A DNA stretch of 64,000 nt from the NCBI RefSeq assembly GCF_009193325.2, contig NZ_CP059856.1, positions 2,418,001 to 2,482,000 on the forward strand, in the 5' to 3' direction. Shown piece by piece: positions 1 through 64,000 of this stretch; position 1 is the first letter of the stretch; every line of letters starts with the position of its first letter. Made by a program: the position numbers and the translations under genes. This DNA comes from Bacteroides zhangwenhongii (lineage in GTDB: Bacteria > Bacteroidota > Bacteroidia > Bacteroidales > Bacteroidaceae). Under the pieces are notes generated by a model. The model ran no database searches, was not told the origin of the DNA, and was given only the letters and a program-made list of their open reading frames with translations.

Positions 1-795
1 ATATAATGTCACTTCTTTAGTTCCGTCAGTAGATATCTTTCCATCATCACTAATAGCTACTCCTTTTATGTTTATCAAATTGTCAGCTGTAGGCAAAATA
101 ACCTCTTTAGTCTCATCACCGTCAAGCTGTGTCAAAAGCCAACATGGTCTATCCTCAATCTTTGTAAGGGTCGTTGTTGCATCAGTGAAAGCTCCTTTTA
201 CCCAACCTTTCAAGTCACCACTAGTAATGGCATCTTTATTGTCCGGTTCGTAGAAGTACCAATATCCTTTATCACCATTAGTACCGTTTGCTATATAAGG
301 AGAGAAACCATTAGCACCTGCCGGCCCCTCTTCTCCCTGTTCACCTGTAGCTTTATCTCCTTTCACAAATTTACCAGCTTCTTTGCTCCAGTAGTACCAA
401 TATCCGTCTTGAATATAAGGAGCTTTTGCCGACCATCCGGTCTTTTCACCATTAATCAGCCATTCGCCTGTAGTAGGGTCAACAGTCAAAATAGAGCTTT
501 GACCTTCTGCTCCAGTTGCTCCAGTATCTCCTTTATCCCCCTTTGCTCCATTTACAATTTCATAGGGCGTTCCGTCATTAAAGGTAATTTTGAAACCTCC
601 GGTGATTGGCTCAACGCTTTTAACCCATTTCCCCTCTTTAACAAATTTCTGCAGCTCAGCAATACTGGCTTTGTTTGCATCGATTTGTGTCTGCAGATTG
701 TCGATGTCATCGTCGTAGTCCTTACAGCCTACATAGGTGACTGTGGACAAAGTCAACGCTCCAAGGAACATCACTTTTACAAATTTTCTTTTCAT
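1..795 (-). CDS. Surface lipoprotein-like protein, DUF4988 / PL29 N-terminal type (partial)
   Basis: The reverse strand opens with MKRKFVKVMFLGALTLSTVT and a Cys in 'YVGCKDYDDD', a signal peptide with a lipobox-like site. A short coiled coil follows (DDIDNLQTQIDANKASIAEL), then 'VKSVEPITGGFKITFNDG' and a collagen-like stretch with GAKGDKGDTGATGAEG. Repeated 'GYWYYW' / 'GYWYF' modules come next. This is the N-terminal design of the DUF4988 (PL29 N-terminal) family, which includes Bacteroides surface proteins. The reading frame is open at the window edge after 265 codons, so the main body is missing. The gene lies 61 bases downstream of an invertible promoter segment, so it is probably phase variable, as in the BT1927-type S-layer loci of B. 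thetaiotaomicron. A structural or S-layer role is inference; a polysaccharide-binding role is also possible. Confidence 0.8.
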   Translation of the reverse strand, partial: MKRKFVKVMFLGALTLSTVTYVGCKDYDDDIDNLQTQIDANKASIAELQKFVKEGKWVKSVEPITGGFKITFNDGTPYEIVNGAKGDKGDTGATGAEGQSSILTVDPTTGEWLINGEKTGWSAKAPYIQDGYWYYWSKEAGKFVKGDKATGEQGEEGPAGANGFSPYIANGTNGDKGYWYFYEPDNKDAITSGDLKGWVKGAFTDATTTLTKIEDRPCWLLTQLDGDETKEVILPTADNLINIKGVAISDDGKISTDGTKEVTLY

Positions 796-856
796 AACTA
801 CTTAAAAATTACATTAATAATATATTATTAAACACTAAGTTTCAATAATAGCATCC

Positions 857-877
857 CCGTTACTTTATAGGTAACGG
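857..877 (+). repeat. Left inverted repeat of the invertible segment
   Basis: The 21-bp copy begins CCGTTACTTTATAG and ends GTAACGG. It is the presumed crossover site on the surface-gene side, 61 bp from that gene's start codon. Confidence 0.88.
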
Positions 878-1093
878 GAGAACCTTTGTTCCTGCTCTTT
901 TGAGTAGTCTATATGGAAAAAGCATTTCAAATGGAGATGAAACTTTTTTACCCCTGCTAGTAAAAACGGCAGAGGGGAAGGAAATCATTATATCAATTAC
1001 TCAGATCATAAAAAGTCCGGTAGAAAGAAATCCTCAGTTTTGCCCTATTATTTTCTTTTTTTTAGTAGTTTCTCCGAAATAATATTATTTTTG

Positions 1094-1125
1094 TTTGCTT
1101 GTTTCCGGAAATATATGCATCTTTG
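1094..1125 (+). promoter_or_regulatory. Promoter inside the invertible segment, OFF orientation
   Basis: TTTG at 1094-1097, 20 bases, then CATCTTTG at 1118-1125 fits the Bacteroides -33/-7 pattern with one mismatch in the -7 box. It points right, into the 3' end of the recombinase gene. No equally good promoter in the segment faces the surface gene: the best minus-strand -7 (928-935) has no -33 partner. Confidence 0.65.
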
Positions 1126-1140
1126 CAGCGCTGTTCAATG

Positions 1141-1161
1141 CCGTTACCTATAAAGTAACAG
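1141..1161 (-). repeat. Right inverted repeat of the invertible segment
   Basis: Reverse complement of 857-877 with one mismatch at 1160. It ends 8 bp from the stop codon of the recombinase gene. Confidence 0.88.
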
Positions 1162-1169
1162 ACAATATA

Positions 1170-2108
1170 TCAGATGATTACGCAATCGAAAGAGCGTTTA
1201 ATAAAATCAATAATGAGTTTGTTTGCTTCATCAATTTTCTTATTCTGAAATGGCTTTAAATACGTCTCGGTCACAGTAATGGATGAATGCCCCATAGACT
1301 GTGAAATAATTCCAGGATGCACCTCGCAATAATAAGCGGTAGTAGCCCAAGTATGCCGGGCGGTGTACGAACTTAATCTGTTCGGTATTCCCAAAAACTC
1401 TCCTAATATCAATAATTGGCGATTGAAACTGCGTAGTGCCAACTGATACTCCCGATAAGCTTCCATTGTCCCTTCAGGACTTCTTAAGAACGAAAACAGA
1501 TAGGGGGAATGTACATCCTGATTCATATACATTCTTACTATTCTCATCGCCTCATTAGTCAAGGTCACCGAAAGGGGACGTCCTGTTTTCCGTCTGCGGT
1601 AAGTGATGACATTGCCATGCAGATCACTTTTACGAAGATAAGCGAGATCAACGAAAGGCATACCGCGCATCAGGAACATAAGAATAAAAAAGTGTCGTGC
1701 GCGTTGCATGGCCGGATTTACTCCGGATAATAAAATTAATCCGGCAAATATCTTTTCCACGTCCCCTGTCTCCAAAGCACGTTGATGTTCCGCCCGGGTT
1801 CCGGTATAAACGTAACGGAACAAACGAGGGATATATTTCGCCTCATTGTTGTCGACAGCACGATTATACACGGCACGAAGTATGCGCATATAAGTGGACA
1901 CTGTATTCCAACTGCACTTGCGCTTACGAAGATGAATCTCGAACCCCTTTAACCACTCCGGCGTGATCTCGTTAAATGTAAAATCTTCACCCCCACAATA
2001 AGCGATAATGGCATTGAGACTGCTGCGATATACATGGGCGGTCCCAAAGTTTCCTCCCATTTGTAACCCATCGGCTACTTCTTTCATAAATGTCAGTACG
2101 TTCAACAT
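1170..2108 (-). CDS. Tyrosine recombinase (DNA invertase of the adjacent promoter)
   Basis: A 312-residue protein with a SAM-like N-terminal half and a C-terminal phage-integrase domain. The catalytic set reads R148 (LMRGMPF), K174 (RRRKTGR), R251 (SYTARHTW), H274 (SMGHSS) and Y283 (TETYLKPF). The first position of the HxxR box is Tyr248, as in many Bacteroidetes recombinases. The size and the lack of other phage or transposon genes fit the small Bacteroides invertases that flip promoters beside them. Its stop codon lies 8 bp from the right inverted repeat, so in the present orientation the invertible promoter drives antisense RNA into this gene's 3' end, a possible feedback that remains speculation. 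The start codon follows an unusually strong ribosome binding site. Confidence 0.92.
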   Translation of the reverse strand: MLNVLTFMKEVADGLQMGGNFGTAHVYRSSLNAIIAYCGGEDFTFNEITPEWLKGFEIHLRKRKCSWNTVSTYMRILRAVYNRAVDNNEAKYIPRLFRYVYTGTRAEHQRALETGDVEKIFAGLILLSGVNPAMQRARHFFILMFLMRGMPFVDLAYLRKSDLHGNVITYRRRKTGRPLSVTLTNEAMRIVRMYMNQDVHSPYLFSFLRSPEGTMEAYREYQLALRSFNRQLLILGEFLGIPNRLSSYTARHTWATTAYYCEVHPGIISQSMGHSSITVTETYLKPFQNKKIDEANKLIIDFIKRSFDCVII

Positions 2109-2110
2109 CT

Positions 2111-2121
2111 TATTCCTCCTT
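2111..2121 (-). promoter_or_regulatory. Strong Shine-Dalgarno of the recombinase gene
   Basis: The minus strand reads AAGGAGGAATAAG directly before ATG at 2108. A full AGGAGG is uncommon in Bacteroides, whose genes usually lack it. It fixes the start codon and hints at an acquired gene. Confidence 0.6.
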
Positions 2122-2317
2122 AATTAATTAAACAAATAAACATACATACTGCAGCTATAAAAAGTTGTATAGGTACAATCATTATTATAGTTATTTTCAG
2201 ATTTAAGTTTCTAGGAGGAAATTTATTTAATAAAAGTGCTATTTTCAGAACGAATACTTACTATCATTTTATGAATTATCAGTACATAAGTTACAAAAAG
2301 AGAAGCTTAAAAAATAA

Positions 2318-2350
2318 AAAGAGGATATATCGTAGATGATATACCCTCTC
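2318..2350 (-). terminator. Terminator of the histone-like gene
   Basis: AGAGGATATATC (2320-2331) pairs with GATATACCCTCT (2338-2349). On the minus strand the hairpin is followed by TTTTTATTTTTT. The 2122-2317 stretch upstream of the recombinase shows no gene. Confidence 0.7.
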
Positions 2351-2381
2351 ATTTCTTTTGATATCTTAGTAGTTTCTAATC

Positions 2382-2558
2382 TTACTTTTTAGAAGCTTCC
2401 AAAGATGCTTTACGGAATTCTTTCATTGCTTTTTCGATTTCCAAAGAAGCTTTACGAGCGCGAGTTCCTGCTGCTTTGTTACCGTTTTCAATCTGAGCGT
2501 TAGCATCTTTTGCGAAGTCAGCATACAGAGCTGCTACTTTTTCTACCAATTCTTTCAT
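2382..2558 (-). CDS. Histone H1-like protein, Hc1 family
   Basis: A 58-residue, strongly helical, Lys/Ala-rich protein (MKELVEKVAALYADFAKDAN ... KAMKEFRKASLEASKK), typical of the short Hc1-like proteins found in nearly all Bacteroides. They are thought to bind DNA and help organise the nucleoid. The start at 2558 is chosen because the longer frame upstream codes for an unlikely Phe/Tyr-rich leader. The gene is followed by a clear hairpin terminator. Confidence 0.85.
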   Translation of the reverse strand: MKELVEKVAALYADFAKDANAQIENGNKAAGTRARKASLEIEKAMKEFRKASLEASKK

Positions 2559-2705
2559 AATCCTTTTATTTTTTTCGTTAATAATGTGTCGCAAAAATAC
2601 ACTGTTTCCCGAAATAAACGCATAAAAACAATATTTTTTTTGAAATATTCTTTGAAAATAATGCAAAAAAAGGTCTTTTCGCCATTTTTACCTACCTTTG
2701 TAGCC

Positions 2706-3353
2706 ATGAAACCGCTTACAGATACCGATTATATACATACTTTGATTGCTGAAGGAGAGCATCAACAACAGGACTTCAAATTTGAAATTTCCGATGCACG
2801 CAAGATAGCCAAAACCTTGTCCGCTTTTGCCAACACCGACGGAGGAAGATTGCTTATTGGCGTGAAAGACAATGGAAAAATAGCAGGCGTACGTTCCGAA
2901 GAGGAGAAATATATGATTGAGGCGGCCGCACAACTTTATTGTGTGCCCGAAGTGGAATATACAATGCAAACATACATAGTAGAAGGACGACAGGTATTGG
3001 TAGTCACTATCGAAGAGACCCTTCACAAACCGGTGTATGCCAAAGACGAAACCGGAAAACCGCTCGCCTATCTCCGTATCAAGGACGAAAACATATTGGC
3101 GACACCTATACATCTCCGCGTGTGGCAACAGAGCGACAATCCCCGTGGCGAACTAATCCGTTACACTGAACGTGAACAGCTTTTGCTCGATCAACTGGAA
3201 CACGGTACTTTACTATCACTCAACCGTTATTGTCGTCAGACAGGAATCTCACGCCGTGCCGCCGAACATCTGCTTGCCAAATTCGTTCGTTATGGTATTG
3301 CAGAACCTGTATTCGAAAATCATAAATTCTACTTCCGGATGAAAGGTGAATGA
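2706..3353 (+). CDS. AlbA_2 (Schlafen-type) DNA-binding domain protein
   Basis: A 215-residue protein. The N-terminal 'EGEHQQQDFKFEISDARKIAKTLSAFANTDGGRLLIGVKDNGKIAGV' is the hallmark of AlbA_2/Schlafen domains (E...DFK, ANTDGG, GV.D.G), followed by 'PVYAKDE...AYLRIKDEN' of the same fold. The C-terminal third (LSLNRYCRQTGISRRAAEHLLAKFVRYGI) looks like a winged helix. Such proteins are putative transcription regulators or nucleic-acid binders. ATG at 2706 is chosen because a -7-like box TACCTTTG ends at 2700, only 5 bases upstream; if that box is used, the mRNA would have almost no leader. An alternative in-frame ATG lies at 2661. The frame upstream of it is unlike protein. Confidence 0.8.
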   Translation: MKPLTDTDYIHTLIAEGEHQQQDFKFEISDARKIAKTLSAFANTDGGRLLIGVKDNGKIAGVRSEEEKYMIEAAAQLYCVPEVEYTMQTYIVEGRQVLVVTIEETLHKPVYAKDETGKPLAYLRIKDENILATPIHLRVWQQSDNPRGELIRYTEREQLLLDQLEHGTLLSLNRYCRQTGISRRAAEHLLAKFVRYGIAEPVFENHKFYFRMKGE

Positions 3354-3385
3354 TCGCAATTACATTAGAGACTTTATGCTAAACA

Positions 3386-3490
3386 ATGATGGTACTTTTC
3401 GGCTCATCGCAGAAGAAAGTCGGCATTCAGAATCCTGTTTTCAGAAAAGAGATAATGCCGGATATTGAAAAGGAGTTGGAATGTTGGTGA
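3386..3490 (+). other. Short open frame in the 3354-3605 intergenic region
   Basis: A 34-codon frame (MMVLFGSSQKKVGIQNPVFR...) lies between the AlbA_2 gene and the next gene. It ends in the -33 region of the downstream promoter. It could be a gene remnant or chance; nothing else is seen in this gap except the promoter. Confidence 0.2.
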
Positions 3491-3515
3491 AACCCAACTG
3501 TTTTTTGTACCTTTG
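3484..3515 (+). promoter_or_regulatory. Promoter for the gene at 3606
   Basis: TTGG (3484-3487), 20 bases, TACCTTTG (3508-3515): a -33/-7 pair with one mismatch in the -33 box, leaving a leader of about 85 bases. Confidence 0.5.
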
Positions 3516-3605
3516 CACACGAAATATCAGCTTGGTTGGTATGCAACAAAGCTATCACACACGTTCAATTAGTAAATTGTAAATAATAAAATTGTAAATA
3601 CAACA

Positions 3606-4238
3606 ATGGGCTTATTTGGTTTATTCAAGAAAAAATCCGATGAAACAAAAGTCGGCAATGTAGAAGATTTCATTTCTCTGACCCGGGTCTATTTCCAGTC
3701 AGTTATCGCCACTAACCTTGGTATCACAAATATCCGCTTCCTGCCGGATGTAGCCAACTTCAAACGTTTATTCAAGGTACCTACGCAAAATGGCAAGTTA
3801 GGATTGGCCGAAAAGTCAGCTTCGCGCAAAATGTTGATGCAGGACTATGGATTGAATGAGAGTTTCTTTAAAGAAATCGATTCTTCCGTAAAACGCAACT
3901 GCCGTACTCAGAATGATATTCAATCTTATCTGTTTATGTATCAAGGATTCTCTAACGACCTGATGATGTTGATGGGGAATCTGATGCAATGGAAGTTCCG
4001 TATGCCGTCTATCTTTAAGAAAGCACTTTATGGCATGACTCAGAAAACGGTCCACGATGTTTGCACAAAGACTGTATGGAAAGCTGATGATGTGCACAAG
4101 ACTGCAGCGGCTGTACGTCAATACAAGGAACGTCTGGGCTACTCCGAACAGTGGATGACGGATTATGTGTATAATATTGTCTTATTGGCAAAAAAAGAGC
4201 CGAAACGCAAGAATGATGACACGGAAACGAAAAAATAA
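3606..4238 (+). CDS. Conserved hypothetical protein, 210 aa
   Basis: The protein starts MGLFGLFKKKSDETK and ends in a charged tail (KKEPKRKNDDTETKK). It has no signal peptide, no membrane segment and no catalytic motif that I recognise, so it is probably cytoplasmic. The N-terminal GLFGLFKKK resembles the short amphipathic start seen in several unrelated small cytoplasmic proteins. The body is mostly helical with many Met/Phe residues (NDLMMLMGNLMQWKFRM). It stands alone with its own promoter and a hairpin terminator. Function unknown. Confidence 0.75.
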   Translation: MGLFGLFKKKSDETKVGNVEDFISLTRVYFQSVIATNLGITNIRFLPDVANFKRLFKVPTQNGKLGLAEKSASRKMLMQDYGLNESFFKEIDSSVKRNCRTQNDIQSYLFMYQGFSNDLMMLMGNLMQWKFRMPSIFKKALYGMTQKTVHDVCTKTVWKADDVHKTAAAVRQYKERLGYSEQWMTDYVYNIVLLAKKEPKRKNDDTETKK

Positions 4239-4281
4239 GTTGCTCTAAAATGTTAGAAAACCGTAAAGATTAGCACGATAG

Positions 4282-4313
4282 AAAAAGCGGAGGTATGGAA
4301 CTTCCGCTTTTTT
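4282..4313 (+). terminator. Terminator after the gene at 3606
   Basis: AAAAAGCGGAGGT pairs with ACTTCCGCTTTTTT around a short loop and ends in a T run. Confidence 0.75.
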
Positions 4314-4349
4314 CGTATCTTTATATACCATTAAATAGAGAGATTGCTT

Positions 4350-5200
4350 ATGAAACAAAAGAAAATGCTTACACTTACTTTTTCACAATTGAAACAAATC
4401 TATAATCAAGAAATTCCGGAAGTGGTGGAGATGGCTGATAAAAGCTCCTCTGTTGAGGAGTTTAAGCTCAAAATGCAACGATTTCTGGAGACTTGCAGAA
4501 TGGAGAATAAGACTGCGAAAGAGGCTAGGGAGCAAATTCGACTTTTACTCCATTATGATGGACAGGATGTCCATGAACTGTCTACGGGGCAGGATATGTC
4601 AATACAGACAATACGGTTGCTTTATGAATTTCTGACGGGAACATTGGAAAACATGGAGTTACCGACAGATTTATTCATAGAACTCTTTCAAATGTTCAAA
4701 CGATTGAAAGGGGATGTAATACCTTTACCGTCTCCGCAACGTATCAAAAACCGGAATGACCGTTAGGAAACAGGATTGGATGAAGAGGTACGGGAAGTGC
4801 GGGATGAGAATAAAGAGCGGATGTTACATCTACTGATTCAAAAGATTGAAAACAGAAAGTCGAAGCCTTCGGCACGTTTTCATTTTGAAGAAAGGATGAG
4901 TTATGAAGAGAAATACAGACTGGTGAGTGAATGGTGGAATGACTTTCGCTTTCATTTTTTTGCCATTCCTTATTACCTGTCATTACTCAATGTTACGGGA
5001 TATGGATATAACGATGAAGCGATCCGAAGCTATATTCTTTACTCGCCACGACTGGTAGAAACTTATGGAAATATCCGCGCATAGGAGAAAGAAGATATTG
5101 TAGAGACGGGGAAACCGAACCTAGTTTCAGTCTCTACGAATATCCGGATTTCCCCTTCCATATAACTGACAAAATGAGTAATCTGAGTATTGAAGATTAA
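4350..5200 (+). pseudogene. Decayed KamA-family radical SAM (lysine 2,3-aminomutase-like) gene
   Basis: One frame runs MKQKKMLTLTFSQLKQIYNQ ... RIKNRNDR, meets TAG at 4764, and continues in the same frame with protein-like text (LDEEVREVRDENKERMLHLL, then PYYLSLLNVTGYGYNDEAIR and YSPRLVETYGNIRA). It meets a second TAG at 5082, goes on with EKEDIVETGKPN, then changes frame and ends FSLYEYPDFPFHITDKMSN ... IED with TAA at 5198-5200. From memory, Bacteroides KamA-family proteins carry 'GNIRAWEKEDI' and this N-terminal extension, so both TAGs would be former TGG (Trp) codons. The Fe-S CxxxCxxC core is absent: most of the radical SAM barrel is deleted between GKPN and the C-terminal tail, and about 35 residues seem lost before PYYLS. 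The family assignment rests on recall; the broken frame is seen directly. Confidence 0.65.
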
Positions 5201-6519
5201 TCTTTCTCCTCTTTTACATATATTACTATATTTGCAATAATTGCAGTCAGGCCTCCGGTAGTGATTCCCGATGAAAAGATACTTCGAATTGCTTCGGGGG
5301 CTTGTTGCAGTACGTCCGGCATTAATTCTACTCCCAAGCCGAGAGAAAGGCTGACTGCTAATACCAACGTTTCTTTACGACCGATTTCCTGAGAAGAGAC
5401 AATGCGGATACCTGCGGCGGCTACCGTACCGAACATCAGCAAGGTTGCGCCACCCAATACAGGATCGGGCATTAGTGAAAAAACAGCCCCTACAATGGGG
5501 AACAAGCCCAAAAGTACAAGCATTGCAGCAATATAATAACCTACATAGCGACTAGCTACTCCAGTCAGTTGAATAATACCGTTGTTCTGCGCAAAGATAG
5601 AGTTTGGGAAGGAGTTAAAAACTCCGGCAAGGAAAGAGTTGAATCCGTCTGCCATTACTCCACCTGAAACTCGTTTCAGATAAGAATCACCTTCAATCGG
5701 AAGACCGGATATCATAGAATTGGCAGTCACATCGCCCGTCGCTTCAATAGCCGTAATCAAGTAAACCAGCCCAATAGCTATAAAAGAGGAAACATTGAAG
5801 TCAATGCCGTATTTAAAAGGTTGAGGAATATTGAAACTCATCAGCATTTCTACATTCAGAGAGCTCATATCGACTTTCCCTAAGACGAAAGCCAAGCCAT
5901 AACCAAGACAAAGCCCAAGAACAATGGAACTCATGCGCAGGTATTTATTTCCGCAACGATTGAAAAACAATACACTTAAAAGCACCAGTGCAGCAATAGA
6001 TAGATTTTCCCAAGTTGCAAAGGTTCCGTTATCCATAGCAGAATATCCGCCTCCGCAAGATACGATCCCGACTTTTATCAGGCTCAATCCGATAAGTAGC
6101 ACAACAATGCCGGATACTAATGGAGTGATGATATTACGCAAGTACTTAAAGGTACGGCTGACAATCATCTCGATGGGCGCGGCAGCCATACAGGAACCGA
6201 AAATTAGAGGTAATCCACCGACAAGCCCTGTGGCTATGATAGGCCCTATAAAAGAGAAACTGGTTCCCTGAATACAGAGCAGCCCCGCTCCTATCGTTCC
6301 GAAACGGTGACATTGAATGAAAGTTGATACTCCTGAGGCAAAGAGAGACATAGAGACCAGAAAACTCGTCTTCTCCACATCCAGTTTCAAAGCACTCGCA
6401 ATGATAAGTGGCGGTGTAATGATGGCAACAAAGATAGCCAACAGATGTTGCAAAGCGGCAAATAGCGCATCTTTAAAAGGAGGACGGTCTTCAACACCGT
6501 AGATTAAATCTGTTTTCAT
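5197..6519 (-). CDS. Nucleobase:cation symporter, NCS2 (uracil/xanthine permease)
   Basis: A 440-residue polytopic protein with about 14 hydrophobic segments. The NCS2 signature is clear: 'EATGDVTANSMISG' and 'FAQNNGIIQLTGVASRYVG'. It should import a purine or pyrimidine base with a cation across the inner membrane; the ATGDVTA and QNNG motifs lean towards the xanthine/urate branch, but the substrate cannot be read. The start codon (6519) directly abuts the stop of the Tsx-like gene (6520), so the two are co-transcribed and probably form an outer-plus-inner membrane uptake route. Its stop codon overlaps the end of the KamA relic on the other strand. Confidence 0.9.
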   Translation of the reverse strand: MKTDLIYGVEDRPPFKDALFAALQHLLAIFVAIITPPLIIASALKLDVEKTSFLVSMSLFASGVSTFIQCHRFGTIGAGLLCIQGTSFSFIGPIIATGLVGGLPLIFGSCMAAAPIEMIVSRTFKYLRNIITPLVSGIVVLLIGLSLIKVGIVSCGGGYSAMDNGTFATWENLSIAALVLLSVLFFNRCGNKYLRMSSIVLGLCLGYGLAFVLGKVDMSSLNVEMLMSFNIPQPFKYGIDFNVSSFIAIGLVYLITAIEATGDVTANSMISGLPIEGDSYLKRVSGGVMADGFNSFLAGVFNSFPNSIFAQNNGIIQLTGVASRYVGYYIAAMLVLLGLFPIVGAVFSLMPDPVLGGATLLMFGTVAAAGIRIVSSQEIGRKETLVLAVSLSLGLGVELMPDVLQQAPEAIRSIFSSGITTGGLTAIIANIVIYVKEEKD

Positions 6520-7227
6520 TTAATTCAATGTCCATTTTAGGGCTAGTGTCGGGATTGCATAAAAGCCATCACGATTACCGAAGTTATTACTTAATTCCAC
6601 TTCCGAGCCTATACTTAAGTTGAAATTCTTATTTACTCCTTTAATACGGTTCAGGTTTACCCAAAACTGTGGTTCGGTAAGGAAGATCGTTTTCCCATAA
6701 TCCGTTTCCTCGCGCCACCAGTCGGCAAACCCGGAGAAAGTCAGCAAGTTATGGCAAAAATTAATGTACCAGGTACCTGTCAATTGGAAATTGTTAGGTG
6801 ATTTATGCTTCTGAATGTACTTATACATGGCGCTCACAGTGAAACCTTTTGAGAAAGAAGCATTGTTATAAGTATAGGTAGCACCGGCCAGATAAGCATT
6901 ATTGTAAGAAAATCCTTTTGCCAAACCACCGTTATATTCGAGATGTGCGGAAAAAGGAGCTTTCCAGAATTTCAGCTCACGGGCAATCTCCCAATAAGCG
7001 GAAGCCACCCCGTCGGAAGTATAATCCATATCAACAAAGAAATAGGTACTTCCCCAAGCATCGGGATGGAATTTCTCTACGGTAGAAGTCAGCAAAGGAC
7101 GACCTTTTAAATCTTTATCATACAGGGAACGTCCGAAATCATAATGCAACTGTATGTTTTGAGCCCGCAATCCCGGCACGGCCCAAAGCAACATACAAAG
7201 GAAAAAAGCAGCAATAATCTGTTTCAT
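6520..7227 (-). CDS. DUF5020 family, Tsx-like outer membrane channel
   Basis: A 235-residue protein with a signal peptide (MKQIIAAFFLCMLLWAVPGLRAQ) and alternating beta-strand text rich in aromatic residues (YFFVDMDYTSDG, NLTFSGFADWWREE-like). It ends in a strand with hydrophobic residues (TLALKWTLN), as outer membrane barrels do. The 'NIQLHYDFGRSLYD' start is typical of DUF5020, which I recall as related to nucleoside channel Tsx. Fusion of the transcript with an NCS2 permease supports a role in letting nucleosides or bases through the outer membrane. It has its own -7-like box upstream, so it need not depend on the SusCD promoter. Confidence 0.8.
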   Translation of the reverse strand: MKQIIAAFFLCMLLWAVPGLRAQNIQLHYDFGRSLYDKDLKGRPLLTSTVEKFHPDAWGSTYFFVDMDYTSDGVASAYWEIARELKFWKAPFSAHLEYNGGLAKGFSYNNAYLAGATYTYNNASFSKGFTVSAMYKYIQKHKSPNNFQLTGTWYINFCHNLLTFSGFADWWREETDYGKTIFLTEPQFWVNLNRIKGVNKNFNLSIGSEVELSNNFGNRDGFYAIPTLALKWTLN

Positions 7228-7254
7228 GAATAAATGTGTTTTTTAATGAAAGCG

Positions 7255-7262
7255 CAAAATTA
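7255..7262 (-). promoter_or_regulatory. Promoter -7 box for the DUF5020-NCS2 pair
   Basis: The minus strand reads TAATTTTG, a match to TAnnTTTG, 27 bases before the start codon. No good -33 TTTG is seen at the right distance. Confidence 0.4.
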
Positions 7263-7303
7263 GTTAAACCTGCACATATACACACATTACTTACACAGAT
7301 TTT

Positions 7304-8899
7304 TTATTTCAAATTATTATTTCCTGTGTCCCACCATAGGCGTGTACCTTCATGATCTTCTCCATCCAAGGCTTTCACAAGGGCAGAATATTGCTTCGGA
7401 TCTTCTGTTTGCAAAGTACCGGGAAAGTGAAGTCGACGTACCATCGTCTCCGAATCTATACATCCGTTCCTGCTATGATTGAAACGTACGGGAAACAAGC
7501 GGGGATATCCCGTACGTCGTTGTTCAGCCCAAGCTTCACAGCCTTCGGGAAACATGGCAATCCACTTTTGGGTAATAATCTTCTCCAGCTTTTTCTCCTT
7601 ATCATCCGACGGATTCCATTTTGGTGATACCTTACAACGAGCTTCCATATTATTCTCCGTTTCATAAGTGTCTACAAAATTCGAAGCTATCCGTTCGCTC
7701 TTCAAGTAATCTTCTACTCCATAGACACCCCATTGTTCGAAAGAAGTCATCACTCCGTTCCGATAGCAGTTTTCTTCATCTTCGTCTGTCCAACCGCGTA
7801 AAGCGGCCTCAGCACGTAAAAACCAGACTTCAGAAGCCGTCATCAGAGGTGCGTCCGTAGCCTGTGTGACCGACAATCGGGACAGCCCTGCATAATGATT
7901 ATGTGCAAAACAGGTTCCCTGACGAATGCCACGATACTCTCCCCTAAACTTTTCATCCGTACAAGGAACGAAATAGGCTTTGAGTCGGGGATCATCGTAT
8001 CCCGTAAGTATAGACTCCATTGAAGCATTCATATACGTTTCATTCCACACCAGATTAAGTTCTCCCAACGGATTAGTATATCCCGTTTTTGTAGAAACCG
8101 CAACTTTTTCCGATCCTCTCTCAAAGAAGCCGTAATCATTTTTCTTTATCTTCTCTATTTCCAAACGTGCCTTGTCGGGAGCGATTGATGCAAGACGCAT
8201 AGCCAAACGCAAGCGCAGAGAATTGGCAAACTTCACCCAAGAGGAATACTTGCCATCCAGCAGAATATCAAAACGGGCGAACCCATTGGATTCCGGTTTT
8301 TCTTCGATATAACCAGTAAGAGCGACAACGGCAGAATCCAATTCATTAAAAAATTCATAATAGGCCTCTTTCTGCGTATCAGGTTGATAATGCTTTTCCG
8401 CATTCGCAAAATACCTGTAAATAATAGGGCCATAGTAATCCGTTACCCGATGCATCACTTCCACTTTCAATATTTTCGTAATACCGAACAGAGCTGGATG
8501 AGTATCACGGGTAGCATTCTCCGACTGATATATCTGTGGAAAAATATACGAATACATATGTGTCCACATCGCACTATTCCAACCGTCCTGCATATTATAA
8601 TCGGAATTATTGGAACCGCCGTTCAGAGGTTTGGCGTCATGCATATATCCACTGAACATATCCGCATTCAGGTTCTGTATCAACTGGAAAGGCCAGTTCT
8701 TCCCCTTTCCGTAATCGTAATTAAAATAAATGCCTTGTTGGATAATCCCCAGACGGATTCCATAACCATTATCGTCAATGATCAGATCTTCATCCGTAAT
8801 GCCGGACAGATCGGTATTATAATCGCGGAAGTTACCCGTGCATGCTACGCAAAAAAGCCACCAGCCTATCAAATATAAATATATGTATCGTTTCTTCAT
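7304..8899 (-). CDS. SusD/RagB-like surface lipoprotein (SusD_2 type)
   Basis: A 531-residue lipoprotein with signal 'LIGWWLFCVACTGNFRDYNT', where the Cys after VA is the lipidation site. 'FRDYNTDLSGITDEDL' followed by an early ligand region and helical TPR-like repeats (SSWVKFANSLRLRLAMRLAS) and 'KIITQKWIAMFPEGCEAWAE' is the standard SusD text. It caps the SusC transporter upstream, 16 bp away, and captures ligand at the cell surface. The ligand is unknown: no glycoside hydrolase, sigma/anti-sigma pair or hybrid sensor lies next to the pair. The immediate neighbours downstream are nucleobase transport genes. Confidence 0.93.
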   Translation of the reverse strand: MKKRYIYLYLIGWWLFCVACTGNFRDYNTDLSGITDEDLIIDDNGYGIRLGIIQQGIYFNYDYGKGKNWPFQLIQNLNADMFSGYMHDAKPLNGGSNNSDYNMQDGWNSAMWTHMYSYIFPQIYQSENATRDTHPALFGITKILKVEVMHRVTDYYGPIIYRYFANAEKHYQPDTQKEAYYEFFNELDSAVVALTGYIEEKPESNGFARFDILLDGKYSSWVKFANSLRLRLAMRLASIAPDKARLEIEKIKKNDYGFFERGSEKVAVSTKTGYTNPLGELNLVWNETYMNASMESILTGYDDPRLKAYFVPCTDEKFRGEYRGIRQGTCFAHNHYAGLSRLSVTQATDAPLMTASEVWFLRAEAALRGWTDEDEENCYRNGVMTSFEQWGVYGVEDYLKSERIASNFVDTYETENNMEARCKVSPKWNPSDDKEKKLEKIITQKWIAMFPEGCEAWAEQRRTGYPRLFPVRFNHSRNGCIDSETMVRRLHFPGTLQTEDPKQYSALVKALDGEDHEGTRLWWDTGNNNLK

Positions 8900-8915
8900 T
8901 TTCCCTTTTCAGATT

Positions 8916-11900
8916 TTAAAACTCACATTTCAGCGTAAAACCCAGGCTACGGGTAGTAGGCATTCCGAACACCTCGATACCTTGATTATCATTTCCTGTA
9001 GAAAGTACCAGATCCGGGTCAAAAGGTGCTTCCTTATACAAGAAACACAGGTTACGGGCTACAAACGAAAGTTGCACATTCTTCAATACTTTAGTTTTCT
9101 GCATCCATTCCTTAGGGAAATTGTAACTCAGCGACACTTCACGCAAACGCAGATTGGTGGCATCGTACATATAATATTCCGTCACTCCGGCACGTCCGCC
9201 TACCACATTCTTATAGAATCCTTTCACATTGTCTATCCGTTCCCCTTCCAGCACAACATATCCTTTATCACGAGCGTCGGCAGTTATTTCCGACACTCCA
9301 TAAAGATCCATTTCCGCCTGCGTTTGCGAAAGGACTTTACCACCATAACGCCAGTCGAGCAAGAAGTAAAGACTGAATCCCTTGTAAGAAAACGTATGAT
9401 TCCATCCCATTAAAAAGACCGGATTGGCATTTCCTACTTTCACCGTATTACCATCTCCTTCCACCAACGGCAGCCCTTTATGATCTCCTTCCGTCCCATA
9501 AACAATCTTTCCCTGATCATCGCGCACAAAAGCTTTTCCATATATATCCCCGATAGAACCGCCTTTCACCAATTTCATAGCATAGCTTGAAGAAAAACTT
9601 GTAGGTCCGTAAACAAACTCCTTCAAGTCATCATGCAACTTCACAATCTTATTCTTATTGGAAGAAAAGTTGAGCGACGTCTTCCATGTGAAGTCAGAAG
9701 TTAACACCGGAGTAGCATTCAGCGTAATTTCCCATCCCTTGTTTTGAATATTTCCGGCGTTCACATACCGATAAGCAAACTCATCACCGGCGAGAGCAGG
9801 AAGTTTGAAAAACTGATTATACGTATTTGTGCGATAATAAGTCAGGTTAATTCCCAAACGGTGTCGGAAGAACTTCCATTCCGTTCCGAATTCCATAGCA
9901 TGAGTCATTTCCGGTTCCATTTCTTTAAAAGGCGCAGCATCATTTGCCTGTACTTCACCACCGGCATTGACGTGCGAAGTAGAATTTGTGATGTACAGAG
10001 GGATATCATTTCCCACTTTACTGTAAGCCCCGCGTAGTTTTACAAAAGAAATCCATTCGGGCAATTTCAGCCATTTATCAAGCAGTATGGAAAGACCGAC
10101 GGACGGATAAGCAAACCCTGATTTCTCATGCTTGGTATAGGACAACGTGGACGACCAGTCATTACGGGCTGTCAAATCAAGAAATATCTTTTTCTTATAA
10201 CCTATCTGAGCCGTACCGAAAAGTGATTGCAACTGCCGGTGTGCATCTATCTTCTGATCAATACTGGCAGAGCTGTTCATCACGATATTGGCAATATTAA
10301 ACACATTGGCATATTTCAAAGAAGCATTCTTCGAGTCGTAACGGGTTGAGTTCACCACCTTATCATTGATACTGCCGCCGATAGCCGCATCCAGAGTAAA
10401 ATCACCCCATGTTTTCTTAAACATAGCCATCACGTCACCATACATCTGCGTTTCCTGATAGTCCATCTCAAGATAACGCCCGTTCACTCCGCATAAAGCA
10501 GTTGCGGTAGAAGCATAGAATTTCTGACGCAATTTGTCAGCCCAATAATCCATATTGCCACGTGCTTGTATCGTCAGCCAACCACTCACTTTGAAAGTGG
10601 CGGAAAGAGCAAGAATGACACGTGTGCGTGTTTCCTTGCTTTGGATGCGATTCACTATCCAATATGGATTCTGCTCGAAATCTTCGGTAAACGTATGCCA
10701 ATTCTGCACATTCAAATTACGCTCTTCATTATAAGTTTCAAAATGCTCCTTATAATAAGACAGATCTTCGCCACGCGGAAAACGGTAAAGCCCTACTAAC
10801 GGATTCATATAGAAACCTCCTGAGACGGGCTTATTCTCAACCGTTTGTTTCATAACATTGACATTGCCATCCAACTTCAGACGTTTGTTGAACATGGCAG
10901 CCGTTTCACGCAGATTGATGTTATGCTTCTTTAATTTATTCCCTTCAATAATACCCCGTCCGGTAGTATTGGCATAAGAGAAATAAGTTTGCAGATTTTC
11001 ATTTCCGTGACTGACGGATACGGAAGTCATCGAAGTAAGTCCGGTACGGAAAAAATCATTCAGATTATCATGCACCTCCAAACTTTCCTTTTCACCCCAA
11101 CTATCTATCACATCACTCACCCCATAGCTGTTTTGCATCCGGGGTAAGCTGAAAGCCTTTTCAAAAGTAAGTCCGGTAGAGAAGTGGATACTTCTTTTCC
11201 CTGTAGAATTTCCTTTTTTGGTAGTGATCAGGATTACTCCATTGGCAGCTAGACTTCCATACAAAGCCGCTGCCGGGGCGCCTTTCAAGATACTGATACT
11301 TTCTACATCCTCCGGATTCAGATTGGAGATACCATCTCCTCCATCCCGGTTTCCGGCATTTGCCGTTCCGCCAATCGCCGAATAAGCCTGTTCCGGAGAA
11401 GTGTTGGACATCGGCACACCGTCTATCACATAAAGCGGCTGATTATCTCCGGATACCGAACGGACTCCCCGAAGAGTGATTTTGGCAGAACCACCCATAC
11501 CGGAAGAATTCTTGTTGACCTGCACTCCTGCAGCTTTTCCGGCAAGGGCTGTTATCATATTTATCTCCTTTACCCGATTCAATTCTTCCCCTTTTATTTT
11601 CTGAGTCGAATAGGCCAAAGTAGATTCATCCTTTTCAAGCCCTAGAGCAGTCACAATTACATTATCAAGCATGACCGTATTTTCCCGAAGGGAGATTTCA
11701 AGCATTGCCCTACCCGCTACTTTGACTTCCACTGTCTCATAACCGATAAAGGAAACTTGCAGAATAGCGCTATCCGGAACGGACAAAAAGAAGCTACCGT
11801 CTATATCACTGACAGTTCCGTTCGCTCCTCCTTTCTCACGAATGGTTGCCCCGATAAGCGGCTCGCCATTGGTATCGACAACACGTCCCCTTACCGTTGC

Positions 11901-12050
11901 CGTCGCATTATCCGTAGGGGTTTCTATGGTTTCTATAAACGTAACTTGTTCCGAAGCGTAACCATTCTCGCTTAAAAAGAAGAATGAACTCAATAAACAA
12001 CTTACAACAACTTGAACTCTCAATGATATTATAAAAGACTGTCTATTCAT
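8916..12050 (-). CDS. SusC/RagA TonB-dependent outer membrane transporter
   Basis: A 1044-residue protein with a signal peptide and a CarboxypepD_reg-like N-terminal domain at about 52-130 (GRVVDTNGEPLIGATI, GTVSDIDGSF, VSFIGYETVEV). A plug follows with 'NVIVTALGLEKDE' and the SusC signature 'LYVIDGVPMS', then a 22-strand barrel ending in 'SLGFTLKCEF' with terminal Phe. Outer membrane import driven by TonB. There is no N-terminal STN domain, so signalling to an anti-sigma factor is not expected. A minus-strand -7 box TATTTTTG lies at 12058-12065, only 7 bases before the start codon, which would leave a nearly leaderless mRNA if used. Confidence 0.94.
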   Translation of the reverse strand: MNRQSFIISLRVQVVVSCLLSSFFFLSENGYASEQVTFIETIETPTDNATATVRGRVVDTNGEPLIGATIREKGGANGTVSDIDGSFFLSVPDSAILQVSFIGYETVEVKVAGRAMLEISLRENTVMLDNVIVTALGLEKDESTLAYSTQKIKGEELNRVKEINMITALAGKAAGVQVNKNSSGMGGSAKITLRGVRSVSGDNQPLYVIDGVPMSNTSPEQAYSAIGGTANAGNRDGGDGISNLNPEDVESISILKGAPAAALYGSLAANGVILITTKKGNSTGKRSIHFSTGLTFEKAFSLPRMQNSYGVSDVIDSWGEKESLEVHDNLNDFFRTGLTSMTSVSVSHGNENLQTYFSYANTTGRGIIEGNKLKKHNINLRETAAMFNKRLKLDGNVNVMKQTVENKPVSGGFYMNPLVGLYRFPRGEDLSYYKEHFETYNEERNLNVQNWHTFTEDFEQNPYWIVNRIQSKETRTRVILALSATFKVSGWLTIQARGNMDYWADKLRQKFYASTATALCGVNGRYLEMDYQETQMYGDVMAMFKKTWGDFTLDAAIGGSINDKVVNSTRYDSKNASLKYANVFNIANIVMNSSASIDQKIDAHRQLQSLFGTAQIGYKKKIFLDLTARNDWSSTLSYTKHEKSGFAYPSVGLSILLDKWLKLPEWISFVKLRGAYSKVGNDIPLYITNSTSHVNAGGEVQANDAAPFKEMEPEMTHAMEFGTEWKFFRHRLGINLTYYRTNTYNQFFKLPALAGDEFAYRYVNAGNIQNKGWEITLNATPVLTSDFTWKTSLNFSSNKNKIVKLHDDLKEFVYGPTSFSSSYAMKLVKGGSIGDIYGKAFVRDDQGKIVYGTEGDHKGLPLVEGDGNTVKVGNANPVFLMGWNHTFSYKGFSLYFLLDWRYGGKVLSQTQAEMDLYGVSEITADARDKGYVVLEGERIDNVKGFYKNVVGGRAGVTEYYMYDATNLRLREVSLSYNFPKEWMQKTKVLKNVQLSFVARNLCFLYKEAPFDPDLVLSTGNDNQGIEVFGMPTTRSLGFTLKCEF

Positions 12051-12102
12051 TATGCCACAAAAATACGTAAATATTTTATATATTGCATTTTTTCACATTG
12101 AT

Positions 12103-12134
12103 TTTGAACGAAATAAACATTATCACTATTTTTG
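12103..12134 (+). promoter_or_regulatory. Promoter for the gene at 12157
   Basis: TTTG (12103-12106), 20 bases, TATTTTTG (12127-12134): a perfect Bacteroides promoter. It is divergent from the susC-like gene. Confidence 0.75.
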
Positions 12135-12156
12135 CATGAAATTAAAATGATACATA

Positions 12157-12738
12157 ATGATGGAAATCGAGAAACATCCACTAGAACCATTTCTTCCGGC
12201 AAAAGCCAAACTGCTAATGCTGGGAAGTTTTCCACCGCAGAAAAAGCGTTGGTCTATGGACTTCTATTACCCGAACCTGAATAATGATATGTGGCGTATT
12301 TTCGGTGTGTTGTTTTTTAATGACAAAGACTACTTTCTAAATCCTACACGAAAAGCGTTTTGCCGTGAACGGATTATAGACTTTCTAAATGAGAAAGGAA
12401 TTGCACTGTTCGATACGGCCTCGTCCGTTCGCCGACTACAAGACAATGCGTCCGATAAGTTTCTGGAGGTTGTGGAAGCCACCGATATTGCCGCAATGCT
12501 TCGTCGGCTTCCCGAATGTAAGGCCATCGTTACGACTGGTCAGAAAGCTACTGACACACTCCGGCAACAATTGGATGTAGAAGAACCGAAAGTCGGCGAT
12601 TATTCGGAGTTTGTTTTTGAGAAACGTGCAATGAGGCTGTATCGTATGCCTTCATCATCGCGAGCATACCCATTGGCATTGGATAAGAAAGCGGCTGCCT
12701 ATCGAATCATGTATCAGGATTTACAGTTACTACCCTAA
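12157..12738 (+). CDS. Uracil-DNA glycosylase superfamily protein (hypoxanthine-DNA glycosylase-like)
   Basis: A 193-residue cytoplasmic protein. 'KAKLLMLGSFPPQKKRWSMDFYYPNLNNDMWRIFG' is the G-S-F-P-P loop and the following helix of UDG-fold enzymes annotated as DNA-deoxyinosine glycosylases, and 'YRMPSSSRAYP' is the second active-site loop. It would remove a damaged base such as hypoxanthine or uracil in base excision repair. The classical catalytic Asp of UDG family 1 is not evident, which fits the family 6-like group. ATG at 12157 is used; the next codon is also ATG. Confidence 0.75.
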   Translation: MMEIEKHPLEPFLPAKAKLLMLGSFPPQKKRWSMDFYYPNLNNDMWRIFGVLFFNDKDYFLNPTRKAFCRERIIDFLNEKGIALFDTASSVRRLQDNASDKFLEVVEATDIAAMLRRLPECKAIVTTGQKATDTLRQQLDVEEPKVGDYSEFVFEKRAMRLYRMPSSSRAYPLALDKKAAAYRIMYQDLQLLP

Positions 12739-12773
12739 ATGTGAAACAACAAATATCAAATAATAAATTAGAA

Positions 12774-13133
12774 ATGAGTATGACACCTTTATTTTTGCAG
12801 TATCCGGCATGCAGCACATGCCAAAAAGCCAAAAAGTGGTTAACAGAAAATAACATTGAATATACAAACCGGTTGATTGTAGAAGAAAATCCTACAGTAG
12901 AAGAGCTAAAAGCATGGATTCCCCGTAGCGGTCTGCCTATAAAGAAATTCTTCAACACTAGCGGACTCGTTTATAAAGAGCTGAAACTGAGTGAGAAGTT
13001 GCCAAGCATGAGCGAAGAGGAACAAATAGAACTGCTGGCTACAAACGGTAAGTTGGTGAAACGTCCTCTAGTAGTAACAGACAGTTTTGTATTGGTCGGT
13101 TTCAAGCCCGATGAATGGGAAAAATTAAAATAG
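12774..13133 (+). CDS. ArsC/Spx-family thioredoxin-fold protein
   Basis: A 119-residue protein with 'FLQYPACSTCQKAKKWLTEN' (CxxC of the thioredoxin fold) and 'KRPLVVTDSFVLVGFKPDEW', the conserved RP and GF motifs of the ArsC/Spx/YffB family. These proteins are arsenate reductases or thiol-redox regulators; with a CxxC active site and no ars genes nearby, an arsenate role is not supported. The start at 12774 is chosen over GTG 12741 because the text before it is not family-like. It follows the glycosylase gene by 35 bp and may share its transcript. Confidence 0.85.
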   Translation: MSMTPLFLQYPACSTCQKAKKWLTENNIEYTNRLIVEENPTVEELKAWIPRSGLPIKKFFNTSGLVYKELKLSEKLPSMSEEEQIELLATNGKLVKRPLVVTDSFVLVGFKPDEWEKLK

Positions 13134-13156
13134 TTCAAAACTTATTTACCCGAATG

Positions 13157-13187
13157 TTTGGAGATTCAGAAGTTTCTACTACCTTTG
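13157..13187 (+). promoter_or_regulatory. Promoter of tRNA-Trp
   Basis: TTTG (13157-13160), 19 bases, TACCTTTG (13180-13187). The expected transcript start is a few bases before the tRNA. Confidence 0.75.
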
Positions 13188-13198
13188 CAGCCGCAAAC

Positions 13199-13271
13199 AC
13201 GGGAGTAGCTCAGTTGGTAGAGCACCGGTCTCCAAAACCGGGTGTCGGGAGTTCGAGCCTCTCCTCCCGTG
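13199..13271 (+). tRNA. tRNA-Trp (anticodon CCA)
   Basis: A complete cloverleaf. Acceptor ACGGGAG (13199-13205) pairs with CTCCCGT (13264-13270), the discriminator is G13271, and the anticodon stem CCGGT/ACCGG holds the loop CTCCAAA with anticodon CCA at 13232-13234. The T-loop is GTTCGAG. The 3' CCA is not encoded, as is usual in Bacteroides. The gene has its own promoter and a strong hairpin right behind it. Confidence 0.96.
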
Positions 13272-13322
13272 CAATAAGAAAACCGCAAATAGTCGTCAAG
13301 CCATTTGCGGTTTTCTTATTAT
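13272..13322 (+). terminator. Terminator after tRNA-Trp
   Basis: An 18-bp perfect stem: AATAAGAAAACCGCAAAT (13273-13290) pairs with 13303-13320 around a 12-base loop. It can serve the convergent VWA gene too. Confidence 0.85.
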
Positions 13323-13375
13323 TGCCTCACAGATAAGTCACTACTCCCGGCTCAGTTTGAAAACTCTCTCTTAGA

Positions 13376-15223
13376 CTAATTCTTACCCGCCTTTTCCAAT
13401 CCTTTAGCAGCCTCAACCAGTCGGATAAACTCTCTTCGATATCCTCTTTCATCATTATTCAATCCCTGTTTAGCCAGCTTAATGACTTTGTCATAATCGG
13501 CAGTTCCTTTAAAGTCAGAATCACGAAGCAACTGTCCGAACATGGCTACTGCCGAAGCGAAACGGAAGTCGGAAGAAACACTATCTCCTTTGTTATCTAC
13601 AAAAGGAAGTTCCATTTTCCTGCTGACATCCTTATCCGGAGCTTTGTAGCGCAATTTCACAGTAAGGAGTTCATCAGATCCGGTCGGCTTCAGCGTCATT
13701 TTTTCTTTCTTTTGGTATTTCAAGTCGTCTACTTTACCTACATATTCATTCTTCACACCTGCGGGAATCACTTCATAAAAAGCTGTTACCGTATGTCCTG
13801 CTCCCATATCTCCGGCATCTTTCGCATCATTATTGAAATCTTCGTCTTTCAGCAGACGGCTTTCGTAACCGATCAGACGATATGCCTGTACTTGAGAAGG
13901 ATTAAATTCCACTTGCAGTTTGACATCTTTTGCCACAGTATGCAATGTAGCACCGAATTCGCCTACTAAAACACGGTTGGCTTCCTGCAAGTTATCTATA
14001 TAGGCATGATTCCCATTTCCTTTTTCAGCCAATACTTGAATTTTCTTATCTTTGTAGTTACCCATTCCATAGCCTAGTACAGTAAGATGTACGCCACTTT
14101 TCCGTTCTTTTTCTATCAATTGTTCCAATCCTTCGGCGGAAGAAACGCCGACGTTGAAATCACCATCGGAACAAAGTATGATACGGTTATTGCCATCAGA
14201 GATAAAGTTCTTTTTAGCTATTTGATACGCCAAATGAATGCCCGCGCCTCCTGCAGTAGATCCGCTTGCGGTCAATTCATCTATCGCTTCACGGATTTTC
14301 TGTTTATCACCGCCCGAAGTAGCTTCCAGTTTCACACCGGCACTGCCTGCATAAGTCACGATTGCCACCTTATCTTTATTCCGCAGATTATTCACCAACA
14401 GTTTGAGCGATGACTTTACCAAATCCAATCGATTAGCCCCCCACATAGAACCGGAAACATCAACCAAGAATACAAGATTGGACGCCGGCAACTGCTCCGT
14501 CGGAATTTCTTTAGCTTTCAATCCGATACGAACAAGCCGATGAGCTGTATTCCAAGTACAAGTTCCGGCTTCCACAGTTATCTTCACAGGATCGTCGCCC
14601 GTTGGTTTCGGATAGTCGTAAGAAAAGTAATTCACTAATTCTTCCGTACGGATTGCATCGGCAGGAGGCAATTCTCCTCTATTGATAAAACGACGCATAT
14701 TGCTATAAGAAGCAGGGTCCACATCAATAGAGAAAGTAGAAAGCGGAGTATCCGCTACACTCTTGAAACCATTCTCCTGAATTCGGCCATACTCTTCCGT
14801 ATTCATTCTCGCATCCATATCATACATGGCAGTCGGACACACCGCTACATACGCACCGGTCACTGCCTTTGTTTTCATTGTACCGTATCCCACTACGACA
14901 CACTCCTCCAACGCCACATCATCAGTCTTCATTTTAACATCCAGTTTGACCGACTCAACCACTCTTTTTTCTTCTTTATACCCGATAAACCGGAATAACA
15001 ATACATCCCCTTTTTGGGCCTGAATGGAATAACGACCGTTCACATCTGTGATTGCCCCACTTTTGGAACGGTTATTCACTACCGAACAACCGGTAATCGA
15101 AGTTCCATCCGCTGCGTCCGTCACAATACCGGTCACGGTAATAGTTTGCGCATTCATTGTTCCTAAGCAAATAACTGCCATCAGCAGTACGAGCATGATT
15201 GCTCTGAATTGGTTTGTTCTCAT
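13376..15223 (-). CDS. Exported VWA-domain protein with CarboxypepD_reg-like N-terminus (YfbK type)
   Basis: A 615-residue protein with a signal peptide ending near 'GTMNAQ' and a CarboxypepD_reg-like domain at about 28-100 (VTGIVTDAADGTSITG...SIQAQKGDVLLFRFIGYKE). A short SusC-like 'ECVVVGYGTMKTKAVTG' tail of that domain follows, then the YfbK-type N-terminal domain (NTEEYGRIQENGFKSV...FSIDVDPASYSNMRRFI). The VWA domain has an intact MIDAS, D255-x-S257-x-S259 (DVSGSMWG) with later STAGG and SDGDFNVG. The C-terminal DUF3520-like part ends at the tail. It is probably periplasmic or outer-membrane associated; the role of this widespread Bacteroidetes family is unknown. It is convergent with tRNA-Trp. 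Confidence 0.88.
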   Translation of the reverse strand: MRTNQFRAIMLVLLMAVICLGTMNAQTITVTGIVTDAADGTSITGCSVVNNRSKSGAITDVNGRYSIQAQKGDVLLFRFIGYKEEKRVVESVKLDVKMKTDDVALEECVVVGYGTMKTKAVTGAYVAVCPTAMYDMDARMNTEEYGRIQENGFKSVADTPLSTFSIDVDPASYSNMRRFINRGELPPADAIRTEELVNYFSYDYPKPTGDDPVKITVEAGTCTWNTAHRLVRIGLKAKEIPTEQLPASNLVFLVDVSGSMWGANRLDLVKSSLKLLVNNLRNKDKVAIVTYAGSAGVKLEATSGGDKQKIREAIDELTASGSTAGGAGIHLAYQIAKKNFISDGNNRIILCSDGDFNVGVSSAEGLEQLIEKERKSGVHLTVLGYGMGNYKDKKIQVLAEKGNGNHAYIDNLQEANRVLVGEFGATLHTVAKDVKLQVEFNPSQVQAYRLIGYESRLLKDEDFNNDAKDAGDMGAGHTVTAFYEVIPAGVKNEYVGKVDDLKYQKKEKMTLKPTGSDELLTVKLRYKAPDKDVSRKMELPFVDNKGDSVSSDFRFASAVAMFGQLLRDSDFKGTADYDKVIKLAKQGLNNDERGYRREFIRLVEAAKGLEKAGKN

Positions 15224-15356
15224 AACTTCATTATTTTAAAATGTTACTATTCATCGCTTTTACTATAGAGATGCGGATTTCACACAGATTCCATAAATTG
15301 CCTGAACTTTTTTTATCCGGGCGGAAAAAAGTCACTTAAAAATTCCTACTTATTCC

Positions 15357-15387
15357 TTTGTAACTCTTAATATGATATGTATATTTG
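15357..15387 (+). promoter_or_regulatory. Promoter of the phospholipid/sigma operon
   Basis: TTTG (15357-15360), 19 bases, TATATTTG (15380-15387). It places the transcript start near 15392 and rules out the upstream ATG at 15372 as start of the first gene. Confidence 0.75.
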
Positions 15388-15410
15388 CCAAACATAAACA
15401 TATCATAAAT

Positions 15411-16067
15411 ATGAAAAACGAAGTTGATGGAAGGCGGGAAATAGCCTCACGAAACACGGTCTGGGCTACTCTTATCGCCCGCAAACTAACTCGTTGGGGT
15501 ATCACTCCCAATCAAATTTCCATGATGAGCATATTCTTCGCTATGGTGGGATGCCTTCTGTTGATCGGCACAGTCATTGATCCCGGTTTTAACAAGTATG
15601 TAGCCTACATTCTGTTCATCGTTTGCATGCAGTCGCGGTTACTCTGCAACCTGTTCGATGGGATGGTAGCTATCGAAGGAGGGAAGAAAAGTGCCAACGG
15701 GGATCTCTACAATGATATGCCCGACCGATTCGCCGATGCTTTGTTCATCATTCCCGTCGGATATGTAGCAGGCGGATTCGGTATTGAACTAGGATGGCTG
15801 GCTGCTCTTCTTGCCGTGATGACAGCTTATTTCCGCTGGATAGGAGCCTACAAAACGCACCAGCATTTCTTTAACGGCCCGATGGCCAAGCAACACCGCA
15901 TGGCATTGCTCACGCTTGCCTTTGCAGTAGCCACCTGTACCATTCACGCAGGATACGACCGGATGGTATGTCTCATAGCCCTGATAATTATAAATGTCGG
16001 CCTTGTCGCAACACTGATACACCGTCTGTACCTCATGTCACACACACCAAACAATGAAATAAAATGA
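15411..16067 (+). CDS. CDP-alcohol phosphatidyltransferase family protein
   Basis: A 218-residue membrane protein. The family signature is present in variant spacing: 'NLFDGMVAIEGGKKSANGDLYNDMPDRFADA' carries DG..A, G and the two closing Asp residues. About five to six membrane helices follow the amphipathic start (VWATLIARKLTRWGITPNQIS). It should transfer a phosphatidyl group from CDP-diacylglycerol to an unknown alcohol at the inner membrane. It overlaps the next gene (CdsA-like) by 4 bp. This pairing resembles E. coli ynbA-ynbB, a second CDP-alcohol module of unknown product. The start is set by the promoter upstream. Confidence 0.88.
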   Translation: MKNEVDGRREIASRNTVWATLIARKLTRWGITPNQISMMSIFFAMVGCLLLIGTVIDPGFNKYVAYILFIVCMQSRLLCNLFDGMVAIEGGKKSANGDLYNDMPDRFADALFIIPVGYVAGGFGIELGWLAALLAVMTAYFRWIGAYKTHQHFFNGPMAKQHRMALLTLAFAVATCTIHAGYDRMVCLIALIIINVGLVATLIHRLYLMSHTPNNEIK

Positions 16068-17020
16068 AAGAACTACTGGATATCATATTTCCTACGCTAA
16101 GCGATGAACTGATTATCGTCATTTCGCTCATCATCGGACTGCTCATTACGGCAAGCCTTATTCTTTTTCTCGTAAAGAAGATCTCTCCAAGAACAAATAT
16201 CAGCGAACTCTCCGCCCGCACACGTTCATGGTGGATCATGGCGGGTATGTTTATCGGTGCTGTATTTATCAGCTATAATATTTCTTATTTCTTCCTTGCC
16301 TTTCTCTCTTTCATTGCTTTCAGAGAACTGTATTCGGTGTTGGGATTCAGAGAGGCAGATCGCGGAGCATTATTCTGGGGGATACTGGCCATTCCCATTC
16401 AATATTACCTTGCTTACCTTGCCTGGTATGGAGCATTCATCATCTTCATCCCGGTAGTTATGTTTCTCGTATTACCCTTACGACTGGTTTTGAAAGAAGA
16501 CACTCACGGAATCACCAAGTCGATGGCTTTATTACAGTGGATTCTAATGCTTTCGGTATTCGGTATCAGCCACCTCGCTTATCTCCTGTCACTTCCCGAA
16601 CTGCCGGGATTCAATGCGGGGGGACGAGGTCTGCTATTATTCCTTGTATTCCTTACGGAAATCAACGATGTTATGCAATTTATCTGGGGCAAACTTCTCG
16701 GACGACATAAGATACTTCCGAAAGTAAGTCCGAACAAGACATGGGAAGGATTTTTAGGTGGTGTAATCAGCACTACCGCCATTGGTTACTTTCTCGGTTT
16801 CCTGACTCCCCTCTCCGCTCCTAACGTTCTTCTGGTAAGCGCTCTTATTGCCATTGCCGGATTCTCGGGAGACGTAGTCATCTCCGCCATCAAAAGGGAT
16901 AAAGGAATTAAGGACATGGGGAACAGTATTCCCGGTCATGGAGGAGTATTCGACCGGATAGATTCTCTGTCCTACACCGCTCCCGTCTTTTTTCATTTAG
17001 TTTATTACATTGCATATTAA
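16064..17020 (+). CDS. Phosphatidate cytidylyltransferase (CdsA-like)
   Basis: A 318-residue, eight- to nine-helix membrane protein. 'VSPNKTWEGFLGG' and the CDS signature 'SAIKRDKGIKDMGNSIPGHG' followed by GVFDRID are intact, including the metal-binding Asp residues. It makes CDP-diacylglycerol from phosphatidate and CTP, the donor for the partner encoded just upstream (4-bp overlap). Since a housekeeping CdsA should exist elsewhere, this copy is probably dedicated to the operon, like YnbB in E. coli; that is inference. Confidence 0.9.
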   Translation: MKELLDIIFPTLSDELIIVISLIIGLLITASLILFLVKKISPRTNISELSARTRSWWIMAGMFIGAVFISYNISYFFLAFLSFIAFRELYSVLGFREADRGALFWGILAIPIQYYLAYLAWYGAFIIFIPVVMFLVLPLRLVLKEDTHGITKSMALLQWILMLSVFGISHLAYLLSLPELPGFNAGGRGLLLFLVFLTEINDVMQFIWGKLLGRHKILPKVSPNKTWEGFLGGVISTTAIGYFLGFLTPLSAPNVLLVSALIAIAGFSGDVVISAIKRDKGIKDMGNSIPGHGGVFDRIDSLSYTAPVFFHLVYYIAY

Positions 17021-17028
17021 AGGAAAGA

Positions 17029-17700
17029 ATGGAAAAGAGATTCATGCAAGCTGCTATCATGCAGATTATATATAAAGGTATATGCCAATGGTTCTTGAAA
17101 CTGATCGTAGGAGTTCAGTTCACCGATTGCCGATTCCTCAAGAAAGAAAAGCAGTTCATCATTCTAGCCAACCACAACAGCCATTTGGACACTTTAAGTT
17201 TATTATCTTCTCTGCCCGGAAAACTTTTATGGAAAGTCAAACCTGTAGCAGCAGAAGATTATTTCGGTAAAAACCGCTTTCAGGCTTCCATAAGTAACTA
17301 TTTCATCAACACACTGCTAATCAGAAGGAAAGGAGAAAAAGATTCGGAACATGACCCGATCCGCAAAATGCTTGAAGCCATCGATGCAGGATATTCACTG
17401 ATTCTTTTTCCGGAAGGAACCAGAGGAAAGCCGGAACAGATGGGAAAAATTAAATCCGGCATAGCCCGTATCCTGTCTCTGCGACCTGAAGTAAAATATA
17501 TTCCCGTATTCATGACCGGCATGGGACGTTCTCTTCCCAAAGGTAAAATGATACTGTTACCATATAAAGCATCTATCTATTACGGTATGCCCACATTGGT
17601 AAAGAGCACGGATATACATGAAATATTGGAACAGATTGCAGATGATTTTGAAATAATGAAAGAAAAATATCAAGTCATTATTGACGACGAAGAAGAATAG
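17029..17700 (+). CDS. 1-acyl-glycerol-3-phosphate acyltransferase (PlsC family)
   Basis: A 223-residue protein with the acyltransferase motifs NHNSHLD (HxxxxD block), 'LFPEGTRGKPEQMGKIKSG' and 'IPVFMTGMG'. It acylates a glycerolipid such as lysophosphatidate to give phosphatidate, the substrate of the CdsA-like enzyme encoded 8 bp upstream. A basic, amphipathic N-terminus (MEKRFMQAAIMQIIYKGICQ) suggests peripheral or single-pass membrane attachment. The acidic tail ends DDEEE. Confidence 0.9.
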   Translation: MEKRFMQAAIMQIIYKGICQWFLKLIVGVQFTDCRFLKKEKQFIILANHNSHLDTLSLLSSLPGKLLWKVKPVAAEDYFGKNRFQASISNYFINTLLIRRKGEKDSEHDPIRKMLEAIDAGYSLILFPEGTRGKPEQMGKIKSGIARILSLRPEVKYIPVFMTGMGRSLPKGKMILLPYKASIYYGMPTLVKSTDIHEILEQIADDFEIMKEKYQVIIDDEEE

Positions 17701-17703
17701 GCA

Positions 17704-18273
17704 TTGTTTTTTAAAAGAACCATATCCAAACTGTCGGACGAGGAGCTACTCACACACTACGCCCAGTCCGGGGATACGGAATATTTCGGTGAATTATACA
17801 ACCGCTATATCCCGTTACTGTATGGACTGTGCCTGAAATATCTGCAAGACGAAGACCGGGCACAGGAAGCGGTCATGCAGTTGTTTGAAGATTTATTGCC
17901 TAAGCTGGGAAATTATGAGATCAAAGTGTTCAAGCCCTGGCTCTACCGGGTGGCAAAAAATCATTGCTTGCAACTTCTGCGGAAGGAGAATAAAGAAATT
18001 CCGTTAGATTACACCATTAATATTATGGAATCCGATGAATTTCTGCATCTATTAAGTGAAGAGGAAAGTTCGGAAGACCGGTTAAAAGCATTACATCACT
18101 GTCTCGAAAAGTTGCCCGAAGAACAACGGACCAGCATTACACGTTTCTTTTTAGAGGAAATGTCGTATGCGGATATTGTCGAACAGACCGGATTTACTCT
18201 GAATAATGTAAAAAGCTATATCCAGAACGGAAAGCGAAACTTAAAAATCTGTATCAAGAAACAAACCCTATGA
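17704..18273 (+). CDS. ECF-type RNA polymerase sigma factor
   Basis: A 189-residue sigma-70 family protein. Region 2 is 'YFGELYNRYIPLLYGLCLKYLQDEDRAQEAVMQLFEDLLPKL', with 'FKPWLYRVAKNHCLQLLRKE' next, and region 4 is 'LPEEQRTSITRFFLEEMSYADIVEQTGFTLNNVKSYIQNGKRNLK'. The start is TTG at 17704, 3 bases after the plsC stop; no ATG precedes region 2, and 'SDEELLTHYAQSGD' before it is family-like. It overlaps the next gene by 4 bp, whose product may be its membrane partner. Having an ECF sigma factor inside a lipid operon suggests envelope-stress control, which is inference. Confidence 0.9.
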   Translation: MFFKRTISKLSDEELLTHYAQSGDTEYFGELYNRYIPLLYGLCLKYLQDEDRAQEAVMQLFEDLLPKLGNYEIKVFKPWLYRVAKNHCLQLLRKENKEIPLDYTINIMESDEFLHLLSEEESSEDRLKALHHCLEKLPEEQRTSITRFFLEEMSYADIVEQTGFTLNNVKSYIQNGKRNLKICIKKQTL

Positions 18274-19406
18274 GACTATCGGACTACATACAAGGACTCC
18301 GCAAAGGAAAAGAAGCACATCGGTTGGAAAAAGAGTCGATGAAAGACCCTTTCCTGGCTGATGCGATAGATGGATACAACCAAGTGGAGGGAAATCACGA
18401 ACAACGGATTGAGCAACTGCGGATACAAATTTCTGCCCGTTCTACAAAGAAAAGAAATACCTACGCTATCATTTGGAGTGTTGCCGCCTGTCTGGTGATC
18501 GGATTCGGAATCAGCAGCTATTTCCTGTTCCTGAAAGAGACACCAGAGCCTGTCATTCCGATAATTCCACAAAAGGAAATCGCACTAGCTCCCATAAAGA
18601 CAAAGACGGATTCCACTCCTATTTCCCCAGTTTCCACGAAACAAGCGGATAAGAAAGATATCATCGCCAAAAGCCGGACTACCATTTCCAAGCCTCCAAG
18701 TGCTCCCATTACAACAATGCCTATGGAGGAGGAAACTTCGGATCAAACGGTTGCAGCGACAGACGAAGAAGTAATAATGACAACAGGAGCTTCTGATCCC
18801 GAATCCGTCAAAAAGATGAGAATAGCTAAAATGGCAGTTATTCCCACCAATGATATAATCAAAGGAAAAGTGACCGACCAAAAAGGGGAACCGCTTATCG
18901 GCGCCAGCGTAATGTACAAAGGAACGAATATCGGAACCGTTACAGATGTGAATGGAGAATTTTCATTACTCAAAAAAGCAGAGAACAAGCAGTTGACAGC
19001 ACAGTATATCGGATATGACCCGGTAGAAGTTCCGGTAGATACCAGCCGGACAATGCTCATTACCATGAACGAAGACCAAAAAGGACTCAGCGAAGTGGTG
19101 GTAATGGGATACGGAGTCAATAAAAAGGCAAATAAAGATAACACTCCGCAACCCGTTGACGGAAAACGTAAATATCAGAAATATCTGAAAGAGAATCTGG
19201 TCCGTCCGACGGACGAAACGTGCGCACAAGTGAAAGGAAAAGTGGTATTGACCTTTCTGGTCAATAGGGACGGACGGCCTTTCCACATTAAAGTAAAGAA
19301 GAGTCTCTGCGAATCTTCCGACAAAGAGGCAATCCGTCTGGTTCAGGAAGGACCGGACTGGACATACGGAAACAAGCAGGCGGAGGTAACCGTCAAATTC
19401 GATTAA
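18270..19406 (+). CDS. Membrane protein with CarboxypepD_reg-like and TonB C-terminal domains (possible anti-sigma partner)
   Basis: A 378-residue protein. The N-terminal about 60 cytoplasmic residues (MRLSDYIQGLRKGKEAHRLE...DPFLADAIDGY) come before one membrane helix near 66-88 (IIWSVAACLVIGFGISSYFLFL) and a Pro/Thr/Lys linker. A CarboxypepD_reg-like domain runs from about 198 to 272 (IKGKVTDQKGEPLIGASVMY, QYIGYDPVEV) and ends 'EVVVMGYGV'. The TonB C-terminal domain (GKVVLTFLVNRDGRPFHIKV) closes the protein. The 4-bp overlap with the sigma factor and the inside-to-periplasm layout fit an anti-sigma or energy-transducing role. Neither is proven: no zinc-binding anti-sigma motif is seen. Confidence 0.85.
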   Translation: MRLSDYIQGLRKGKEAHRLEKESMKDPFLADAIDGYNQVEGNHEQRIEQLRIQISARSTKKRNTYAIIWSVAACLVIGFGISSYFLFLKETPEPVIPIIPQKEIALAPIKTKTDSTPISPVSTKQADKKDIIAKSRTTISKPPSAPITTMPMEEETSDQTVAATDEEVIMTTGASDPESVKKMRIAKMAVIPTNDIIKGKVTDQKGEPLIGASVMYKGTNIGTVTDVNGEFSLLKKAENKQLTAQYIGYDPVEVPVDTSRTMLITMNEDQKGLSEVVVMGYGVNKKANKDNTPQPVDGKRKYQKYLKENLVRPTDETCAQVKGKVVLTFLVNRDGRPFHIKVKKSLCESSDKEAIRLVQEGPDWTYGNKQAEVTVKFD

Positions 19407-19426
19407 CGCAAAAGCCTGCTTGAATA

Positions 19427-20299
19427 TTAAATCAGTTCATAACTGGCCATTTGTATCGGCATATCCAGATTATGGAGTACTTTTTCCAACAAAATACCCT
19501 CGCGGTTATCATACTCATATCCGAAAGTAGCGCGAATACCCTGTAGAATAAACTGCGTGGCACGGTCCAACGCCATTGGCAAACTGTCACCCTGCATCAA
19601 AGACCCCGTGATAACACTTGTAAAAGTATCCCCTGTACCCGGATAATGGGCAGGCAGATAAGGACAAGTCACCTTCCAATAACGGTTTCCTTGACGGTTA
19701 TAAGCATAAACAGAAGTTTTATGAGGTTCACCATGTACGGGAACACTGGTTATGATAACCACATCAGGACCTTTATCAGACAAGAGCCGAAGATATTCTT
19801 TCAACTCCTCATCTGTATTGTCCGCTTTATAAGGCCTGTCCAACAGATAAAACAGTTCTGTCAAATTCGGGGTAACTACATCCGCTTTTGTAATCAAGTG
19901 ACGCATCTCCTTCACCATCTCCCCATCAAAATTAGCGTACAGCCGACCGTTATCTCCCAACACGGGATCAGCCACGATTAAACTATCCGGCTGCCGGAAG
20001 TCCCTGATAAAATCGGAAACGATCTGAATCTGCTTCGGAGAGCCCAGATATCCCGTATAGATAGCATCGAACTGCACTTCCAGTTTTTTCCATTCGGCAA
20101 TAATCTTCGGCATTTCGTCCGTCAGATCGAGAAAAGAGAAACCGGGATATTGCGTGTGATTGGACAGCACAGCCGTAGGCAGCGGACAGACTTGAAAGCC
20201 CATAGATGAAAGAATAGGGATAACGACCGTGAGAGATACGCGCCCCATCCCCGAAAGGTCATGAATGGCAGCTATTTTCTTTACTTTATTGGCATACAT
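19427..20299 (-). CDS. Pyridoxamine/pyridoxal kinase
   Basis: A 290-residue ribokinase-fold kinase. 'HDLSGMGRVSLTVVIPILSSMG' is the substrate-binding start, 'ADPVLGDNGRLY' and 'TPNLTELFYLL' the middle, and 'YPGTGDTFTSVITGSLM' the anion-hole GTGD with the catalytic Asp. It phosphorylates vitamin B6 vitamers in the cytoplasm. ATG at 20299 is chosen over TTG 20317, which would touch the lutC stop. It sits 18 bases after lutC and may ride on the lut transcript. Confidence 0.9.
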   Translation of the reverse strand: MYANKVKKIAAIHDLSGMGRVSLTVVIPILSSMGFQVCPLPTAVLSNHTQYPGFSFLDLTDEMPKIIAEWKKLEVQFDAIYTGYLGSPKQIQIVSDFIRDFRQPDSLIVADPVLGDNGRLYANFDGEMVKEMRHLITKADVVTPNLTELFYLLDRPYKADNTDEELKEYLRLLSDKGPDVVIITSVPVHGEPHKTSVYAYNRQGNRYWKVTCPYLPAHYPGTGDTFTSVITGSLMQGDSLPMALDRATQFILQGIRATFGYEYDNREGILLEKVLHNLDMPIQMASYELI

Positions 20300-20317
20300 A
20301 TCATTTACATTTAACAA

Positions 20318-20899
20318 CTACATCAATATTACCAATACGTCCTTTGCTCCATGTGCTCCCATCACCAAAGCCTGTTCGATATCAGCAGTCTTTGAAGGAC
20401 CGGAAATAAACGTGCCGAATTTATATTCCTGCCCGTCCAATTCACGGTAAGCGTCATACATCGTATCCACTATCTTATTCCGGTCGAGCAAGATAACCAA
20501 CTTCTCCGAAATGAAATAAACAGCTTTATACTTTACTGTTTGCGGAATCCAGACAGCCCCGTTCTCAGCAACTCCGATTTCTCCTTTCACCACAGCCACA
20601 TCCGTGCCGTCCAACTCTTTCGGGTCATCCAGATTATCGGGATTGAACGTCGCGCACGAAATATCCGGCAACACGGAAGCAATGCGCATAGCCTCCGGAT
20701 AGGTCCGACGAATCACCGCATTCACATCTTCTCCCTCACCCAATACAACAGCCGTGCCTCCCACCGCACGGCTGATAGCACAAAACTGTTCTATTTTATC
20801 GGGATATGACAACTGTTTCATATCCGCAATATCCGGCTTATCATAACGAACTTGCGTATTTTTGCGGATACTGGCTAATATTTCTTCTCTACTGCTCAT
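20318..20899 (-). CDS. lutC: Lactate utilization protein C (LUD domain)
   Basis: A 193-residue LUD-domain protein (MSSREEILASIRKNTQV...DVAVVKGEIGVAENGAVWIP ... FISGPSKTADIEQALVMGAHGA). The 'AENGAVW' and 'GPSKTADIE' blocks are the family signature. It is the small subunit of the LutABC L-lactate dehydrogenase complex. Its start overlaps the lutB stop by 4 bp. Confidence 0.92.
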   Translation of the reverse strand: MSSREEILASIRKNTQVRYDKPDIADMKQLSYPDKIEQFCAISRAVGGTAVVLGEGEDVNAVIRRTYPEAMRIASVLPDISCATFNPDNLDDPKELDGTDVAVVKGEIGVAENGAVWIPQTVKYKAVYFISEKLVILLDRNKIVDTMYDAYRELDGQEYKFGTFISGPSKTADIEQALVMGAHGAKDVLVILM

Positions 20900-22281
20900 T
20901 TAGATTCCTCCTTTCCCTGCACTTTGTTCTTCTTCCACATCTCATTAAACGATTCTTTGGCAAATTCCGGCAACTCACGTCCCTTTCCCCAATCATCGAA
21001 ATCATTGTATTTCATAAATCGTGGCAGGCTGTTTATCATCGGAGCCGCCCACAAAGCAGCATTGAACAATGCCGGACGCTCCATCAGGAACTTCATTCCA
21101 CCGGACATGATCTTCTTTCCCGTATTCGCCTTGCCCAGTCCGTCCAAATCCTGACGCCACTTATAAATCTGTTCGGCAAGATCCACTTTCACCGGACAGA
21201 CATCAGAGCAGGACATACACAGAGAGCAGGCAGAAAGATTATCATAATATTTCTCCGGATCATGGGCCATACCCAGATTGATCCCGATAGGACCGGGAAT
21301 AAAATAAGTATAAGAGTATCCACCGCTTCGACGATATACGGGACAAGTATTCATACACGCACCGCAACGAATACAATTCAGTGTCTTGATATGGTCGGTC
21401 TTGGACAGCAATGCACTCCGGCCATTGTCCACAATAATGATGTGATATTCACCTCCTTCGCGAGGGCGACGGTAATGGGAAGTATAGGTTGTAACCGGTT
21501 GTCCGGTAGCCGAACGTGCCAGCAAACGGGTAAATACCCCCAACGCCTCCAGGTCCGGCACAATCTTTTCCATACCGAAAGCAGCAATATTCAGCTTCGG
21601 ATATGAAGTTCCCATATCGGCATTTCCTTCATTGGTACACACCACGATATCACCGGTCGAAGCAACGGCAAAGTTAGCGCCAGTCATGGCAGCTTCGGCA
21701 TTCAGAAAAAGATGACGCAGGTTCTTACGGGCGGCATGAGTCAGATAAGTAGGATCAAAGTTACCTTTTTCCGTTCCCATCTCTTTCTCAAAGAGTTCAC
21801 CCACCTGTTCCCGTTTGATGTGGATGGCAGGCAACACGATATGACTCGGTTCGAGATGCATCAATTGCAGAATACGCTCGCCCAAATCGGACTCCACAAC
21901 ATCGATACCACGCTCCATCAGGAAAGGATTCAACCCACATTCCTCTGCAAGCATGGATTTACTTTTGATGAAATGATGCACATTATGTTCATTCAGTATC
22001 TCGTACACAATGGCACAATATTCATCAGCGTCTTTCGCCCAATGCACGATAGCGCCATTGGCGGTAGCATTCTTTTCAAACTCCAGCAGGAGTTCTTCGA
22101 GATGGCTGTTGGAATATAGTTTCAGTTCACAGGCCTTGTTGCGCAACTCTTCCCATTCGGGAACTTCCTTACTCATCTTATCCCTCTTGGCACGGACCAT
22201 CCAAAGGGTTTCGTTATGCCATGCTGCCATCTTGCTGTCCTGCAAGAACTTCTCGGCAGCCTTTGAATGTTTTGTACTCAT
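20896..22281 (-). CDS. lutB: Lactate utilization iron-sulfur protein B
   Basis: A 461-residue protein with an N-terminal LUD domain (NATANGAIVHWAKDADEYCAI; MTGANFAVASTGDIVVCTNEGN) and two [4Fe-4S] motifs, CIRCGACMNTCPVYR and CSLCMSCSDVCPVKVD. It passes electrons within LutABC, the iron-sulfur lactate dehydrogenase of the cytoplasm. It overlaps lutA and lutC by 4 bp each, so the three are translationally coupled. Confidence 0.94.
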   Translation of the reverse strand: MSTKHSKAAEKFLQDSKMAAWHNETLWMVRAKRDKMSKEVPEWEELRNKACELKLYSNSHLEELLLEFEKNATANGAIVHWAKDADEYCAIVYEILNEHNVHHFIKSKSMLAEECGLNPFLMERGIDVVESDLGERILQLMHLEPSHIVLPAIHIKREQVGELFEKEMGTEKGNFDPTYLTHAARKNLRHLFLNAEAAMTGANFAVASTGDIVVCTNEGNADMGTSYPKLNIAAFGMEKIVPDLEALGVFTRLLARSATGQPVTTYTSHYRRPREGGEYHIIIVDNGRSALLSKTDHIKTLNCIRCGACMNTCPVYRRSGGYSYTYFIPGPIGINLGMAHDPEKYYDNLSACSLCMSCSDVCPVKVDLAEQIYKWRQDLDGLGKANTGKKIMSGGMKFLMERPALFNAALWAAPMINSLPRFMKYNDFDDWGKGRELPEFAKESFNEMWKKNKVQGKEESK

Positions 22282-23018
22282 GATTGCGATGTTAGAATTT
22301 CTACAATATGGATAATCTGAATGGGCAGATGTTCCCGTTTGATAACGCCTTGCATATGCATCAGGCAGGAACTGTCCGCTCCGACAATATACTCGGCTCC
22401 GGTAGCCATGTGGTCTTTCACCTTATCGCGCCCCATACATACGGAAACAGCTTGCTCTTCTACGGCAAACATTCCGCCAAAGCCGCAGCATTCGTCAATG
22501 TGGCTGGGTTCGAACACCTCGATTCCTTCTACTAGATTGAGCAAATCACGCAATTTATTGTAATAAGGGATATTTAATTCGCTGGGAGCGGAGTTGAACA
22601 ATTCACGCACACCGTGACAACTGTTGTGAATACTGACTTTGTGCGGAAAGCGTGCAGGCAGTTTCGTGGGTTTGATCACATCGTGGATGAAATCGCAAAG
22701 GTCATAAATTTTTCCCGCACTCTGACAGACATGACCTTCTTTCTCTAAAATACCCGGATGATTCTCTTTCACAAAAGCGACACAACTGGCGGAGGGACCG
22801 ACAATGTAGTCATATTGTTGAAACAAATCATCAAAACGGAGTGCCAGCTTCATTGATTCATCTTCAAAACCGGCATTCGCCATCGGTTGTCCGCAACAAG
22901 TCTGATCCAACGGATAATCGACGTCTACTCCCAGACTTTTTAATAGCTTATACGATGCCACCCCCACATTGGGATATATAGCATTGATATAACAAGGAAT
23001 AAACAAACCTACTTTCAT
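22278..23018 (-). CDS. lutA: Lactate utilization protein A (CCG-domain Fe-S oxidoreductase)
   Basis: A 246-residue protein with two cysteine-rich CCG domains: 'DQTCCGQPMANAGF' and 'IDECCGFGGMFAVE', each with an upstream Cys (FIPCYINAIYPN, HNSCHGVREL). It is the first gene of lutABC. No regulator such as LutR is adjacent, and no clear promoter match was found between it and the divergent gene at 23170. Confidence 0.94.
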   Translation of the reverse strand: MKVGLFIPCYINAIYPNVGVASYKLLKSLGVDVDYPLDQTCCGQPMANAGFEDESMKLALRFDDLFQQYDYIVGPSASCVAFVKENHPGILEKEGHVCQSAGKIYDLCDFIHDVIKPTKLPARFPHKVSIHNSCHGVRELFNSAPSELNIPYYNKLRDLLNLVEGIEVFEPSHIDECCGFGGMFAVEEQAVSVCMGRDKVKDHMATGAEYIVGADSSCLMHMQGVIKREHLPIQIIHIVEILTSQS

Positions 23019-23134
23019 AATATATCATGTAATAATTTAAGCTTCTTCCGCTACATTGTTTATCCAATTGAGCAGTATTATTACAACAAGGCCGGAGGAA
23101 AAAATGTTCGCCACCGCACATATACTTTTATGAT

Positions 23135-23165
23135 ATTGCAGAATCCCTTTTTTACACTATCTTTG
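23135..23165 (+). promoter_or_regulatory. Promoter of the YbaN-like gene
   Basis: ATTG (23135-23138), 19 bases, TATCTTTG (23158-23165). The start codon follows 4 bases later, so the transcript may be leaderless. Confidence 0.55.
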
Positions 23166-23169
23166 CCGC

Positions 23170-23529
23170 ATGAAGACTCTATATATTGTTATAGGAACGA
23201 TTTCCCTAGCACTCGGCATTCTCGGCATTTTTCTGCCGCTATTGCCTACCACACCTTTCCTGCTACTTACCGCAGCCCTTTATTTCAAAGGGTCGTCCCG
23301 TCTATATAACTGGTTGCTCAATCATCGTTATTTTGGTCCTTATATCCGCAACTACCGTGAAAATAAAGCGATTCCTCTCCGCGCCAAGATAGTTTCCCTC
23401 GTACTAATGTGGGGAACCATGTTTTATTGTATTTTCTTCCTGATTCCCCTGATATGGGTAAAGGTTCTCTTGGGACTGATTGCCGCAGGAGTCACTTATC
23501 ATATCCTTTCTTTCAAGACATTGAAATAA
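23170..23529 (+). CDS. DUF454 (YbaN-like) inner membrane protein
   Basis: A 119-residue protein with three or four membrane helices. 'LGILGIFLPLLPTTPFLLLTAALYFKGSSRLYNWLLNHRYFGPYIRNYRE' is the DUF454 signature. Function of the family is unknown. Its 3' end overlaps the convergent nucleosidase gene by 31 bp. Confidence 0.9.
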   Translation: MKTLYIVIGTISLALGILGIFLPLLPTTPFLLLTAALYFKGSSRLYNWLLNHRYFGPYIRNYRENKAIPLRAKIVSLVLMWGTMFYCIFFLIPLIWVKVLLGLIAAGVTYHILSFKTLK

Positions 23530-24065
23530 TTAGATAGCCCCTGGCGTGCATCTGCAAGTTTATCTTCCCAATGTTTCACAGAATTCTGACCGATGATGTC
23601 TGTCACGTATTTCACGGAAATAAAAGGAATCTCTTTCGAACGGCAAACGAATGCCTGTGCATAAGCTTCCATATCTACAACGTCTCCATTTACATGGGTT
23701 AATTCCGTCAGGAACCCGTCTCCGGTATTACAAATCCCGTTTTCCGTCCAATGTTTACAGAAACCTTTTTCTTCGAGCAGAGCCGATGAATCAATCTCGC
23801 ACTCCAATCCGAACTCTTTCATCTTCTGCATATCACGATCCACAAACTTACGGCAGACAAAGATATCTCCTACCTGATGATTGACTGTTCCGGCACTTCC
23901 CATATTCAACACCAAATCCGGCTGTACCTGGCGGATTGCTTCTGCCAGATGAAAAGCCGATTTTACTTTTCCAATGCCTGTGCGCACATAATACGGTTCG
24001 ACATCAGGCCATTTTATCTCTACAAATTCGCCTTGAACGGCGTAGGTCACTAATATTTTCAACAT
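23499..24065 (-). CDS. 5'-methylthioadenosine/S-adenosylhomocysteine nucleosidase-like protein
   Basis: A 188-residue phosphorylase/nucleosidase-fold protein: 'VRTGIGKVKSAFHLAEAI', 'LVLNMGSAGTVNHQVGDIFVC', 'GDVVDMEAYAQAFVC' (catalytic-site Glu) and 'ISVKYVTDIIGQNS' (catalytic Asp). It would cleave MTA or SAH to adenine. It is shorter than the roughly 230 residues of E. coli MtnN, with a reduced mid part, so the substrate is not certain. The start at 24065 gives MLKILVTYAVQGEF; the longer frame upstream is not protein-like. Confidence 0.85.
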   Translation of the reverse strand: MLKILVTYAVQGEFVEIKWPDVEPYYVRTGIGKVKSAFHLAEAIRQVQPDLVLNMGSAGTVNHQVGDIFVCRKFVDRDMQKMKEFGLECEIDSSALLEEKGFCKHWTENGICNTGDGFLTELTHVNGDVVDMEAYAQAFVCRSKEIPFISVKYVTDIIGQNSVKHWEDKLADARQGLSNYFNVLKERI

Positions 24066-24171
24066 GGGTTTCTTTATTTTATATAATAGGATGGAGACAA
24101 AAGTACAAAATAACTCATATAAATACCTGCTACAACTAAACAAAAAATAATCTAAACCACATCATATACGT

Positions 24172-25074
24172 TTAGCCATAAAATTGTTCCATATTCTTCA
24201 CTATACTTTTTATTTGCTCTCTCAACGGTTGAGGAGATAATACCTCCAAATCGCTTCCATGAGACAACAATTCCTGACAGAAGTCATACGTTGGACGCAA
24301 TAAATATTCAAAAATAGAATACTCTGCAGTACGTTCAACCTCTTGTTGAGAATGATGTAATGGTAAAGCCTGAATATACTTAGTCTTATTTCCTAAAGTC
24401 TTTATTCTTATCCGTTCTATTTCACAAGATTCATCCACTGTAATACCAAAACTTGTAAGAAAATAAGATTGAGGATCAAAATCTTTCGGATACACAAAAC
24501 TCTTCTCCGTAATTTGAAAACCGTGAATACGTTCCAATGCATAAGTACGTATTTCATCATAATGAGGAGCACGACCTACCACATACCATCTCTGCTTAAA
24601 TACTTTAACACAATAAGGTTCTACCCTAAAAGTGTGCGGCTCATCCCGCCAAAAACTCTGATAAGTCAGTTCTATTGTAAAATTATCCCGCATTGCTTCA
24701 ATAATAGGAGTCAAATATTGTCTGCCAGATGGAATTTCTTCAAATAAAATGCGTGTTTTGAGTTTACGGCTTTCGTTTATCAGATTATTTACAGCAAACG
24801 TATTTAGCAGCCAATTACGTACTCCTGCCTTTTCTATATCCTCCTTATTCTCTATATAATAAGAATAACCATCTCGTTTATTGCATTCTATGTTTATATC
24901 AAATAGTTCTTCTATTGCTTTTCTATGGTTATGAAAAGTGCGGAGAGGAATTTCCTCTCCACCACTCATCTCACTACGCACCCATCTCTCGTTTATTTCT
25001 TCAAATGTAATTTTTCCCACCCGGTAGATTGTATCCACCAGCCAAATGTATCTATTAAATAAATCTTTAGCCAT
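24172..25074 (-). CDS. WYL-domain transcriptional regulator
   Basis: A 300-residue protein with an N-terminal helix-turn-helix region (MAKDLFNRYIWLVDTIYRVG...ERWVRSEMSGGEEIPLRTFHNHRKAIEELFDI) and a WYL domain (NFTIELTYQSFWRDEPHTFRVEPYCVKVFKQRWYVVGRAPHYDEIRTYALERI), then a C-terminal WCX part. WYL regulators sense small molecules or nucleic acids and often control phage-defence islands. The gene marks the left edge of an A+T-rich block with viaA and ravA, and is separated from them by about 400 bp. Confidence 0.9.
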   Translation of the reverse strand: MAKDLFNRYIWLVDTIYRVGKITFEEINERWVRSEMSGGEEIPLRTFHNHRKAIEELFDINIECNKRDGYSYYIENKEDIEKAGVRNWLLNTFAVNNLINESRKLKTRILFEEIPSGRQYLTPIIEAMRDNFTIELTYQSFWRDEPHTFRVEPYCVKVFKQRWYVVGRAPHYDEIRTYALERIHGFQITEKSFVYPKDFDPQSYFLTSFGITVDESCEIERIRIKTLGNKTKYIQALPLHHSQQEVERTAEYSIFEYLLRPTYDFCQELLSHGSDLEVLSPQPLREQIKSIVKNMEQFYG

Positions 25075-25266
25075 CCTTACTTTCGTTTTTAAAATTCATT
25101 ATTTACAAATATAGAGATTTTCTATATAAAACAAGCATCATTTGAACAGATCATCTTATCATCCTCTTTGCAATCGGACATCCCTGAAAAACATTTTTTC
25201 CTATTTTAACTGAATCCGATATTTAAATATTTTCTAATAATGAACAGTTCCCCAAAACCCAAGCTC

Positions 25267-25473
25267 CTACCTTTGCCACAGATTGAAGAATTTCAATGAA
25301 GAACATCCTTCAAAAGCCTCAGCCCCAATTTCGATTACAGATCTAGAAATTCGGATATACTTTAATAAGTTACATACACTGTTTTTAATGAGACTACTAT
25401 TATCACTTACAAAAATGATAATAAGGTATGCCAAAACATGACATAATTCAAGATTAAATACAACTTTACTCAC
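25267..25473 (-). pseudogene. Fragment of a BspA-type leucine-rich repeat in a 68-codon frame
   Basis: The frame starts ATG overlapping the viaA stop (ATGA) and ends '...LLKYIRISRSVIEIGAEAFEGCSSLKFF'. The last about 30 residues match the LRR_5 repeat of BspA-like surface proteins (IGAEAFEGCSSLK). The first half (MSKVVFNLELCHVLAYLIII) does not. It is probably a relic left by a rearrangement; a real small protein cannot be excluded. The 25075-25266 stretch beside it shows no gene, though TACCTTTG on the plus strand (25268-25275) is a -7-like box without a partner. Confidence 0.5.
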
Positions 25474-26849
25474 TTTATAAAAATAATATCTCCGCTATCC
25501 TCATTATATTTCCATTTCTTATTCATCAACTGCAAGATACTGTGATTATCAAAGCCTCCTATCTGTAGACTGTGAAAAATGGTCTCCTGTTCCTGACATT
25601 TCTTTATATCAGTGACAATGTCTACAGATAACTTAGGCATTACAAAATCTGATATTAACAACACGTCTGCCTGTCTATAGCACTGTGTATTCAACAATTC
25701 TACAGTTTGCTGTAGAGCAAAATCGATTCGTGTCCCCCCATAAAATGAATGGGACAGAAAATCTTCAATCTTACTTATATCTTTCTGCCAATTAGTTAAT
25801 TCAAGACACTTCGTTTTCACAGAAAAAGTAATAATAAAGACTTTCCTTCTTTCTTGTAAAGCCATATAGATAATACCATAACAAGCTGCTTTAGCCACGA
25901 TTTCTGGAGAACCGAGCATTGATCCACTTGTATCCAGACAAATAATGACTGGGCCTTTTTTTTCTTGAAAGAGAACGCTCCCTACTTTTTCTGTTAATGA
26001 TTCCTTATACCCATATAGCCACTGCTCTAATTGATGAGAAGCATATTTCTTATAAAACAAACAATCTATACCTTGATGTAGTAATGCAAACTCACTACAT
26101 AAAATACTACTTAAATCATTACCTTCATAAATACCGATGATATCAGCTTTTGTTTTCGTCACTGTCATTTCCTGTTTATTCCCCATTCTGTTTTCATCTC
26201 GTTTTCTAATTGTTCTCTTTCCCAATATGTCTGCCAAATTTTGTAGTGAATCATTATGCTCAAATAAAAGTTTATATTTCTCATAAATCGAAATATCCAT
26301 TTTCTCCCATATGCCTTCACCGAGGCTCCACCAAAGATTCTTATCTTTAAAAGAGGAACGTTCTTGTCTTATTGTAGTACATACAAATTTCTGAAACTTC
26401 TTTCTATAGTAATCCAATAACTTTATCCAATAAGCTAACTGTTTCCTTGTCAACTGTTTTTTCCACCATAACAATAATTCCTCTTGTGCATAACTATCTC
26501 CACTCTCTAATTTTGAACTAAAATAGAAAAAGAAACTGTCATCAACTTGATAGGTATTTTTCAAAGCTTTACACAGCCTCCCCCAGTTTTGTAGAAACAA
26601 AATAGAATCCATCCGCATACATTCGTAAAAATAAGATTCTTCCTGAGCAAATAAATTCAAATCATGCTTATTTATCAAAGACTCTTTTAAAAATATTTCC
26701 AGTATTTCCATTGCACCAACATCTCGACTGATATAAACAGGAATAGAATCAAACACCTTATTTAAATACTCCTTTATAAAATATTTTCTCTGACCAATTA
26801 TGGATAAACACAATTGATCTTTTTCGTCTTTAGATTCACTCCTCTCCAT
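25470..26849 (-). CDS. viaA: ViaA-like VWA protein, partner of RavA
   Basis: A 459-residue protein. The N-terminal two thirds are helical; the C-terminal VWA domain has an intact MIDAS, D306-x-S308-x-S310 in 'PVIICLDTSGSMLGSPE', with 'YGGTRIDFAL' (Thr) and 'ADVLLISDFVMPKL' (Asp). This text and the length match E. coli ViaA (483 residues), the VWA partner of the AAA+ ATPase RavA. Its start overlaps the ravA stop by 14 bp. E. coli RavA-ViaA acts on membrane lipids and respiratory complexes and links to aminoglycoside sensitivity; here the neighbourhood is accessory. Base composition is clearly A+T-richer than the flanks. Confidence 0.88.
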   Translation of the reverse strand: MERSESKDEKDQLCLSIIGQRKYFIKEYLNKVFDSIPVYISRDVGAMEILEIFLKESLINKHDLNLFAQEESYFYECMRMDSILFLQNWGRLCKALKNTYQVDDSFFFYFSSKLESGDSYAQEELLLWWKKQLTRKQLAYWIKLLDYYRKKFQKFVCTTIRQERSSFKDKNLWWSLGEGIWEKMDISIYEKYKLLFEHNDSLQNLADILGKRTIRKRDENRMGNKQEMTVTKTKADIIGIYEGNDLSSILCSEFALLHQGIDCLFYKKYASHQLEQWLYGYKESLTEKVGSVLFQEKKGPVIICLDTSGSMLGSPEIVAKAACYGIIYMALQERRKVFIITFSVKTKCLELTNWQKDISKIEDFLSHSFYGGTRIDFALQQTVELLNTQCYRQADVLLISDFVMPKLSVDIVTDIKKCQEQETIFHSLQIGGFDNHSILQLMNKKWKYNEDSGDIIFIK

Positions 26850-28356
26850 TTTCTATCTCAAAAATAGTAGCAGAAAGCTCTCCTATCAATGTCACAAATT
26901 CTATAGCTCCTACCAATTTCCAATTATCAGTACTGAATATATTATACTCAATACTTCCATTCCATTCCTTAATATCATATATAAGCTTCTTTTTAAGTTC
27001 ATCGACCTCTTCTCTTTTTTCCAACAAAGCATTATAAGCTTTTGATGCATAATGATTAATAATCGGTAAACTAGCATAGCGTTCCAACGGATATTCTTGT
27101 TCATTAATCACTAAACAACCATTTTTCTCCTTTCTGATTAACACATCTGGCAAGACACGATAATTATAATCAGAGACTAGTGTTAGTTGCCGATATATCC
27201 CATTCTGCTGGAATTTTGCCTGTTCATTCTGACTAGACAACTTATTATAAAGTGCAATTGGAATAAGTATTTGATGCAATTTTACATCACTGATTTTATA
27301 AAATAATCCATCTATAATTATTATACTATTGGGTGCCGGTGCCCCCTTCTTTTTTATAATACCTTTTATATATTTATGGTAGCTGTCTATTTCCTTCTTA
27401 GACTTTTGATATAAATCAATATAAGATTGCAATAATACCTTCGTTATAGACTCCTTCACAATTTTTTTCACAAGCAATATTTGTGATTTATCATTCCATA
27501 AAATATATTCTAATAAGAAACAATCAGTGAAATCAATTTCTTTCCGATCATTCAATAACGCACATACACGCATCAAATGAATACTCTTTTTCCAACGTCG
27601 ATCTGATATATACAAATCTGCAGACTGGACATCCAATTGATTTTCTTTTTCTATCTTATCTCTGATTTCATTTATAATATCCCTGATTATAGGACTTACT
27701 TTTACTTCCAAGCAATCCTTTTTCCATTGATAATAAAGCGTTTCTGTCAACGGTTGATTTATAATGATATTACAGCTATCATCTTGTATGGAGGTTATCA
27801 TCTCATAAAAAAGATTTTTATCTCGTATATTCTCCACTACATATCGGAGTAGAAATCTATCCCATAATGCTTCTAATCCTTCTCCTTGCACTGGTAGTTC
27901 ATTGCTGGCAGCAATCACTAGTTTTACAGGCAATTGGATTTCCTTATCTCCATTCCGGTATATTTTTTCATTCAACACAGTAAGAAGCGCATTCTGTATT
28001 GAAGGACCGGCTTTCCATATTTCATCTAAAAATATAATATCAGCAGTAGGAAGATAACCAGACACTATGCGTTCATACTTGTCTTCATCTTTCAATTTCT
28101 GAATAGAGACAGGACCAAATATTTCATCAGGAGTGCTGAAACGGTTCATTAAATATTCAAATGCCGTTGCCTTATAAAATATAAGTTTCATTCGCCGAGC
28201 TATCATACTCTTGGCTACACCAGGAGCACCTAACAAAAAAATACTTTCTCCGGCAAAAGAACACAGCAAGGATAATAAAAACACCTGTCGACGCTCATAC
28301 GTACCAACAGATATACAGTCTACCAAATCCAATACAACTTGCTTATACATTTCCAT
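26836..28356 (-). CDS. ravA: RavA-like MoxR-family AAA+ ATPase
   Basis: A 506-residue protein (E. coli RavA is 498). Walker A GAPGVAKS (43-50), 'YLMNRFSTPDEIFGPVSIQKLKDEDKYER', Walker B IIFLDE (107-112) with 'IWKAGPSIQNALLTVLNE', sensor 1 'AASNELP' (N152) and 'LWDRFLLRY' (arginine finger region) follow RavA step by step. A long C-terminal part should hold the discoid/LARA-like region. With ViaA it forms a chaperone-like MoxR-VWA pair in the cytoplasm or at the membrane. The first gene of the pair; the start at 28356 follows directly after A+T-rich DNA. Confidence 0.9.
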   Translation of the reverse strand: MEMYKQVVLDLVDCISVGTYERRQVFLLSLLCSFAGESIFLLGAPGVAKSMIARRMKLIFYKATAFEYLMNRFSTPDEIFGPVSIQKLKDEDKYERIVSGYLPTADIIFLDEIWKAGPSIQNALLTVLNEKIYRNGDKEIQLPVKLVIAASNELPVQGEGLEALWDRFLLRYVVENIRDKNLFYEMITSIQDDSCNIIINQPLTETLYYQWKKDCLEVKVSPIIRDIINEIRDKIEKENQLDVQSADLYISDRRWKKSIHLMRVCALLNDRKEIDFTDCFLLEYILWNDKSQILLVKKIVKESITKVLLQSYIDLYQKSKKEIDSYHKYIKGIIKKKGAPAPNSIIIIDGLFYKISDVKLHQILIPIALYNKLSSQNEQAKFQQNGIYRQLTLVSDYNYRVLPDVLIRKEKNGCLVINEQEYPLERYASLPIINHYASKAYNALLEKREEVDELKKKLIYDIKEWNGSIEYNIFSTDNWKLVGAIEFVTLIGELSATIFEIENGEE

Positions 28357-28422
28357 TCTTCATCTTTGATTAATCACACAAAAATGAGAATAAGATATGC
28401 CAAAACAATGCACTAAATAAAA

Positions 28423-28452
28423 AATCCCGATATATAAATACATCGGGATACT
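28423..28452 (-). terminator. Terminator of the gene at 28474
   Basis: ATCCCGAT pairs with ATCGGGAT around an A+T loop, followed on the minus strand by TTTTTTATTTAG. It separates the GINPS gene from ravA, so these are distinct transcripts. Confidence 0.75.
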
Positions 28453-28473
28453 TGATAATAATTTCTATATCTA

Positions 28474-29202
28474 TTATTCTGTTGCTAATTTATACAATTC
28501 CTTAATCATATTCTCAGTAATACGTTCCTCCTTCTTTGAATATTGATAGTGTTTTGCAAATGCTATAATTGTTCCTTTCAAGTTTGTATCAGGCAATTCA
28601 AAGAAACTTACACGCTGCTCATTATTAATTAAGCCTTCAATCCTATAGATTTCTAATGTACCTTCCGTTTGCTCAAATGATGTCTGTACTTTCCTGAATT
28701 TATATCCCATCCAAACATTATCGTCTCCTTGGGGAGTAGCATTTTTACCCCAAAATCCCCAAGATCCCTTGTTTCTGACACAAATTACTTTGGGTTTTAT
28801 AATATTTTCAATTATCAACTGATTAATACATAAATTCTCCGCCAAAAAAGATATTCCCTCACTGGTTTTCAAAAATTCAACAATATCACCTTGTTTAGTA
28901 CGTCTGTAATTAAACAAATCCAAATAGGCTACCTTATCTTTCAGTGTTTTCGGAATAATTTCATCAATCGTTCGAAAATAGCGATCATTCAGAATAGCCT
29001 CTTGATATTTAAAATGATGTCCTTCAGAACAATCATCTTCGTCTTTTACACGTGCAGAAGGATTAATCCCTGTAAAAAGGATATCATACTGCTCCGAAAC
29101 TTCTGAATAACAATAAGTATTCTTTGATAAAATCTCATTAATATCCCCATACTTTCTCCATAATTCAGCCAGTGCATGTTGTAATTTGTTTTCCATAATC
29201 AT
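28474..29202 (-). CDS. Hypothetical protein with a UDG-like GINPS motif
   Basis: A 242-residue protein. 'YDILFTGINPSARVKDEDD' resembles the first active-site loop (G-x-N-P-S/G) of the uracil-DNA glycosylase superfamily, and 'VAYLDLFNYRRTKQ' and 'PKVICVRNKGSWGFWG' sit where later strands of the fold would be. No second active-site motif is convincing, so the assignment is tentative. The gene has its own terminator and lies in the A+T-rich block with ravA/viaA. ATG 29202 or 29196 may be the start. If related to UDG it might act on modified or foreign DNA, which is speculation. Confidence 0.6.
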   Translation of the reverse strand: MIMENKLQHALAELWRKYGDINEILSKNTYCYSEVSEQYDILFTGINPSARVKDEDDCSEGHHFKYQEAILNDRYFRTIDEIIPKTLKDKVAYLDLFNYRRTKQGDIVEFLKTSEGISFLAENLCINQLIIENIIKPKVICVRNKGSWGFWGKNATPQGDDNVWMGYKFRKVQTSFEQTEGTLEIYRIEGLINNEQRVSFFELPDTNLKGTIIAFAKHYQYSKKEERITENMIKELYKLATE

Positions 29203-29580
29203 TTTTTAGTTTGTTACATTAATCCATTTTTATTCCTATGCACATCTTATCTTAATAAACTTATATGATAGTTTAATCACGAAGCTCTATTTTTCATTTG
29301 CAATGATACAACTAACCTATGCCAATCCATGTCACAGAATACATAAATATTATGAAAAAGCAAACAATAAAAGTTTGTCCAAACTATCGACTCCGACAAA
29401 CGAGCAGCATTCCATCTGAACAACATCCAACTTCCTATCTTATGAATAAACATATCATTGGTTCTTTCCACAAAAATAGCTATTTAATTGGAGTTATAAA
29501 CAAGTTGCGGTTAAAATTGGGAAATAAGTTATTTGATCCTCACCCTAATTTTAATCAAACACTTCTTTTTTACTCTGTTT
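29203..29580. other. A+T-rich intergenic region
   Basis: No frame here reads like a protein; both long frames (one on each strand) lack family text and a ribosome site. It separates the minus-strand accessory block from the plus-strand HU/helicase pair. Confidence 0.5.
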
Positions 29581-29611
29581 TTTGTAACCACCATTCTTTT
29601 TTCTACCTTTG
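29581..29611 (+). promoter_or_regulatory. Promoter of the HU/helicase operon
   Basis: TTTG (29581-29584), 19 bases, TACCTTTG (29604-29611). It gives a leader of about 225 bases that holds a 34-codon frame (29622-29726, MDKMFLPTHKED...) and tandem repeats, so the leader could be regulatory. Confidence 0.7.
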
Positions 29612-29732
29612 TATTGTCTTAATGGACAAGATGTTTTTACCGACTCATAAGGAAGATTTAATAAATCCTACTGCACAGATTAATAACTTCCCCTTATCTT
29701 TTAGCAAAATCATCCGCACGAATTAATCTGTT

Positions 29733-29798
29733 GCACTTGAGCAACCACCCAGCCGCACTTGTGCAACTCGCCAGCTACACTTGTCCTACTCGGAAGTT
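29733..29798 (+). repeat. Three tandem degenerate 22-bp repeats in the HU-gene leader
   Basis: Units begin at 29733 (GCACTTGAGCAACCACCCAG), 29755 (GCACTTGTGCAACTCGCCAG) and 29777 (ACACTTGTCCTACTCGGAAG). The first two match at 17 of 22 bases and the third is weaker. Each holds a TTG-x-GCAA-like palindrome. They lie just before the HU gene. Confidence 0.6.
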
Positions 29799-29840
29799 AC
29801 TCAACTGCAAACAAGTAGTAACCATAAAAAACGATCACTC

Positions 29841-30254
29841 GTGAGCATACTTTATAAAACAACCCGTTTTGCAGATACCTTTACAGGTAACAAAGAAACG
29901 AACGTACGCGTACAGCTCCTGTCATGGGATACATTGGACACCAAAGCCTTCGTTGAGTACCTGGCGGACAAGAACAATCTATCGAAAGGGGATGCATACA
30001 AAAATCTTACTATGGTATTGGAAGGTATAGAAGCTGTTCTGAAAAACGGAAACATCCTCAATTTGGACGACTTCGGCAGTTTCTCACTGAACGGCAGTTT
30101 CTGCAAGGACAAACAACCCGATGAAAATCATCGGGCGGAATCCATAGAAATAAAGAATGTTATATTCAAAGCTGAAAAACAACTGAAGAAACGTATAGCA
30201 ACGGCCGGATTTGAAAAGTACAATCCCGAAAGACACAACAAACGCAAATACTAG
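29841..30254 (+). CDS. HU-family DNA-binding protein (atypical, 137 aa)
   Basis: The sequence from GTG 29841 reads MSILYKTTRFADTFTGNKET and carries the HU helix-turn-helix start (KAFVEYLADKNNLSKGDAYKNLTMVLEGIEAVLKNGNILNLDDFGSFSLNG). The beta-arm region after it is short, and the tail is basic (EKQLKKRIATAGFEKYNPERHNKRKY). This is the HU-like class of Bacteroidetes rather than housekeeping HupB of about 90 residues. GTG at 29841 is preferred to TTG 29781, which would place the tandem repeats in the coding region. It is 6 bp from the helicase gene, so the two are one operon and may act together on DNA. Confidence 0.8.
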   Translation: MSILYKTTRFADTFTGNKETNVRVQLLSWDTLDTKAFVEYLADKNNLSKGDAYKNLTMVLEGIEAVLKNGNILNLDDFGSFSLNGSFCKDKQPDENHRAESIEIKNVIFKAEKQLKKRIATAGFEKYNPERHNKRKY

Positions 30255-30260
30255 AACAAA

Positions 30261-32060
30261 ATGGAATACACCAGAACTTACTCCATCCGGAAAGGTGAAT
30301 ACTTTGCGGATGCGTTGAAGCGTGCCGGGAAAGAATTTATACCGACTAATTGTATCATCAACAAGCTACTGCCCGGACTGGGTGCTACGCATTGCGAACT
30401 GATAGCTCCACGAAAATCAATCATCATCGAGCCTAATGTGCCCGTCATCGAATCAAAAGCTAAAAAACATAAGAATGCATTAGCCGTTTACAAAGGAGTG
30501 ACTGTCCGGAAAATTATAGATTTCTTGGAAGATAACCACGACAGGCATTACAAACTGCTGACTACTCCCGAAGGTTTCGCCAAAATAAAAGAGGCGATGC
30601 AAACGGTAGGCATAGATATGTACGAAGAATGTTTCATTTTATTCGACGAATGTGAGAAATTAGTGCAGGACGTACACTACCGTGACTCTATCCGCGAACC
30701 GATGAACGATTTTTTCCTCTTTCAAAATAAGGCGCTGATTTCCGCAACTCCCATTATTCCCGAAAAAGACAACCGTTTCGACGGCTTCGCACGGGTACTG
30801 ATCCAACCGGACTATGCATACCGGCAGAAATTAAAACTAATTACTACAAACAATGTGCTGGAGACACTGCAGGAAGTAATCGAAGCCAAACGAGGAACAG
30901 TCTGCATTTTCTGCAACAGCATTGACTCGATAGACAGTTTCTACCGTCTGATTCCGGAACTGAGCAACGCCTGTACCTTTTGCAGTGAAGACGGGCAATA
31001 TAAACTTTGGAAAGGCAACCGTCGGAAAAAGTCAATGATGATTACCGAACTGGAACGTTACAACTTCTTCACCTCAAGGTTTTACTCGGCCGTAGATATC
31101 ATCTCTTCCAACCCTCCGCACGTGATTTTCATTAGCGATTTGTTTGGTGCTACCCAATCGGTTATCGATCCTGCTACCGAAGCGATTCAGATTATCGGTC
31201 GGTTTCGTGGCGGAGTAAATAGCGTGACACATATCGCTTCCATCCGCCCGGATCTGGAATGTATGTCATCCACAGAAATCGACGACTGGATTCGTGGCGC
31301 TTCCACCGTCTACAACAATTGGAAATCCCAACTGGCACGTACCTCTAATATTGGTGAACGGACTCTATTGCAGGAAGCGATCGGAGAAAATTCATACCTC
31401 CCCTATCTGGACGACAAAGGCAAACCGGATCCGTTCCTGATTGCCAACTTTTACGAAAAGGAACAGGTGAAACGACTATACACTTCTACTGACCTGCTTC
31501 GCGATGCCTATCGGCAGACCGATTATTTTGTTTTCTCTCATGAAGAGCGTCTAATGCCTGTTTCCGACAATGAACGTATGGCGATACAACACCGGCTAGC
31601 AAAGAAAAAAAGGGCGGAACTTATCGTCCGCAAACTGGAAGAGATGGAGAAGATGAGCAGGACAACTGATAAAAAGCTACAAAAACGCTACCAGCGTATG
31701 CTAGGCAACCTGATTACTTCGACTGCCGACAGATACATATACGATTGCTTCTGCTGCTTCGGAGCGGATTTTATCCGCCAATCCGATTATAACGAGAATA
31801 AGTTGCGCACGGCATTGAACGTAAGCAGCGAACACACCATCAAGAAATCGGCACAAATGCGTATATCTATCCAACGAACTTTCCCCATAGGCTCCGAACT
31901 TTCCGTTCAGGAAGCGAAAAGTATGCTGAAGCAAGTATATAAAAAAATGGGACTGAATACGGGAAGAGGTATCACGACAAAGGAGTTGGAACAATATGCG
32001 GAGATAGAAAATAACCGAAATCGTACAGGAAGAACAATTAAAATACTGAAATTCAAATAA
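30261..32060 (+). CDS. SF2 helicase-like protein with a GxGAT P-loop
   Basis: A 599-residue protein with the order of SF2 helicase motifs: I-like 'LLPGLGATHCELIAPRKSIIIEPN' (39-43 GLGAT), II 'FILFDECEKLVQD' (DECE 129-132), III 'ALISATPI' (161-163), IV-like 'GTVCIFCNSIDSIDSF', and VI 'AIQIIGRFRGG' (310-318). The P-loop Lys of GKT is replaced by Ala, yet the rest is well kept, so this seems a distinct branch rather than decay; I recall similar GxGAT proteins in Bacteroidetes phages and elements but cannot confirm. ATP binding must differ from the usual. It is paired with an HU-like protein. The Lys-rich C-terminal half has no motif that I know. Confidence 0.75.
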   Translation: MEYTRTYSIRKGEYFADALKRAGKEFIPTNCIINKLLPGLGATHCELIAPRKSIIIEPNVPVIESKAKKHKNALAVYKGVTVRKIIDFLEDNHDRHYKLLTTPEGFAKIKEAMQTVGIDMYEECFILFDECEKLVQDVHYRDSIREPMNDFFLFQNKALISATPIIPEKDNRFDGFARVLIQPDYAYRQKLKLITTNNVLETLQEVIEAKRGTVCIFCNSIDSIDSFYRLIPELSNACTFCSEDGQYKLWKGNRRKKSMMITELERYNFFTSRFYSAVDIISSNPPHVIFISDLFGATQSVIDPATEAIQIIGRFRGGVNSVTHIASIRPDLECMSSTEIDDWIRGASTVYNNWKSQLARTSNIGERTLLQEAIGENSYLPYLDDKGKPDPFLIANFYEKEQVKRLYTSTDLLRDAYRQTDYFVFSHEERLMPVSDNERMAIQHRLAKKKRAELIVRKLEEMEKMSRTTDKKLQKRYQRMLGNLITSTADRYIYDCFCCFGADFIRQSDYNENKLRTALNVSSEHTIKKSAQMRISIQRTFPIGSELSVQEAKSMLKQVYKKMGLNTGRGITTKELEQYAEIENNRNRTGRTIKILKFK

Positions 32061-32174
32061 TTGACTATAAAGTGCAACTTTTCTAGCGGAAAAGATCTGA
32101 TTCTCTTATAGTTTTTTTGCAAACTTCGTTTACTTGGAGACTATTTTAGGTACTAATTAATTGATTAACAGCGA

Positions 32175-32230
32175 TGTGACATTTTTGTTTTTCCCCGTAT
32201 AATACTTAAAATAAAAACAAAAATGTCACA
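32175..32230. repeat. Perfect 18-bp inverted repeat after the helicase gene
   Basis: TGTGACATTTTTGTTTTT (32175-32192) and its exact reverse complement (32213-32230) flank a 20-base A+T-rich spacer. It may be a two-way terminator or a protein-binding site. The rest of 32061-32325 shows no gene. Confidence 0.75.
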
Positions 32231-32325
32231 CCGAACTACCACACATTCAAAGTCTATATCTTTCACACCCTAACGCTGAAATACAACTAATTTGAGCTAA
32301 AAAGAACATTTTATCCCGAAAAGTT

Positions 32326-32355
32326 TTTGTAATATCAGAGTTAATCGTATTTTTG
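32326..32355 (+). promoter_or_regulatory. Promoter of the zapB-like/zapA transcript
   Basis: TTTG (32326-32329), 18 bases, TATTTTTG (32348-32355). The start codon follows 20 bases later. Confidence 0.6.
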
Positions 32356-32375
32356 TGTACAATTTTGGTGTAGTA

Positions 32376-32669
32376 ATGACAGAAGAAGAAAAAAAGTTAT
32401 TGAATACCTTTGAAACGCGGCTACGGCATTTGCTCTATTTGCATGATGAGTTAAAGCGTGAGAATGTCGAGTTGAAAAAGCTTCTTGATTTCGAAAAATT
32501 GAAAAATGAGAAGATACAGGCTCAATACGATGAATTGGAAGTCAACTATACGAACCTAAAAACAGCTACGGCAATCAGCCTTAACGGCAGCGACGTAAAA
32601 GAGACGAAGCTGCGATTGTCAAAATTAGTGCGTGAAGTCGATAAATGCATCGCTTTGTTGAATGAATAA
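32376..32669 (+). CDS. ZapB-like coiled-coil protein
   Basis: A 97-residue, almost fully helical coiled coil (KKLLNTFETRLRHLLYLHDELKRENVELKKLL...KETKLRLSKLVREVDKCIALLNE). In Bacteroidetes a coiled-coil gene of this size precedes zapA, and the product is thought to help in Z-ring assembly. ATG at 32376 follows the promoter; the longer frame would include promoter DNA. zapA starts 14 bases after its stop. Confidence 0.75.
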   Translation: MTEEEKKLLNTFETRLRHLLYLHDELKRENVELKKLLDFEKLKNEKIQAQYDELEVNYTNLKTATAISLNGSDVKETKLRLSKLVREVDKCIALLNE

Positions 32670-32683
32670 GAAGGAAAGGATGT

Positions 32684-32983
32684 ATGAGCGATAATATAAT
32701 AAGAATAAACCTGCATATGGCAGATGCGTGTTATCCGGTATTTATCAATCCAGAGAATGAGGAGATAGTACGGGCGGCCGCCAAGCAGGTTAATACCATA
32801 CTTGGTGAGTACCGGAAAAAATGGGGGCATCTGAATTTGGAACCGGAAAAAATTATAGTTATGGTAGCCTATCAGTTCTCATTAGAGAAACTGCAATTGT
32901 TGCAACGTAATGATACCGCTCCCTATACGGAAAAGGTAAAAGAACTGACTGAATTGCTGGAGGATTATTTCAAGAAAGAATAA
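32684..32983 (+). CDS. zapA: Cell division protein ZapA
   Basis: A 99-residue protein: 'NIIRINLHMADACYPVFINPENEEIVRAAAKQVNTILGEYRKKW' with 'IIVMVAYQFSLEKLQLLQRND' is ZapA text, including the coiled-coil tail (TEKVKELTELLEDYFKKE). It bundles FtsZ filaments. Shared transcript with the coiled-coil gene upstream. Confidence 0.88.
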   Translation: MSDNIIRINLHMADACYPVFINPENEEIVRAAAKQVNTILGEYRKKWGHLNLEPEKIIVMVAYQFSLEKLQLLQRNDTAPYTEKVKELTELLEDYFKKE

Positions 32984-33017
32984 ATTTTATCCGGTTATTC
33001 GCTGATAAGAGAAAACA

Positions 33018-33076
33018 ACCACGCACTGCACAATATCCGAGCAAGAACTTGCTTAGATATTTGGTGGTGCGTTTTT
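33018..33076 (+). terminator. Terminator after zapA
   Basis: ACGCAC...AATATC (33021-33037 region) pairs in two steps with GATATTTGGTGGTGCGT around GAGCAAGAACTTGCTT, then a T run. The branched form could also be a short stable RNA; a simple terminator is the simplest reading. Confidence 0.55.
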
Positions 33077-33102
33077 ATTTATATACTTAAATTAAATGTA
33101 GA

Positions 33103-34638
33103 ATGATAGTAATAATAGCAACAGCAATTGCTTGCTTCATCGTAGGTGGAGTACTCTCGTACATACTGTTCAGGTATGCTTTAAAGTCCAAATACGACAA
33201 TGTCCTGAAAGAAGCAGAAACGGAAGCGGAAGTAATTAAGAAGAACAAGCTGCTGGAAGTGAAGGAGAAATTCCTGAACAAGAAAGCAGATCTTGAAAAA
33301 GAGGTAGCACTCAGAAATCAAAAGATTCAGCAAGCGGAAAACAAGCTGAAACAACGCGAAATGGTACTCGGACAGCGCCAGGAAGAAATTCAACGCAAGA
33401 AGATGGAAGCCGAAGCTGTCAAAGAGAATCTGGAAGCGCAACTTGTCATTGTAGACAAGAAAAAAGAAGAACTTGACAAACTGCAACAGCAGGAAATCGA
33501 GAAGTTGGAAGCAATCTCCGGATTGTCCGCCGAAGAGGCTAAAGAACGCCTGGTGGAATCATTGAAAGAGGAAGCTAAAACACAAGCCCAGTCCTATATC
33601 AACGACATCATGGATGATGCGAAACTGACTGCTAACAAGGAAGCGAAACGTATCGTAGTACAGTCTATCCAACGGGTAGCTACAGAAACGGCTATTGAGA
33701 ATTCCGTTACAGTATTCCATATCGAGTCGGATGAAATCAAAGGACGTATTATCGGACGTGAAGGTCGCAATATCCGTGCATTGGAAGCTGCTACCGGCGT
33801 TGAAATCGTTGTTGACGATACTCCGGAAGCGATTGTTCTTTCCGCTTTCGACCCGGTTCGCCGTGAAGTAGCCCGTCTGGCTCTCCATCAGTTGGTAACC
33901 GACGGACGTATCCACCCTGCCCGTATTGAAGAGGTAGTGGCAAAAGTACGCAAACAAGTGGAAGAAGAAATTATCGAAACCGGTAAACGTACAACAATTG
34001 ACTTGGGTATCCACGGTCTGCATCCTGAATTAATCCGCATTATAGGTAAGATGAAATATCGTTCTTCATACGGTCAGAACCTTTTGCAACACGCACGCGA
34101 AACTGCCAATCTTTGTGCGGTGATGGCTTCGGAGCTGGGATTGAACCCGAAGAAAGCTAAACGCGCAGGTTTGTTGCACGATATAGGTAAAGTGCCCGAC
34201 GAAGAGCCGGAATTGCCGCACGCATTGCTAGGTATGAAGCTTGCGGAAAAGTATAAGGAGAAACCGGATATCTGCAACGCTATCGGTGCCCACCATGACG
34301 AAACGGAAATGACTAGTTTACTCGCTCCTATCGTACAGGTTTGTGACGCCATCTCAGGTGCACGTCCGGGTGCTCGCCGTGAAATCGTAGAGGCGTATAT
34401 CAAACGTCTGAACGATCTTGAACAGTTAGCTATGTCTTATCCGGGTGTGACAAAGACGTATGCTATTCAGGCCGGTCGTGAACTTCGCGTTATCGTAGGT
34501 GCGGACAAGATTGACGACAAACAGACTGAAAACCTGTCCGGTGAAATCGCCAAGAAGATTCAGGATGAAATGACTTATCCGGGGCAAGTGAAGATCACTG
34601 TTATTCGTGAGACACGTGCGGTTAGCTTCGCTAAATAA
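33103..34638 (+). CDS. rny: Ribonuclease Y
   Basis: A 511-residue protein with an N-terminal membrane helix ([23 protein letters not shown]), a long charged coiled coil (about 25-180), and a KH domain near 205-270 ([43 protein letters not shown]). The HD domain has '[24 protein letters not shown]' near 355 and '[11 protein letters not shown]'. All parts match RNase Y, the membrane-bound endonuclease that starts mRNA decay. Confidence 0.96.
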
Positions 34639-34656
34639 AAAAAACAGAGAATAATT

Positions 34657-34749
34657 TCACCACAGATTACACAGATTCTCACAGATTATTTTCATTAAAA
34701 AACAACAGTTTAATGATTAATCTGTGAGAATCTGTGTAATCTGTGGTGA
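34657..34749. repeat. 32-bp perfect inverted repeat (dispersed ATCTGTGTAATCTGTGG family)
   Basis: Arms 34657-34688 and 34718-34749 are exact reverse complements around a 29-base loop. They carry the phrase AATCTGTGTAATCTGTGG. Similar text recurs at 40061-40092 and, with C for T, at 63405-63464. It sits between rny and cutC and could end rny transcription. Confidence 0.85.
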
Positions 34750-34765
34750 GTAGTCTTATTAAACT

Positions 34766-35536
34766 ATGAAAGAGTATCAATTCGAGGTCTGTGCCAATTC
34801 CGTAGAAAGTTGCCTGGCAGCTCAGACAGGAGGCGCCAATCGGGTAGAACTATGTGCAGGTATTCCGGAAGGCGGGACTACTCCTTCTTACGGAGAAATA
34901 GCAATGGCACGTAAAGTTTTGAACACTGCTCGCCTGCACGTTATTATCCGTCCACGAGGCGGAGACTTTCTTTACTCTCCCTTAGAAACAAAGATAATGC
35001 TGGAAGATATAGAGATAGCCCGCCATTTGGGAGTGGATGGAGTGGTTTTCGGATGTCTGACGGCAAACGGAGATATTGATACTGTTGCCATGAAAGAATT
35101 GATGGAAGCTTCGCATGGATTATCCGTCACTTTCCATCGTGCTTTTGATGTCTGTCGCAATCCCGATGAAGCATTGGAACAGATTATAGAACTGGGATGC
35201 GAACGGATTCTGACCTCCGGTCAACAACCTACAGCCGAACAAGGTATTCCTCTACTCAAAAAACTACACCGTCAAGCCGCAGGAAGAATCACCTTACTCG
35301 CCGGATGTGGCGTAAATGAAAAGAACATCTCCCGCATTGCCGGAGAAACCGGAATACAGGAGTTTCATTTCTCTGCCCGCGAAAGCATTCCAAGCGGGAT
35401 GAAGTATAAGAATGAATCGGTATCTATGGGCGGAACCGTACATATCGACGAATACGAACGAAATGTAACTACCGCCCGGAGAGTAATGGCTACAATCCAC
35501 GAATGTTCTTCATCAGTTGCTCGCCAAGACCGATAG
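34766..35536 (+). CDS. cutC: CutC family protein (copper homeostasis)
   Basis: A 256-residue TIM-barrel protein: 'EVCANSVESCLAAQTGGANRVELCAGIPEGGTTPSYG', 'VIIRPRGGDFLYSPLE', 'GVDGVVFGCLTANGDID', 'TFHRAFDV' and 'RILTSGQQPTAEQG' are CutC text. It is annotated for copper homeostasis; the biochemical activity is unsettled. Its last 47 bp overlap the convergent transglutaminase gene. Confidence 0.94.
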   Translation: MKEYQFEVCANSVESCLAAQTGGANRVELCAGIPEGGTTPSYGEIAMARKVLNTARLHVIIRPRGGDFLYSPLETKIMLEDIEIARHLGVDGVVFGCLTANGDIDTVAMKELMEASHGLSVTFHRAFDVCRNPDEALEQIIELGCERILTSGQQPTAEQGIPLLKKLHRQAAGRITLLAGCGVNEKNISRIAGETGIQEFHFSARESIPSGMKYKNESVSMGGTVHIDEYERNVTTARRVMATIHECSSSVARQDR

Positions 35537-38240
35537 TATATCCTTGCGAGACAAAGACTACCCGATTGAATGTGTCGGCAATAATAAATACGGGCAAATT
35601 ATTCTTATGTTTCAATTTCATATTCTCTGCAATCTGTTCGTAAATGCCCTCTGTATCTATGCCATACGTAACAGTAGAGGGCAATTCCGGAAATTCCGAC
35701 GGAAGAAACTTCCGGCATTGAGCCTCATCCGGAAATAACAGAACCATTTTCCGCCCCCACTTTTCCAAGTCTGTCTTTAAAGCGGAAATATCACGCAGAG
35801 CATGATTGGTAGGCTCCTGCCCCGAAGCCAGGATTCCTACAACGAAGTAACCACGTCCACAGGCTCGCAACAGACTCTGCTTTTCTGAAAGAGCCACGTT
35901 CTGTTCTTCTATTCCTTTCACCGGAGTAAACAGCGATTCCGAGTTGAAGTTTCCGATCACCGCTACACGTTCGCCCGATTCACGCAAATGATAAGGAACT
36001 TTCGTAAATTCAAAATAAGGTGCCGTATATGCCGGTAACATAAAAGAAGAAACTCTTGCCAATACACCACCATCGGCCAATCTCGTGCCGGTAACTAATA
36101 AATAATATCCTGCATCTACCATCCCCGCAGTTCTTTCCGGAAATCTTTCATCATAGTTTATCAACTCCGGCATTCCGTTTTCTATTTTGGAGATAGTAAA
36201 TTTACTGTAATATTTAGCCCTATCATCACGATACATTGGTTTGTCTCCATCATATAGTTGATAAAGTCCCTCATAAACCGTCACTCCCTCCTTCTTATCA
36301 AAATCCGCTTTTACAAACTTATTGTCAACGTCATAATCCGAAACCGGAGGAATCACATAACCGGCACATCCATCCTGCTCTCTCATATAAGCAGGAATTC
36401 CCATACTTCGTGCCAATGCTACAAAAAACAGATCCCGTGAATAAGAATCCGCTACCCGTGAACGCCAGACACCTTCCGGAGAAATAGGAATATGTTGTGA
36501 GTTATTTTTTTCATCAATTATAATGCGGTCACCTACCCATTCTACCAATGTTTGAGGAGAAGCACGGAAAGAATCTATTTCCGCCTTCGCAAACTTCGAC
36601 TGGAAAAAGGATTTATAGGGTGTCAGCGTCTCTGTTGAAATACGCGGACTAAGAACATGGGTAACTTTAGTCAAATCGCAATCAAAGCAAACACCTAAAA
36701 CGCAATCATATAAAAAATCGGCATCATCTTCCGTATTCATCAAATGATCCATTAATACCTCATACGAAATATCACGGCGGTCTTTCTCTGTTATGATAGC
36801 CAATAAAGCTACTCCTTTCAACAATTTTCCTTGCCGGTCCGCTTCCTTTATAAATCGAATCAGTACATCATAATTGCCGCGTGAATCAATAATAAATGAA
36901 CGTAAATCCTTTTTATAACTCGAGTGCATCTTACATTTTAACCCGGATATCACAGAATCAACCTGCGCAACGTTAGGAAATGTAGCTACATAACTATTAC
37001 GGATAGAGTCTTCCTGCGCCAACCTATGATCGTTCCCTGTACGTTGTTCCTGTGTCACTTCAGGTAAAGATGCGTTTTCCACAGGAGGAACCATATCTAT
37101 ATCAACCGCAAATATATCTCCCTCCTTCTTATCAAGTACCAATGAAAGTGCCGTCTGCTTACCGAAAGAAAGTTTCGAAAAGTTGAATTTCCCTTTTTTT
37201 GAAACCCAAACCAGCATATCTCCTTGTCCGGCACTCAATGAAACTTGCCCCGCAACGTCGGTATATTTAGTAGCGACCGTATAAAACTCAGCATAATTAT
37301 ATATCTTAAAATCAACTTTAGCACCGGACACCGGTTGACCGTCCGTATCAGTCACTGTTACTACAGCCTGTGCCGTCGGTGCATAATTTGCAGTTATATT
37401 AATCTCTGTGTAATTTGCAGTCTCAAGCATAACCTCTTCCGGCCCATTATAACGCCCGAATACCTTTGTATGCATCAACATACCCCGACTTGCAGGCGCA
37501 TTAAACCATCCCAGATTCAACACAGGTTCCGGCTCACAAGCACCGAGAAAGTACCATTTTCCATCCGCCCAAGCCTCTACCCAAGCATGATTATCATCCG
37601 TATGAGCCCAACGGGGAGTATATACCTGCCGCGCCGGAATCCCGACAGAACGTAATGCTGCAACCGTGAAAGTAGATTCCTCTCCGCAACGGCCGTACGC
37701 AGATCTCACTGTAGCCAATGGTGAGCTGGTACGCGCGTCACTCGGACGATACACCACTTTCTCATGACACCAATGATTGACCTCCAAGATTGCCTCCTTC
37801 ATAGAAAGTCCTTCTACCCTGTCCTTCAATTCTCCATAAAACACTTCACGGGATTCATCCAGACTCTCATTATTCACCCGGACAGGCAATACGAAATGCC
37901 GGTACAATTCATCAGGAACCGTCTTTCCCCAAGGCATTTCACTACGCGTCTGAGCGGAAAGGCGGATAGTTTTCAAATAATATTCTCCCGGATAATCCGT
38001 AATATCTCCTATCGGCATATAAGCATAAAGAAACATCAAAGCTTCACGTTCGGCAAGAGTTAAAGTAGTGTCCGAGAAAATTGCGAACAAATCACCGTTA
38101 GGCAGAGCTTGTTGTTTCTGTTCTAAATCCTGAAAGACCTGTCGACGATATGATTCTTCTTTCAGAAAATGGGATTCACTGCAAGAAAATATTACAGCAG
38201 AGAAAAAGAAAATAAACAGAAAGCGGAGAAGTGTTTTCAT
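35490..38240 (-). CDS. Transglutaminase-like lipoprotein with a C-terminal thioredoxin-like region
   Basis: A 916-residue protein. The signal peptide has a lipobox (FFFSAVIFSCSESH). A transglutaminase core near 155-250 shows the Cys site 'SAYGRCGEESTFTVAALRSVGIPARQVY' and the His site 'DDNHAWVEAWADGKWYFLGACEPEP', where the usual third-residue Asp appears as Glu/Ala text. A beta-rich stretch follows (VVTVTDTDGQPVSGAKVDFKIYNY), a second TG-like segment (DLFFVALARSMGIPAYMREQ), and a thioredoxin-like end (LLFPDEAQCRKFLP...NLPVFIIADTFNRVVFVSQG). It is probably an outer membrane or periplasmic lipoprotein that acts on peptide or wall. Substrate unknown. The 38241-38540 gap contains no gene, only A+T-rich DNA and a -7-like box (38460-38467). 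Confidence 0.85.
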   Translation of the reverse strand: MKTLLRFLFIFFFSAVIFSCSESHFLKEESYRRQVFQDLEQKQQALPNGDLFAIFSDTTLTLAEREALMFLYAYMPIGDITDYPGEYYLKTIRLSAQTRSEMPWGKTVPDELYRHFVLPVRVNNESLDESREVFYGELKDRVEGLSMKEAILEVNHWCHEKVVYRPSDARTSSPLATVRSAYGRCGEESTFTVAALRSVGIPARQVYTPRWAHTDDNHAWVEAWADGKWYFLGACEPEPVLNLGWFNAPASRGMLMHTKVFGRYNGPEEVMLETANYTEINITANYAPTAQAVVTVTDTDGQPVSGAKVDFKIYNYAEFYTVATKYTDVAGQVSLSAGQGDMLVWVSKKGKFNFSKLSFGKQTALSLVLDKKEGDIFAVDIDMVPPVENASLPEVTQEQRTGNDHRLAQEDSIRNSYVATFPNVAQVDSVISGLKCKMHSSYKKDLRSFIIDSRGNYDVLIRFIKEADRQGKLLKGVALLAIITEKDRRDISYEVLMDHLMNTEDDADFLYDCVLGVCFDCDLTKVTHVLSPRISTETLTPYKSFFQSKFAKAEIDSFRASPQTLVEWVGDRIIIDEKNNSQHIPISPEGVWRSRVADSYSRDLFFVALARSMGIPAYMREQDGCAGYVIPPVSDYDVDNKFVKADFDKKEGVTVYEGLYQLYDGDKPMYRDDRAKYYSKFTISKIENGMPELINYDERFPERTAGMVDAGYYLLVTGTRLADGGVLARVSSFMLPAYTAPYFEFTKVPYHLRESGERVAVIGNFNSESLFTPVKGIEEQNVALSEKQSLLRACGRGYFVVGILASGQEPTNHALRDISALKTDLEKWGRKMVLLFPDEAQCRKFLPSEFPELPSTVTYGIDTEGIYEQIAENMKLKHKNNLPVFIIADTFNRVVFVSQGYTIGLGEQLMKNIRGL

Positions 38241-38540
38241 ATTTATGTGTTAATTAAGTAAACGAATAGGCAAATAAGTACGTATATTGAAATACACATT
38301 CACAAAAATACAAGATTTTTTCATAAATACGGAATAACTCTCTGTAAATGTATGTAATACGTTTGTAACATCCACCGTGTTCGAACCTCTTATAAAAAGT
38401 TTTTTTAAAGGATAAAGAAGATTTTTATGTTTTACAGCATATAATCCAAAAACATTTCGTACCTTTGCAGTGTTAATAAAGAAAACAAGATGTAAAATCG
38501 CTCTTCAAAACGTGGAGGGCAAAAAAAGAGGAAACAAATT

Positions 38541-38678
38541 ATGAAAAAGAATGCAAATGAAAAGATTATGATGTTACAGTACCGTATCAAACGCTATCAA
38601 GCAATGGGAAACGGCGCTATGTGCCAAACCTTGAACGGTAAACTTCAAAAACTGCTGTCACAGCAGGTAGCCATGTAA
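38541..38678 (+). CDS. Small conserved-type protein, 45 aa
   Basis: MKKNANEKIMMLQYRIKRYQ followed by AMGNGAMCQTLNGKLQKLLSQQVAM: a basic helical peptide. It has a good ribosome site (GAGGAAACAAATT before ATG), a -7 box TACCTTTG at 38460-38467 upstream, and a perfect terminator behind it, so it is probably a real, well expressed small gene. The YRIKRY motif and the long leader are noted but not linked to a function. A small RNA-binding or ribosome-associated peptide is possible. Confidence 0.65.
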   Translation: MKKNANEKIMMLQYRIKRYQAMGNGAMCQTLNGKLQKLLSQQVAM

Positions 38679-38700
38679 ATAAACACACTAATTATATTGA

Positions 38701-38737
38701 AAAAAGCGAGGAACTTTCGAGTATCCTCGCTTTTTTT
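38701..38737 (+). terminator. Terminator after the 45-aa gene
   Basis: AAAAAGCGAGG pairs with CCTCGCTTTTT around a 13-base loop, ending in seven T. Confidence 0.88.
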
Positions 38738-38775
38738 ATACATTTGTACTCAATAAATAATAAAACACATAGATT

Positions 38776-39954
38776 ATGAAGAAACTATTGATGTCGGTTG
38801 CAGTACTTTTATTAGCCGCAACCACCTTTGCACAAACACCCGGTTATGAATTCACAACCATCGTATCGCACAAAACGACTCCCGTCAAGGACCAGGCTTC
38901 CACCGGAACCTGCTGGTGCTTTGCCGCCGCTTCTTTTATGGAATCCGAATTACTTCGTATGGGAAAGGGGGAATACGACCTCTCGGAAATGTTTATTGTC
39001 CGCCAAAAATATATGAACCAAATGGAAGACAACTACCTCCGCCGGGGCAAAGGAAACATTGGAGAAGGAAGTCTGGCACATACTTTCAAAAATGCCTATA
39101 AACAAGTGGGGATCGTACCTGAAGAAGCCTATTCCGGTCTGATCAATGGTAATACGGATCATAATCACGGAGCATTATGCCGCTACTTCAAAGCTTTGGT
39201 CGATGCCAATATCGCTTCCAAGAAACGTACACCACAGTATTATTCACTGATTGATAATCTATTCGATACGTATCTGGGCAAACTACCGGAGAAGTTCACT
39301 TATAAAGGAAAAGAATATACACCGCAGTCTTTCACTGAAAGTCTGGGACTGAACATGGATAATTATATCGAGTTGACCAGTTTTACCCACAAACCTTATT
39401 ATGAAACTTTCTCACCGGAAGTACCCGATAATTGGGAAAACCAGCCAATGTATAACCTCCCTCTGGATGAATTGATAGAAGCCATCGACTATGCACTAAA
39501 CAAGGGGTATACCGTATGTTGGGATGGGGACGTCAGCGAACAAGGTTTCTCTTTTAAGAACGGAATTGCCATCAATCCGCAAGTGGAAGATATAAAAGAC
39601 TACTCCACTACCGACCGTGCCCGTTTTGAAGAGATGCCTAAATATCAACGTCTGGATGAAGTTTTTAAGTTTGAACATCCTTATCCGGAAATCAAGGTAA
39701 CACCGGAAATCCGTCAAGAAGGCTACGAGAAATTTGTAACGACAGATGACCATTTAATGCACATCACCGGTATTGCCAAAGACCAAAACGGCACTAAATA
39801 CTATATAACTAAAAACTCTTGGGGAGCGGACGGTAATAAATTCGGGGGATATCTTAATATGTCCGAAAGCTATGTACGCGCTAAAACAATCTGCGTCATG
39901 GTACACAAAGACTCCCTGCCGAAAGAATTGAGAAAGAAACTCGGAATCAACTAA
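38776..39954 (+). CDS. Exported C1-family cysteine peptidase (bleomycin hydrolase/aminopeptidase C type)
   Basis: A 392-residue protein with a signal peptide (MKKLLMSVAVLLLAATTFAQ). The papain-like triad is visible: Cys in 'QASTGTCWCFAAASFMESELLRMGKGEYDLSEMF', His in 'TDDHLMHITGIAKDQ' and Asn in 'YYITKNSWGADGNKFGGYLNMS'. Overall length and text match the PepC/bleomycin hydrolase group. The signal peptide means it acts outside the cytoplasm, unlike lactic-acid PepC. A hairpin terminator follows. Confidence 0.9.
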   Translation: MKKLLMSVAVLLLAATTFAQTPGYEFTTIVSHKTTPVKDQASTGTCWCFAAASFMESELLRMGKGEYDLSEMFIVRQKYMNQMEDNYLRRGKGNIGEGSLAHTFKNAYKQVGIVPEEAYSGLINGNTDHNHGALCRYFKALVDANIASKKRTPQYYSLIDNLFDTYLGKLPEKFTYKGKEYTPQSFTESLGLNMDNYIELTSFTHKPYYETFSPEVPDNWENQPMYNLPLDELIEAIDYALNKGYTVCWDGDVSEQGFSFKNGIAINPQVEDIKDYSTTDRARFEEMPKYQRLDEVFKFEHPYPEIKVTPEIRQEGYEKFVTTDDHLMHITGIAKDQNGTKYYITKNSWGADGNKFGGYLNMSESYVRAKTICVMVHKDSLPKELRKKLGIN

Positions 39955-39995
39955 AAGATATAAGTCCTATAATTGAGATAAGGATATCCTGAAAT

Positions 39996-40035
39996 AAAAA
40001 AAGCAACTACTTCATTGCGAATTAGTTGCTTTTTT
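39996..40035 (+). terminator. Terminator after the C1 peptidase gene
   Basis: AAAAAGCAACTA pairs with TAGTTGCTTTTTT around a 13-base loop. Confidence 0.85.
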
Positions 40036-40110
40036 AGGGATATTCAGTAAATGTCCTTGAAATAATCTGTGATAATTTGCGTTAATCTACGCTTTAACCA
40101 CTTTTTCCTC

Positions 40111-40812
40111 TTATTTCTTTCTTAATGTGACATCACTGATTTCTACAACGCCACCTTTATTCTGAGCAAGAATAGCTACATAGCAGTCTTTCAAGATAGC
40201 AGCGTCATCATCCGTATCAGATACTTCCAAATCAGCATTTGCTTTCTTACTGCTGATAGCGTTCACAACTTGTCCCATGTCGTAATAAACTACCACTTTC
40301 GTCCATTTGTCTGCATCCTTAATTTTGAAGTTGTACTGTGCTCCCGAAGCATTCGGTTGAGAATCAGCATCATAATCACGACGCATAAAGAAGGTGGTAT
40401 TGTACTTGCCATTATCATTCTTTTCTTCATTCGTCTGCTTGATATATACACTTACCGGAGTACCGGCTTCTTTTGCTTTCGCATAAAAAGTAAGGACATA
40501 GATACCTTTCTGCAACCCGTCTGTAACACGCTGTCCCAAGAAAGCCTTGTACCAGGAAATGTTCTTTGCAGCTCCGGAGTTGTCTATCTTCATGGCATTA
40601 GGATATTTGGCATCACCCGTCTGTTCCCAAGCAATGGTAGTTGCACCGTCAGCTTCATTATTCATGATGAACCATTCACCGGCTGTCGCCTTATTCGGAT
40701 TGGTCACCTTGTTCGTTACTTCTGTTGCGAATTTCTCGTTTTTAATCAGATTCTGAGCGCTTACGCTTACTCCTGCAATAGCCAAAAGGCCGGCAAATAC
40801 TACTTTTTTCAT
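40111..40812 (-). CDS. Exported protein with a carbohydrate-binding-like jelly roll
   Basis: A 233-residue protein with a signal peptide (MKKVVFAGLLAIAGVSVSAQ). 'NLIKNEKFATEVTNKVT...GEWFIMNNEADGATTIAW' and 'GIYVLTFYAKAKEAGTPVSVYIKQ' resemble CBM4/9-type jelly rolls, with '...WTKVVVYYDMGQ' and 'EISDVTLRKK' at the end. It is 49 bp behind the heparinase II/III-like gene on the same strand, so it is likely part of the same uronic-acid polysaccharide module. No catalytic residues are visible. Confidence 0.7.
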   Translation of the reverse strand: MKKVVFAGLLAIAGVSVSAQNLIKNEKFATEVTNKVTNPNKATAGEWFIMNNEADGATTIAWEQTGDAKYPNAMKIDNSGAAKNISWYKAFLGQRVTDGLQKGIYVLTFYAKAKEAGTPVSVYIKQTNEEKNDNGKYNTTFFMRRDYDADSQPNASGAQYNFKIKDADKWTKVVVYYDMGQVVNAISSKKANADLEVSDTDDDAAILKDCYVAILAQNKGGVVEISDVTLRKK

Positions 40813-40861
40813 CTTACTGTGATTTAATTGTTTAATACCTTTATAATTCTAAGTTCTTATT

Positions 40862-42811
40862 TTACTTCACTTGTTGAATGACAAACTTATAGTTCCCAGT
40901 CGCTTTCTTTTCTTCTGTCTTCAGTGTGATGCGATAAATCTCCTTGCCCCAAACATTAGAAAGGCGGGGATCATCCAATTTAATAGTTTCCAGTTCTGCT
41001 TTAAACTGAGACGGATAATCCAACTCTACTTTCTGTCCTTTCACTTCAACACGCACTTTGCCGGGAGAAGGAAAGCTAACCTTTCCCCAAGTCAGGAAAT
41101 TAAGTTGATTGGGAGCCAGTGCCTCATTCAATGTATAGTTGTCCGTAATCATCAGTTTACGGTCGTCCAATGCATACGAACGAATCCAACTCTTTACTTT
41201 TGCTTCTGCCGGATAAGCTGTGGCAATATCTGCAGAAAAAATACGCTTCTTTTCATTGCAAACAGTATTGGTCGCTTTATATTGTTGACCGAATTTTTGC
41301 GGAACTCCGTTTATCATCGGTAAGTTATGATAATTGCTTTGCATGGTCCAGATAGTATAACGGTCTTTTCCGAACGTCTGCTTGGTATAGGTACCGACTC
41401 CGGCATCAATAAATACAGGAATCGTGTTTACATACAAAGAGAACGTTCCTACATCATTATGGTTATGGCTTTCATTATTGAATCCGCCTTTGGCAGCGAG
41501 CAGCATACCATTCTTATTTTTCATGTAGCAGAATTCAGTTTCGGGATACCAAGTAACATCCGGCATATCGTGTTTCGGGGTCGCTTTTTCCAGGTCATTA
41601 CAGCAAAGCAGGGATTGAAGGGAACGGAAAGCGTCATTGCCCATAGTAGCATACGGCTTTCTGCCATTCAGCAAGTAAGCTGCAAAATGCATCATTTCAT
41701 CACTGCTGACCGCTTTACCGAAACGGTAAATCAACAGAGGGTCACCCCCACCCTGTGCCGAAGCATCGGCGAAGTTCACTACCCAGCCATTGCCTACGTA
41801 GGAACGGGACATATATTCACCCATCCGGCGAATCATCGGTTCATTAAACAAGGATATCTTGCCTCCTGTACCATCGGAAAGAATTTGGAGATAATCATAG
41901 AGTTTTCCGGCAGCATGTCCCCAATAAGAGGTTCCTTCTTCACAAGCGCCATCGGACTTTACGAAATTAATGAATTTATCCACTGACTTCATAGAACGAT
42001 AAACGGCTTTGGCCAGCTTGTCCTTATTATTTTCCATCAGGAGGAAACATTGCAAAGCATTGGAATTACACCAAGGATTCCAGTTATTGATAATTTCTCC
42101 CGGTTGCCAGTTGAAAGCCATCCACCACATTTCATCATCATTCATATAAGGATCGAGAATACGTTCTTTGATTGCTTTACGCATTTGTAGGGATACTACA
42201 GGATTGATCTTATCGAATGGCTTACGGAAAAAATAGTGTACCCACGCCATCAAGGCTCCATACCCCCCTGAGCCCAAATCAATAATCTGTTCGCGGAAAT
42301 CGGGAAGCGAACGTTTACTGCTCTGACGGGGCAAGTGTGCAGATAAAACCCATGAATTCATTTCGCAGCTCATATAAGCTCCATTGAGAAGTTGGTCGAT
42401 AAAGCGTCCCTTTCCCTCCGCCAGTTCGGCAAGCATCAGGGTATTAAGTGCTCTACGATTATCGTCGTAAGGAACCTCCATCACTTTTCGGTTGCCGCTA
42501 CGCTCGTATTCCAAATAAGCGGTGGCAGGAATCAGTTGCCATTTGTAGTTGAGAAGTTTTTCACCGGCTTCGATAAGACGTTGTTTGTTGGGACCCATCA
42601 GCGAATCCCAAGCGGCACGATCCGTATAAGCAGGATAAGGCACCCACGCTTGTTTCATCACTAACACATTTTTCAATGTAGATTCGTCTGCCGCTTTTTG
42701 CAGCATATTGCGTTCGGTGTAAGCATTGGCTTTGAAAGTGAAACTTCCTAAAGCGGCTACTAAAAGAACACAAAGCAAATGTTTCATTCGATTCATGGTA
42801 TTTTTGTTCAT
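40862..42811 (-). CDS. Heparinase II/III-like polysaccharide lyase family protein
   Basis: A 649-residue exported protein (MKHLLCVLLVAALGSFTFKANA). An (alpha/alpha) toroid domain (about 100-390, 'PDFREQIIDLGSGGYGALMAWVHYFF', 'IINNWNPWCNSNALQCFLLMENN') is followed by the heparinase II/III beta domain: 'AAKGGFNNESHNHNDVGTFSLYVNTIPVFIDAGVGTY' holds the conserved SHNHND histidines, and 'FLTWGKVSFPSPGK' comes later. Such lyases cleave uronic-acid glycans by beta-elimination in the periplasm. No sulfatase or SusCD pair is adjacent, so the substrate is open. A minus-strand -7 box TATCTTTG lies at 42822-42829. Confidence 0.88.
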   Translation of the reverse strand: MNKNTMNRMKHLLCVLLVAALGSFTFKANAYTERNMLQKAADESTLKNVLVMKQAWVPYPAYTDRAAWDSLMGPNKQRLIEAGEKLLNYKWQLIPATAYLEYERSGNRKVMEVPYDDNRRALNTLMLAELAEGKGRFIDQLLNGAYMSCEMNSWVLSAHLPRQSSKRSLPDFREQIIDLGSGGYGALMAWVHYFFRKPFDKINPVVSLQMRKAIKERILDPYMNDDEMWWMAFNWQPGEIINNWNPWCNSNALQCFLLMENNKDKLAKAVYRSMKSVDKFINFVKSDGACEEGTSYWGHAAGKLYDYLQILSDGTGGKISLFNEPMIRRMGEYMSRSYVGNGWVVNFADASAQGGGDPLLIYRFGKAVSSDEMMHFAAYLLNGRKPYATMGNDAFRSLQSLLCCNDLEKATPKHDMPDVTWYPETEFCYMKNKNGMLLAAKGGFNNESHNHNDVGTFSLYVNTIPVFIDAGVGTYTKQTFGKDRYTIWTMQSNYHNLPMINGVPQKFGQQYKATNTVCNEKKRIFSADIATAYPAEAKVKSWIRSYALDDRKLMITDNYTLNEALAPNQLNFLTWGKVSFPSPGKVRVEVKGQKVELDYPSQFKAELETIKLDDPRLSNVWGKEIYRITLKTEEKKATGNYKFVIQQVK

Positions 42812-42927
42812 TTAAGTAAGGCAAAGATAGTGTATATCTTATAAAATAAGGTGAGTAAATCATACGAACCTAATGACAAAAAAGTACATACCTCCAAAAT
42901 CGTACTCATCATTGCCTTATTTTAAGT

Positions 42928-44019
42928 TCAATCCCAATCACTAAATTCAAAACTCAACTGTTCCCAAACGCCGTGTTGTTCATCGGCTTCCTCCTTCGGA
43001 TTAGAGACGGAAAGTCCGATAAGGCGAATCGGGTGCTGTTCATATTCTACACTTTTAAGCAATTCTTTTGCAAGCGGAAGTATACGGTCCAAGGTTGTTA
43101 ACTCTTGCGGCTGGGTAAGACTTCGGGTTATCTGACTAAAATCATGAAACTTGATTTTCAGCGTTAGGGTGTTTCCTTTGAAATCTTTATGGTTGAGTCG
43201 TTCGACGAGCTCCACCGCCACATGATATAGTTCGATAATCACCGATGAACGGGTAGAGATATCCCGCTCCAATGTACGTTCGCATCCGATAGATTTACGA
43301 ATACGGACAGCCTCCACCGGACGTTCATCAATCCCCCGTGCACATTCGTAATAAAGAGCCCCTACCTTTCCAAAATGCGCTGTCAGCATTTCCAAAGAGC
43401 ATTTCCGTAGTTGGAGCCCGTTGCGAATGCCGAGTAGATGCATTTTCTTGGCGGTCACAGGGCCTACTCCCCAAAATGATTCGATAGGGAGACGAGCGAT
43501 AAAATCAAGCGCTTGTTCCGGATGAATGGTACATAATCCGTCCGGTTTGCGATAGTCTGAAGCTATTTTAGCCAGGAATTTATTATAAGAAACTCCGGCA
43601 GACGCAACGAGATTGAGCTGTTCACGAATCTTTTGCTTTATTTCTTTGGCTATGTCCACTGCCAATGAAATGCCTTTCTTATTCTCCGTCACATCCAGAA
43701 AAGCCTCATCTAAAGAAAGAGGTTCAATAATATCCGTATACTCATGGAAGATTTCATGTATCTGCCGGGAAACTGCTTTATAGACATCCATCCGCCCATG
43801 CACAAAGATCAACTGCGGGCAAAGGCGTTTCGCCTTTTGGGAGGACATCGCCGAACGGACACCATAACGCCGGGCTTCATAGCTGGCAGCAGCCACAACT
43901 CCCCTCTCCTCTGCATGACCTACCGCCAAAGGCTTGCCACGAAGTTCAGGATTATCACGCTGTTCTACTGAGGCGTAAAAAGCATCCATGTCGATATGTA
44001 GAATCTTTCTATGAGTCAT
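42928..44019 (-). CDS. dinB: DNA polymerase IV
   Basis: A 363-residue Y-family polymerase: 'HIDMDAFYASVEQRDNPELRGKPLAVG', 'PLSLDEAFLDVTENKKG' (catalytic DE), 'ASAGVSYNKFLAKIASDYRKPDG' and 'SFWGVGPVTAKKMHLLGIRNG'. It performs translesion synthesis and is short in its little-finger part like other Bacteroidetes DinB. No beta-clamp motif was checked. Confidence 0.95.
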   Translation of the reverse strand: MTHRKILHIDMDAFYASVEQRDNPELRGKPLAVGHAEERGVVAAASYEARRYGVRSAMSSQKAKRLCPQLIFVHGRMDVYKAVSRQIHEIFHEYTDIIEPLSLDEAFLDVTENKKGISLAVDIAKEIKQKIREQLNLVASAGVSYNKFLAKIASDYRKPDGLCTIHPEQALDFIARLPIESFWGVGPVTAKKMHLLGIRNGLQLRKCSLEMLTAHFGKVGALYYECARGIDERPVEAVRIRKSIGCERTLERDISTRSSVIIELYHVAVELVERLNHKDFKGNTLTLKIKFHDFSQITRSLTQPQELTTLDRILPLAKELLKSVEYEQHPIRLIGLSVSNPKEEADEQHGVWEQLSFEFSDWD

Positions 44020-44135
44020 TGGAAGACATTAGCAGAGCGAAGTTACTACAAAAAGATTAGTGCTGCATGGAAAAATAACAAAAGAAAGAATAGAACGCAT
44101 AAAAAGGTTATTACCCAATACTGTTCAACACAAAA

Positions 44136-44480
44136 TTATAGCAATGCGGCAACCTTCCGAATGTTTTCGAGACGTTTGGCGAAAGCCTGGTTACGCTTAG
44201 CATTAAGCATATCAAAATCAGCCTGCAAACCTGTAAGAATATGCGCAGGAATACCCAATGCAGCTTCAAACAAAAGAGCATATTGAGGGTTTACAGCACG
44301 TTTACAGTTAATAATATCATTTACAACAGTATATGACGCCCCCATTCTATCAGCAAGTTTCTTTTGTGATATACCACGAAACTCGATTTCATCTTTGATC
44401 AGTTCTCCAGGATGAGTCGGCTCATAAGGGTCGATGTTGTTTGCAATCATTTTAGGATCTATTCCTTTTACTTCAATCAT
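44136..44480 (-). CDS. HigA-type antitoxin (XRE family)
   Basis: A 114-residue protein with a HigA-type helix-turn-helix (EPTHPGELIKDEIEFRGISQKKLADRMGASYTVVNDIINCKRAVNPQYALLFEAALGIPAHILTGLQADFDM). The 'PTHPGE' start and the tail (RNQAFAKRLENIRKVA) are the family text. The start at 44480 is 7 bases after the toxin stop. It should bind and neutralise the toxin and repress the operon. Confidence 0.9.
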   Translation of the reverse strand: MIEVKGIDPKMIANNIDPYEPTHPGELIKDEIEFRGISQKKLADRMGASYTVVNDIINCKRAVNPQYALLFEAALGIPAHILTGLQADFDMLNAKRNQAFAKRLENIRKVAALL

Positions 44481-44487
44481 AACGAAA

Positions 44488-44802
44488 TTATTTACAATGG
44501 TTTGACAATTCAAGGACATTACATACGGTAATAACAGTTTCGACAGTTTCACTTACAGTAAATTCAATACGATATTGGTCGTTCACACGGATTGACGAAA
44601 TGTCCGTCTTATTACCTTTCAGGACTTCATAATGCAAAGAGGGCAGCAAAAATAGTTCTTCGATTTTATTTACCCGTTTAAGGTAATCGATTCCTTTTTT
44701 ATATCTTTTCACTATGTCGGGCTGAAAACGATGCTTCTTGTCATCGCATTTGCCTTTTTCGTAAAGTTGTTGCAAATAGTCCTTATCGAATGTTACTATC
44801 AT
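44488..44802 (-). CDS. HigB/RelE-family toxin
   Basis: A 104-residue basic protein: 'CDDKKHRFQPDIVKRYKKGIDYLKRVNKIEELFLLPSLHYEVLKGNK' and 'SSIRVNDQYRIEFTVSETVETVITVCNVLELSNH' show the RelE/HigB fold text (HYE.LKG, SIRVNDQYRI). It comes first in the operon, as in higBA, before the antitoxin. The expected activity is ribosome-dependent mRNA cleavage, from family knowledge. Confidence 0.88.
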   Translation of the reverse strand: MIVTFDKDYLQQLYEKGKCDDKKHRFQPDIVKRYKKGIDYLKRVNKIEELFLLPSLHYEVLKGNKTDISSIRVNDQYRIEFTVSETVETVITVCNVLELSNHCK

Positions 44803-44824
44803 ATTTCGTTTCTCGTTTATGTTA

Positions 44825-44867
44825 CGAAGATAGTATTTGTTTTTTCATTATCAACAAAAAAGTTGAT
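44825..44867 (-). promoter_or_regulatory. Promoter and possible operator of the HigBA-type pair
   Basis: On the minus strand GTTG (44852-44855) and TATCTTCG (44825-44832) are 19 bases apart, a one-mismatch-each promoter. The palindrome ATCAAC-6-GTTGAT (44850-44867) overlaps the -33 box and could be the antitoxin's operator. Confidence 0.4.
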
Positions 44868-45019
44868 TTGCTTCTCATTTAAAAGCAAAATATTTAGAAA
44901 CCTTATCTTGGAAATGACTCCTTTATAGTAATAATTGACAGATGGAAAGGTTTATTTTAGCAAGAAATTTATTATAAGATACTCCGTCCATTAAAAGCAC
45001 ATCATTCTGTGTATCATAA

Positions 45020-45700
45020 TCATCTGAGAGGATGAGTATCATACTGCGTAATCACCACCTTTACCGGCAAGTCCTTGCCACGCTGGTAATGCCCCTCAAA
45101 GAAATAATTGGGAATGCTAAAATGAAAATCAGCAGTTTCGCCTTTCTTAGGATATTTCGCCTTATAACGCATGGTCGCCTCACGGGAAGGGACAAAAGCC
45201 TGATAGTAATCGCTGAAACGATAATTCATATAGAACCTCTTTGAATTATAAGCTGTACCTGCCATATCACATAAATCCGTAGTCAGCCCTACATAGCCCA
45301 AATCGTATTCTCTTTCAAAATTCACATTAAAAAGAATCTTGCCATTCAAGAGGATGCTACCATCTTTATCCACCTCTGTTATCACGAATTTGTCTATACT
45401 AAAGTAATCAGTTCGGCAATCTACCGGAATTTCACGCCCCACTATCTCATCCACTTTCTCGTCACGAAGTGTTTGGGGCAGTTCTTTGTGCAACAAATCC
45501 TCTTGTTCTTTCGTGTATTTTCTTCTCTCATCACCACTACTCCTATTGATTCGCAACTGCAACGCATGCGCCTTATTATCATACCGGCACACGATGTCGG
45601 GCACCTTGCCGAATGTAGTCTCCGATTCATAATGAGTACACCCCGCCAACAGACACAGGGCAAATCCTCCTACAACTAAAAACGTCTTTGCTTTCATCAT
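45020..45700 (-). CDS. Lipoprotein of a four-gene envelope operon
   Basis: A 226-residue protein with a signal peptide and lipobox 'LCLLAGCTHYES' near 17-25. The mature part is beta-rich with charged turns (RCRYDNKAHALQLRI-like, FHFSIPNYFFEGHYQR) and has no motif that I recognise. It is the last gene of the operon, 33 bp after the membrane protein gene. Function unknown; the membrane partner suggests an envelope complex. Confidence 0.7.
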   Translation of the reverse strand: MMKAKTFLVVGGFALCLLAGCTHYESETTFGKVPDIVCRYDNKAHALQLRINRSSGDERRKYTKEQEDLLHKELPQTLRDEKVDEIVGREIPVDCRTDYFSIDKFVITEVDKDGSILLNGKILFNVNFEREYDLGYVGLTTDLCDMAGTAYNSKRFYMNYRFSDYYQAFVPSREATMRYKAKYPKKGETADFHFSIPNYFFEGHYQRGKDLPVKVVITQYDTHPLR

Positions 45701-45733
45701 AACATAGTATTTTTATATATATCAATTTACAAT

Positions 45734-46630
45734 TCATTCTTCACGTCGCATGGTTTCTTCCACTTGCTTATTCATCTTTTCAAACTCGGTCGGTTCTTTT
45801 TCTTCACCGTCACTGTTCACCCCACGCAACCATACAAATATCCCGACAATAAGAGCCAATGAGGCGTAATAGCCCACTGACAACCCAGTCCCAGACGGAT
45901 AATCTATAACTCGGAGAAACACAAACACATGACAACACAAAGCCATGACAAAAGCTACCCAAAATTCCCAATCGGGCATCTTTCTCTTACGCGTTAACGA
46001 CACAATGCAAGCATAAAACGCCAAATATGTAACATAAGCCGCATAGCGAATCAATTGGTCATCTCCATCACTGCTGTCGTGATAAAAGTCGTATACCCTA
46101 CTACCCGTCTTTGTAAACGGTAAAAACGCTAAAAAGAAAACGGCTATTACCAATAAGAGAATACCTATCCTGTTTTCAATAGGGAGTTTGCCTTCATCGG
46201 GCAATGTGACATAAGCCAAGCAGAAATAGAATAGCAGCAAAAGAAAAGGAGTCCAGAAACCCGCTCCGCAAAAGCCGTGAGCCTCCATAAAGAAGAAAGA
46301 CAAATACCCGCAAGACAATACAATTCCCCCCACTATACGCACCACGTTCAAAAATCGGCCGACTAAAAATGCCTCACTCGCCGCAAGCAACACGAAGCCA
46401 CACAGCATAATGTAGCCAACAAGATGTTTCACTTCAAACGCAACATACAATCCGAATGTATGATATCTGAAAAGTTTCTTAACCGCATCCAAGTCCATCA
46501 GTTCATGACCTGTAAATCCTTCATTAAATAGCTTTACCACATTAAATTGGTAAAACAGGTATAAAGCCAGCAATGGCACTCCCACCAAAAGCACCTTATG
46601 TCCGATACTTCTTTCTTTTTGTTCCATCAT
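45734..46630 (-). CDS. Polytopic membrane protein of unknown function (298 aa)
   Basis: About eight membrane helices are visible (VLLVGVPLLALYLFY, YIMLCGFVLLAA, IVGGIVLSCGYLSFFF, WTPFLLLLFYFCLAYV, ILLLVIAVFFLAFL, YAAYVTYLAFYACIVSL, FVMALCCHVFVFLRV, YASLALIVGIFVWLRG), ending in a charged cytoplasmic tail (EFEKMNKQVEETMRREE). No transporter signature is seen. It overlaps neither neighbour but is within 33 bp of both, so one operon is likely. Confidence 0.7.
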   Translation of the reverse strand: MMEQKERSIGHKVLLVGVPLLALYLFYQFNVVKLFNEGFTGHELMDLDAVKKLFRYHTFGLYVAFEVKHLVGYIMLCGFVLLAASEAFLVGRFLNVVRIVGGIVLSCGYLSFFFMEAHGFCGAGFWTPFLLLLFYFCLAYVTLPDEGKLPIENRIGILLLVIAVFFLAFLPFTKTGSRVYDFYHDSSDGDDQLIRYAAYVTYLAFYACIVSLTRKRKMPDWEFWVAFVMALCCHVFVFLRVIDYPSGTGLSVGYYASLALIVGIFVWLRGVNSDGEEKEPTEFEKMNKQVEETMRREE

Positions 46631-46640
46631 ATCTTCTTTT

Positions 46641-47057
46641 TTATTTTAATTCATGCCAATAAAGATTTATACACTCCACATCCTGATAAGAGTACCGGTC
46701 ATAATACACCACATACCGATATTCCGTATTTTCATAAATCCAACGATAAAACTGTATCCATTTTCCGGCTCTTGTTTCTTCTGAATATTCAGATTCCATA
46801 TCACCAAACGCAGAAACAAGCTCCAACATCACGCTATAAGATGTTTCTTGATTGAAAGATATAGTGGGATGAAAGCGCAATGCTCCCCGCTCTACCGTAT
46901 ATTTCCTGTCATAGTCATTGCAACCGGTCCTACGTGCAATCAATTGAATTATTTCCATTTGTTTTTCTTCGTTTACCCGATTATTACACATACGAGGAAT
47001 CACCATATAAGAAGCAATAGCTATGAGAGAAAAGAAAAACAATATCATTCTTTTCAT
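46641..47057 (-). CDS. Small exported or anchored protein (138 aa)
   Basis: An N-terminal hydrophobic stretch (MILFFFSLIAIASYMVI) is a signal peptide or anchor, followed by a soluble part with conserved-looking aromatic text (RFHPTISFNQETSYSVMLELVSAFGD, YRWIYENTEYRYVVYYDRYSYQD). No family recognised. It lies 10 bp before the membrane protein gene and 6 bp after the first lipoprotein gene. Confidence 0.65.
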   Translation of the reverse strand: MKRMILFFFSLIAIASYMVIPRMCNNRVNEEKQMEIIQLIARRTGCNDYDRKYTVERGALRFHPTISFNQETSYSVMLELVSAFGDMESEYSEETRAGKWIQFYRWIYENTEYRYVVYYDRYSYQDVECINLYWHELK

Positions 47058-47063
47058 ACTTGT

Positions 47064-47612
47064 CTACCAATTTAAATCGCGTACACAATTCCAGCGTTTC
47101 AAGTTTCTATCATACTCCAAGAGATATTCTTTTGTCCCCGAAATATCAGCAAATTGAGAAGAATTATACTTATTAATCCGCTTGGCCCAATCTGTAACTT
47201 CATAGTGATAGCCCACCAATGCAATCATATAACGAGAAGTATCATAACCTGCCGGTCCGGCACTTATGAAAGAGATACCATCCAAATGAGGATTGGCATA
47301 GACATATCGCGCATTATCTTCGTTTACTTCTATAAATTTATCATTATATTTGGGATTTAATTTGCTCCAATAAACACCACCCGGCAATAAGATACCGTCT
47401 TTGATAAGTGCTTGGCGCGGGGTTCGTTTCAATTTAAAATTATATGAATCCAAAGCAGAACCAATACTCACTCCAAAAACGAATTTATCAATTTTCGGTT
47501 CCAGCCGGATTTGGTTCAAAATCTCACTTTCAGCTGGCATGGGCGGCTTAAAAGTACATCCAACCCAAAGGAATACTCCCAAAAGAGTTAAATAAAAAGG
47601 TTTGTTTTTCAT
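47064..47612 (-). CDS. Lipoprotein, first gene of the four-gene operon (182 aa)
   Basis: Signal peptide with lipobox 'LGVFLWVGCTFKPPMP' (Cys about residue 19). The mature part has 'NQIRLEPKIDKFVFGVSIGSALDSYNF', 'GVYWSKLNPKYNDKFIEVNED' and 'ISFISAGPAGYDTSRYMIALVG'. No family recognised. Being first, it follows the folded region at 47650-47890, which could be its leader. Confidence 0.7.
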   Translation of the reverse strand: MKNKPFYLTLLGVFLWVGCTFKPPMPAESEILNQIRLEPKIDKFVFGVSIGSALDSYNFKLKRTPRQALIKDGILLPGGVYWSKLNPKYNDKFIEVNEDNARYVYANPHLDGISFISAGPAGYDTSRYMIALVGYHYEVTDWAKRINKYNSSQFADISGTKEYLLEYDRNLKRWNCVRDLNW

Positions 47613-47649
47613 AAGACAATCATTAGATCCTCCAGTTCTTTCAGAATCC

Positions 47650-47890
47650 TAATAATAAAACAAAAAGCGTAGAACTGCGTACCACCATTTGTCATTGAAG
47701 GTCCTGAGAAAACCCGAAAACACAAAATGGATGGATAGCAGTCCCACGCCGGAAACCAGCGTAGGAAACATACTATGCCATTCTTGTGTTTTCTTGAAAG
47801 TTTCTCAGGTTTTCAATGACAAGAATAAAGCACAACGCTTCTTACAATTTTTTCTCCACTAAAAATAAAGCCACAAACTCTTTTGTGCTT
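47650..47890 (-). ncRNA. Candidate structured small RNA, 6S-like long hairpin
   Basis: A long interrupted hairpin: 47689-47699 pairs with 47812-47822 (11 bp), CCTGAGAAA (47703-47711) with TTTCTCAGG (47801-47809), AAAACACAA (47717-47725) with TTGTGTTTT (47784-47792), and CCCACGCCGG with CCAGCGTAGG (47743-47765) at the tip. An outer AAGCGT/ACGCTT stem closes it. On the minus strand a -7 box TATATTTG lies at 47897-47904 and the 3' side ends ACGCTTTTTGTTTTATT, a terminator-like T tract. Length, bubbles and a terminal hairpin recall 6S RNA; a leader or attenuator of the lipoprotein operon is the rival reading. Strand is inferred, not proven. Confidence 0.5.
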
Positions 47891-48037
47891 TGGCTGCAAA
47901 TATATCAAAATATTCTTAGAAGCAAGAATTATATATAAAAAAACATACGATACAAAACAAAAGATCCGACTTTACTACATTTCTGTATGTAAAATCGGAT
48001 CTTTTACTCCCATCAGCTCATTGATTACCAACATTTT

Positions 48038-48433
48038 GTGGACCTGGAGGGAATCGAACCCTCGTCCAAACGAGGAAATCATAAGCTTTCTACATGCTTA
48101 TCTTTGCCTAGATTTTCGAACAGGAACAGAACCAAAGCCATCAATTCCTGCCTTATCCTCTAAAGTTTCATCAAAAGTGCGAGGCCACTTTCAACTATCC
48201 CCGATGTAACTGCACCACTGAACCGGAACGCTTCGGAGCAACAGCTTCCGAGTGATGTCTCGTCCTAGCACCTTGTGCCTGGATTAAGCTAATCTACTAT
48301 GATTCGATTAAGCAGCAAGAGCGTAATTAGTTTCGCCAGATAAAATTTTGATAACTGAGATTTAAGTGGAAATTACCGACCCACTGCATGCTTACCTACC
48401 ATTTCTGCCCGCTGTCAAATCCAGTCAAGCCCA
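48038..48433 (-). ncRNA. ssrA: tmRNA
   Basis: The minus strand has a tRNA-like end: acceptor TGGGCTT (5', 48427-48433) pairs with AGGTCCA (48039-48045), with T-arm GGTTCGATTCCC and discriminator at 48038; CCA is not encoded. The tag frame on the minus strand (48308-48337) reads GETNYALAA then stop, the Bacteroides tag. The length of 396 bases is normal. A -7 box TATCTTTG lies at 48473-48480 on the minus strand, so the precursor has a 5' extension of about 35 bases. The tmRNA rescues stalled ribosomes. Confidence 0.95.
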
Positions 48434-48663
48434 TGACTTTGCAACAAGCTGAAAATTCTGCTTTATTGGATGCAAAGATAGAAAATGTTTTGGTATCGTT
48501 CATCATTCTTTTGCAATTATTATCACTTTACTCCTACCTTCCCCTACCACAACCAGATATAAAAGACAAGAAACATTTTCTAAATAACGAAAAGACATTG
48601 GTGAATATTATATCAAAGCATTATCTTTACCGGGCAAATTTATTCTTAACACGAGAAAATACC

Positions 48664-51501
48664 ATGAAGAAACTTTTACTCATTAGCCTGTTTCTAGGAA
48701 GTTGTGCTACCCTCCCTGCACAAAAAACATCCAAGATTCCTACTGTTTATAAGCCTGTCCGTACAGAAATGTACAAAAAAGGATGGATAGATTTCAATAA
48801 AAACGGTATTAAAGATGTATATGAAGACCCATCCGCACCCATTGACGCACGTATAGAAGATTTACTCAGCCAGATGACACTGGAGGAGAAAACGTGCCAG
48901 ATGGTAACCCTTTATGGATATAAACGGGTACTGAAGGACGACTTACCTACGCCTGAATGGAAGAACCAACTATGGAAGGACGGAATCGGTGCTATCGACG
49001 AACATCTGAATGGTTTCCAACAATGGGGACTTCTTCCATCGGACAATGAATATGTATGGCCTGCCTCCAAACACGCTTGGGCATTGAATGAAGTACAACG
49101 TTTCTTTATTGAGGAGACACGTCTCGGCATTCCGACGGATTTCACCAATGAGGGAATCCGAGGAGTGGAGAGTTACAAAGCCACCAACTTCCCCACCCAA
49201 CTGGGGCTAGGCCATACCTGGAACCGCCAACTGCTCCGTCAGATAGGACTAATCACCGGACGGGAAGCTCGTATGTTGGGATATACCAATGTATATGCCC
49301 CGATACTTGATGTAGGACGGGACCAACGTTGGGGGCGTTACGAAGAAGTTTACGGAGAATCACCTTATTTAGTCGCTGAATTAGGTATCGAAATGGTAAA
49401 AGGTATGCAACATAATCATCAAGTAGCGGCTACCGGGAAACATTTCATCGCATATAGCAACAACAAAGGTGCACGTGAAGGTATGGCACGTGTCGATCCG
49501 CAGATGTCTCCACGCGAAGTAGAGATGATTCATGTCTACCCTTTCAAAAGAGTGATTCGTGAAGCCGGACTGCTCGGTGTCATGAGTTCTTACAACGACT
49601 ATGACGGTTTCCCGATTCAGAGCAGTTATTATTGGCTGACCACCCGCCTGCGTAGTGATATGGGGTTCCGTGGATATGTAGTATCGGACAGTGATGCAGT
49701 GGAATACCTTTACACCAAACATGGTACGGCAAAAGACATGAAAGAAGCGGTCCGCCAAAGCGTAGAAGCAGGGTTGAACATACGGTGCACATTCCGTTCA
49801 CCGGATTCGTACGTACTGCCTCTAAGAGAATTGGTGAAAGAAGGGGGGCTCAGCGAAGAAATTATCAATGACCGGGTACGCGATATTCTGAGAGTGAAAT
49901 TCCTTGTCGGTCTGTTCGACCATCCTTATCAGACTGATTTAAAGGGTGCAGATGAGGAAGTAGAGAAAGCCTCTAATGAGGAAATAGCCTTACAGGCCTC
50001 CCGTGAGTCTATCGTGCTCTTGAAGAATGATAAGAATGTACTGCCGTTGAATGCCTCAACTATCAAAAAGATAGCAGTATGCGGTCCGAATGCTGACGAA
50101 CATTCATACGCACTTACCCATTACGGTCCTTTGGCCGTTGAAGTGACATCCGTACTGAAAGGCATTCAGGAGAAACTGGGAGGGAAAGCGGAGGTTCTTT
50201 ATACGAAAGGCTGCGAACTAGTAGACGCCAACTGGCCGGAATCGGAATTGATGGAGTATCCCTTGAGCGAGAACGAACAAGAAGAAATAGAGAAAGCCGT
50301 CAGCCAGACAAAGCAGGCAGATGTAGCAGTGGTCGTGTTGGGCGGTGGACAACGTACCTGCGGAGAGAACAAATCCCGCAGCAGTCTTGATCTTCCCGGT
50401 CGTCAACTTGATTTGTTGAAAGCTGTAGTTGCTACCGGCAAACCTGTTGTACTAGTGCTAATCAACGGACGTCCGCTTTCCATCAACTGGGCGGATAAAT
50501 TCGTACCTGCCATTCTCGAAGCCTGGTATCCTGGATCGAAAGGTGGAAAAGCGGTAGCAGACGTACTTTTCGGAGATTATAATCCGGGCGGCAAACTGAC
50601 TGTTACTTTCCCAAAAACAGTGGGACAGATACCTTTCAATTTCCCTTGCAAGCCTTCCTCTCAAATTGACGGCGGCAAGAATCCGGGATTGAACGGTAAT
50701 ATGTCACGCGTCAATGGTGCTCTATATCCTTTCGGCTTCGGATTAAGCTATACTACTTTCGAATATTCCGATTTGAAAATATCTCCAGCCATCATCACTC
50801 CTAATCAAAAGACGTATGTCACTTGTAAAGTGACGAATACCGGCAAACGGGCAGGAGACGAAGTTGTCCAACTCTACGTACGTGATGTACTAAGCAGTGT
50901 CACAACATACGAAAAGAATCTGGCAGGGTTCGAACGGGTACATCTGAAACCGGGAGAAACAAAAGAAATTACGTTTCCGATAGACCGTAAAGCATTGGAA
51001 CTGCCGAATGCCGATATGCACTGGGTGGTAGAGCCGGGAGAATTTACGCTAATGATAGGAGCCTCCTCTACGGATATCCGACTAAATGGAACATTAACCG
51101 TCTCCGGATATGGTGACAATGTAATATCCAAAAACACAAAAGATGATTCGCCTATCAGCGCAAGTACCAATCAAGGAACTGTCAATCATGTTATTGATAA
51201 TGACTTATCTACTTTCTGGGAAGGGAATAAAGGAGATTACATTACTTTCGCTTTAGAGAATGAAGCCAAGATAAACAGTATATCTATTACTTTCAACCGT
51301 GAAAACAAGGTAAGTACCGATTTCGAGATTCAATTATCCAGTGGCGGAGGGCAATTCCTTACTGTATATTCCGGAACAATCGATACTTACAGCCAACCAC
51401 TCACTTTTAACTTTAAAGAAACAATTGCCAGTGATTTACGTATCGTATTGGGCAGTGACCGGGTGGGAATAGCAGAAGTAAAATTACCTCAACTCAGATA
51501 A
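48664..51501 (+). CDS. Glycoside hydrolase family 3 protein (beta-glucosidase/xylosidase type)
   Basis: A 945-residue protein with a signal peptide and possible lipobox (ISLFLGSC). The GH3 barrel covers about 55-420: 'TNVYAPILDVGRDQRWGRYEEVYGESPYLVAELG', 'GKHFIAYSNNKGAREGMARVDP' and the nucleophile Asp342 in 'RGYVVSDSDAVEY'. The GH3 C-domain follows (SIVLLKNDKNVLPLN, GGGQRTCGENKSRSSLDLPG), then an Fn3-like domain (VTNTGKRAGDEVVQLYVRD) and a C-terminal F5/8-type carbohydrate-binding-like module (DNDLSTFWEGNKGDYITFALENE). ATG 48664 is used; the upstream frame overlaps tmRNA. It should release non-reducing-end sugars from beta-linked glycans in the periplasm or at the surface; the exact sugar cannot be read. 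Nothing else is seen at 48481-48663. Confidence 0.92.
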   Translation: MKKLLLISLFLGSCATLPAQKTSKIPTVYKPVRTEMYKKGWIDFNKNGIKDVYEDPSAPIDARIEDLLSQMTLEEKTCQMVTLYGYKRVLKDDLPTPEWKNQLWKDGIGAIDEHLNGFQQWGLLPSDNEYVWPASKHAWALNEVQRFFIEETRLGIPTDFTNEGIRGVESYKATNFPTQLGLGHTWNRQLLRQIGLITGREARMLGYTNVYAPILDVGRDQRWGRYEEVYGESPYLVAELGIEMVKGMQHNHQVAATGKHFIAYSNNKGAREGMARVDPQMSPREVEMIHVYPFKRVIREAGLLGVMSSYNDYDGFPIQSSYYWLTTRLRSDMGFRGYVVSDSDAVEYLYTKHGTAKDMKEAVRQSVEAGLNIRCTFRSPDSYVLPLRELVKEGGLSEEIINDRVRDILRVKFLVGLFDHPYQTDLKGADEEVEKASNEEIALQASRESIVLLKNDKNVLPLNASTIKKIAVCGPNADEHSYALTHYGPLAVEVTSVLKGIQEKLGGKAEVLYTKGCELVDANWPESELMEYPLSENEQEEIEKAVSQTKQADVAVVVLGGGQRTCGENKSRSSLDLPGRQLDLLKAVVATGKPVVLVLINGRPLSINWADKFVPAILEAWYPGSKGGKAVADVLFGDYNPGGKLTVTFPKTVGQIPFNFPCKPSSQIDGGKNPGLNGNMSRVNGALYPFGFGLSYTTFEYSDLKISPAIITPNQKTYVTCKVTNTGKRAGDEVVQLYVRDVLSSVTTYEKNLAGFERVHLKPGETKEITFPIDRKALELPNADMHWVVEPGEFTLMIGASSTDIRLNGTLTVSGYGDNVISKNTKDDSPISASTNQGTVNHVIDNDLSTFWEGNKGDYITFALENEAKINSISITFNRENKVSTDFEIQLSSGGGQFLTVYSGTIDTYSQPLTFNFKETIASDLRIVLGSDRVGIAEVKLPQLR

Positions 51502-51559
51502 TAAGAATCAATCAGAGATGCAGAGAGTATGTCAAAGCGCAGAATACAGGCAAAGCGGA

Positions 51560-52225
51560 TTATTCAAAGAATAGAAGTTCGCCCCCGTCCGATTCCGCAT
51601 AGTCTCTCAACAACGATTGAATCATCCCGGCAGCTTCTTTCAAACCTTCTTTGCCATTATAACCGTTGACAATAGCAAGAATATGGGTCGTATTGACATC
51701 CATTTTCGTACGCTCATGGTCACTGGTCGGTGTTCCTATCCCTCCGAAAGAATCACGATACACAGGCAATCCTTCGATATTCAGCACACCGCGTCCGATT
51801 CCCTCAAAGGGCTCTCCCGCCTTGCCGATACCCAGTTCAAGGCACGTGCCCTGTATCTTATCCGCATCGAACCCTCCGATAGAATGCCCCGTACGGAGAG
51901 AAACGAGATTTATGAGATCTACCAACGTATCAATCTGATATAAAGGAATCCCGCGCATCAGGCGACGGCGCAAAGCCTCTGCCGACGGGCGATAACGTCC
52001 GGGGTCCTTGCCACAACGCTTATATGCCTCACGAGTGGCTGCAATCACAGGCTGCCGTTTGATGTCTTCCATCTGCGTTGTGGAAGTCAGCTGTTCGGTG
52101 AAAGCATTGATTTCACGCCAGAGCCCTTCACTATAACTTGTGTTTCTGACTGTTGCATATACAGCTGCTCCGGCAAATACCGGACAAGCTTCTTTAATCT
52201 CTTGAGAAATGGAAATAGTATACAT
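51560..52225 (-). CDS. B3/B4 domain protein (PheT-like)
   Basis: A 221-residue protein with the B3/B4 fold of the phenylalanyl-tRNA synthetase beta chain: 'EACPVFAGAAVYATVRNT', 'KRCGKDPGRYRPSAEALRRRLMRGIPLYQIDTLVDLINLVSLRTGHSIGGFDAD', and 'DSFGGIGTPTSDHERTKM'. These free-standing proteins may deacylate mischarged tRNA; that is family speculation. ATG 52225 is used. It is 17 bases behind pgeF, so it is probably in the hpt-adk-obgE-pgeF operon. Confidence 0.85.
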   Translation of the reverse strand: MYTISISQEIKEACPVFAGAAVYATVRNTSYSEGLWREINAFTEQLTSTTQMEDIKRQPVIAATREAYKRCGKDPGRYRPSAEALRRRLMRGIPLYQIDTLVDLINLVSLRTGHSIGGFDADKIQGTCLELGIGKAGEPFEGIGRGVLNIEGLPVYRDSFGGIGTPTSDHERTKMDVNTTHILAIVNGYNGKEGLKEAAGMIQSLLRDYAESDGGELLFFE

Positions 52226-52242
52226 ATTCAATGACAATAGTT

Positions 52243-53058
52243 TTATACAGTGTCCAACATGATTCCGGACAAAATACGTCCGGAACGAATCCCTAAACGG
52301 CGGGCGGAGAAGAACTCGTCACAATGGGTATAAGTGCAGATACCGGACAGTTCTATCTGACTGTCGGGAACGCCAAACGATAATAACTGTATCCGGTTAG
52401 CCTCCCACAAATCCAGATGATGTTTTCCGGTTTGCCCGTTCCACGTCGAAATACGGAGCATATCAAAATCTTGTTCTTTGAATGCTTCGTATACTTCTTC
52501 ACCCACTTCAAAAGACTCCAATGAGATGCTCGGACCTATGCAGGCTATAACATCCTTACCTTCCGTTCCGAAAATACAGTGCATTTTCTCTAAAGTATCG
52601 CGAAGGATATGTGCCACTGTTCCCCGCCATCCGGCATGCACTGCCGCAATGGCTTGATGAGTACGGTCATACATCAAGACAGGCACACAGTCCGCCGTAG
52701 AAATACAGATGCAATATCCGGGTTCGGCAGTTATCAGCGCATCGATTCCATACAACGATTTTTCTTTCTGTTCAGGAGATAATCCGGTAAAAGTGTCCTC
52801 AATATGCAAAATCTCCGTACCATGTGTTTGCACAGGGACTACCAGTTCAACAAGAGACTGCGGCAATGCTTCCAAAAGTAGCTTTCTGTTAAGACACACC
52901 AGTTCCGGTTCGTCCCCACTGTAATGCGAACAGTTGAAAGACGCATAAGCCCCTTCACTGTACCCTCCCCGCCGGGTAGTTACAAAATGAGAAATGTTGG
53001 AATATGAGCTTAGCGACTCATATCCCAACATTCTTTTATCTTCTGTAAGTGAAATCAT
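52243..53058 (-). CDS. pgeF: Peptidoglycan editing factor PgeF (YfiH family)
   Basis: A 271-residue protein: '[25 protein letters not shown]', '[16 protein letters not shown]' (metal His), '[16 protein letters not shown]' (metal Cys), '[22 protein letters not shown]' (metal His) and '[16 protein letters not shown]'. The Cys and two His are the zinc/copper site of the family, once called polyphenol oxidase and now known to edit UDP-MurNAc-L-Ser-type precursors. The start overlaps the obgE stop by 4 bp. Confidence 0.92.
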
Positions 53059-54218
53059 TTTTCTTCCCAATCTTCTTCTTCGTACTCATAGTCGATGTCC
53101 TCGTCATCATCCGCATCTTCCTCATATTCATAAACGATGTCTTCATCCTCGCCCATGTCTTTGAGTTCCTGTTGCAAGCGGGTCACGTCTTTCGGCCGGT
53201 GAACAATCGCCTCTATCTTGTTACTCTCCTTATTCAGTTCTTCCCAAAGGATGTCTTTCAACACCGAGATTCCTAAACCGGAAACAGAAGAGATGAATAC
53301 GTGCGGTATGCCTTCGGGCAATGTAGGCTCGATTTCGTCCATCAGTTCCTGATCGAGCATATCGCTCTTGGTAATTGCCAACACCCGTTGTTTGTCCAGC
53401 ATTTCAGGATTGAATGTACGCAGCTCGTTCAGCAAGATATCATATTCTTTACGGATATCATCGCTGTCCGCCGGAACCATAAACAACAATAAGGAGTTGC
53501 GTTCGATATGACGCAGGAAACGGAGTCCCAAACCCTTACCTTGACTGGCTCCCTCGATAATTCCAGGAATGTCCGCCATTACAAAAGATTTCCCGTCATG
53601 ATAGGAAACGATACCCAGATTCGGTTCGAGTGTCGTAAACGGATAATCGGCAATCTTCGGTTTGGCAGCCGAAATGGAAGAAAGCAAGGTAGACTTTCCC
53701 GCATTCGGGAATCCTACCAGACCGACGTCGGCAAGTAGTTTCAACTCCATGATAACAGTCATTTCCTGCATCGGTTCTCCCGGCTGCGCAAAACGCGGAG
53801 CCTGGCGGGTTGCCGTCTTGAAATGCCAGTTACCTTGACCGCCGCGACCACCTTTAAGCAGAATCACTTCCTGCCCGTCTTCAGTCACATCACAAATGTA
53901 CTCTCCGGTTTCGGCATTGTAAACAACCGTTCCGCAAGGTACTTCAATTATCTTATCCTCGCCGTCTTTGCCGAAACTACGTCCTTTACTTCCCGACTCT
54001 CCATGACCTGCCATCGCATGACGGTCAAACTTCAAGTGTAGCAAAGTCCAGTAGTTACGGTTACCGCGCAAGATGATATGGCCTCCTCTTCCGCCATCGC
54101 CCCCGTCGGGACCTCCGTTAGGACAATATTTCTCGCGCCTCATGTGCGTAGAGCCTCTTCCGCCCTTACCCGAGCGACAGTATATCTTTACGTAATCAAC
54201 AAAATTCGATTCAGCCAC
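53055..54218 (-). CDS. obgE: Obg family GTPase
   Basis: A 387-residue protein. The N-terminal Obg fold is Gly-rich ([36 protein letters not shown]). The G domain has G1 '[15 protein letters not shown]', G2 '[15 protein letters not shown]', G3 '[17 protein letters not shown]' and G4 'TKSD'. The tail is very acidic (about 25 Asp/Glu, [20 protein letters not shown]) instead of an OCT domain. It is essential for ribosome assembly and the stringent response. Confidence 0.95.
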
Positions 54219-54262
54219 GTTGGTTAATGATTAATTGGTTAGTGATTTATATTTAAAGAAGA

Positions 54263-54832
54263 CTACAGTCCGTCCACCGCTCCACAGATATCCGCAAAGA
54301 TACCCTCCATAGTGCCCAGACCGTTGATGTGTTGGTATTTCTTTTCGTTCTTGTACCAGTCAATCAACGGAGCAGTCTGCGAGTGATATACGTGCAGACG
54401 TTTCTTGATCGTCTCTTCATTGTCGTCAGCACGGCCGGAGTCCTTACCGCGTTTGATAAGGCGTACCATCAGTTCATCCTCCGGAACATCCAAATCGAGC
54501 ATTACAGAAACATCCTGTCCTCTTTCCGCCAACATTTTTTTTAATGCTTCCGCCTGTGCAATTGTTCTTGGGAAACCATCGAAAATTACACCTTTGCTAT
54601 CTTTAAAGCTATCAAATACGCTTGCCAGAATATCAATCATCAATTCGTCGGGAATCAATTGGCCTTGATCGATATAACCTTTAGCCGTTTTACCCAGTTC
54701 TGTGCCGTTCTTGATTTCAGCACGCAATACATCTCCGGTTGAGATGTGATTGATTCCATACTTTTCTACAATACGTTCGCTCTGCGTCCCTTTGCCGGAA
54801 CCCGGAGCACCGAAAATTACAATGTTCAACAT
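54263..54832 (-). CDS. adk: Adenylate kinase
   Basis: A 189-residue short-type kinase: P-loop 'FGAPGSGKGTQSERIVEKYG', 'HISTGDVLRAEIKNGTELG', 'GVIFDGFPRTIAQAEAL' and 'GRADDNEETIKKRLHVYHSQTAPLIDWY'. It lacks the long zinc LID, as in Bacteroidetes. It makes ADP from AMP and ATP. It lies 34 bp behind hpt and 44 bp before obgE. Confidence 0.95.
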   Translation of the reverse strand: MLNIVIFGAPGSGKGTQSERIVEKYGINHISTGDVLRAEIKNGTELGKTAKGYIDQGQLIPDELMIDILASVFDSFKDSKGVIFDGFPRTIAQAEALKKMLAERGQDVSVMLDLDVPEDELMVRLIKRGKDSGRADDNEETIKKRLHVYHSQTAPLIDWYKNEKKYQHINGLGTMEGIFADICGAVDGL

Positions 54833-54866
54833 CTTTTTTACCTAAAAAATTAATTTGTATTTGAAT

Positions 54867-55403
54867 TTAGTCTACTACTGTGTAAATGTCGGGATAGTTA
54901 CGTCCGAAGCCGTCATAGTCCAGACCGTATCCCACGATAAAGTCATTCGGTATCTCCATCGCTACATACTCGATGTTGAGGTCTACCTTCAACTTCTCCG
55001 GTTTCACCAGCAGAGAAGCGATGTGAATTTCCTGCGGATTGCGTGTACCTAATGTATCCAGCAGACGTTGCATGGTGAGCCCCGTATCCACAATATCTTC
55101 TACAATGACAACCGTACGTCCGGCAATGTCTTCATTCAAACCGATTACCTCTTTGATAACTCCTGTGGAAGTTACTCCCTGATAAGAAGCCAGCTTCACG
55201 AATGAGATCTCACAAGGAATCGTAATATGCTTCAATAGGTCGGCGGTAAACATAAAAGAACCGTTCAACACACTAAGGAAAAGCGGATTCTTACCTGCCA
55301 AATCGCGATTGATTTCGTTCGCTACACGAATCACTTCTTTCTGAATATCCTGTTCCTTAATAGAAACGGTAAACTGTTTGTCTTTTATCTGAATGGTATC
55401 CAT
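54867..55403 (-). CDS. hpt: Hypoxanthine phosphoribosyltransferase
   Basis: A 178-residue PRTase: 'NPLFLSVLNGSFMFTADLLKHI', 'TVVIVEDIVDTGLTMQRLLDTL' (PRPP loop) and 'VAMEIPNDFIVGYGLDYDGFGRNYPDIYTV'. It salvages hypoxanthine or guanine to IMP or GMP. A minus-strand -7 box TATTTTTG is at 55430-55437. First gene of the hpt-adk-obgE-pgeF-B3/B4 run. Confidence 0.95.
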   Translation of the reverse strand: MDTIQIKDKQFTVSIKEQDIQKEVIRVANEINRDLAGKNPLFLSVLNGSFMFTADLLKHITIPCEISFVKLASYQGVTSTGVIKEVIGLNEDIAGRTVVIVEDIVDTGLTMQRLLDTLGTRNPQEIHIASLLVKPEKLKVDLNIEYVAMEIPNDFIVGYGLDYDGFGRNYPDIYTVVD

Positions 55404-55444
55404 AACCGGTTATTTTAAAAAAGTTGTCGCAAAAATACAATTTT

Positions 55445-56989
55445 TTATTCTACTCCGTGCATCATCTTCTGTAATTTCTTCGACAGCAGGAACAGAATCA
55501 GTGAGGCGACGCCCGACATTACCACAAATACCATAAAGAAATCGTACATCGTTGCAATCTGGAAGCCCAGAATGGTCTTTACTTTTCCGTCTTCGGGATA
55601 AAGGCCACTCAACATACCGGCAAATTTGTTAGCGGTGGCAGTGGAAAGATACCATATACCCATCATCAGGGAAGCAAAACGCAACGGACTCAGTTTGTTC
55701 ACCATAGAAAGCCCGATAGGCGACAGGGCAATTTCACCCATAGTGTGGATAAAGTAAAGTCCCGTCAGCCAAATCATACTTACTTTCACTCCCGGAACCG
55801 CATCTTTCACTCCGAAACAGATGAAAAGATATCCCAAAGAGAGTAGCAGGAGGCCGATAGCCTGCTTGGTAGGGGAAGAAGGTTCCATTTTCCGTTTGTT
55901 CAGGAAACTCCATACCCCCGGCATGATGTAAGCCAGTACAACAACGAAAAGCGGATTGAAGGATTGAAACCAGGAAGCAGGCATTTCCCAACCCAAAATA
56001 TCGCGGTTGGTCTGTTCGGAGGCAAAAAGCGTCAGAGAAGCTCCCGCCTGTTCATAGGCAGCCCAGAAGAAAATCACAAAAAAGGCGACGATATAAATGA
56101 CAAAAATACGGCTACGCTCTATCTTTGTCAACGAACCATCCAACAGAATAAGTACCGGAAAGACGATGCAAGCCGTGAAAATACCGACACTAATCCAGTC
56201 ACCTGTGAATATGTAGCCGAAGAATGCCAATAGAACAGCAGTCAAGGCAGTTATTATTATGAGATTACGTATTTTTGTCCGTGCGTCCATCTTCGGGTGA
56301 GAGATGTGATCGGCCTTATCTTCTTTCTTCTCACGTTTTGCATCGGGGATGATACCGATAGCTTCGCCGGATGGAGAGAAAAGATATTTATTCTTTTGGG
56401 TTTCAAAAAGTATGACGGTAAATAGCGTCATGATTCCGGCTGCCAGAAATCCCCATTTAAAATCATGCGGATCACCGGTGTCTCCCAAGTAACCGCAAAT
56501 CAATGGAGCAGTAAAAGAACCGACATTCACTCCCATATAGAAAATGGTATATGCCGCATCTAACCGTTTGTCGCCCGGCTCGTAAAGCTGTCCAACCAGC
56601 GATGATACCGTCGGCTTAAAGCAACCGTTACCCAGAATCAAAAAGCCGAGTCCGCCATACATCAGCCAATGTGCCAGTTCGGTATTGTTCAATGTGGAAG
56701 CACTCATAAACATCAGGAACTGCCCGACGGCCATCATCACCGCACCCCAGAACACTGAACGGCGAATGCCCCAATATTTATCGGCTATATATCCGCCAAT
56801 CAACGGAGTCAGATAAACCAATCCGGTATAGCTGCCGTAAATAGACGCGGCCGCTTCTTTATCAAACAGTAAAGCTTGGGTCAGAAAGAGAATGAAAATC
56901 GCACGCATACCGTAGTAGCTGAAACGTTCTGCCGTGCTTGTTGCAAAAATCAGATAAAGGCCTTTAGGATGCCCTTTCAATGCGCTCAT
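55445..56989 (-). CDS. POT-family proton-coupled oligopeptide transporter
   Basis: A 514-residue MFS protein with about 14 helices. The N-terminal POT motifs are 'GLYLIFATSTAERFSYYGMRAIFILFLT' (ExxERFxYYG) and 'YTGLVYLTPLIGGYIADKYWGIRRSVFWGA'; 'NGCFKPTVSSLVGQLYEPGDKRLDAAYTIFYMGVNVGSF' follows, with 'MGEIALSPIGLSMVNKLSP' later. It imports di- and tripeptides with protons. A minus-strand -7 box TACCTTTG at 57019-57026 is its likely promoter. Confidence 0.93.
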   Translation of the reverse strand: MSALKGHPKGLYLIFATSTAERFSYYGMRAIFILFLTQALLFDKEAAASIYGSYTGLVYLTPLIGGYIADKYWGIRRSVFWGAVMMAVGQFLMFMSASTLNNTELAHWLMYGGLGFLILGNGCFKPTVSSLVGQLYEPGDKRLDAAYTIFYMGVNVGSFTAPLICGYLGDTGDPHDFKWGFLAAGIMTLFTVILFETQKNKYLFSPSGEAIGIIPDAKREKKEDKADHISHPKMDARTKIRNLIIITALTAVLLAFFGYIFTGDWISVGIFTACIVFPVLILLDGSLTKIERSRIFVIYIVAFFVIFFWAAYEQAGASLTLFASEQTNRDILGWEMPASWFQSFNPLFVVVLAYIMPGVWSFLNKRKMEPSSPTKQAIGLLLLSLGYLFICFGVKDAVPGVKVSMIWLTGLYFIHTMGEIALSPIGLSMVNKLSPLRFASLMMGIWYLSTATANKFAGMLSGLYPEDGKVKTILGFQIATMYDFFMVFVVMSGVASLILFLLSKKLQKMMHGVE

Positions 56990-57093
56990 GAGTTTATGTT
57001 TTAGTAGTTTATGGAGCGCAAAGGTACAAAAAACTAAATAAAATGCCTTAAAAAAGTTACTCTCTATTGAATGTAAACTTACTAACGATAGGT

Positions 57094-57279
57094 TATAAAG
57101 TTCTTTTCTACTATTCCTAAACTATAAACGAAGCTTGCGTTTATAAAAACAAAGGCTTTGATTATATAAACGCAAGCTTCATTTATATAATCAGAGGCTT
57201 CGTTTATAGTTTTATTACTGATAAAAGAAAGTTTATTACCTATACAAAAGAACTTTATATCCCGTAGAAAAGAACTTAT
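57094..57279. repeat. Layered, overlapping inverted repeats in the POT-nnr intergenic region
   Basis: Several perfect arms nest and compete: AAACTATAAACGAAGC (57119-57134) with 57197-57212; GAAGCTTGCGTTTATA (57131-57146) with TATAAACGCAAGCTTC (57165-57180); ATAAAGTTCTTTT (57095-57107) with 57246-57258; AAGTTCTTTTCTAC (57098-57111) with 57264-57277. The right side repeats AAAAGAACTT twice, so alternative folds are possible. No gene is seen between 57027 and 57396. It may be a cruciform, a regulatory RNA or a landing site; the function is unknown. Confidence 0.8.
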
Positions 57280-57396
57280 CGACCTATATTCTGACGGTCG
57301 TCTACCTACAATAAATGTGTTTTCTTCCTATAACAAACCGGAAAAGTCAGAAGAATCATGTACATTTGTGGGTAGAAAACTAAAAAGAACATCACA

Positions 57397-58926
57397 ATGA
57401 AAATATTTCCAAGCAGCAGTATCAAGAAATTGGACGCTTATACCATTGAGCACGAACCGATTGCATCAATTGACCTGATGGAACGTGCGGCAACAGTACT
57501 GACAAAAGCCATCACAGACAGATGGAGCACGGATACCCCCGTCACCGTTTTTGCCGGACCGGGAAACAATGGCGGAGACGCGTTAGCCATAGCCCGCATG
57601 ATGGCCGAAAAAGGATATAAGACAGAAGTATACCTCTTTAATACTAAAGGAAATCTTTCACCCGACTGCCAGACGAACAAGGAATTGGTGGAAATGATGG
57701 AAGAAGTTACATTCCACGAAATCAGTACGCAGTTCGTACCGCCGACTCTGACACCGGAACATTTGGTGATCGACGGGCTATTCGGGTCGGGACTGAACAA
57801 GCCGTTAAGCGGAGGTTTCGCTGCCGTAGTAAAGTACATCAATGCTTCTCCCGCCACAGTCGTTGCCATCGATATTCCTTCGGGGCTGATGGGAGAAGAG
57901 AACACGTTCAACGTGAAAAGCAATATCATCCGCGCAGACGTTACTTTCAGCCTGCAACTGCCGAAACTTGCCTTCCTTTTTGCCGAAAACACAGAGTTTG
58001 TCGGTGAATGGGAATTGTTGGATATCCAGTTGAGCGAAGAAGGAATCGAAGAAACGGAGACAAACTACGAAATGCTGGAGATAGAAGAAATCCGTTCACT
58101 TATCAAGCCACGCAAACAGTTTGCACACAAAGGGAACTTCGGTCACGCGTTGCTGATAGCAGGGTCAAAAGGAATGGCGGGAGCCTCCGTACTTGCCGCC
58201 CGCGCCTGCCTCCGTTCCGGTGTAGGATTACTGACCGTACATGCCCCGATATGCAATTATGATATTTTGCAAATGTCCGCACCGGAGGCTATGGTAGAGA
58301 CGGACGCCAGCGAAAACTATTTCGCCGTGCCGACCGACACCGATGATTACCAAGCAGTCGGCATAGGTCCGGGACTGGGGCGGAACGAGGAAACAGAAGC
58401 TGCCCTGATAGAGCAACTGGAACATTGCCAGACTCCCGTAGTATTGGACGCCGATGCACTGAATATCCTTGCCAATCATCGCCATACACTCACACATCTG
58501 CCGAAAGGCTCTATCCTCACTCCCCACCCGAAGGAGCTGGAACGCCTGACCGGCAAATGTCAGGATTCTTACGAGCGATTGACGAAGGCTTGTGAGCTTG
58601 CCCATACCGCCCATGTTCACATCGTTCTAAAAGGTGCTTACTCCGCCATCATTACTCCCGAAGGCAAATGTTTCTTCAATCCGACCGGAAATCCGGGAAT
58701 GGCAACCGGAGGTAGCGGCGATGTGCTGACAGGAGTGATTCTGGCTCTGCTTGCACAGGGGTACTCCAGCGAAGAAGCTGCCAAAATAGGTACGTACATT
58801 CACGGATTGGCAGGAGACATCGCACAGAAGAAACAAGGTATGACCGGGCTGATTGCAAGTGATATTATCACCTGCCTGCCCGCAGCTTGGCGGCTTGTAA
58901 GCACGGCTTTTTCATTTAAGCTTTGA
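57397..58926 (+). CDS. nnr: Bifunctional NAD(P)H-hydrate epimerase/dehydratase, 3' end altered by an IS
   Basis: A 509-residue protein. The N-terminal YjeF epimerase domain (about 1-215: 'FAGPGNNGGDALAIARMMAEKGY', 'IDGLFGSGLNKPLSGGF', 'VAIDIPSGLMGEEN') is followed by the ADP-dependent dehydratase domain ('HKGNFGHALLIAGSKGMAGASVLAARACLRSG', 'TPHPKELERLTG', 'NPTGNPGMATGGSGDVLTGVILALLAQG'). It repairs damaged NADHX and NADPHX. The last codons before the stop (ACG GCT TTT TCA TTT AAG CTT TGA) lie inside the left end of an insertion sequence; the original end would have read ...RLVSE then stop, resuming at 60442. About seven terminal residues differ, probably with little effect. Confidence 0.93.
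   Translation: MKIFPSSSIKKLDAYTIEHEPIASIDLMERAATVLTKAITDRWSTDTPVTVFAGPGNNGGDALAIARMMAEKGYKTEVYLFNTKGNLSPDCQTNKELVEMMEEVTFHEISTQFVPPTLTPEHLVIDGLFGSGLNKPLSGGFAAVVKYINASPATVVAIDIPSGLMGEENTFNVKSNIIRADVTFSLQLPKLAFLFAENTEFVGEWELLDIQLSEEGIEETETNYEMLEIEEIRSLIKPRKQFAHKGNFGHALLIAGSKGMAGASVLAARACLRSGVGLLTVHAPICNYDILQMSAPEAMVETDASENYFAVPTDTDDYQAVGIGPGLGRNEETEAALIEQLEHCQTPVVLDADALNILANHRHTLTHLPKGSILTPHPKELERLTGKCQDSYERLTKACELAHTAHVHIVLKGAYSAIITPEGKCFFNPTGNPGMATGGSGDVLTGVILALLAQGYSSEEAAKIGTYIHGLAGDIAQKKQGMTGLIASDIITCLPAAWRLVSTAFSFKL
58893..58901 (+). repeat. Target site duplication, left copy
   Basis: GCTTGTAAG, repeated at 60433-60441 on the other side of the insertion sequence. Confidence 0.85.
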
Positions 58927-60432
58927 TTTAGGGATATAATCTCCCTACCCATGCCAGTGCGGCATGGGAGCTAATCCAGTTGTTGATAATCAATAATTTA
59001 CAAATATATCAAATCTAAATTTTTCTCATTTTTGAGCCAGAAAATGTAACACCTTAGTGAAGCTTACCGATAATTCCCTTGTTATCTCAGCTGTACCTTT
59101 TCGCTTATCTGATATTTTTTTCCTTCTGTTCTTCCAAACAGCAATCAGTGCCAAGACCATCCTTTGAATTGTGTCGAGGTTTCTAGCCGCCCGTTCAGCC
59201 TTACGCTTTATACTATCCTGCCGGAGGTTTCGGTCAAGATCCCAGTGCATGCTTTCAATAGCCCAATGCTGTTTGGTTATCTGACTAAGCCGCTCTGCAC
59301 TGCTATCCAGGCTTGAAATGTAGAGTCGCTGTTCAGATGTAGTCTTGCCATCAGACTTTTTCTCGGTAGATGTGAGTATTTCTATAACAGTCAAATTGCC
59401 ATTCCATTTTTCCTTGTCGACAATAAGTTCTTCCCCACGGTATATACGGCATATCCTTGACTCAATCCTGCCGTGTTCCAAGTATGGACCTTCCTTGTAG
59501 ACATCAGTGGGGGTGGCGGTCTTTATAGAGTCTTCAAGGCCATAACGCAAAGATCTTTGATTCGCCTTGAGTTCGATCACGAAGTCTGCTCCCTTATCTC
59601 TAATCTTGTCTATTATTACCTTTTGGAATGACATGGCATCTGCTGTGACCACACATCCTGACACGTCTAGTTTGTCCAATAACCGGGGCACGGATTTGAT
59701 TTCATTACTTTTCTCCTTGCAAACATCAGTAGCCAGAGTAAAGCCCGAACCAAGTGAGTATGCAGATACGATATCAGGGTTACGTCCGTTCTCGTACAAG
59801 GTACCTCGCATGGCCTTGCCATCAATACAAATGATATCAGTTGCCGAAGAGGATATTTCCTTGCGGAAAACGTCTGCAAAAGCAGACATTCGGTCAGCCA
59901 TCTTTTCATCGTCTATGCTTTGAAACACACGGCAAAGCGTAGCTTCTGACGGCAAACCATATGGAAATAGCCCTTTCGCCTGCAGGCGTTTCAAGTGGCG
60001 TTTGCCAAATTGAAGTATTTCAGCTCTGGTAATACACTTGCTGAGCCTCCCCAATATGACAAGCATGAGTATGTCTTCAAGTTTGTGTTTGAAGTTTCCC
60101 CTGCTTGTTCTGCGGTATTCAGGGACTGAGGATACAAATTTTCTCAAATGAGTCATGATGCTGCCACGAAGACAGTCAAGGTGTTTTTTCTTTAGTGGTA
60201 TTGTACGTAAAAACTTGTATATCAATAAAATAAATCGTATTTTTGCTATCGCAAAAACAAAGGCGGAAGACAATATTAACACCATATCTTATTGAATTCC
60301 GCCTAAAAAAAATAAAAATGAACGATAAGAAGAAACACCTAAGGCGGTGCTTCCGCATCGCTGCGCACGAATATAAGGAATTTTACTGCAATAACAAGCG
60401 ATGAACAATATTTCTTAAATGAAAAAGCCGTG
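58902..60432 (-). mobile_element. ISAs1-family insertion sequence, 1531 bp, complete
   Basis: Perfect 19-bp terminal inverted repeats: CACGGCTTTTTCATTTAAG (58902-58920) and its reverse complement (60414-60432). Both are flanked by the 9-bp direct repeat GCTTGTAAG. One transposase gene (59026-60156) on the minus strand is inside. Perfect ends and duplication point to a fairly recent insertion into the end of nnr. An imperfectly paired hairpin GGCGGAA ... TTCCGCC (60262-60302) lies upstream of the transposase start, and CCCATGCC/GGCATGGG (58948-58968) lies near the left end. Confidence 0.9.
59026..60156 (-). CDS. ISAs1-family transposase
   Basis: A 376-residue DDE transposase. N-terminal 'GNFKHKLEDILMLVILGRLSKC' is the family's H-repeat-like start. 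The catalytic Asp112 is in 'DIICIDGKAMRGT', Asp173 in 'VVTADAMSFQ', and Glu301 in 'WAIESMHWDLDRNLRQD'. ATG at 60156 gives the usual family length; the longer frame to 60285 adds an unlikely hydrophobic leader. The frame is intact, so the element is probably active. Confidence 0.93.
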   Translation of the reverse strand: MTHLRKFVSSVPEYRRTSRGNFKHKLEDILMLVILGRLSKCITRAEILQFGKRHLKRLQAKGLFPYGLPSEATLCRVFQSIDDEKMADRMSAFADVFRKEISSSATDIICIDGKAMRGTLYENGRNPDIVSAYSLGSGFTLATDVCKEKSNEIKSVPRLLDKLDVSGCVVTADAMSFQKVIIDKIRDKGADFVIELKANQRSLRYGLEDSIKTATPTDVYKEGPYLEHGRIESRICRIYRGEELIVDKEKWNGNLTVIEILTSTEKKSDGKTTSEQRLYISSLDSSAERLSQITKQHWAIESMHWDLDRNLRQDSIKRKAERAARNLDTIQRMVLALIAVWKNRRKKISDKRKGTAEITRELSVSFTKVLHFLAQK

Positions 60433-60441
60433 GCTTGTAAG
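60433..60441 (+). repeat. Target site duplication, right copy
   Basis: GCTTGTAAG, identical to 58893-58901. It is followed by CGAATAA, which restores the ancestral nnr stop (AGC GAA TAA). Confidence 0.85.
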
Positions 60442-60521
60442 CGAATAAAAGTTAAGAACTTAGTGTTTATTTCAATAACTTCATTAACTTTGTTTTCAAA
60501 ACAGTTAAAAAAGAACCGAAT

Positions 60522-61589
60522 ATGAAAAAACTGATTATAGCGGCGGGCCTGCTGATGACGACCTCCGCCTACGCACAGACCGAAGTATTGACAGGAGTCA
60601 CTCGTGGAAAAGACTACGGAGTGGTATATAGTCTTCCCAAGACTCAAATAGAGCTTGAAATAAAAGCGAATAAAGTGAAGTATACTCCGGGTGAATTCAG
60701 TAAGTACGCCGACCGCTATTTACGGTTGAACAACGTCTCTACCGATCCCGAAGTGTATTGGGAACTGGCAAGCGTAAAAGTGAAATCCGTAGGAGTGCCC
60801 AATGGCGACGCTACTTACTTTGTGAAATTGAAAGATAAAACGGTAGCTCCTCTTATGGAACTGACCGAGGATGGTATCGTAAAGTCCATCAACGTGCCTT
60901 ACAGCCAAAACGGTTCTGCAAAGAAGAATACTCCGACCGCTCCTGCCGGACAGGTGAGCGCCAATCCCCGCGACTTCCTGACCGAAGAGATTCTGATGGC
61001 AAACTCCACCGCCAAGATGGCGGAACTGGTAGCCAAAGAAATCTATAATATCCGCGAAAGCAAAAACGCATTATTACGCGGACAGGCCGACAATATGCCG
61101 TCGGACGGTGCGCAGCTCAAAATCATGATAGACAACCTGAACTTGCAGGAAGAAGCCATGACCAAAATGTTCTCCGGCATACGGGAAAAAGAAGAAAAGA
61201 CCTTCACCGTACGCCTTACACCGGATAAAGAGTTCAGTAATGAAGTGGCTTTCCGCTTTTCCAAGAAACTGGGCGTGGTTGCCAACAACGACTTGGCAGG
61301 AACTCCGTTCTATATCAGCTTGAAAGACTTGAAAACGGTAAAAATACCGCAGGAAGACGGAAAGAAGAAAAAAGACTTGGAAGGAATCGCTTACAATGTA
61401 CCCGGACAGGCATTGGTTACACTGACCGACGGAAAGAAGAAACTTTATGAAGGTGAACTCCCTGTCACTCAGTTTGGTATAATAGAGTATCTGGCTCCGG
61501 TTCTATTCAATAAGAACTCGACTATCAAAGTGTACTTTGACCCGAATACCGGAGGATTGCTTAAAGTGGATAGAGAAGAAGGAAAATAG
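60522..61589 (+). CDS. DUF4831-type exported protein
   Basis: A 355-residue protein with a signal peptide (MKKLIIAAGLLMTTSAYAQ). 'VLTGVTRGKDYGVVYSLPKTQIELEIKANKVKYTPGEFSKYADRYL' and 'LTEEILMANSTAKMAELVAKEIYNIRESKNALLRGQADNMPSDG' are the text I associate with DUF4831. It is mostly beta with a helical middle. Role unknown; probably periplasmic. A -7 box TAACTTTG lies at 60485-60492. The gene is 80 bases beyond the IS. Confidence 0.8.
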   Translation: MKKLIIAAGLLMTTSAYAQTEVLTGVTRGKDYGVVYSLPKTQIELEIKANKVKYTPGEFSKYADRYLRLNNVSTDPEVYWELASVKVKSVGVPNGDATYFVKLKDKTVAPLMELTEDGIVKSINVPYSQNGSAKKNTPTAPAGQVSANPRDFLTEEILMANSTAKMAELVAKEIYNIRESKNALLRGQADNMPSDGAQLKIMIDNLNLQEEAMTKMFSGIREKEEKTFTVRLTPDKEFSNEVAFRFSKKLGVVANNDLAGTPFYISLKDLKTVKIPQEDGKKKKDLEGIAYNVPGQALVTLTDGKKKLYEGELPVTQFGIIEYLAPVLFNKNSTIKVYFDPNTGGLLKVDREEGK

Positions 61590-61619
61590 AAGGAACGCAT
61601 TATCCATATTTTCTTCTCT

Positions 61620-61970
61620 TTACTCAATCGGCTTCATTAACTTTATAAATCCGTCTTTCTGCATCTGAGAAAGATAGATAGTGATACGCGACTCGTAGCC
61701 CGCTTCATGATGGAAGTGGTCTGCGAGTTTCTCTATAATCTCACGTACCGTACGTTTCCCATCTATCAGTTCCCATACAGCCGTACCGTGTTCCTCCAAA
61801 TATATCCGACGCTCTTTCGACATCCCTTTCGGTACAAGAAAGCGTTGCATCCACGAATACTTAAAACGGGGAAAGGAGAGCACAATAGTCTCTCCTTCCC
61901 GTTCTGCTGTTATATGTTCACTGCGACAGGGAATAACCTCTAACAGGTTTGTTTTCTCTTTGCCAGCCAT
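61620..61970 (-). CDS. PqqD-family peptide-binding domain protein
   Basis: A 116-residue protein. 'FLVPKGMSKERRIYLEEHGTAVWELIDGKRTVREIIEKLADHFHHE' is the PqqD/RRE signature (G..VWELIDG..TV.EII), followed by a helical tail (ITIYLSQMQKDGFIKLMKPIE). PqqD domains bind leader peptides for radical SAM or other modification enzymes, but none is encoded next to it. It sits 5 bases after an MFS transporter gene on the same strand. Its partner is unknown. Confidence 0.82.
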   Translation of the reverse strand: MAGKEKTNLLEVIPCRSEHITAEREGETIVLSFPRFKYSWMQRFLVPKGMSKERRIYLEEHGTAVWELIDGKRTVREIIEKLADHFHHEAGYESRITIYLSQMQKDGFIKLMKPIE

Positions 61971-61975
61971 CGTTT

Positions 61976-63364
61976 TTATTTCTGAATATTTGCTTCCTCC
62001 AAACCGTAACCTTTCTTTCTGTTCTCTGCTTTCAACATCAAAGCAACGATCAAAGCCAATATGCCAAAGAGAGCAAAAATACTCATCGGCAATGTATAGT
62101 CATAGGTTTGCGCGCCATCCACTACCGGACCTTTGCAATAAGAATTCAGTACCCATCCGATCAACAAAGGCACACCCATCAATCCCCAATTCTGTACCCA
62201 GAAGATCAAGGCATAAGCCGTACCCAATTGTTTTTCCGGAATAATCTTCGGAACAGAAGGCCACATGGCCGAAGGTACCAACGAGAAAGCAAATCCCAAG
62301 ATAATCATGATAATCGTAGCAAACCACCATACATTCAGGATAGGCAGAGCGAACATGGTATGCACGAATATCAACATGACAGATCCGATAACCATCAATG
62401 TAGCCCCCTTACCGATACGGTCATACAAGGAACCGAACAACGGTGTCAACACAATAGCGCCGATCGGCAACAGTCCGGGAATAGTTCCCGCCAATTTCGG
62501 GTCCACGCTATACTTCTGAACCATCAAATCGGCGGCATACTTGATGAACGGGAACACAGCCGAATAGAACAGCACACACAGAAGGGCAATCAACCAGAAT
62601 CCCTTGTTGGTAATGATATACACAATATCTTTCATACGGAACGGTTCTTCCGGTTCCAATCCTTCCGCATCCAACGACGCATCCAGTTTCTTATCGTAGA
62701 AAGTATAAATGAAGAAGGCGATTGTACCTACACACAACATTATGAGACAAAACAAAATAGGAGCAGGAATATTGGTATGGAACGCACCGCCTTCGTCCGT
62801 ATATCCGAAGAAGTCCGCCAAAGGAACAGTCATCACCATAGCCAAAGTCGTCCCGATACGCGCCGTAGCCATTTCAAGTCCCATAGCCAACGCCATTTCT
62901 TTACCCTTAAACCATTTGACGATAATCTTGGAAACAGTGATTCCCGCAATCTCGACACCCACACCGAAGATGGCATATCCCAATGCGGCAAGAGTCACTT
63001 GGGTCTTGAAGCCGAAAAGCATGGCGCCTTCGGGGAAGGTAGTAGAAATGGCATAGTATTTCAATCCACAGCCGAATACCATCAACAGACATGCCCCCAT
63101 TCCGGTAAAACGGACACCCATCTTATCCAGAATGATACCACCGAAGATCAACATCAACAAGAATACGTTAAACCAGCCGTATGCACTTGTGAAGAAACCG
63201 TAATCAAGGCTATCCCATAATAATTCTTTCTCAAGCATGGGTTTTAGCGGAGACATTACGTCAGTGAGGAAATAGCCGCATAGCATAGTAAAAGCGACCA
63301 ATGCAAGAACACTCCAGCGTAACACTGCGGAGTCATTCAATTTCTTTTTTAATTGTTCTGTCAT
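61976..63364 (-). CDS. MFS transporter
   Basis: A 462-residue transporter with 12 helices: 'WSVLALVAFTMLCGYFLTDVMSPLKPMLEKELLWDSLDYGFFTSAYGWFNVFLLMLIFGGIILDKMGVR' holds the MFS motif A-like GIILDKMGVR, and 'GSLYDRIGKGATLMV' is its second-half copy. A substrate cannot be named; the two closing helices and the polar tail (KAENRKKGYGLEEANIQK) are ordinary. Tight spacing to the PqqD gene suggests a shared transcript, possibly exporting or importing a modified peptide-related compound; that link is inference. Confidence 0.88.
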   Translation of the reverse strand: MTEQLKKKLNDSAVLRWSVLALVAFTMLCGYFLTDVMSPLKPMLEKELLWDSLDYGFFTSAYGWFNVFLLMLIFGGIILDKMGVRFTGMGACLLMVFGCGLKYYAISTTFPEGAMLFGFKTQVTLAALGYAIFGVGVEIAGITVSKIIVKWFKGKEMALAMGLEMATARIGTTLAMVMTVPLADFFGYTDEGGAFHTNIPAPILFCLIMLCVGTIAFFIYTFYDKKLDASLDAEGLEPEEPFRMKDIVYIITNKGFWLIALLCVLFYSAVFPFIKYAADLMVQKYSVDPKLAGTIPGLLPIGAIVLTPLFGSLYDRIGKGATLMVIGSVMLIFVHTMFALPILNVWWFATIIMIILGFAFSLVPSAMWPSVPKIIPEKQLGTAYALIFWVQNWGLMGVPLLIGWVLNSYCKGPVVDGAQTYDYTLPMSIFALFGILALIVALMLKAENRKKGYGLEEANIQK

Positions 63365-63404
63365 TGTTATATTTAAAAAGTGATTAATAATCTAAAACAA
63401 TTAA

Positions 63405-63500
63405 GCGCGGATTACACTGACCACCCGGAACATTGAGAATCCGTGTAATCCGCGTAATCCGCGCCTAACAATATGTTAATGTGACAATATGCTAATATGC
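63405..63500. repeat. Imperfect palindromic repeat and short tandem units before the MFS gene
   Basis: GCGCGGATTAC (63405-63415) pairs with GTAATCCGCGC (63454-63464); inside is GAGAATCCGTGTAATCCG, a C-for-T form of the repeat at 34657-34749. Two 16-base units, CAATATGTTAATGTGA and CAATATGCTAATATGC, follow near 63469-63500. Confidence 0.65.
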
Positions 63501-63551
63501 CAATGTACTGCGAAACGCCGAACGAAAACTGGCATAACGGCAAATTATTAA

Positions 63552-63947
63552 TTATTCTGCTGCAGGAGCAGGAGTTTCAGTAGCCGGCGCCGGAGTCTCG
63601 GTAGCTGGCGCATCAGCAGCAGGAGCTTCTGTTTGCGGTGCAGCTGTACCTGCGGGCAAGTTATACGGGTTAGTTTGTTGTTCCTTCTGTGCCTGTTCCA
63701 ACACTGCGTCTGTAGCAACAGCCGAACTAGGAACCACATAAGCGGTAGCAATGCTCATTACAACCATAAAGATAGCCAAACCCCATGTTGCTTTTTCAAG
63801 AAAATCTGTAGTCTTGCGCACGCCCATAATAGCGTTAGATGAAGAAAAACCGGAAGCAAGTCCGCCTCCTTTTGAGTTCTGAATCAGCACGATGAAGCAC
63901 ATCAACAGGGCTGCAATCACCATTAAGATAACGAATAATAAGTACAT
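63552..63947 (-). CDS. secG: Preprotein translocase subunit SecG
   Basis: A 131-residue protein. 'MYLLFVILMVIAALLMCFIVLIQNSKGGGLASGFSSSNAIMGVRKTTDFLEKATWGLAIFMVVMSIATAYV' has the two SecG helices and the QNSKGGGLA loop. The tail is an Ala/Pro/Thr/Glu repeat (APAADAPATETPAPATETPA), longer than in most SecG proteins. It supports SecYEG export. It lies just downstream of another gene at the window edge. Confidence 0.93.
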   Translation of the reverse strand: MYLLFVILMVIAALLMCFIVLIQNSKGGGLASGFSSSNAIMGVRKTTDFLEKATWGLAIFMVVMSIATAYVVPSSAVATDAVLEQAQKEQQTNPYNLPAGTAAPQTEAPAADAPATETPAPATETPAPAAE

Positions 63948-63953
63948 TTTTAG

Positions 63954-64000
63954 TTATTTTGAATTAGCGTTAATAATCAATTTCTCCAAAAATCTGATTT
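63954..64000 (-). CDS. C-terminal end of an unidentified gene (partial)
   Basis: The minus strand reads ...RFLEKLIINANSK then TAA at 63954-63956, six bases before the secG start. Too short to identify; the position suggests it shares a transcript with secG. Confidence 0.4.
   Translation of the reverse strand, partial: IRFLEKLIINANSK

Follow-up and report, generated by a model that had tools for sequence, protein, structure and literature searches.

The window analysed here, a stretch of 64,000 nucleotides from Bacteroides zhangwenhongii, very probably contains a site-specific switch, in which an adjacent tyrosine recombinase inverts a 263-bp promoter segment upstream of a surface-lipoprotein gene. 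The recombinase would pair two 21-bp sites and invert the DNA enclosed by them. The promoter faces away from the lipoprotein gene in the sequenced orientation, which should thus represent the OFF state, and after inversion it would drive this gene via a leader of ~90 nt (ON state). Judging by its conservation, a near-invariant 45-nt leader, which remains attached to the gene, may provide a further level of control once inversion has taken place. The arms, the promoter boxes and the layout of the locus are seen directly, as are both orientations among its relatives.

The relatives were collected with a 521-base query over the locus in the OFF arrangement (matches in 42 of 149 genus genomes at E ≤ 0.001) and with a scan of named genomes, which gave four further recombinase relatives of 69 to 74% identity. 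Together with the named records and the own locus this amounts to 63 recombinase matches in 60 loci; a repeat pair lies beyond the recombinase tail in 58 of them, the dropped matches being L075 (masked) and L076, L090, L092 and L094 (without a tail-side repeat). Removal of the duplicates of the named records L014, L015 and L016, recognized by contigs of equal length and by matching positions, reduced the 58 to the 55 modules used below.

Recombination sites, promoter and recombinase

The left arm (857–877, CCGTTACTTTATAGGTAACGG) and the right arm (1141–1161, CCGTTACCTATAAAGTAACAG), to which no strand is assigned, are reverse complements of each other with 20 of 21 positions matching and a perfect core of 19 bp (859–877 and 1141–1159). 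Perfect inverted repeats with a spacing of up to 500 bp did not exceed 15 bp in any of 40 dinucleotide shuffles of the 64-kb window, and the 21-bp inverted repeats described in the initial annotation are confirmed. At the same spacing limit the window's longest such repeat measures 32 bp and appears to be the one around 34669–34737. The invertible interior (263 bp, 878–1140, likewise unstranded) lies between the arms and was compared with the interiors of the 54 other non-duplicate modules.

Each arm is itself built of two short inverted arms flanking a 7-bp spacer (CCGTTAC-N7-GTAACGG on the left, CCGTTAC-N7-GTAACAG on the right), which is the usual appearance of a tyrosine-recombinase site. 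Both arms fit the consensus CCGTTACCTABVRAGTAAC exactly (CCGTTACCTATAAAGTAAC at 1141–1159 and its complement at 859–877). The spacer varies from locus to locus and is identical in both arms of 52 of the 53 modules with a core readable in both arms (L072 and L086, where one arm is unreadable, were left out); the single module with unequal spacers is L058. Tyrosine recombinases need matching spacers for strand exchange, so the sameness of the spacer within a locus supports working sites.

It was also considered that nearby loci might avoid a common spacer triplet and so be insulated from each other. None of 10 neighbour combinations closer than 15 kb (from G001, G021, G078, G082, G143 and G146) share a triplet, which is not significant against within-genome shuffles (P = 0.11; 104 pairs from 16 of 21 distinct genomes, leaving out G012, G110, G034, G095, G117, unpaired sites and one unequal-triplet pair in G030). 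Many distant loci do have common spacers. The idea was rejected.

The promoter inside the segment consists of a −33 box TTTG (1094–1097, plus strand) and a −7 box CATCTTTG (1118–1125, plus strand; family form CAnnTTTG) separated by 20 nt, as the initial annotation had proposed. Both boxes are conserved: the T, T, T and G of the −33 box occur in 55, 55, 53 and 53 of the 55 modules, and in the −7 box TTTG is found in all 55 and CA in 52. The module promoters fit the Bacteroides consensus TTTG/TAnnTTTG, as given in an excerpt of PMC7366714, but carry a family-specific C instead of T. In all 55 modules, read in the OFF arrangement, the −7 box is found close to the arm on the recombinase side; in the window transcription is expected to start near 1130. 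A sigma-70 scan is uninformative for Bacteroides promoters. The hairpin at 935–985 (z −2.88 on the plus and −2.08 on the minus strand) was rejected as a terminator, since a T run is absent after it on both strands.

The recombinase gene (1170–2108, minus strand) encodes a tyrosine recombinase of 312 aa and has its tail towards the segment. The domains Phage_int_SAM_5 and Phage_integrase (PF13102, PF00589) score over the Pfam cut-offs, and the stop codon (1170–1172) is located 8 bp beyond the right arm, both as expected from the initial annotation. This is likely the dedicated invertase of the segment; that the segment inverts in this strain, and that this enzyme is the one matched to these sites, is proposed by analogy with BT1927 of B. 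thetaiotaomicron. In 41 of the 55 modules 10 bp separate the repeat core from the stop codon of the recombinase gene. The layout common to the relatives is in part a search condition, since repeats were sought only past the recombinase tail. In the available part of a wider survey of invertons (PMC11892184) the neighbouring invertases are generally not positioned for transcription from the promoter of the inverton, and the tail-to-segment layout observed here agrees with this. Upstream of the recombinase lies a gene of a small Hc1 (histone H1-like) protein (2382–2666, minus strand), followed by a terminator-like hairpin at 2350–2319.

On the opposite side of the segment the window holds the 5' part of an S-layer-like lipoprotein gene (1–795, minus strand), which extends past the window edge (L009:8186-10795) and encodes 869 aa in a frame open over all 869 codons. 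The protein starts with a signal peptide and ..TYVGC followed by KDYDDD, which we take, by eye and against known motifs, to be a lipobox and a surface-export signal. The initial annotation had called the gene a DUF4988-type surface gene. A surface-lipoprotein gene is indeed found opposite the recombinase, but the DUF4988 match stays under the Pfam cut-off of 30 (27.8 bits for the part in the window and 25.6 bits for the whole protein); the domain is carried by some homologues. The protein has homologues along its full length in Bacteroides, among them a 951-aa protein of B. thetaiotaomicron with 34% identity at 100% query coverage, the sole homologue from that species named among the best 120 matches, and the nearest species-named source among these 120 is B. 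finegoldii (91%). None of the solved structures match it by sequence. Its role in S-layer formation is presumed by analogy. The lipoprotein gene is followed by one for a radical-SAM protein.

Relation to known Bacteroides switches

According to passages of PMC12118408, repeats of the form CCGTTACCTABVRAGTAAC occur at BT1927 and at seven other B. thetaiotaomicron loci, in the vicinity of integrases and surface proteins; four capsule loci carry CCGTTACCTAAGAAGTAAC repeats with a tyrosine-type recombinase alongside. Parts of PMC12548429 place the BT1927 promoter between inverted repeats, where mutation of one repeat locks the orientation, report that BT1927 is expressed in vitro by about 1 cell in 1,000, and describe S-layer switching as a protection of Bacteroides against phages. 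The window locus resembles BT1927 and the seven other loci, as far as these excerpts describe them, in the exact repeat consensus, the promoter between the repeats, the neighbouring integrase and the downstream surface-lipoprotein gene. It is thus well supported as a further member of the already known S-layer-type invertons of Bacteroides, and the connection with S-layer switching drawn at the outset is strengthened by the exact fit to the published consensus, by the conserved boxes and by related loci in the other orientation.

Unlike BT1927, the locus belongs to another species and is followed by the radical-SAM gene instead of an OmpA-family partner. BT1926 is described in part of PMC12578637 as a putative outer-membrane anchor of BT1927. 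Because no OmpA-family gene lies next door, the window locus is not called a BT1926-27 orthologue. Among the four named relatives such a partner (a 367-aa OmpA-domain gene) was found beside L015 of B. faecis and, judged by the listed protein starts, not at L013, L014 or L016.

The capsule (CPS) invertible promoters, as described in the same passages of PMC12118408, have the same CCGTTACCTAAGAAGTAAC-type repeat scheme and a tyrosine-type recombinase. Two loci of this kind are present in this genome; they differ from the window locus in preceding a NusG-like gene and in their spacer triplet (AGA versus TAA). Another system that inverts the promoters of surface genes is Mpi of B. fragilis. Mpi is a serine recombinase acting globally, in contrast to the tyrosine recombinase adjoining the segment in the window.

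The core GTTACCTA-N3-AGTAAC occurs without mismatches at eight sites of the own genome, four per strand (none for the reversed control). These form four pairs: the one at this locus, one upstream of fimbrillin genes and two upstream of the NusG-like genes in capsule loci, with the spacer triplets TAA, CAA and, in both capsule pairs, AGA. Every pair adjoins a gene with tyrosine-recombinase domains. All four are OFF, with the promoter toward the recombinase and not toward the surface genes, as judged by eye and by a score that is weak for the two capsule loci. The second pair (L010, G000:C1:2011000-2028000, repeats at about 8191–8496) encloses an invertible promoter before fimbrillin-like genes (Mfa_like_1, Mfa2 and DUF3575), which may be phase-variable as well.

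Orientation of the segment and rival explanations

In the sequenced consensus the locus is OFF, since the promoter points away from the S-layer-like lipoprotein gene; this direction supports the OFF orientation assigned in the initial annotation and describes the assembly consensus only, in which minority orientations are invisible without reads. When the 55 modules were oriented by alignment, 54 proved to be OFF and one ON (L085, with a full-length recombinase), a ratio that may overstate OFF because the OFF-arranged query favours OFF loci. The orientation-neutral query with the interior only gave hits in 19 of 158 genomes (E ≤ 1e-8), and the extra places are outside the 54:1 count. The presence of ON and OFF loci among the modules means that both orientations occur in nature.

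Several of the loci set aside deserve description. L076 (G030:C1:2032600-2038900) and L090 (G030:C1:444400-450900) are ON, and in both the recombinase match is confined to the final part of the enzyme. Two additional integrase genes stand next to each of them (with the domains examined at L076), and at L090 a transposase gene is inserted between promoter and surface gene. The arms of L076 have unequal spacers, so this locus may be stuck ON. At L092 (G117:C5:274000-281700) the repeats at 3135 and 4513 delimit a possible invertible unit of ~1.4 kb holding the recombinase and an outward promoter. It is flanked on both sides by a 964-aa S-layer-like gene in an inverted duplication that is 99.9% identical over 3,157 bp; the duplication measures ~3.2 kb in all and is either real or an assembly artefact. 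At L094 (G022:C8:109200-115700; repeats at 3174 and 4534) the recombinase is likewise inside the segment, an S-layer-like gene is present on one side only and the promoter is directed away from this gene.

The OFF state of the window would also be seen in a relic, the segment of which flips no longer and leaves the surface gene permanently silent. Decayed relatives do exist, for example L076 and L090, in which the recombinase is truncated, or L058, in which the two spacers differ, and this genome shows OFF only. A relic is nevertheless very unlikely here: the recombinase is full-length and has many near-identical copies among the best 120 protein-database matches, the spacer is identical in both arms, the promoter boxes are intact and the S-layer-like reading frame is open across its 869 codons. 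The adjacent recombinase could also be a passenger, with another recombinase flipping all four pairs of the genome, as the GTTACCTA-N3-AGTAAC core common to them might suggest. We regard this as distinctly improbable, given that every one of the four pairs has its own adjoining recombinase gene and that the module of repeat pair plus recombinase recurs across the genus.

A further proposal, which builds on a feedback considered possible in the initial annotation, adds to inversion by the adjacent recombinase and does not replace it. The OFF promoter aims into the 3' end of the recombinase gene, with 8 bp from the arm to the stop codon, and would transcribe antisense through this gene and lower the amount of recombinase, so that OFF cells switch rarely and ON cells revert faster. 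With the same sites and the same enzyme level in both states flipping alone would give approximately equal numbers, and less recombinase in OFF cells would shift the balance to OFF; the feedback, if real, would therefore explain the prevalence of OFF. It is consistent with the scan of the plus strand from the promoter to 2108, where no terminator-like site was found, with the 10-bp distance from core to stop in most modules, with the 54 OFF modules against one ON, and with the rare expression of BT1927 reported in the part of PMC12548429 mentioned above. However, a growth cost of the coat or OFF-biased sampling would equally favour OFF, and the layout of the relatives is partly set by the search for tail-side repeats. 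Moreover, at L092 and L094 the recombinase is itself part of the segment and the promoter is directed away from it, and since these loci are devoid of the tail-to-promoter geometry, the family can work without the antisense arrangement. The feedback therefore appears rather doubtful, and inversion by the adjacent recombinase is retained as the explanation of the locus with or without it. A literature search of limited scope (titles and abstract openings) gave no description of antisense control of the recombinase or of the leader considered below.

The conserved leader of the surface gene

The 45 nt preceding the start codon (796–840, minus strand) lie outside the invertible segment and are near-identical across 30 modules. 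They contain an 18-bp palindrome, TTAATAATATATTATTAA, at 814–831. In 435 pairwise comparisons of these 30 modules the mean identity of the last 45 nt of the leader is 99.4%, as compared with 84.7% for codons 1–25 (68.9% at third positions), 80.1% for the segment interior and 76.7% for the last 300 nt of the recombinase. Even where the recombinases fall below an identity of 0.70 (45 pairs), leader identity stays at 99.6%, with third positions at 60.4%. The neighbouring codons are thus not homogenised, which makes gene conversion a poor explanation for the leader and selection a better one.

The 30 modules were first chosen by the presence of the palindrome, which could inflate the identity. Choice by the protein start instead gave 30 of the 55 modules, with the 45-nt leader identical in 27 of the 30 and a mean identity of 99.4% (99.3% over the 27 nt that remain when the palindrome is set aside). 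Gaps were allowed in the comparison of the 30 modules; without them, indels in two modules depress the value (91.6% for 55 nt). A second AT-rich leader with a different 18-bp palindrome is present in ten modules, which are 10 of the 11 with the protein start MNKK. The other 15 of the 55 modules, among them the other three of the own genome, belong to neither class. The B. faecis locus with the OmpA-family partner (L015, identical with record L068) carries a leader of the second class; BT1927 also has a partner and may therefore belong to this class.

With up to 3 mismatches allowed, a 29-nt core of the leader occurs at 44 places, spread over 23 of 158 genus genomes; 39 of these places match exactly, and a control pattern gave none. 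In a family sample of 201 genomes all three matches are within the genus, and none was found in the 188 genomes from other genera. When ten distinct leader places were checked for the repeat over 1,200 bp upstream, the pair was present at six of them and was not found within this distance at L091, L093, L095 and L097 (the core has 3 mismatches at L095 and 2 at L097). The leaders of these four loci also precede lipoprotein genes with the same start type. The leader would thus be independent of the inverton, as it is present at S-layer-like genes where the repeat pair was not found over these 1,200 bp.

A simple RNA hairpin in the leader is disfavoured. On its own the leader RNA has no folding advantage over shuffles (z +0.39 for 55 nt and +0.98 for 45 nt); the stretch 790–880, which does fold better (z −2.57), includes the palindromic repeat arm. 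This result speaks against a simple hairpin but leaves room for a translation element or a site bound by a protein. No Rfam match reached a gathering score, and the passages of PMC12118408 and PMC12548429 on untranslated regions and palindromes do not mention the leader.

The near-invariance of the leader suggests that it may be a second control element attached to the gene. Tentatively, and as one possible reading of this pattern, the locus would be a two-layer switch, in which the promoter flips and the leader gates expression afterwards, either as a site bound by a regulator or as an element of the mRNA. The available part of PMC12548429 leaves unexplained why the coat is missing from some locked-on cells, and if the two-layer reading is true, elements of the leader type could be the checkpoint responsible. 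The switch itself is ordinary: the window locus is a clear added example, and its layout of promoter, repeats and recombinase is widely common in the genus. A specialist may be more surprised by the leader, which, being better conserved than the sequences measured around it, offers a target for finding what besides the flip decides the display of the coat.
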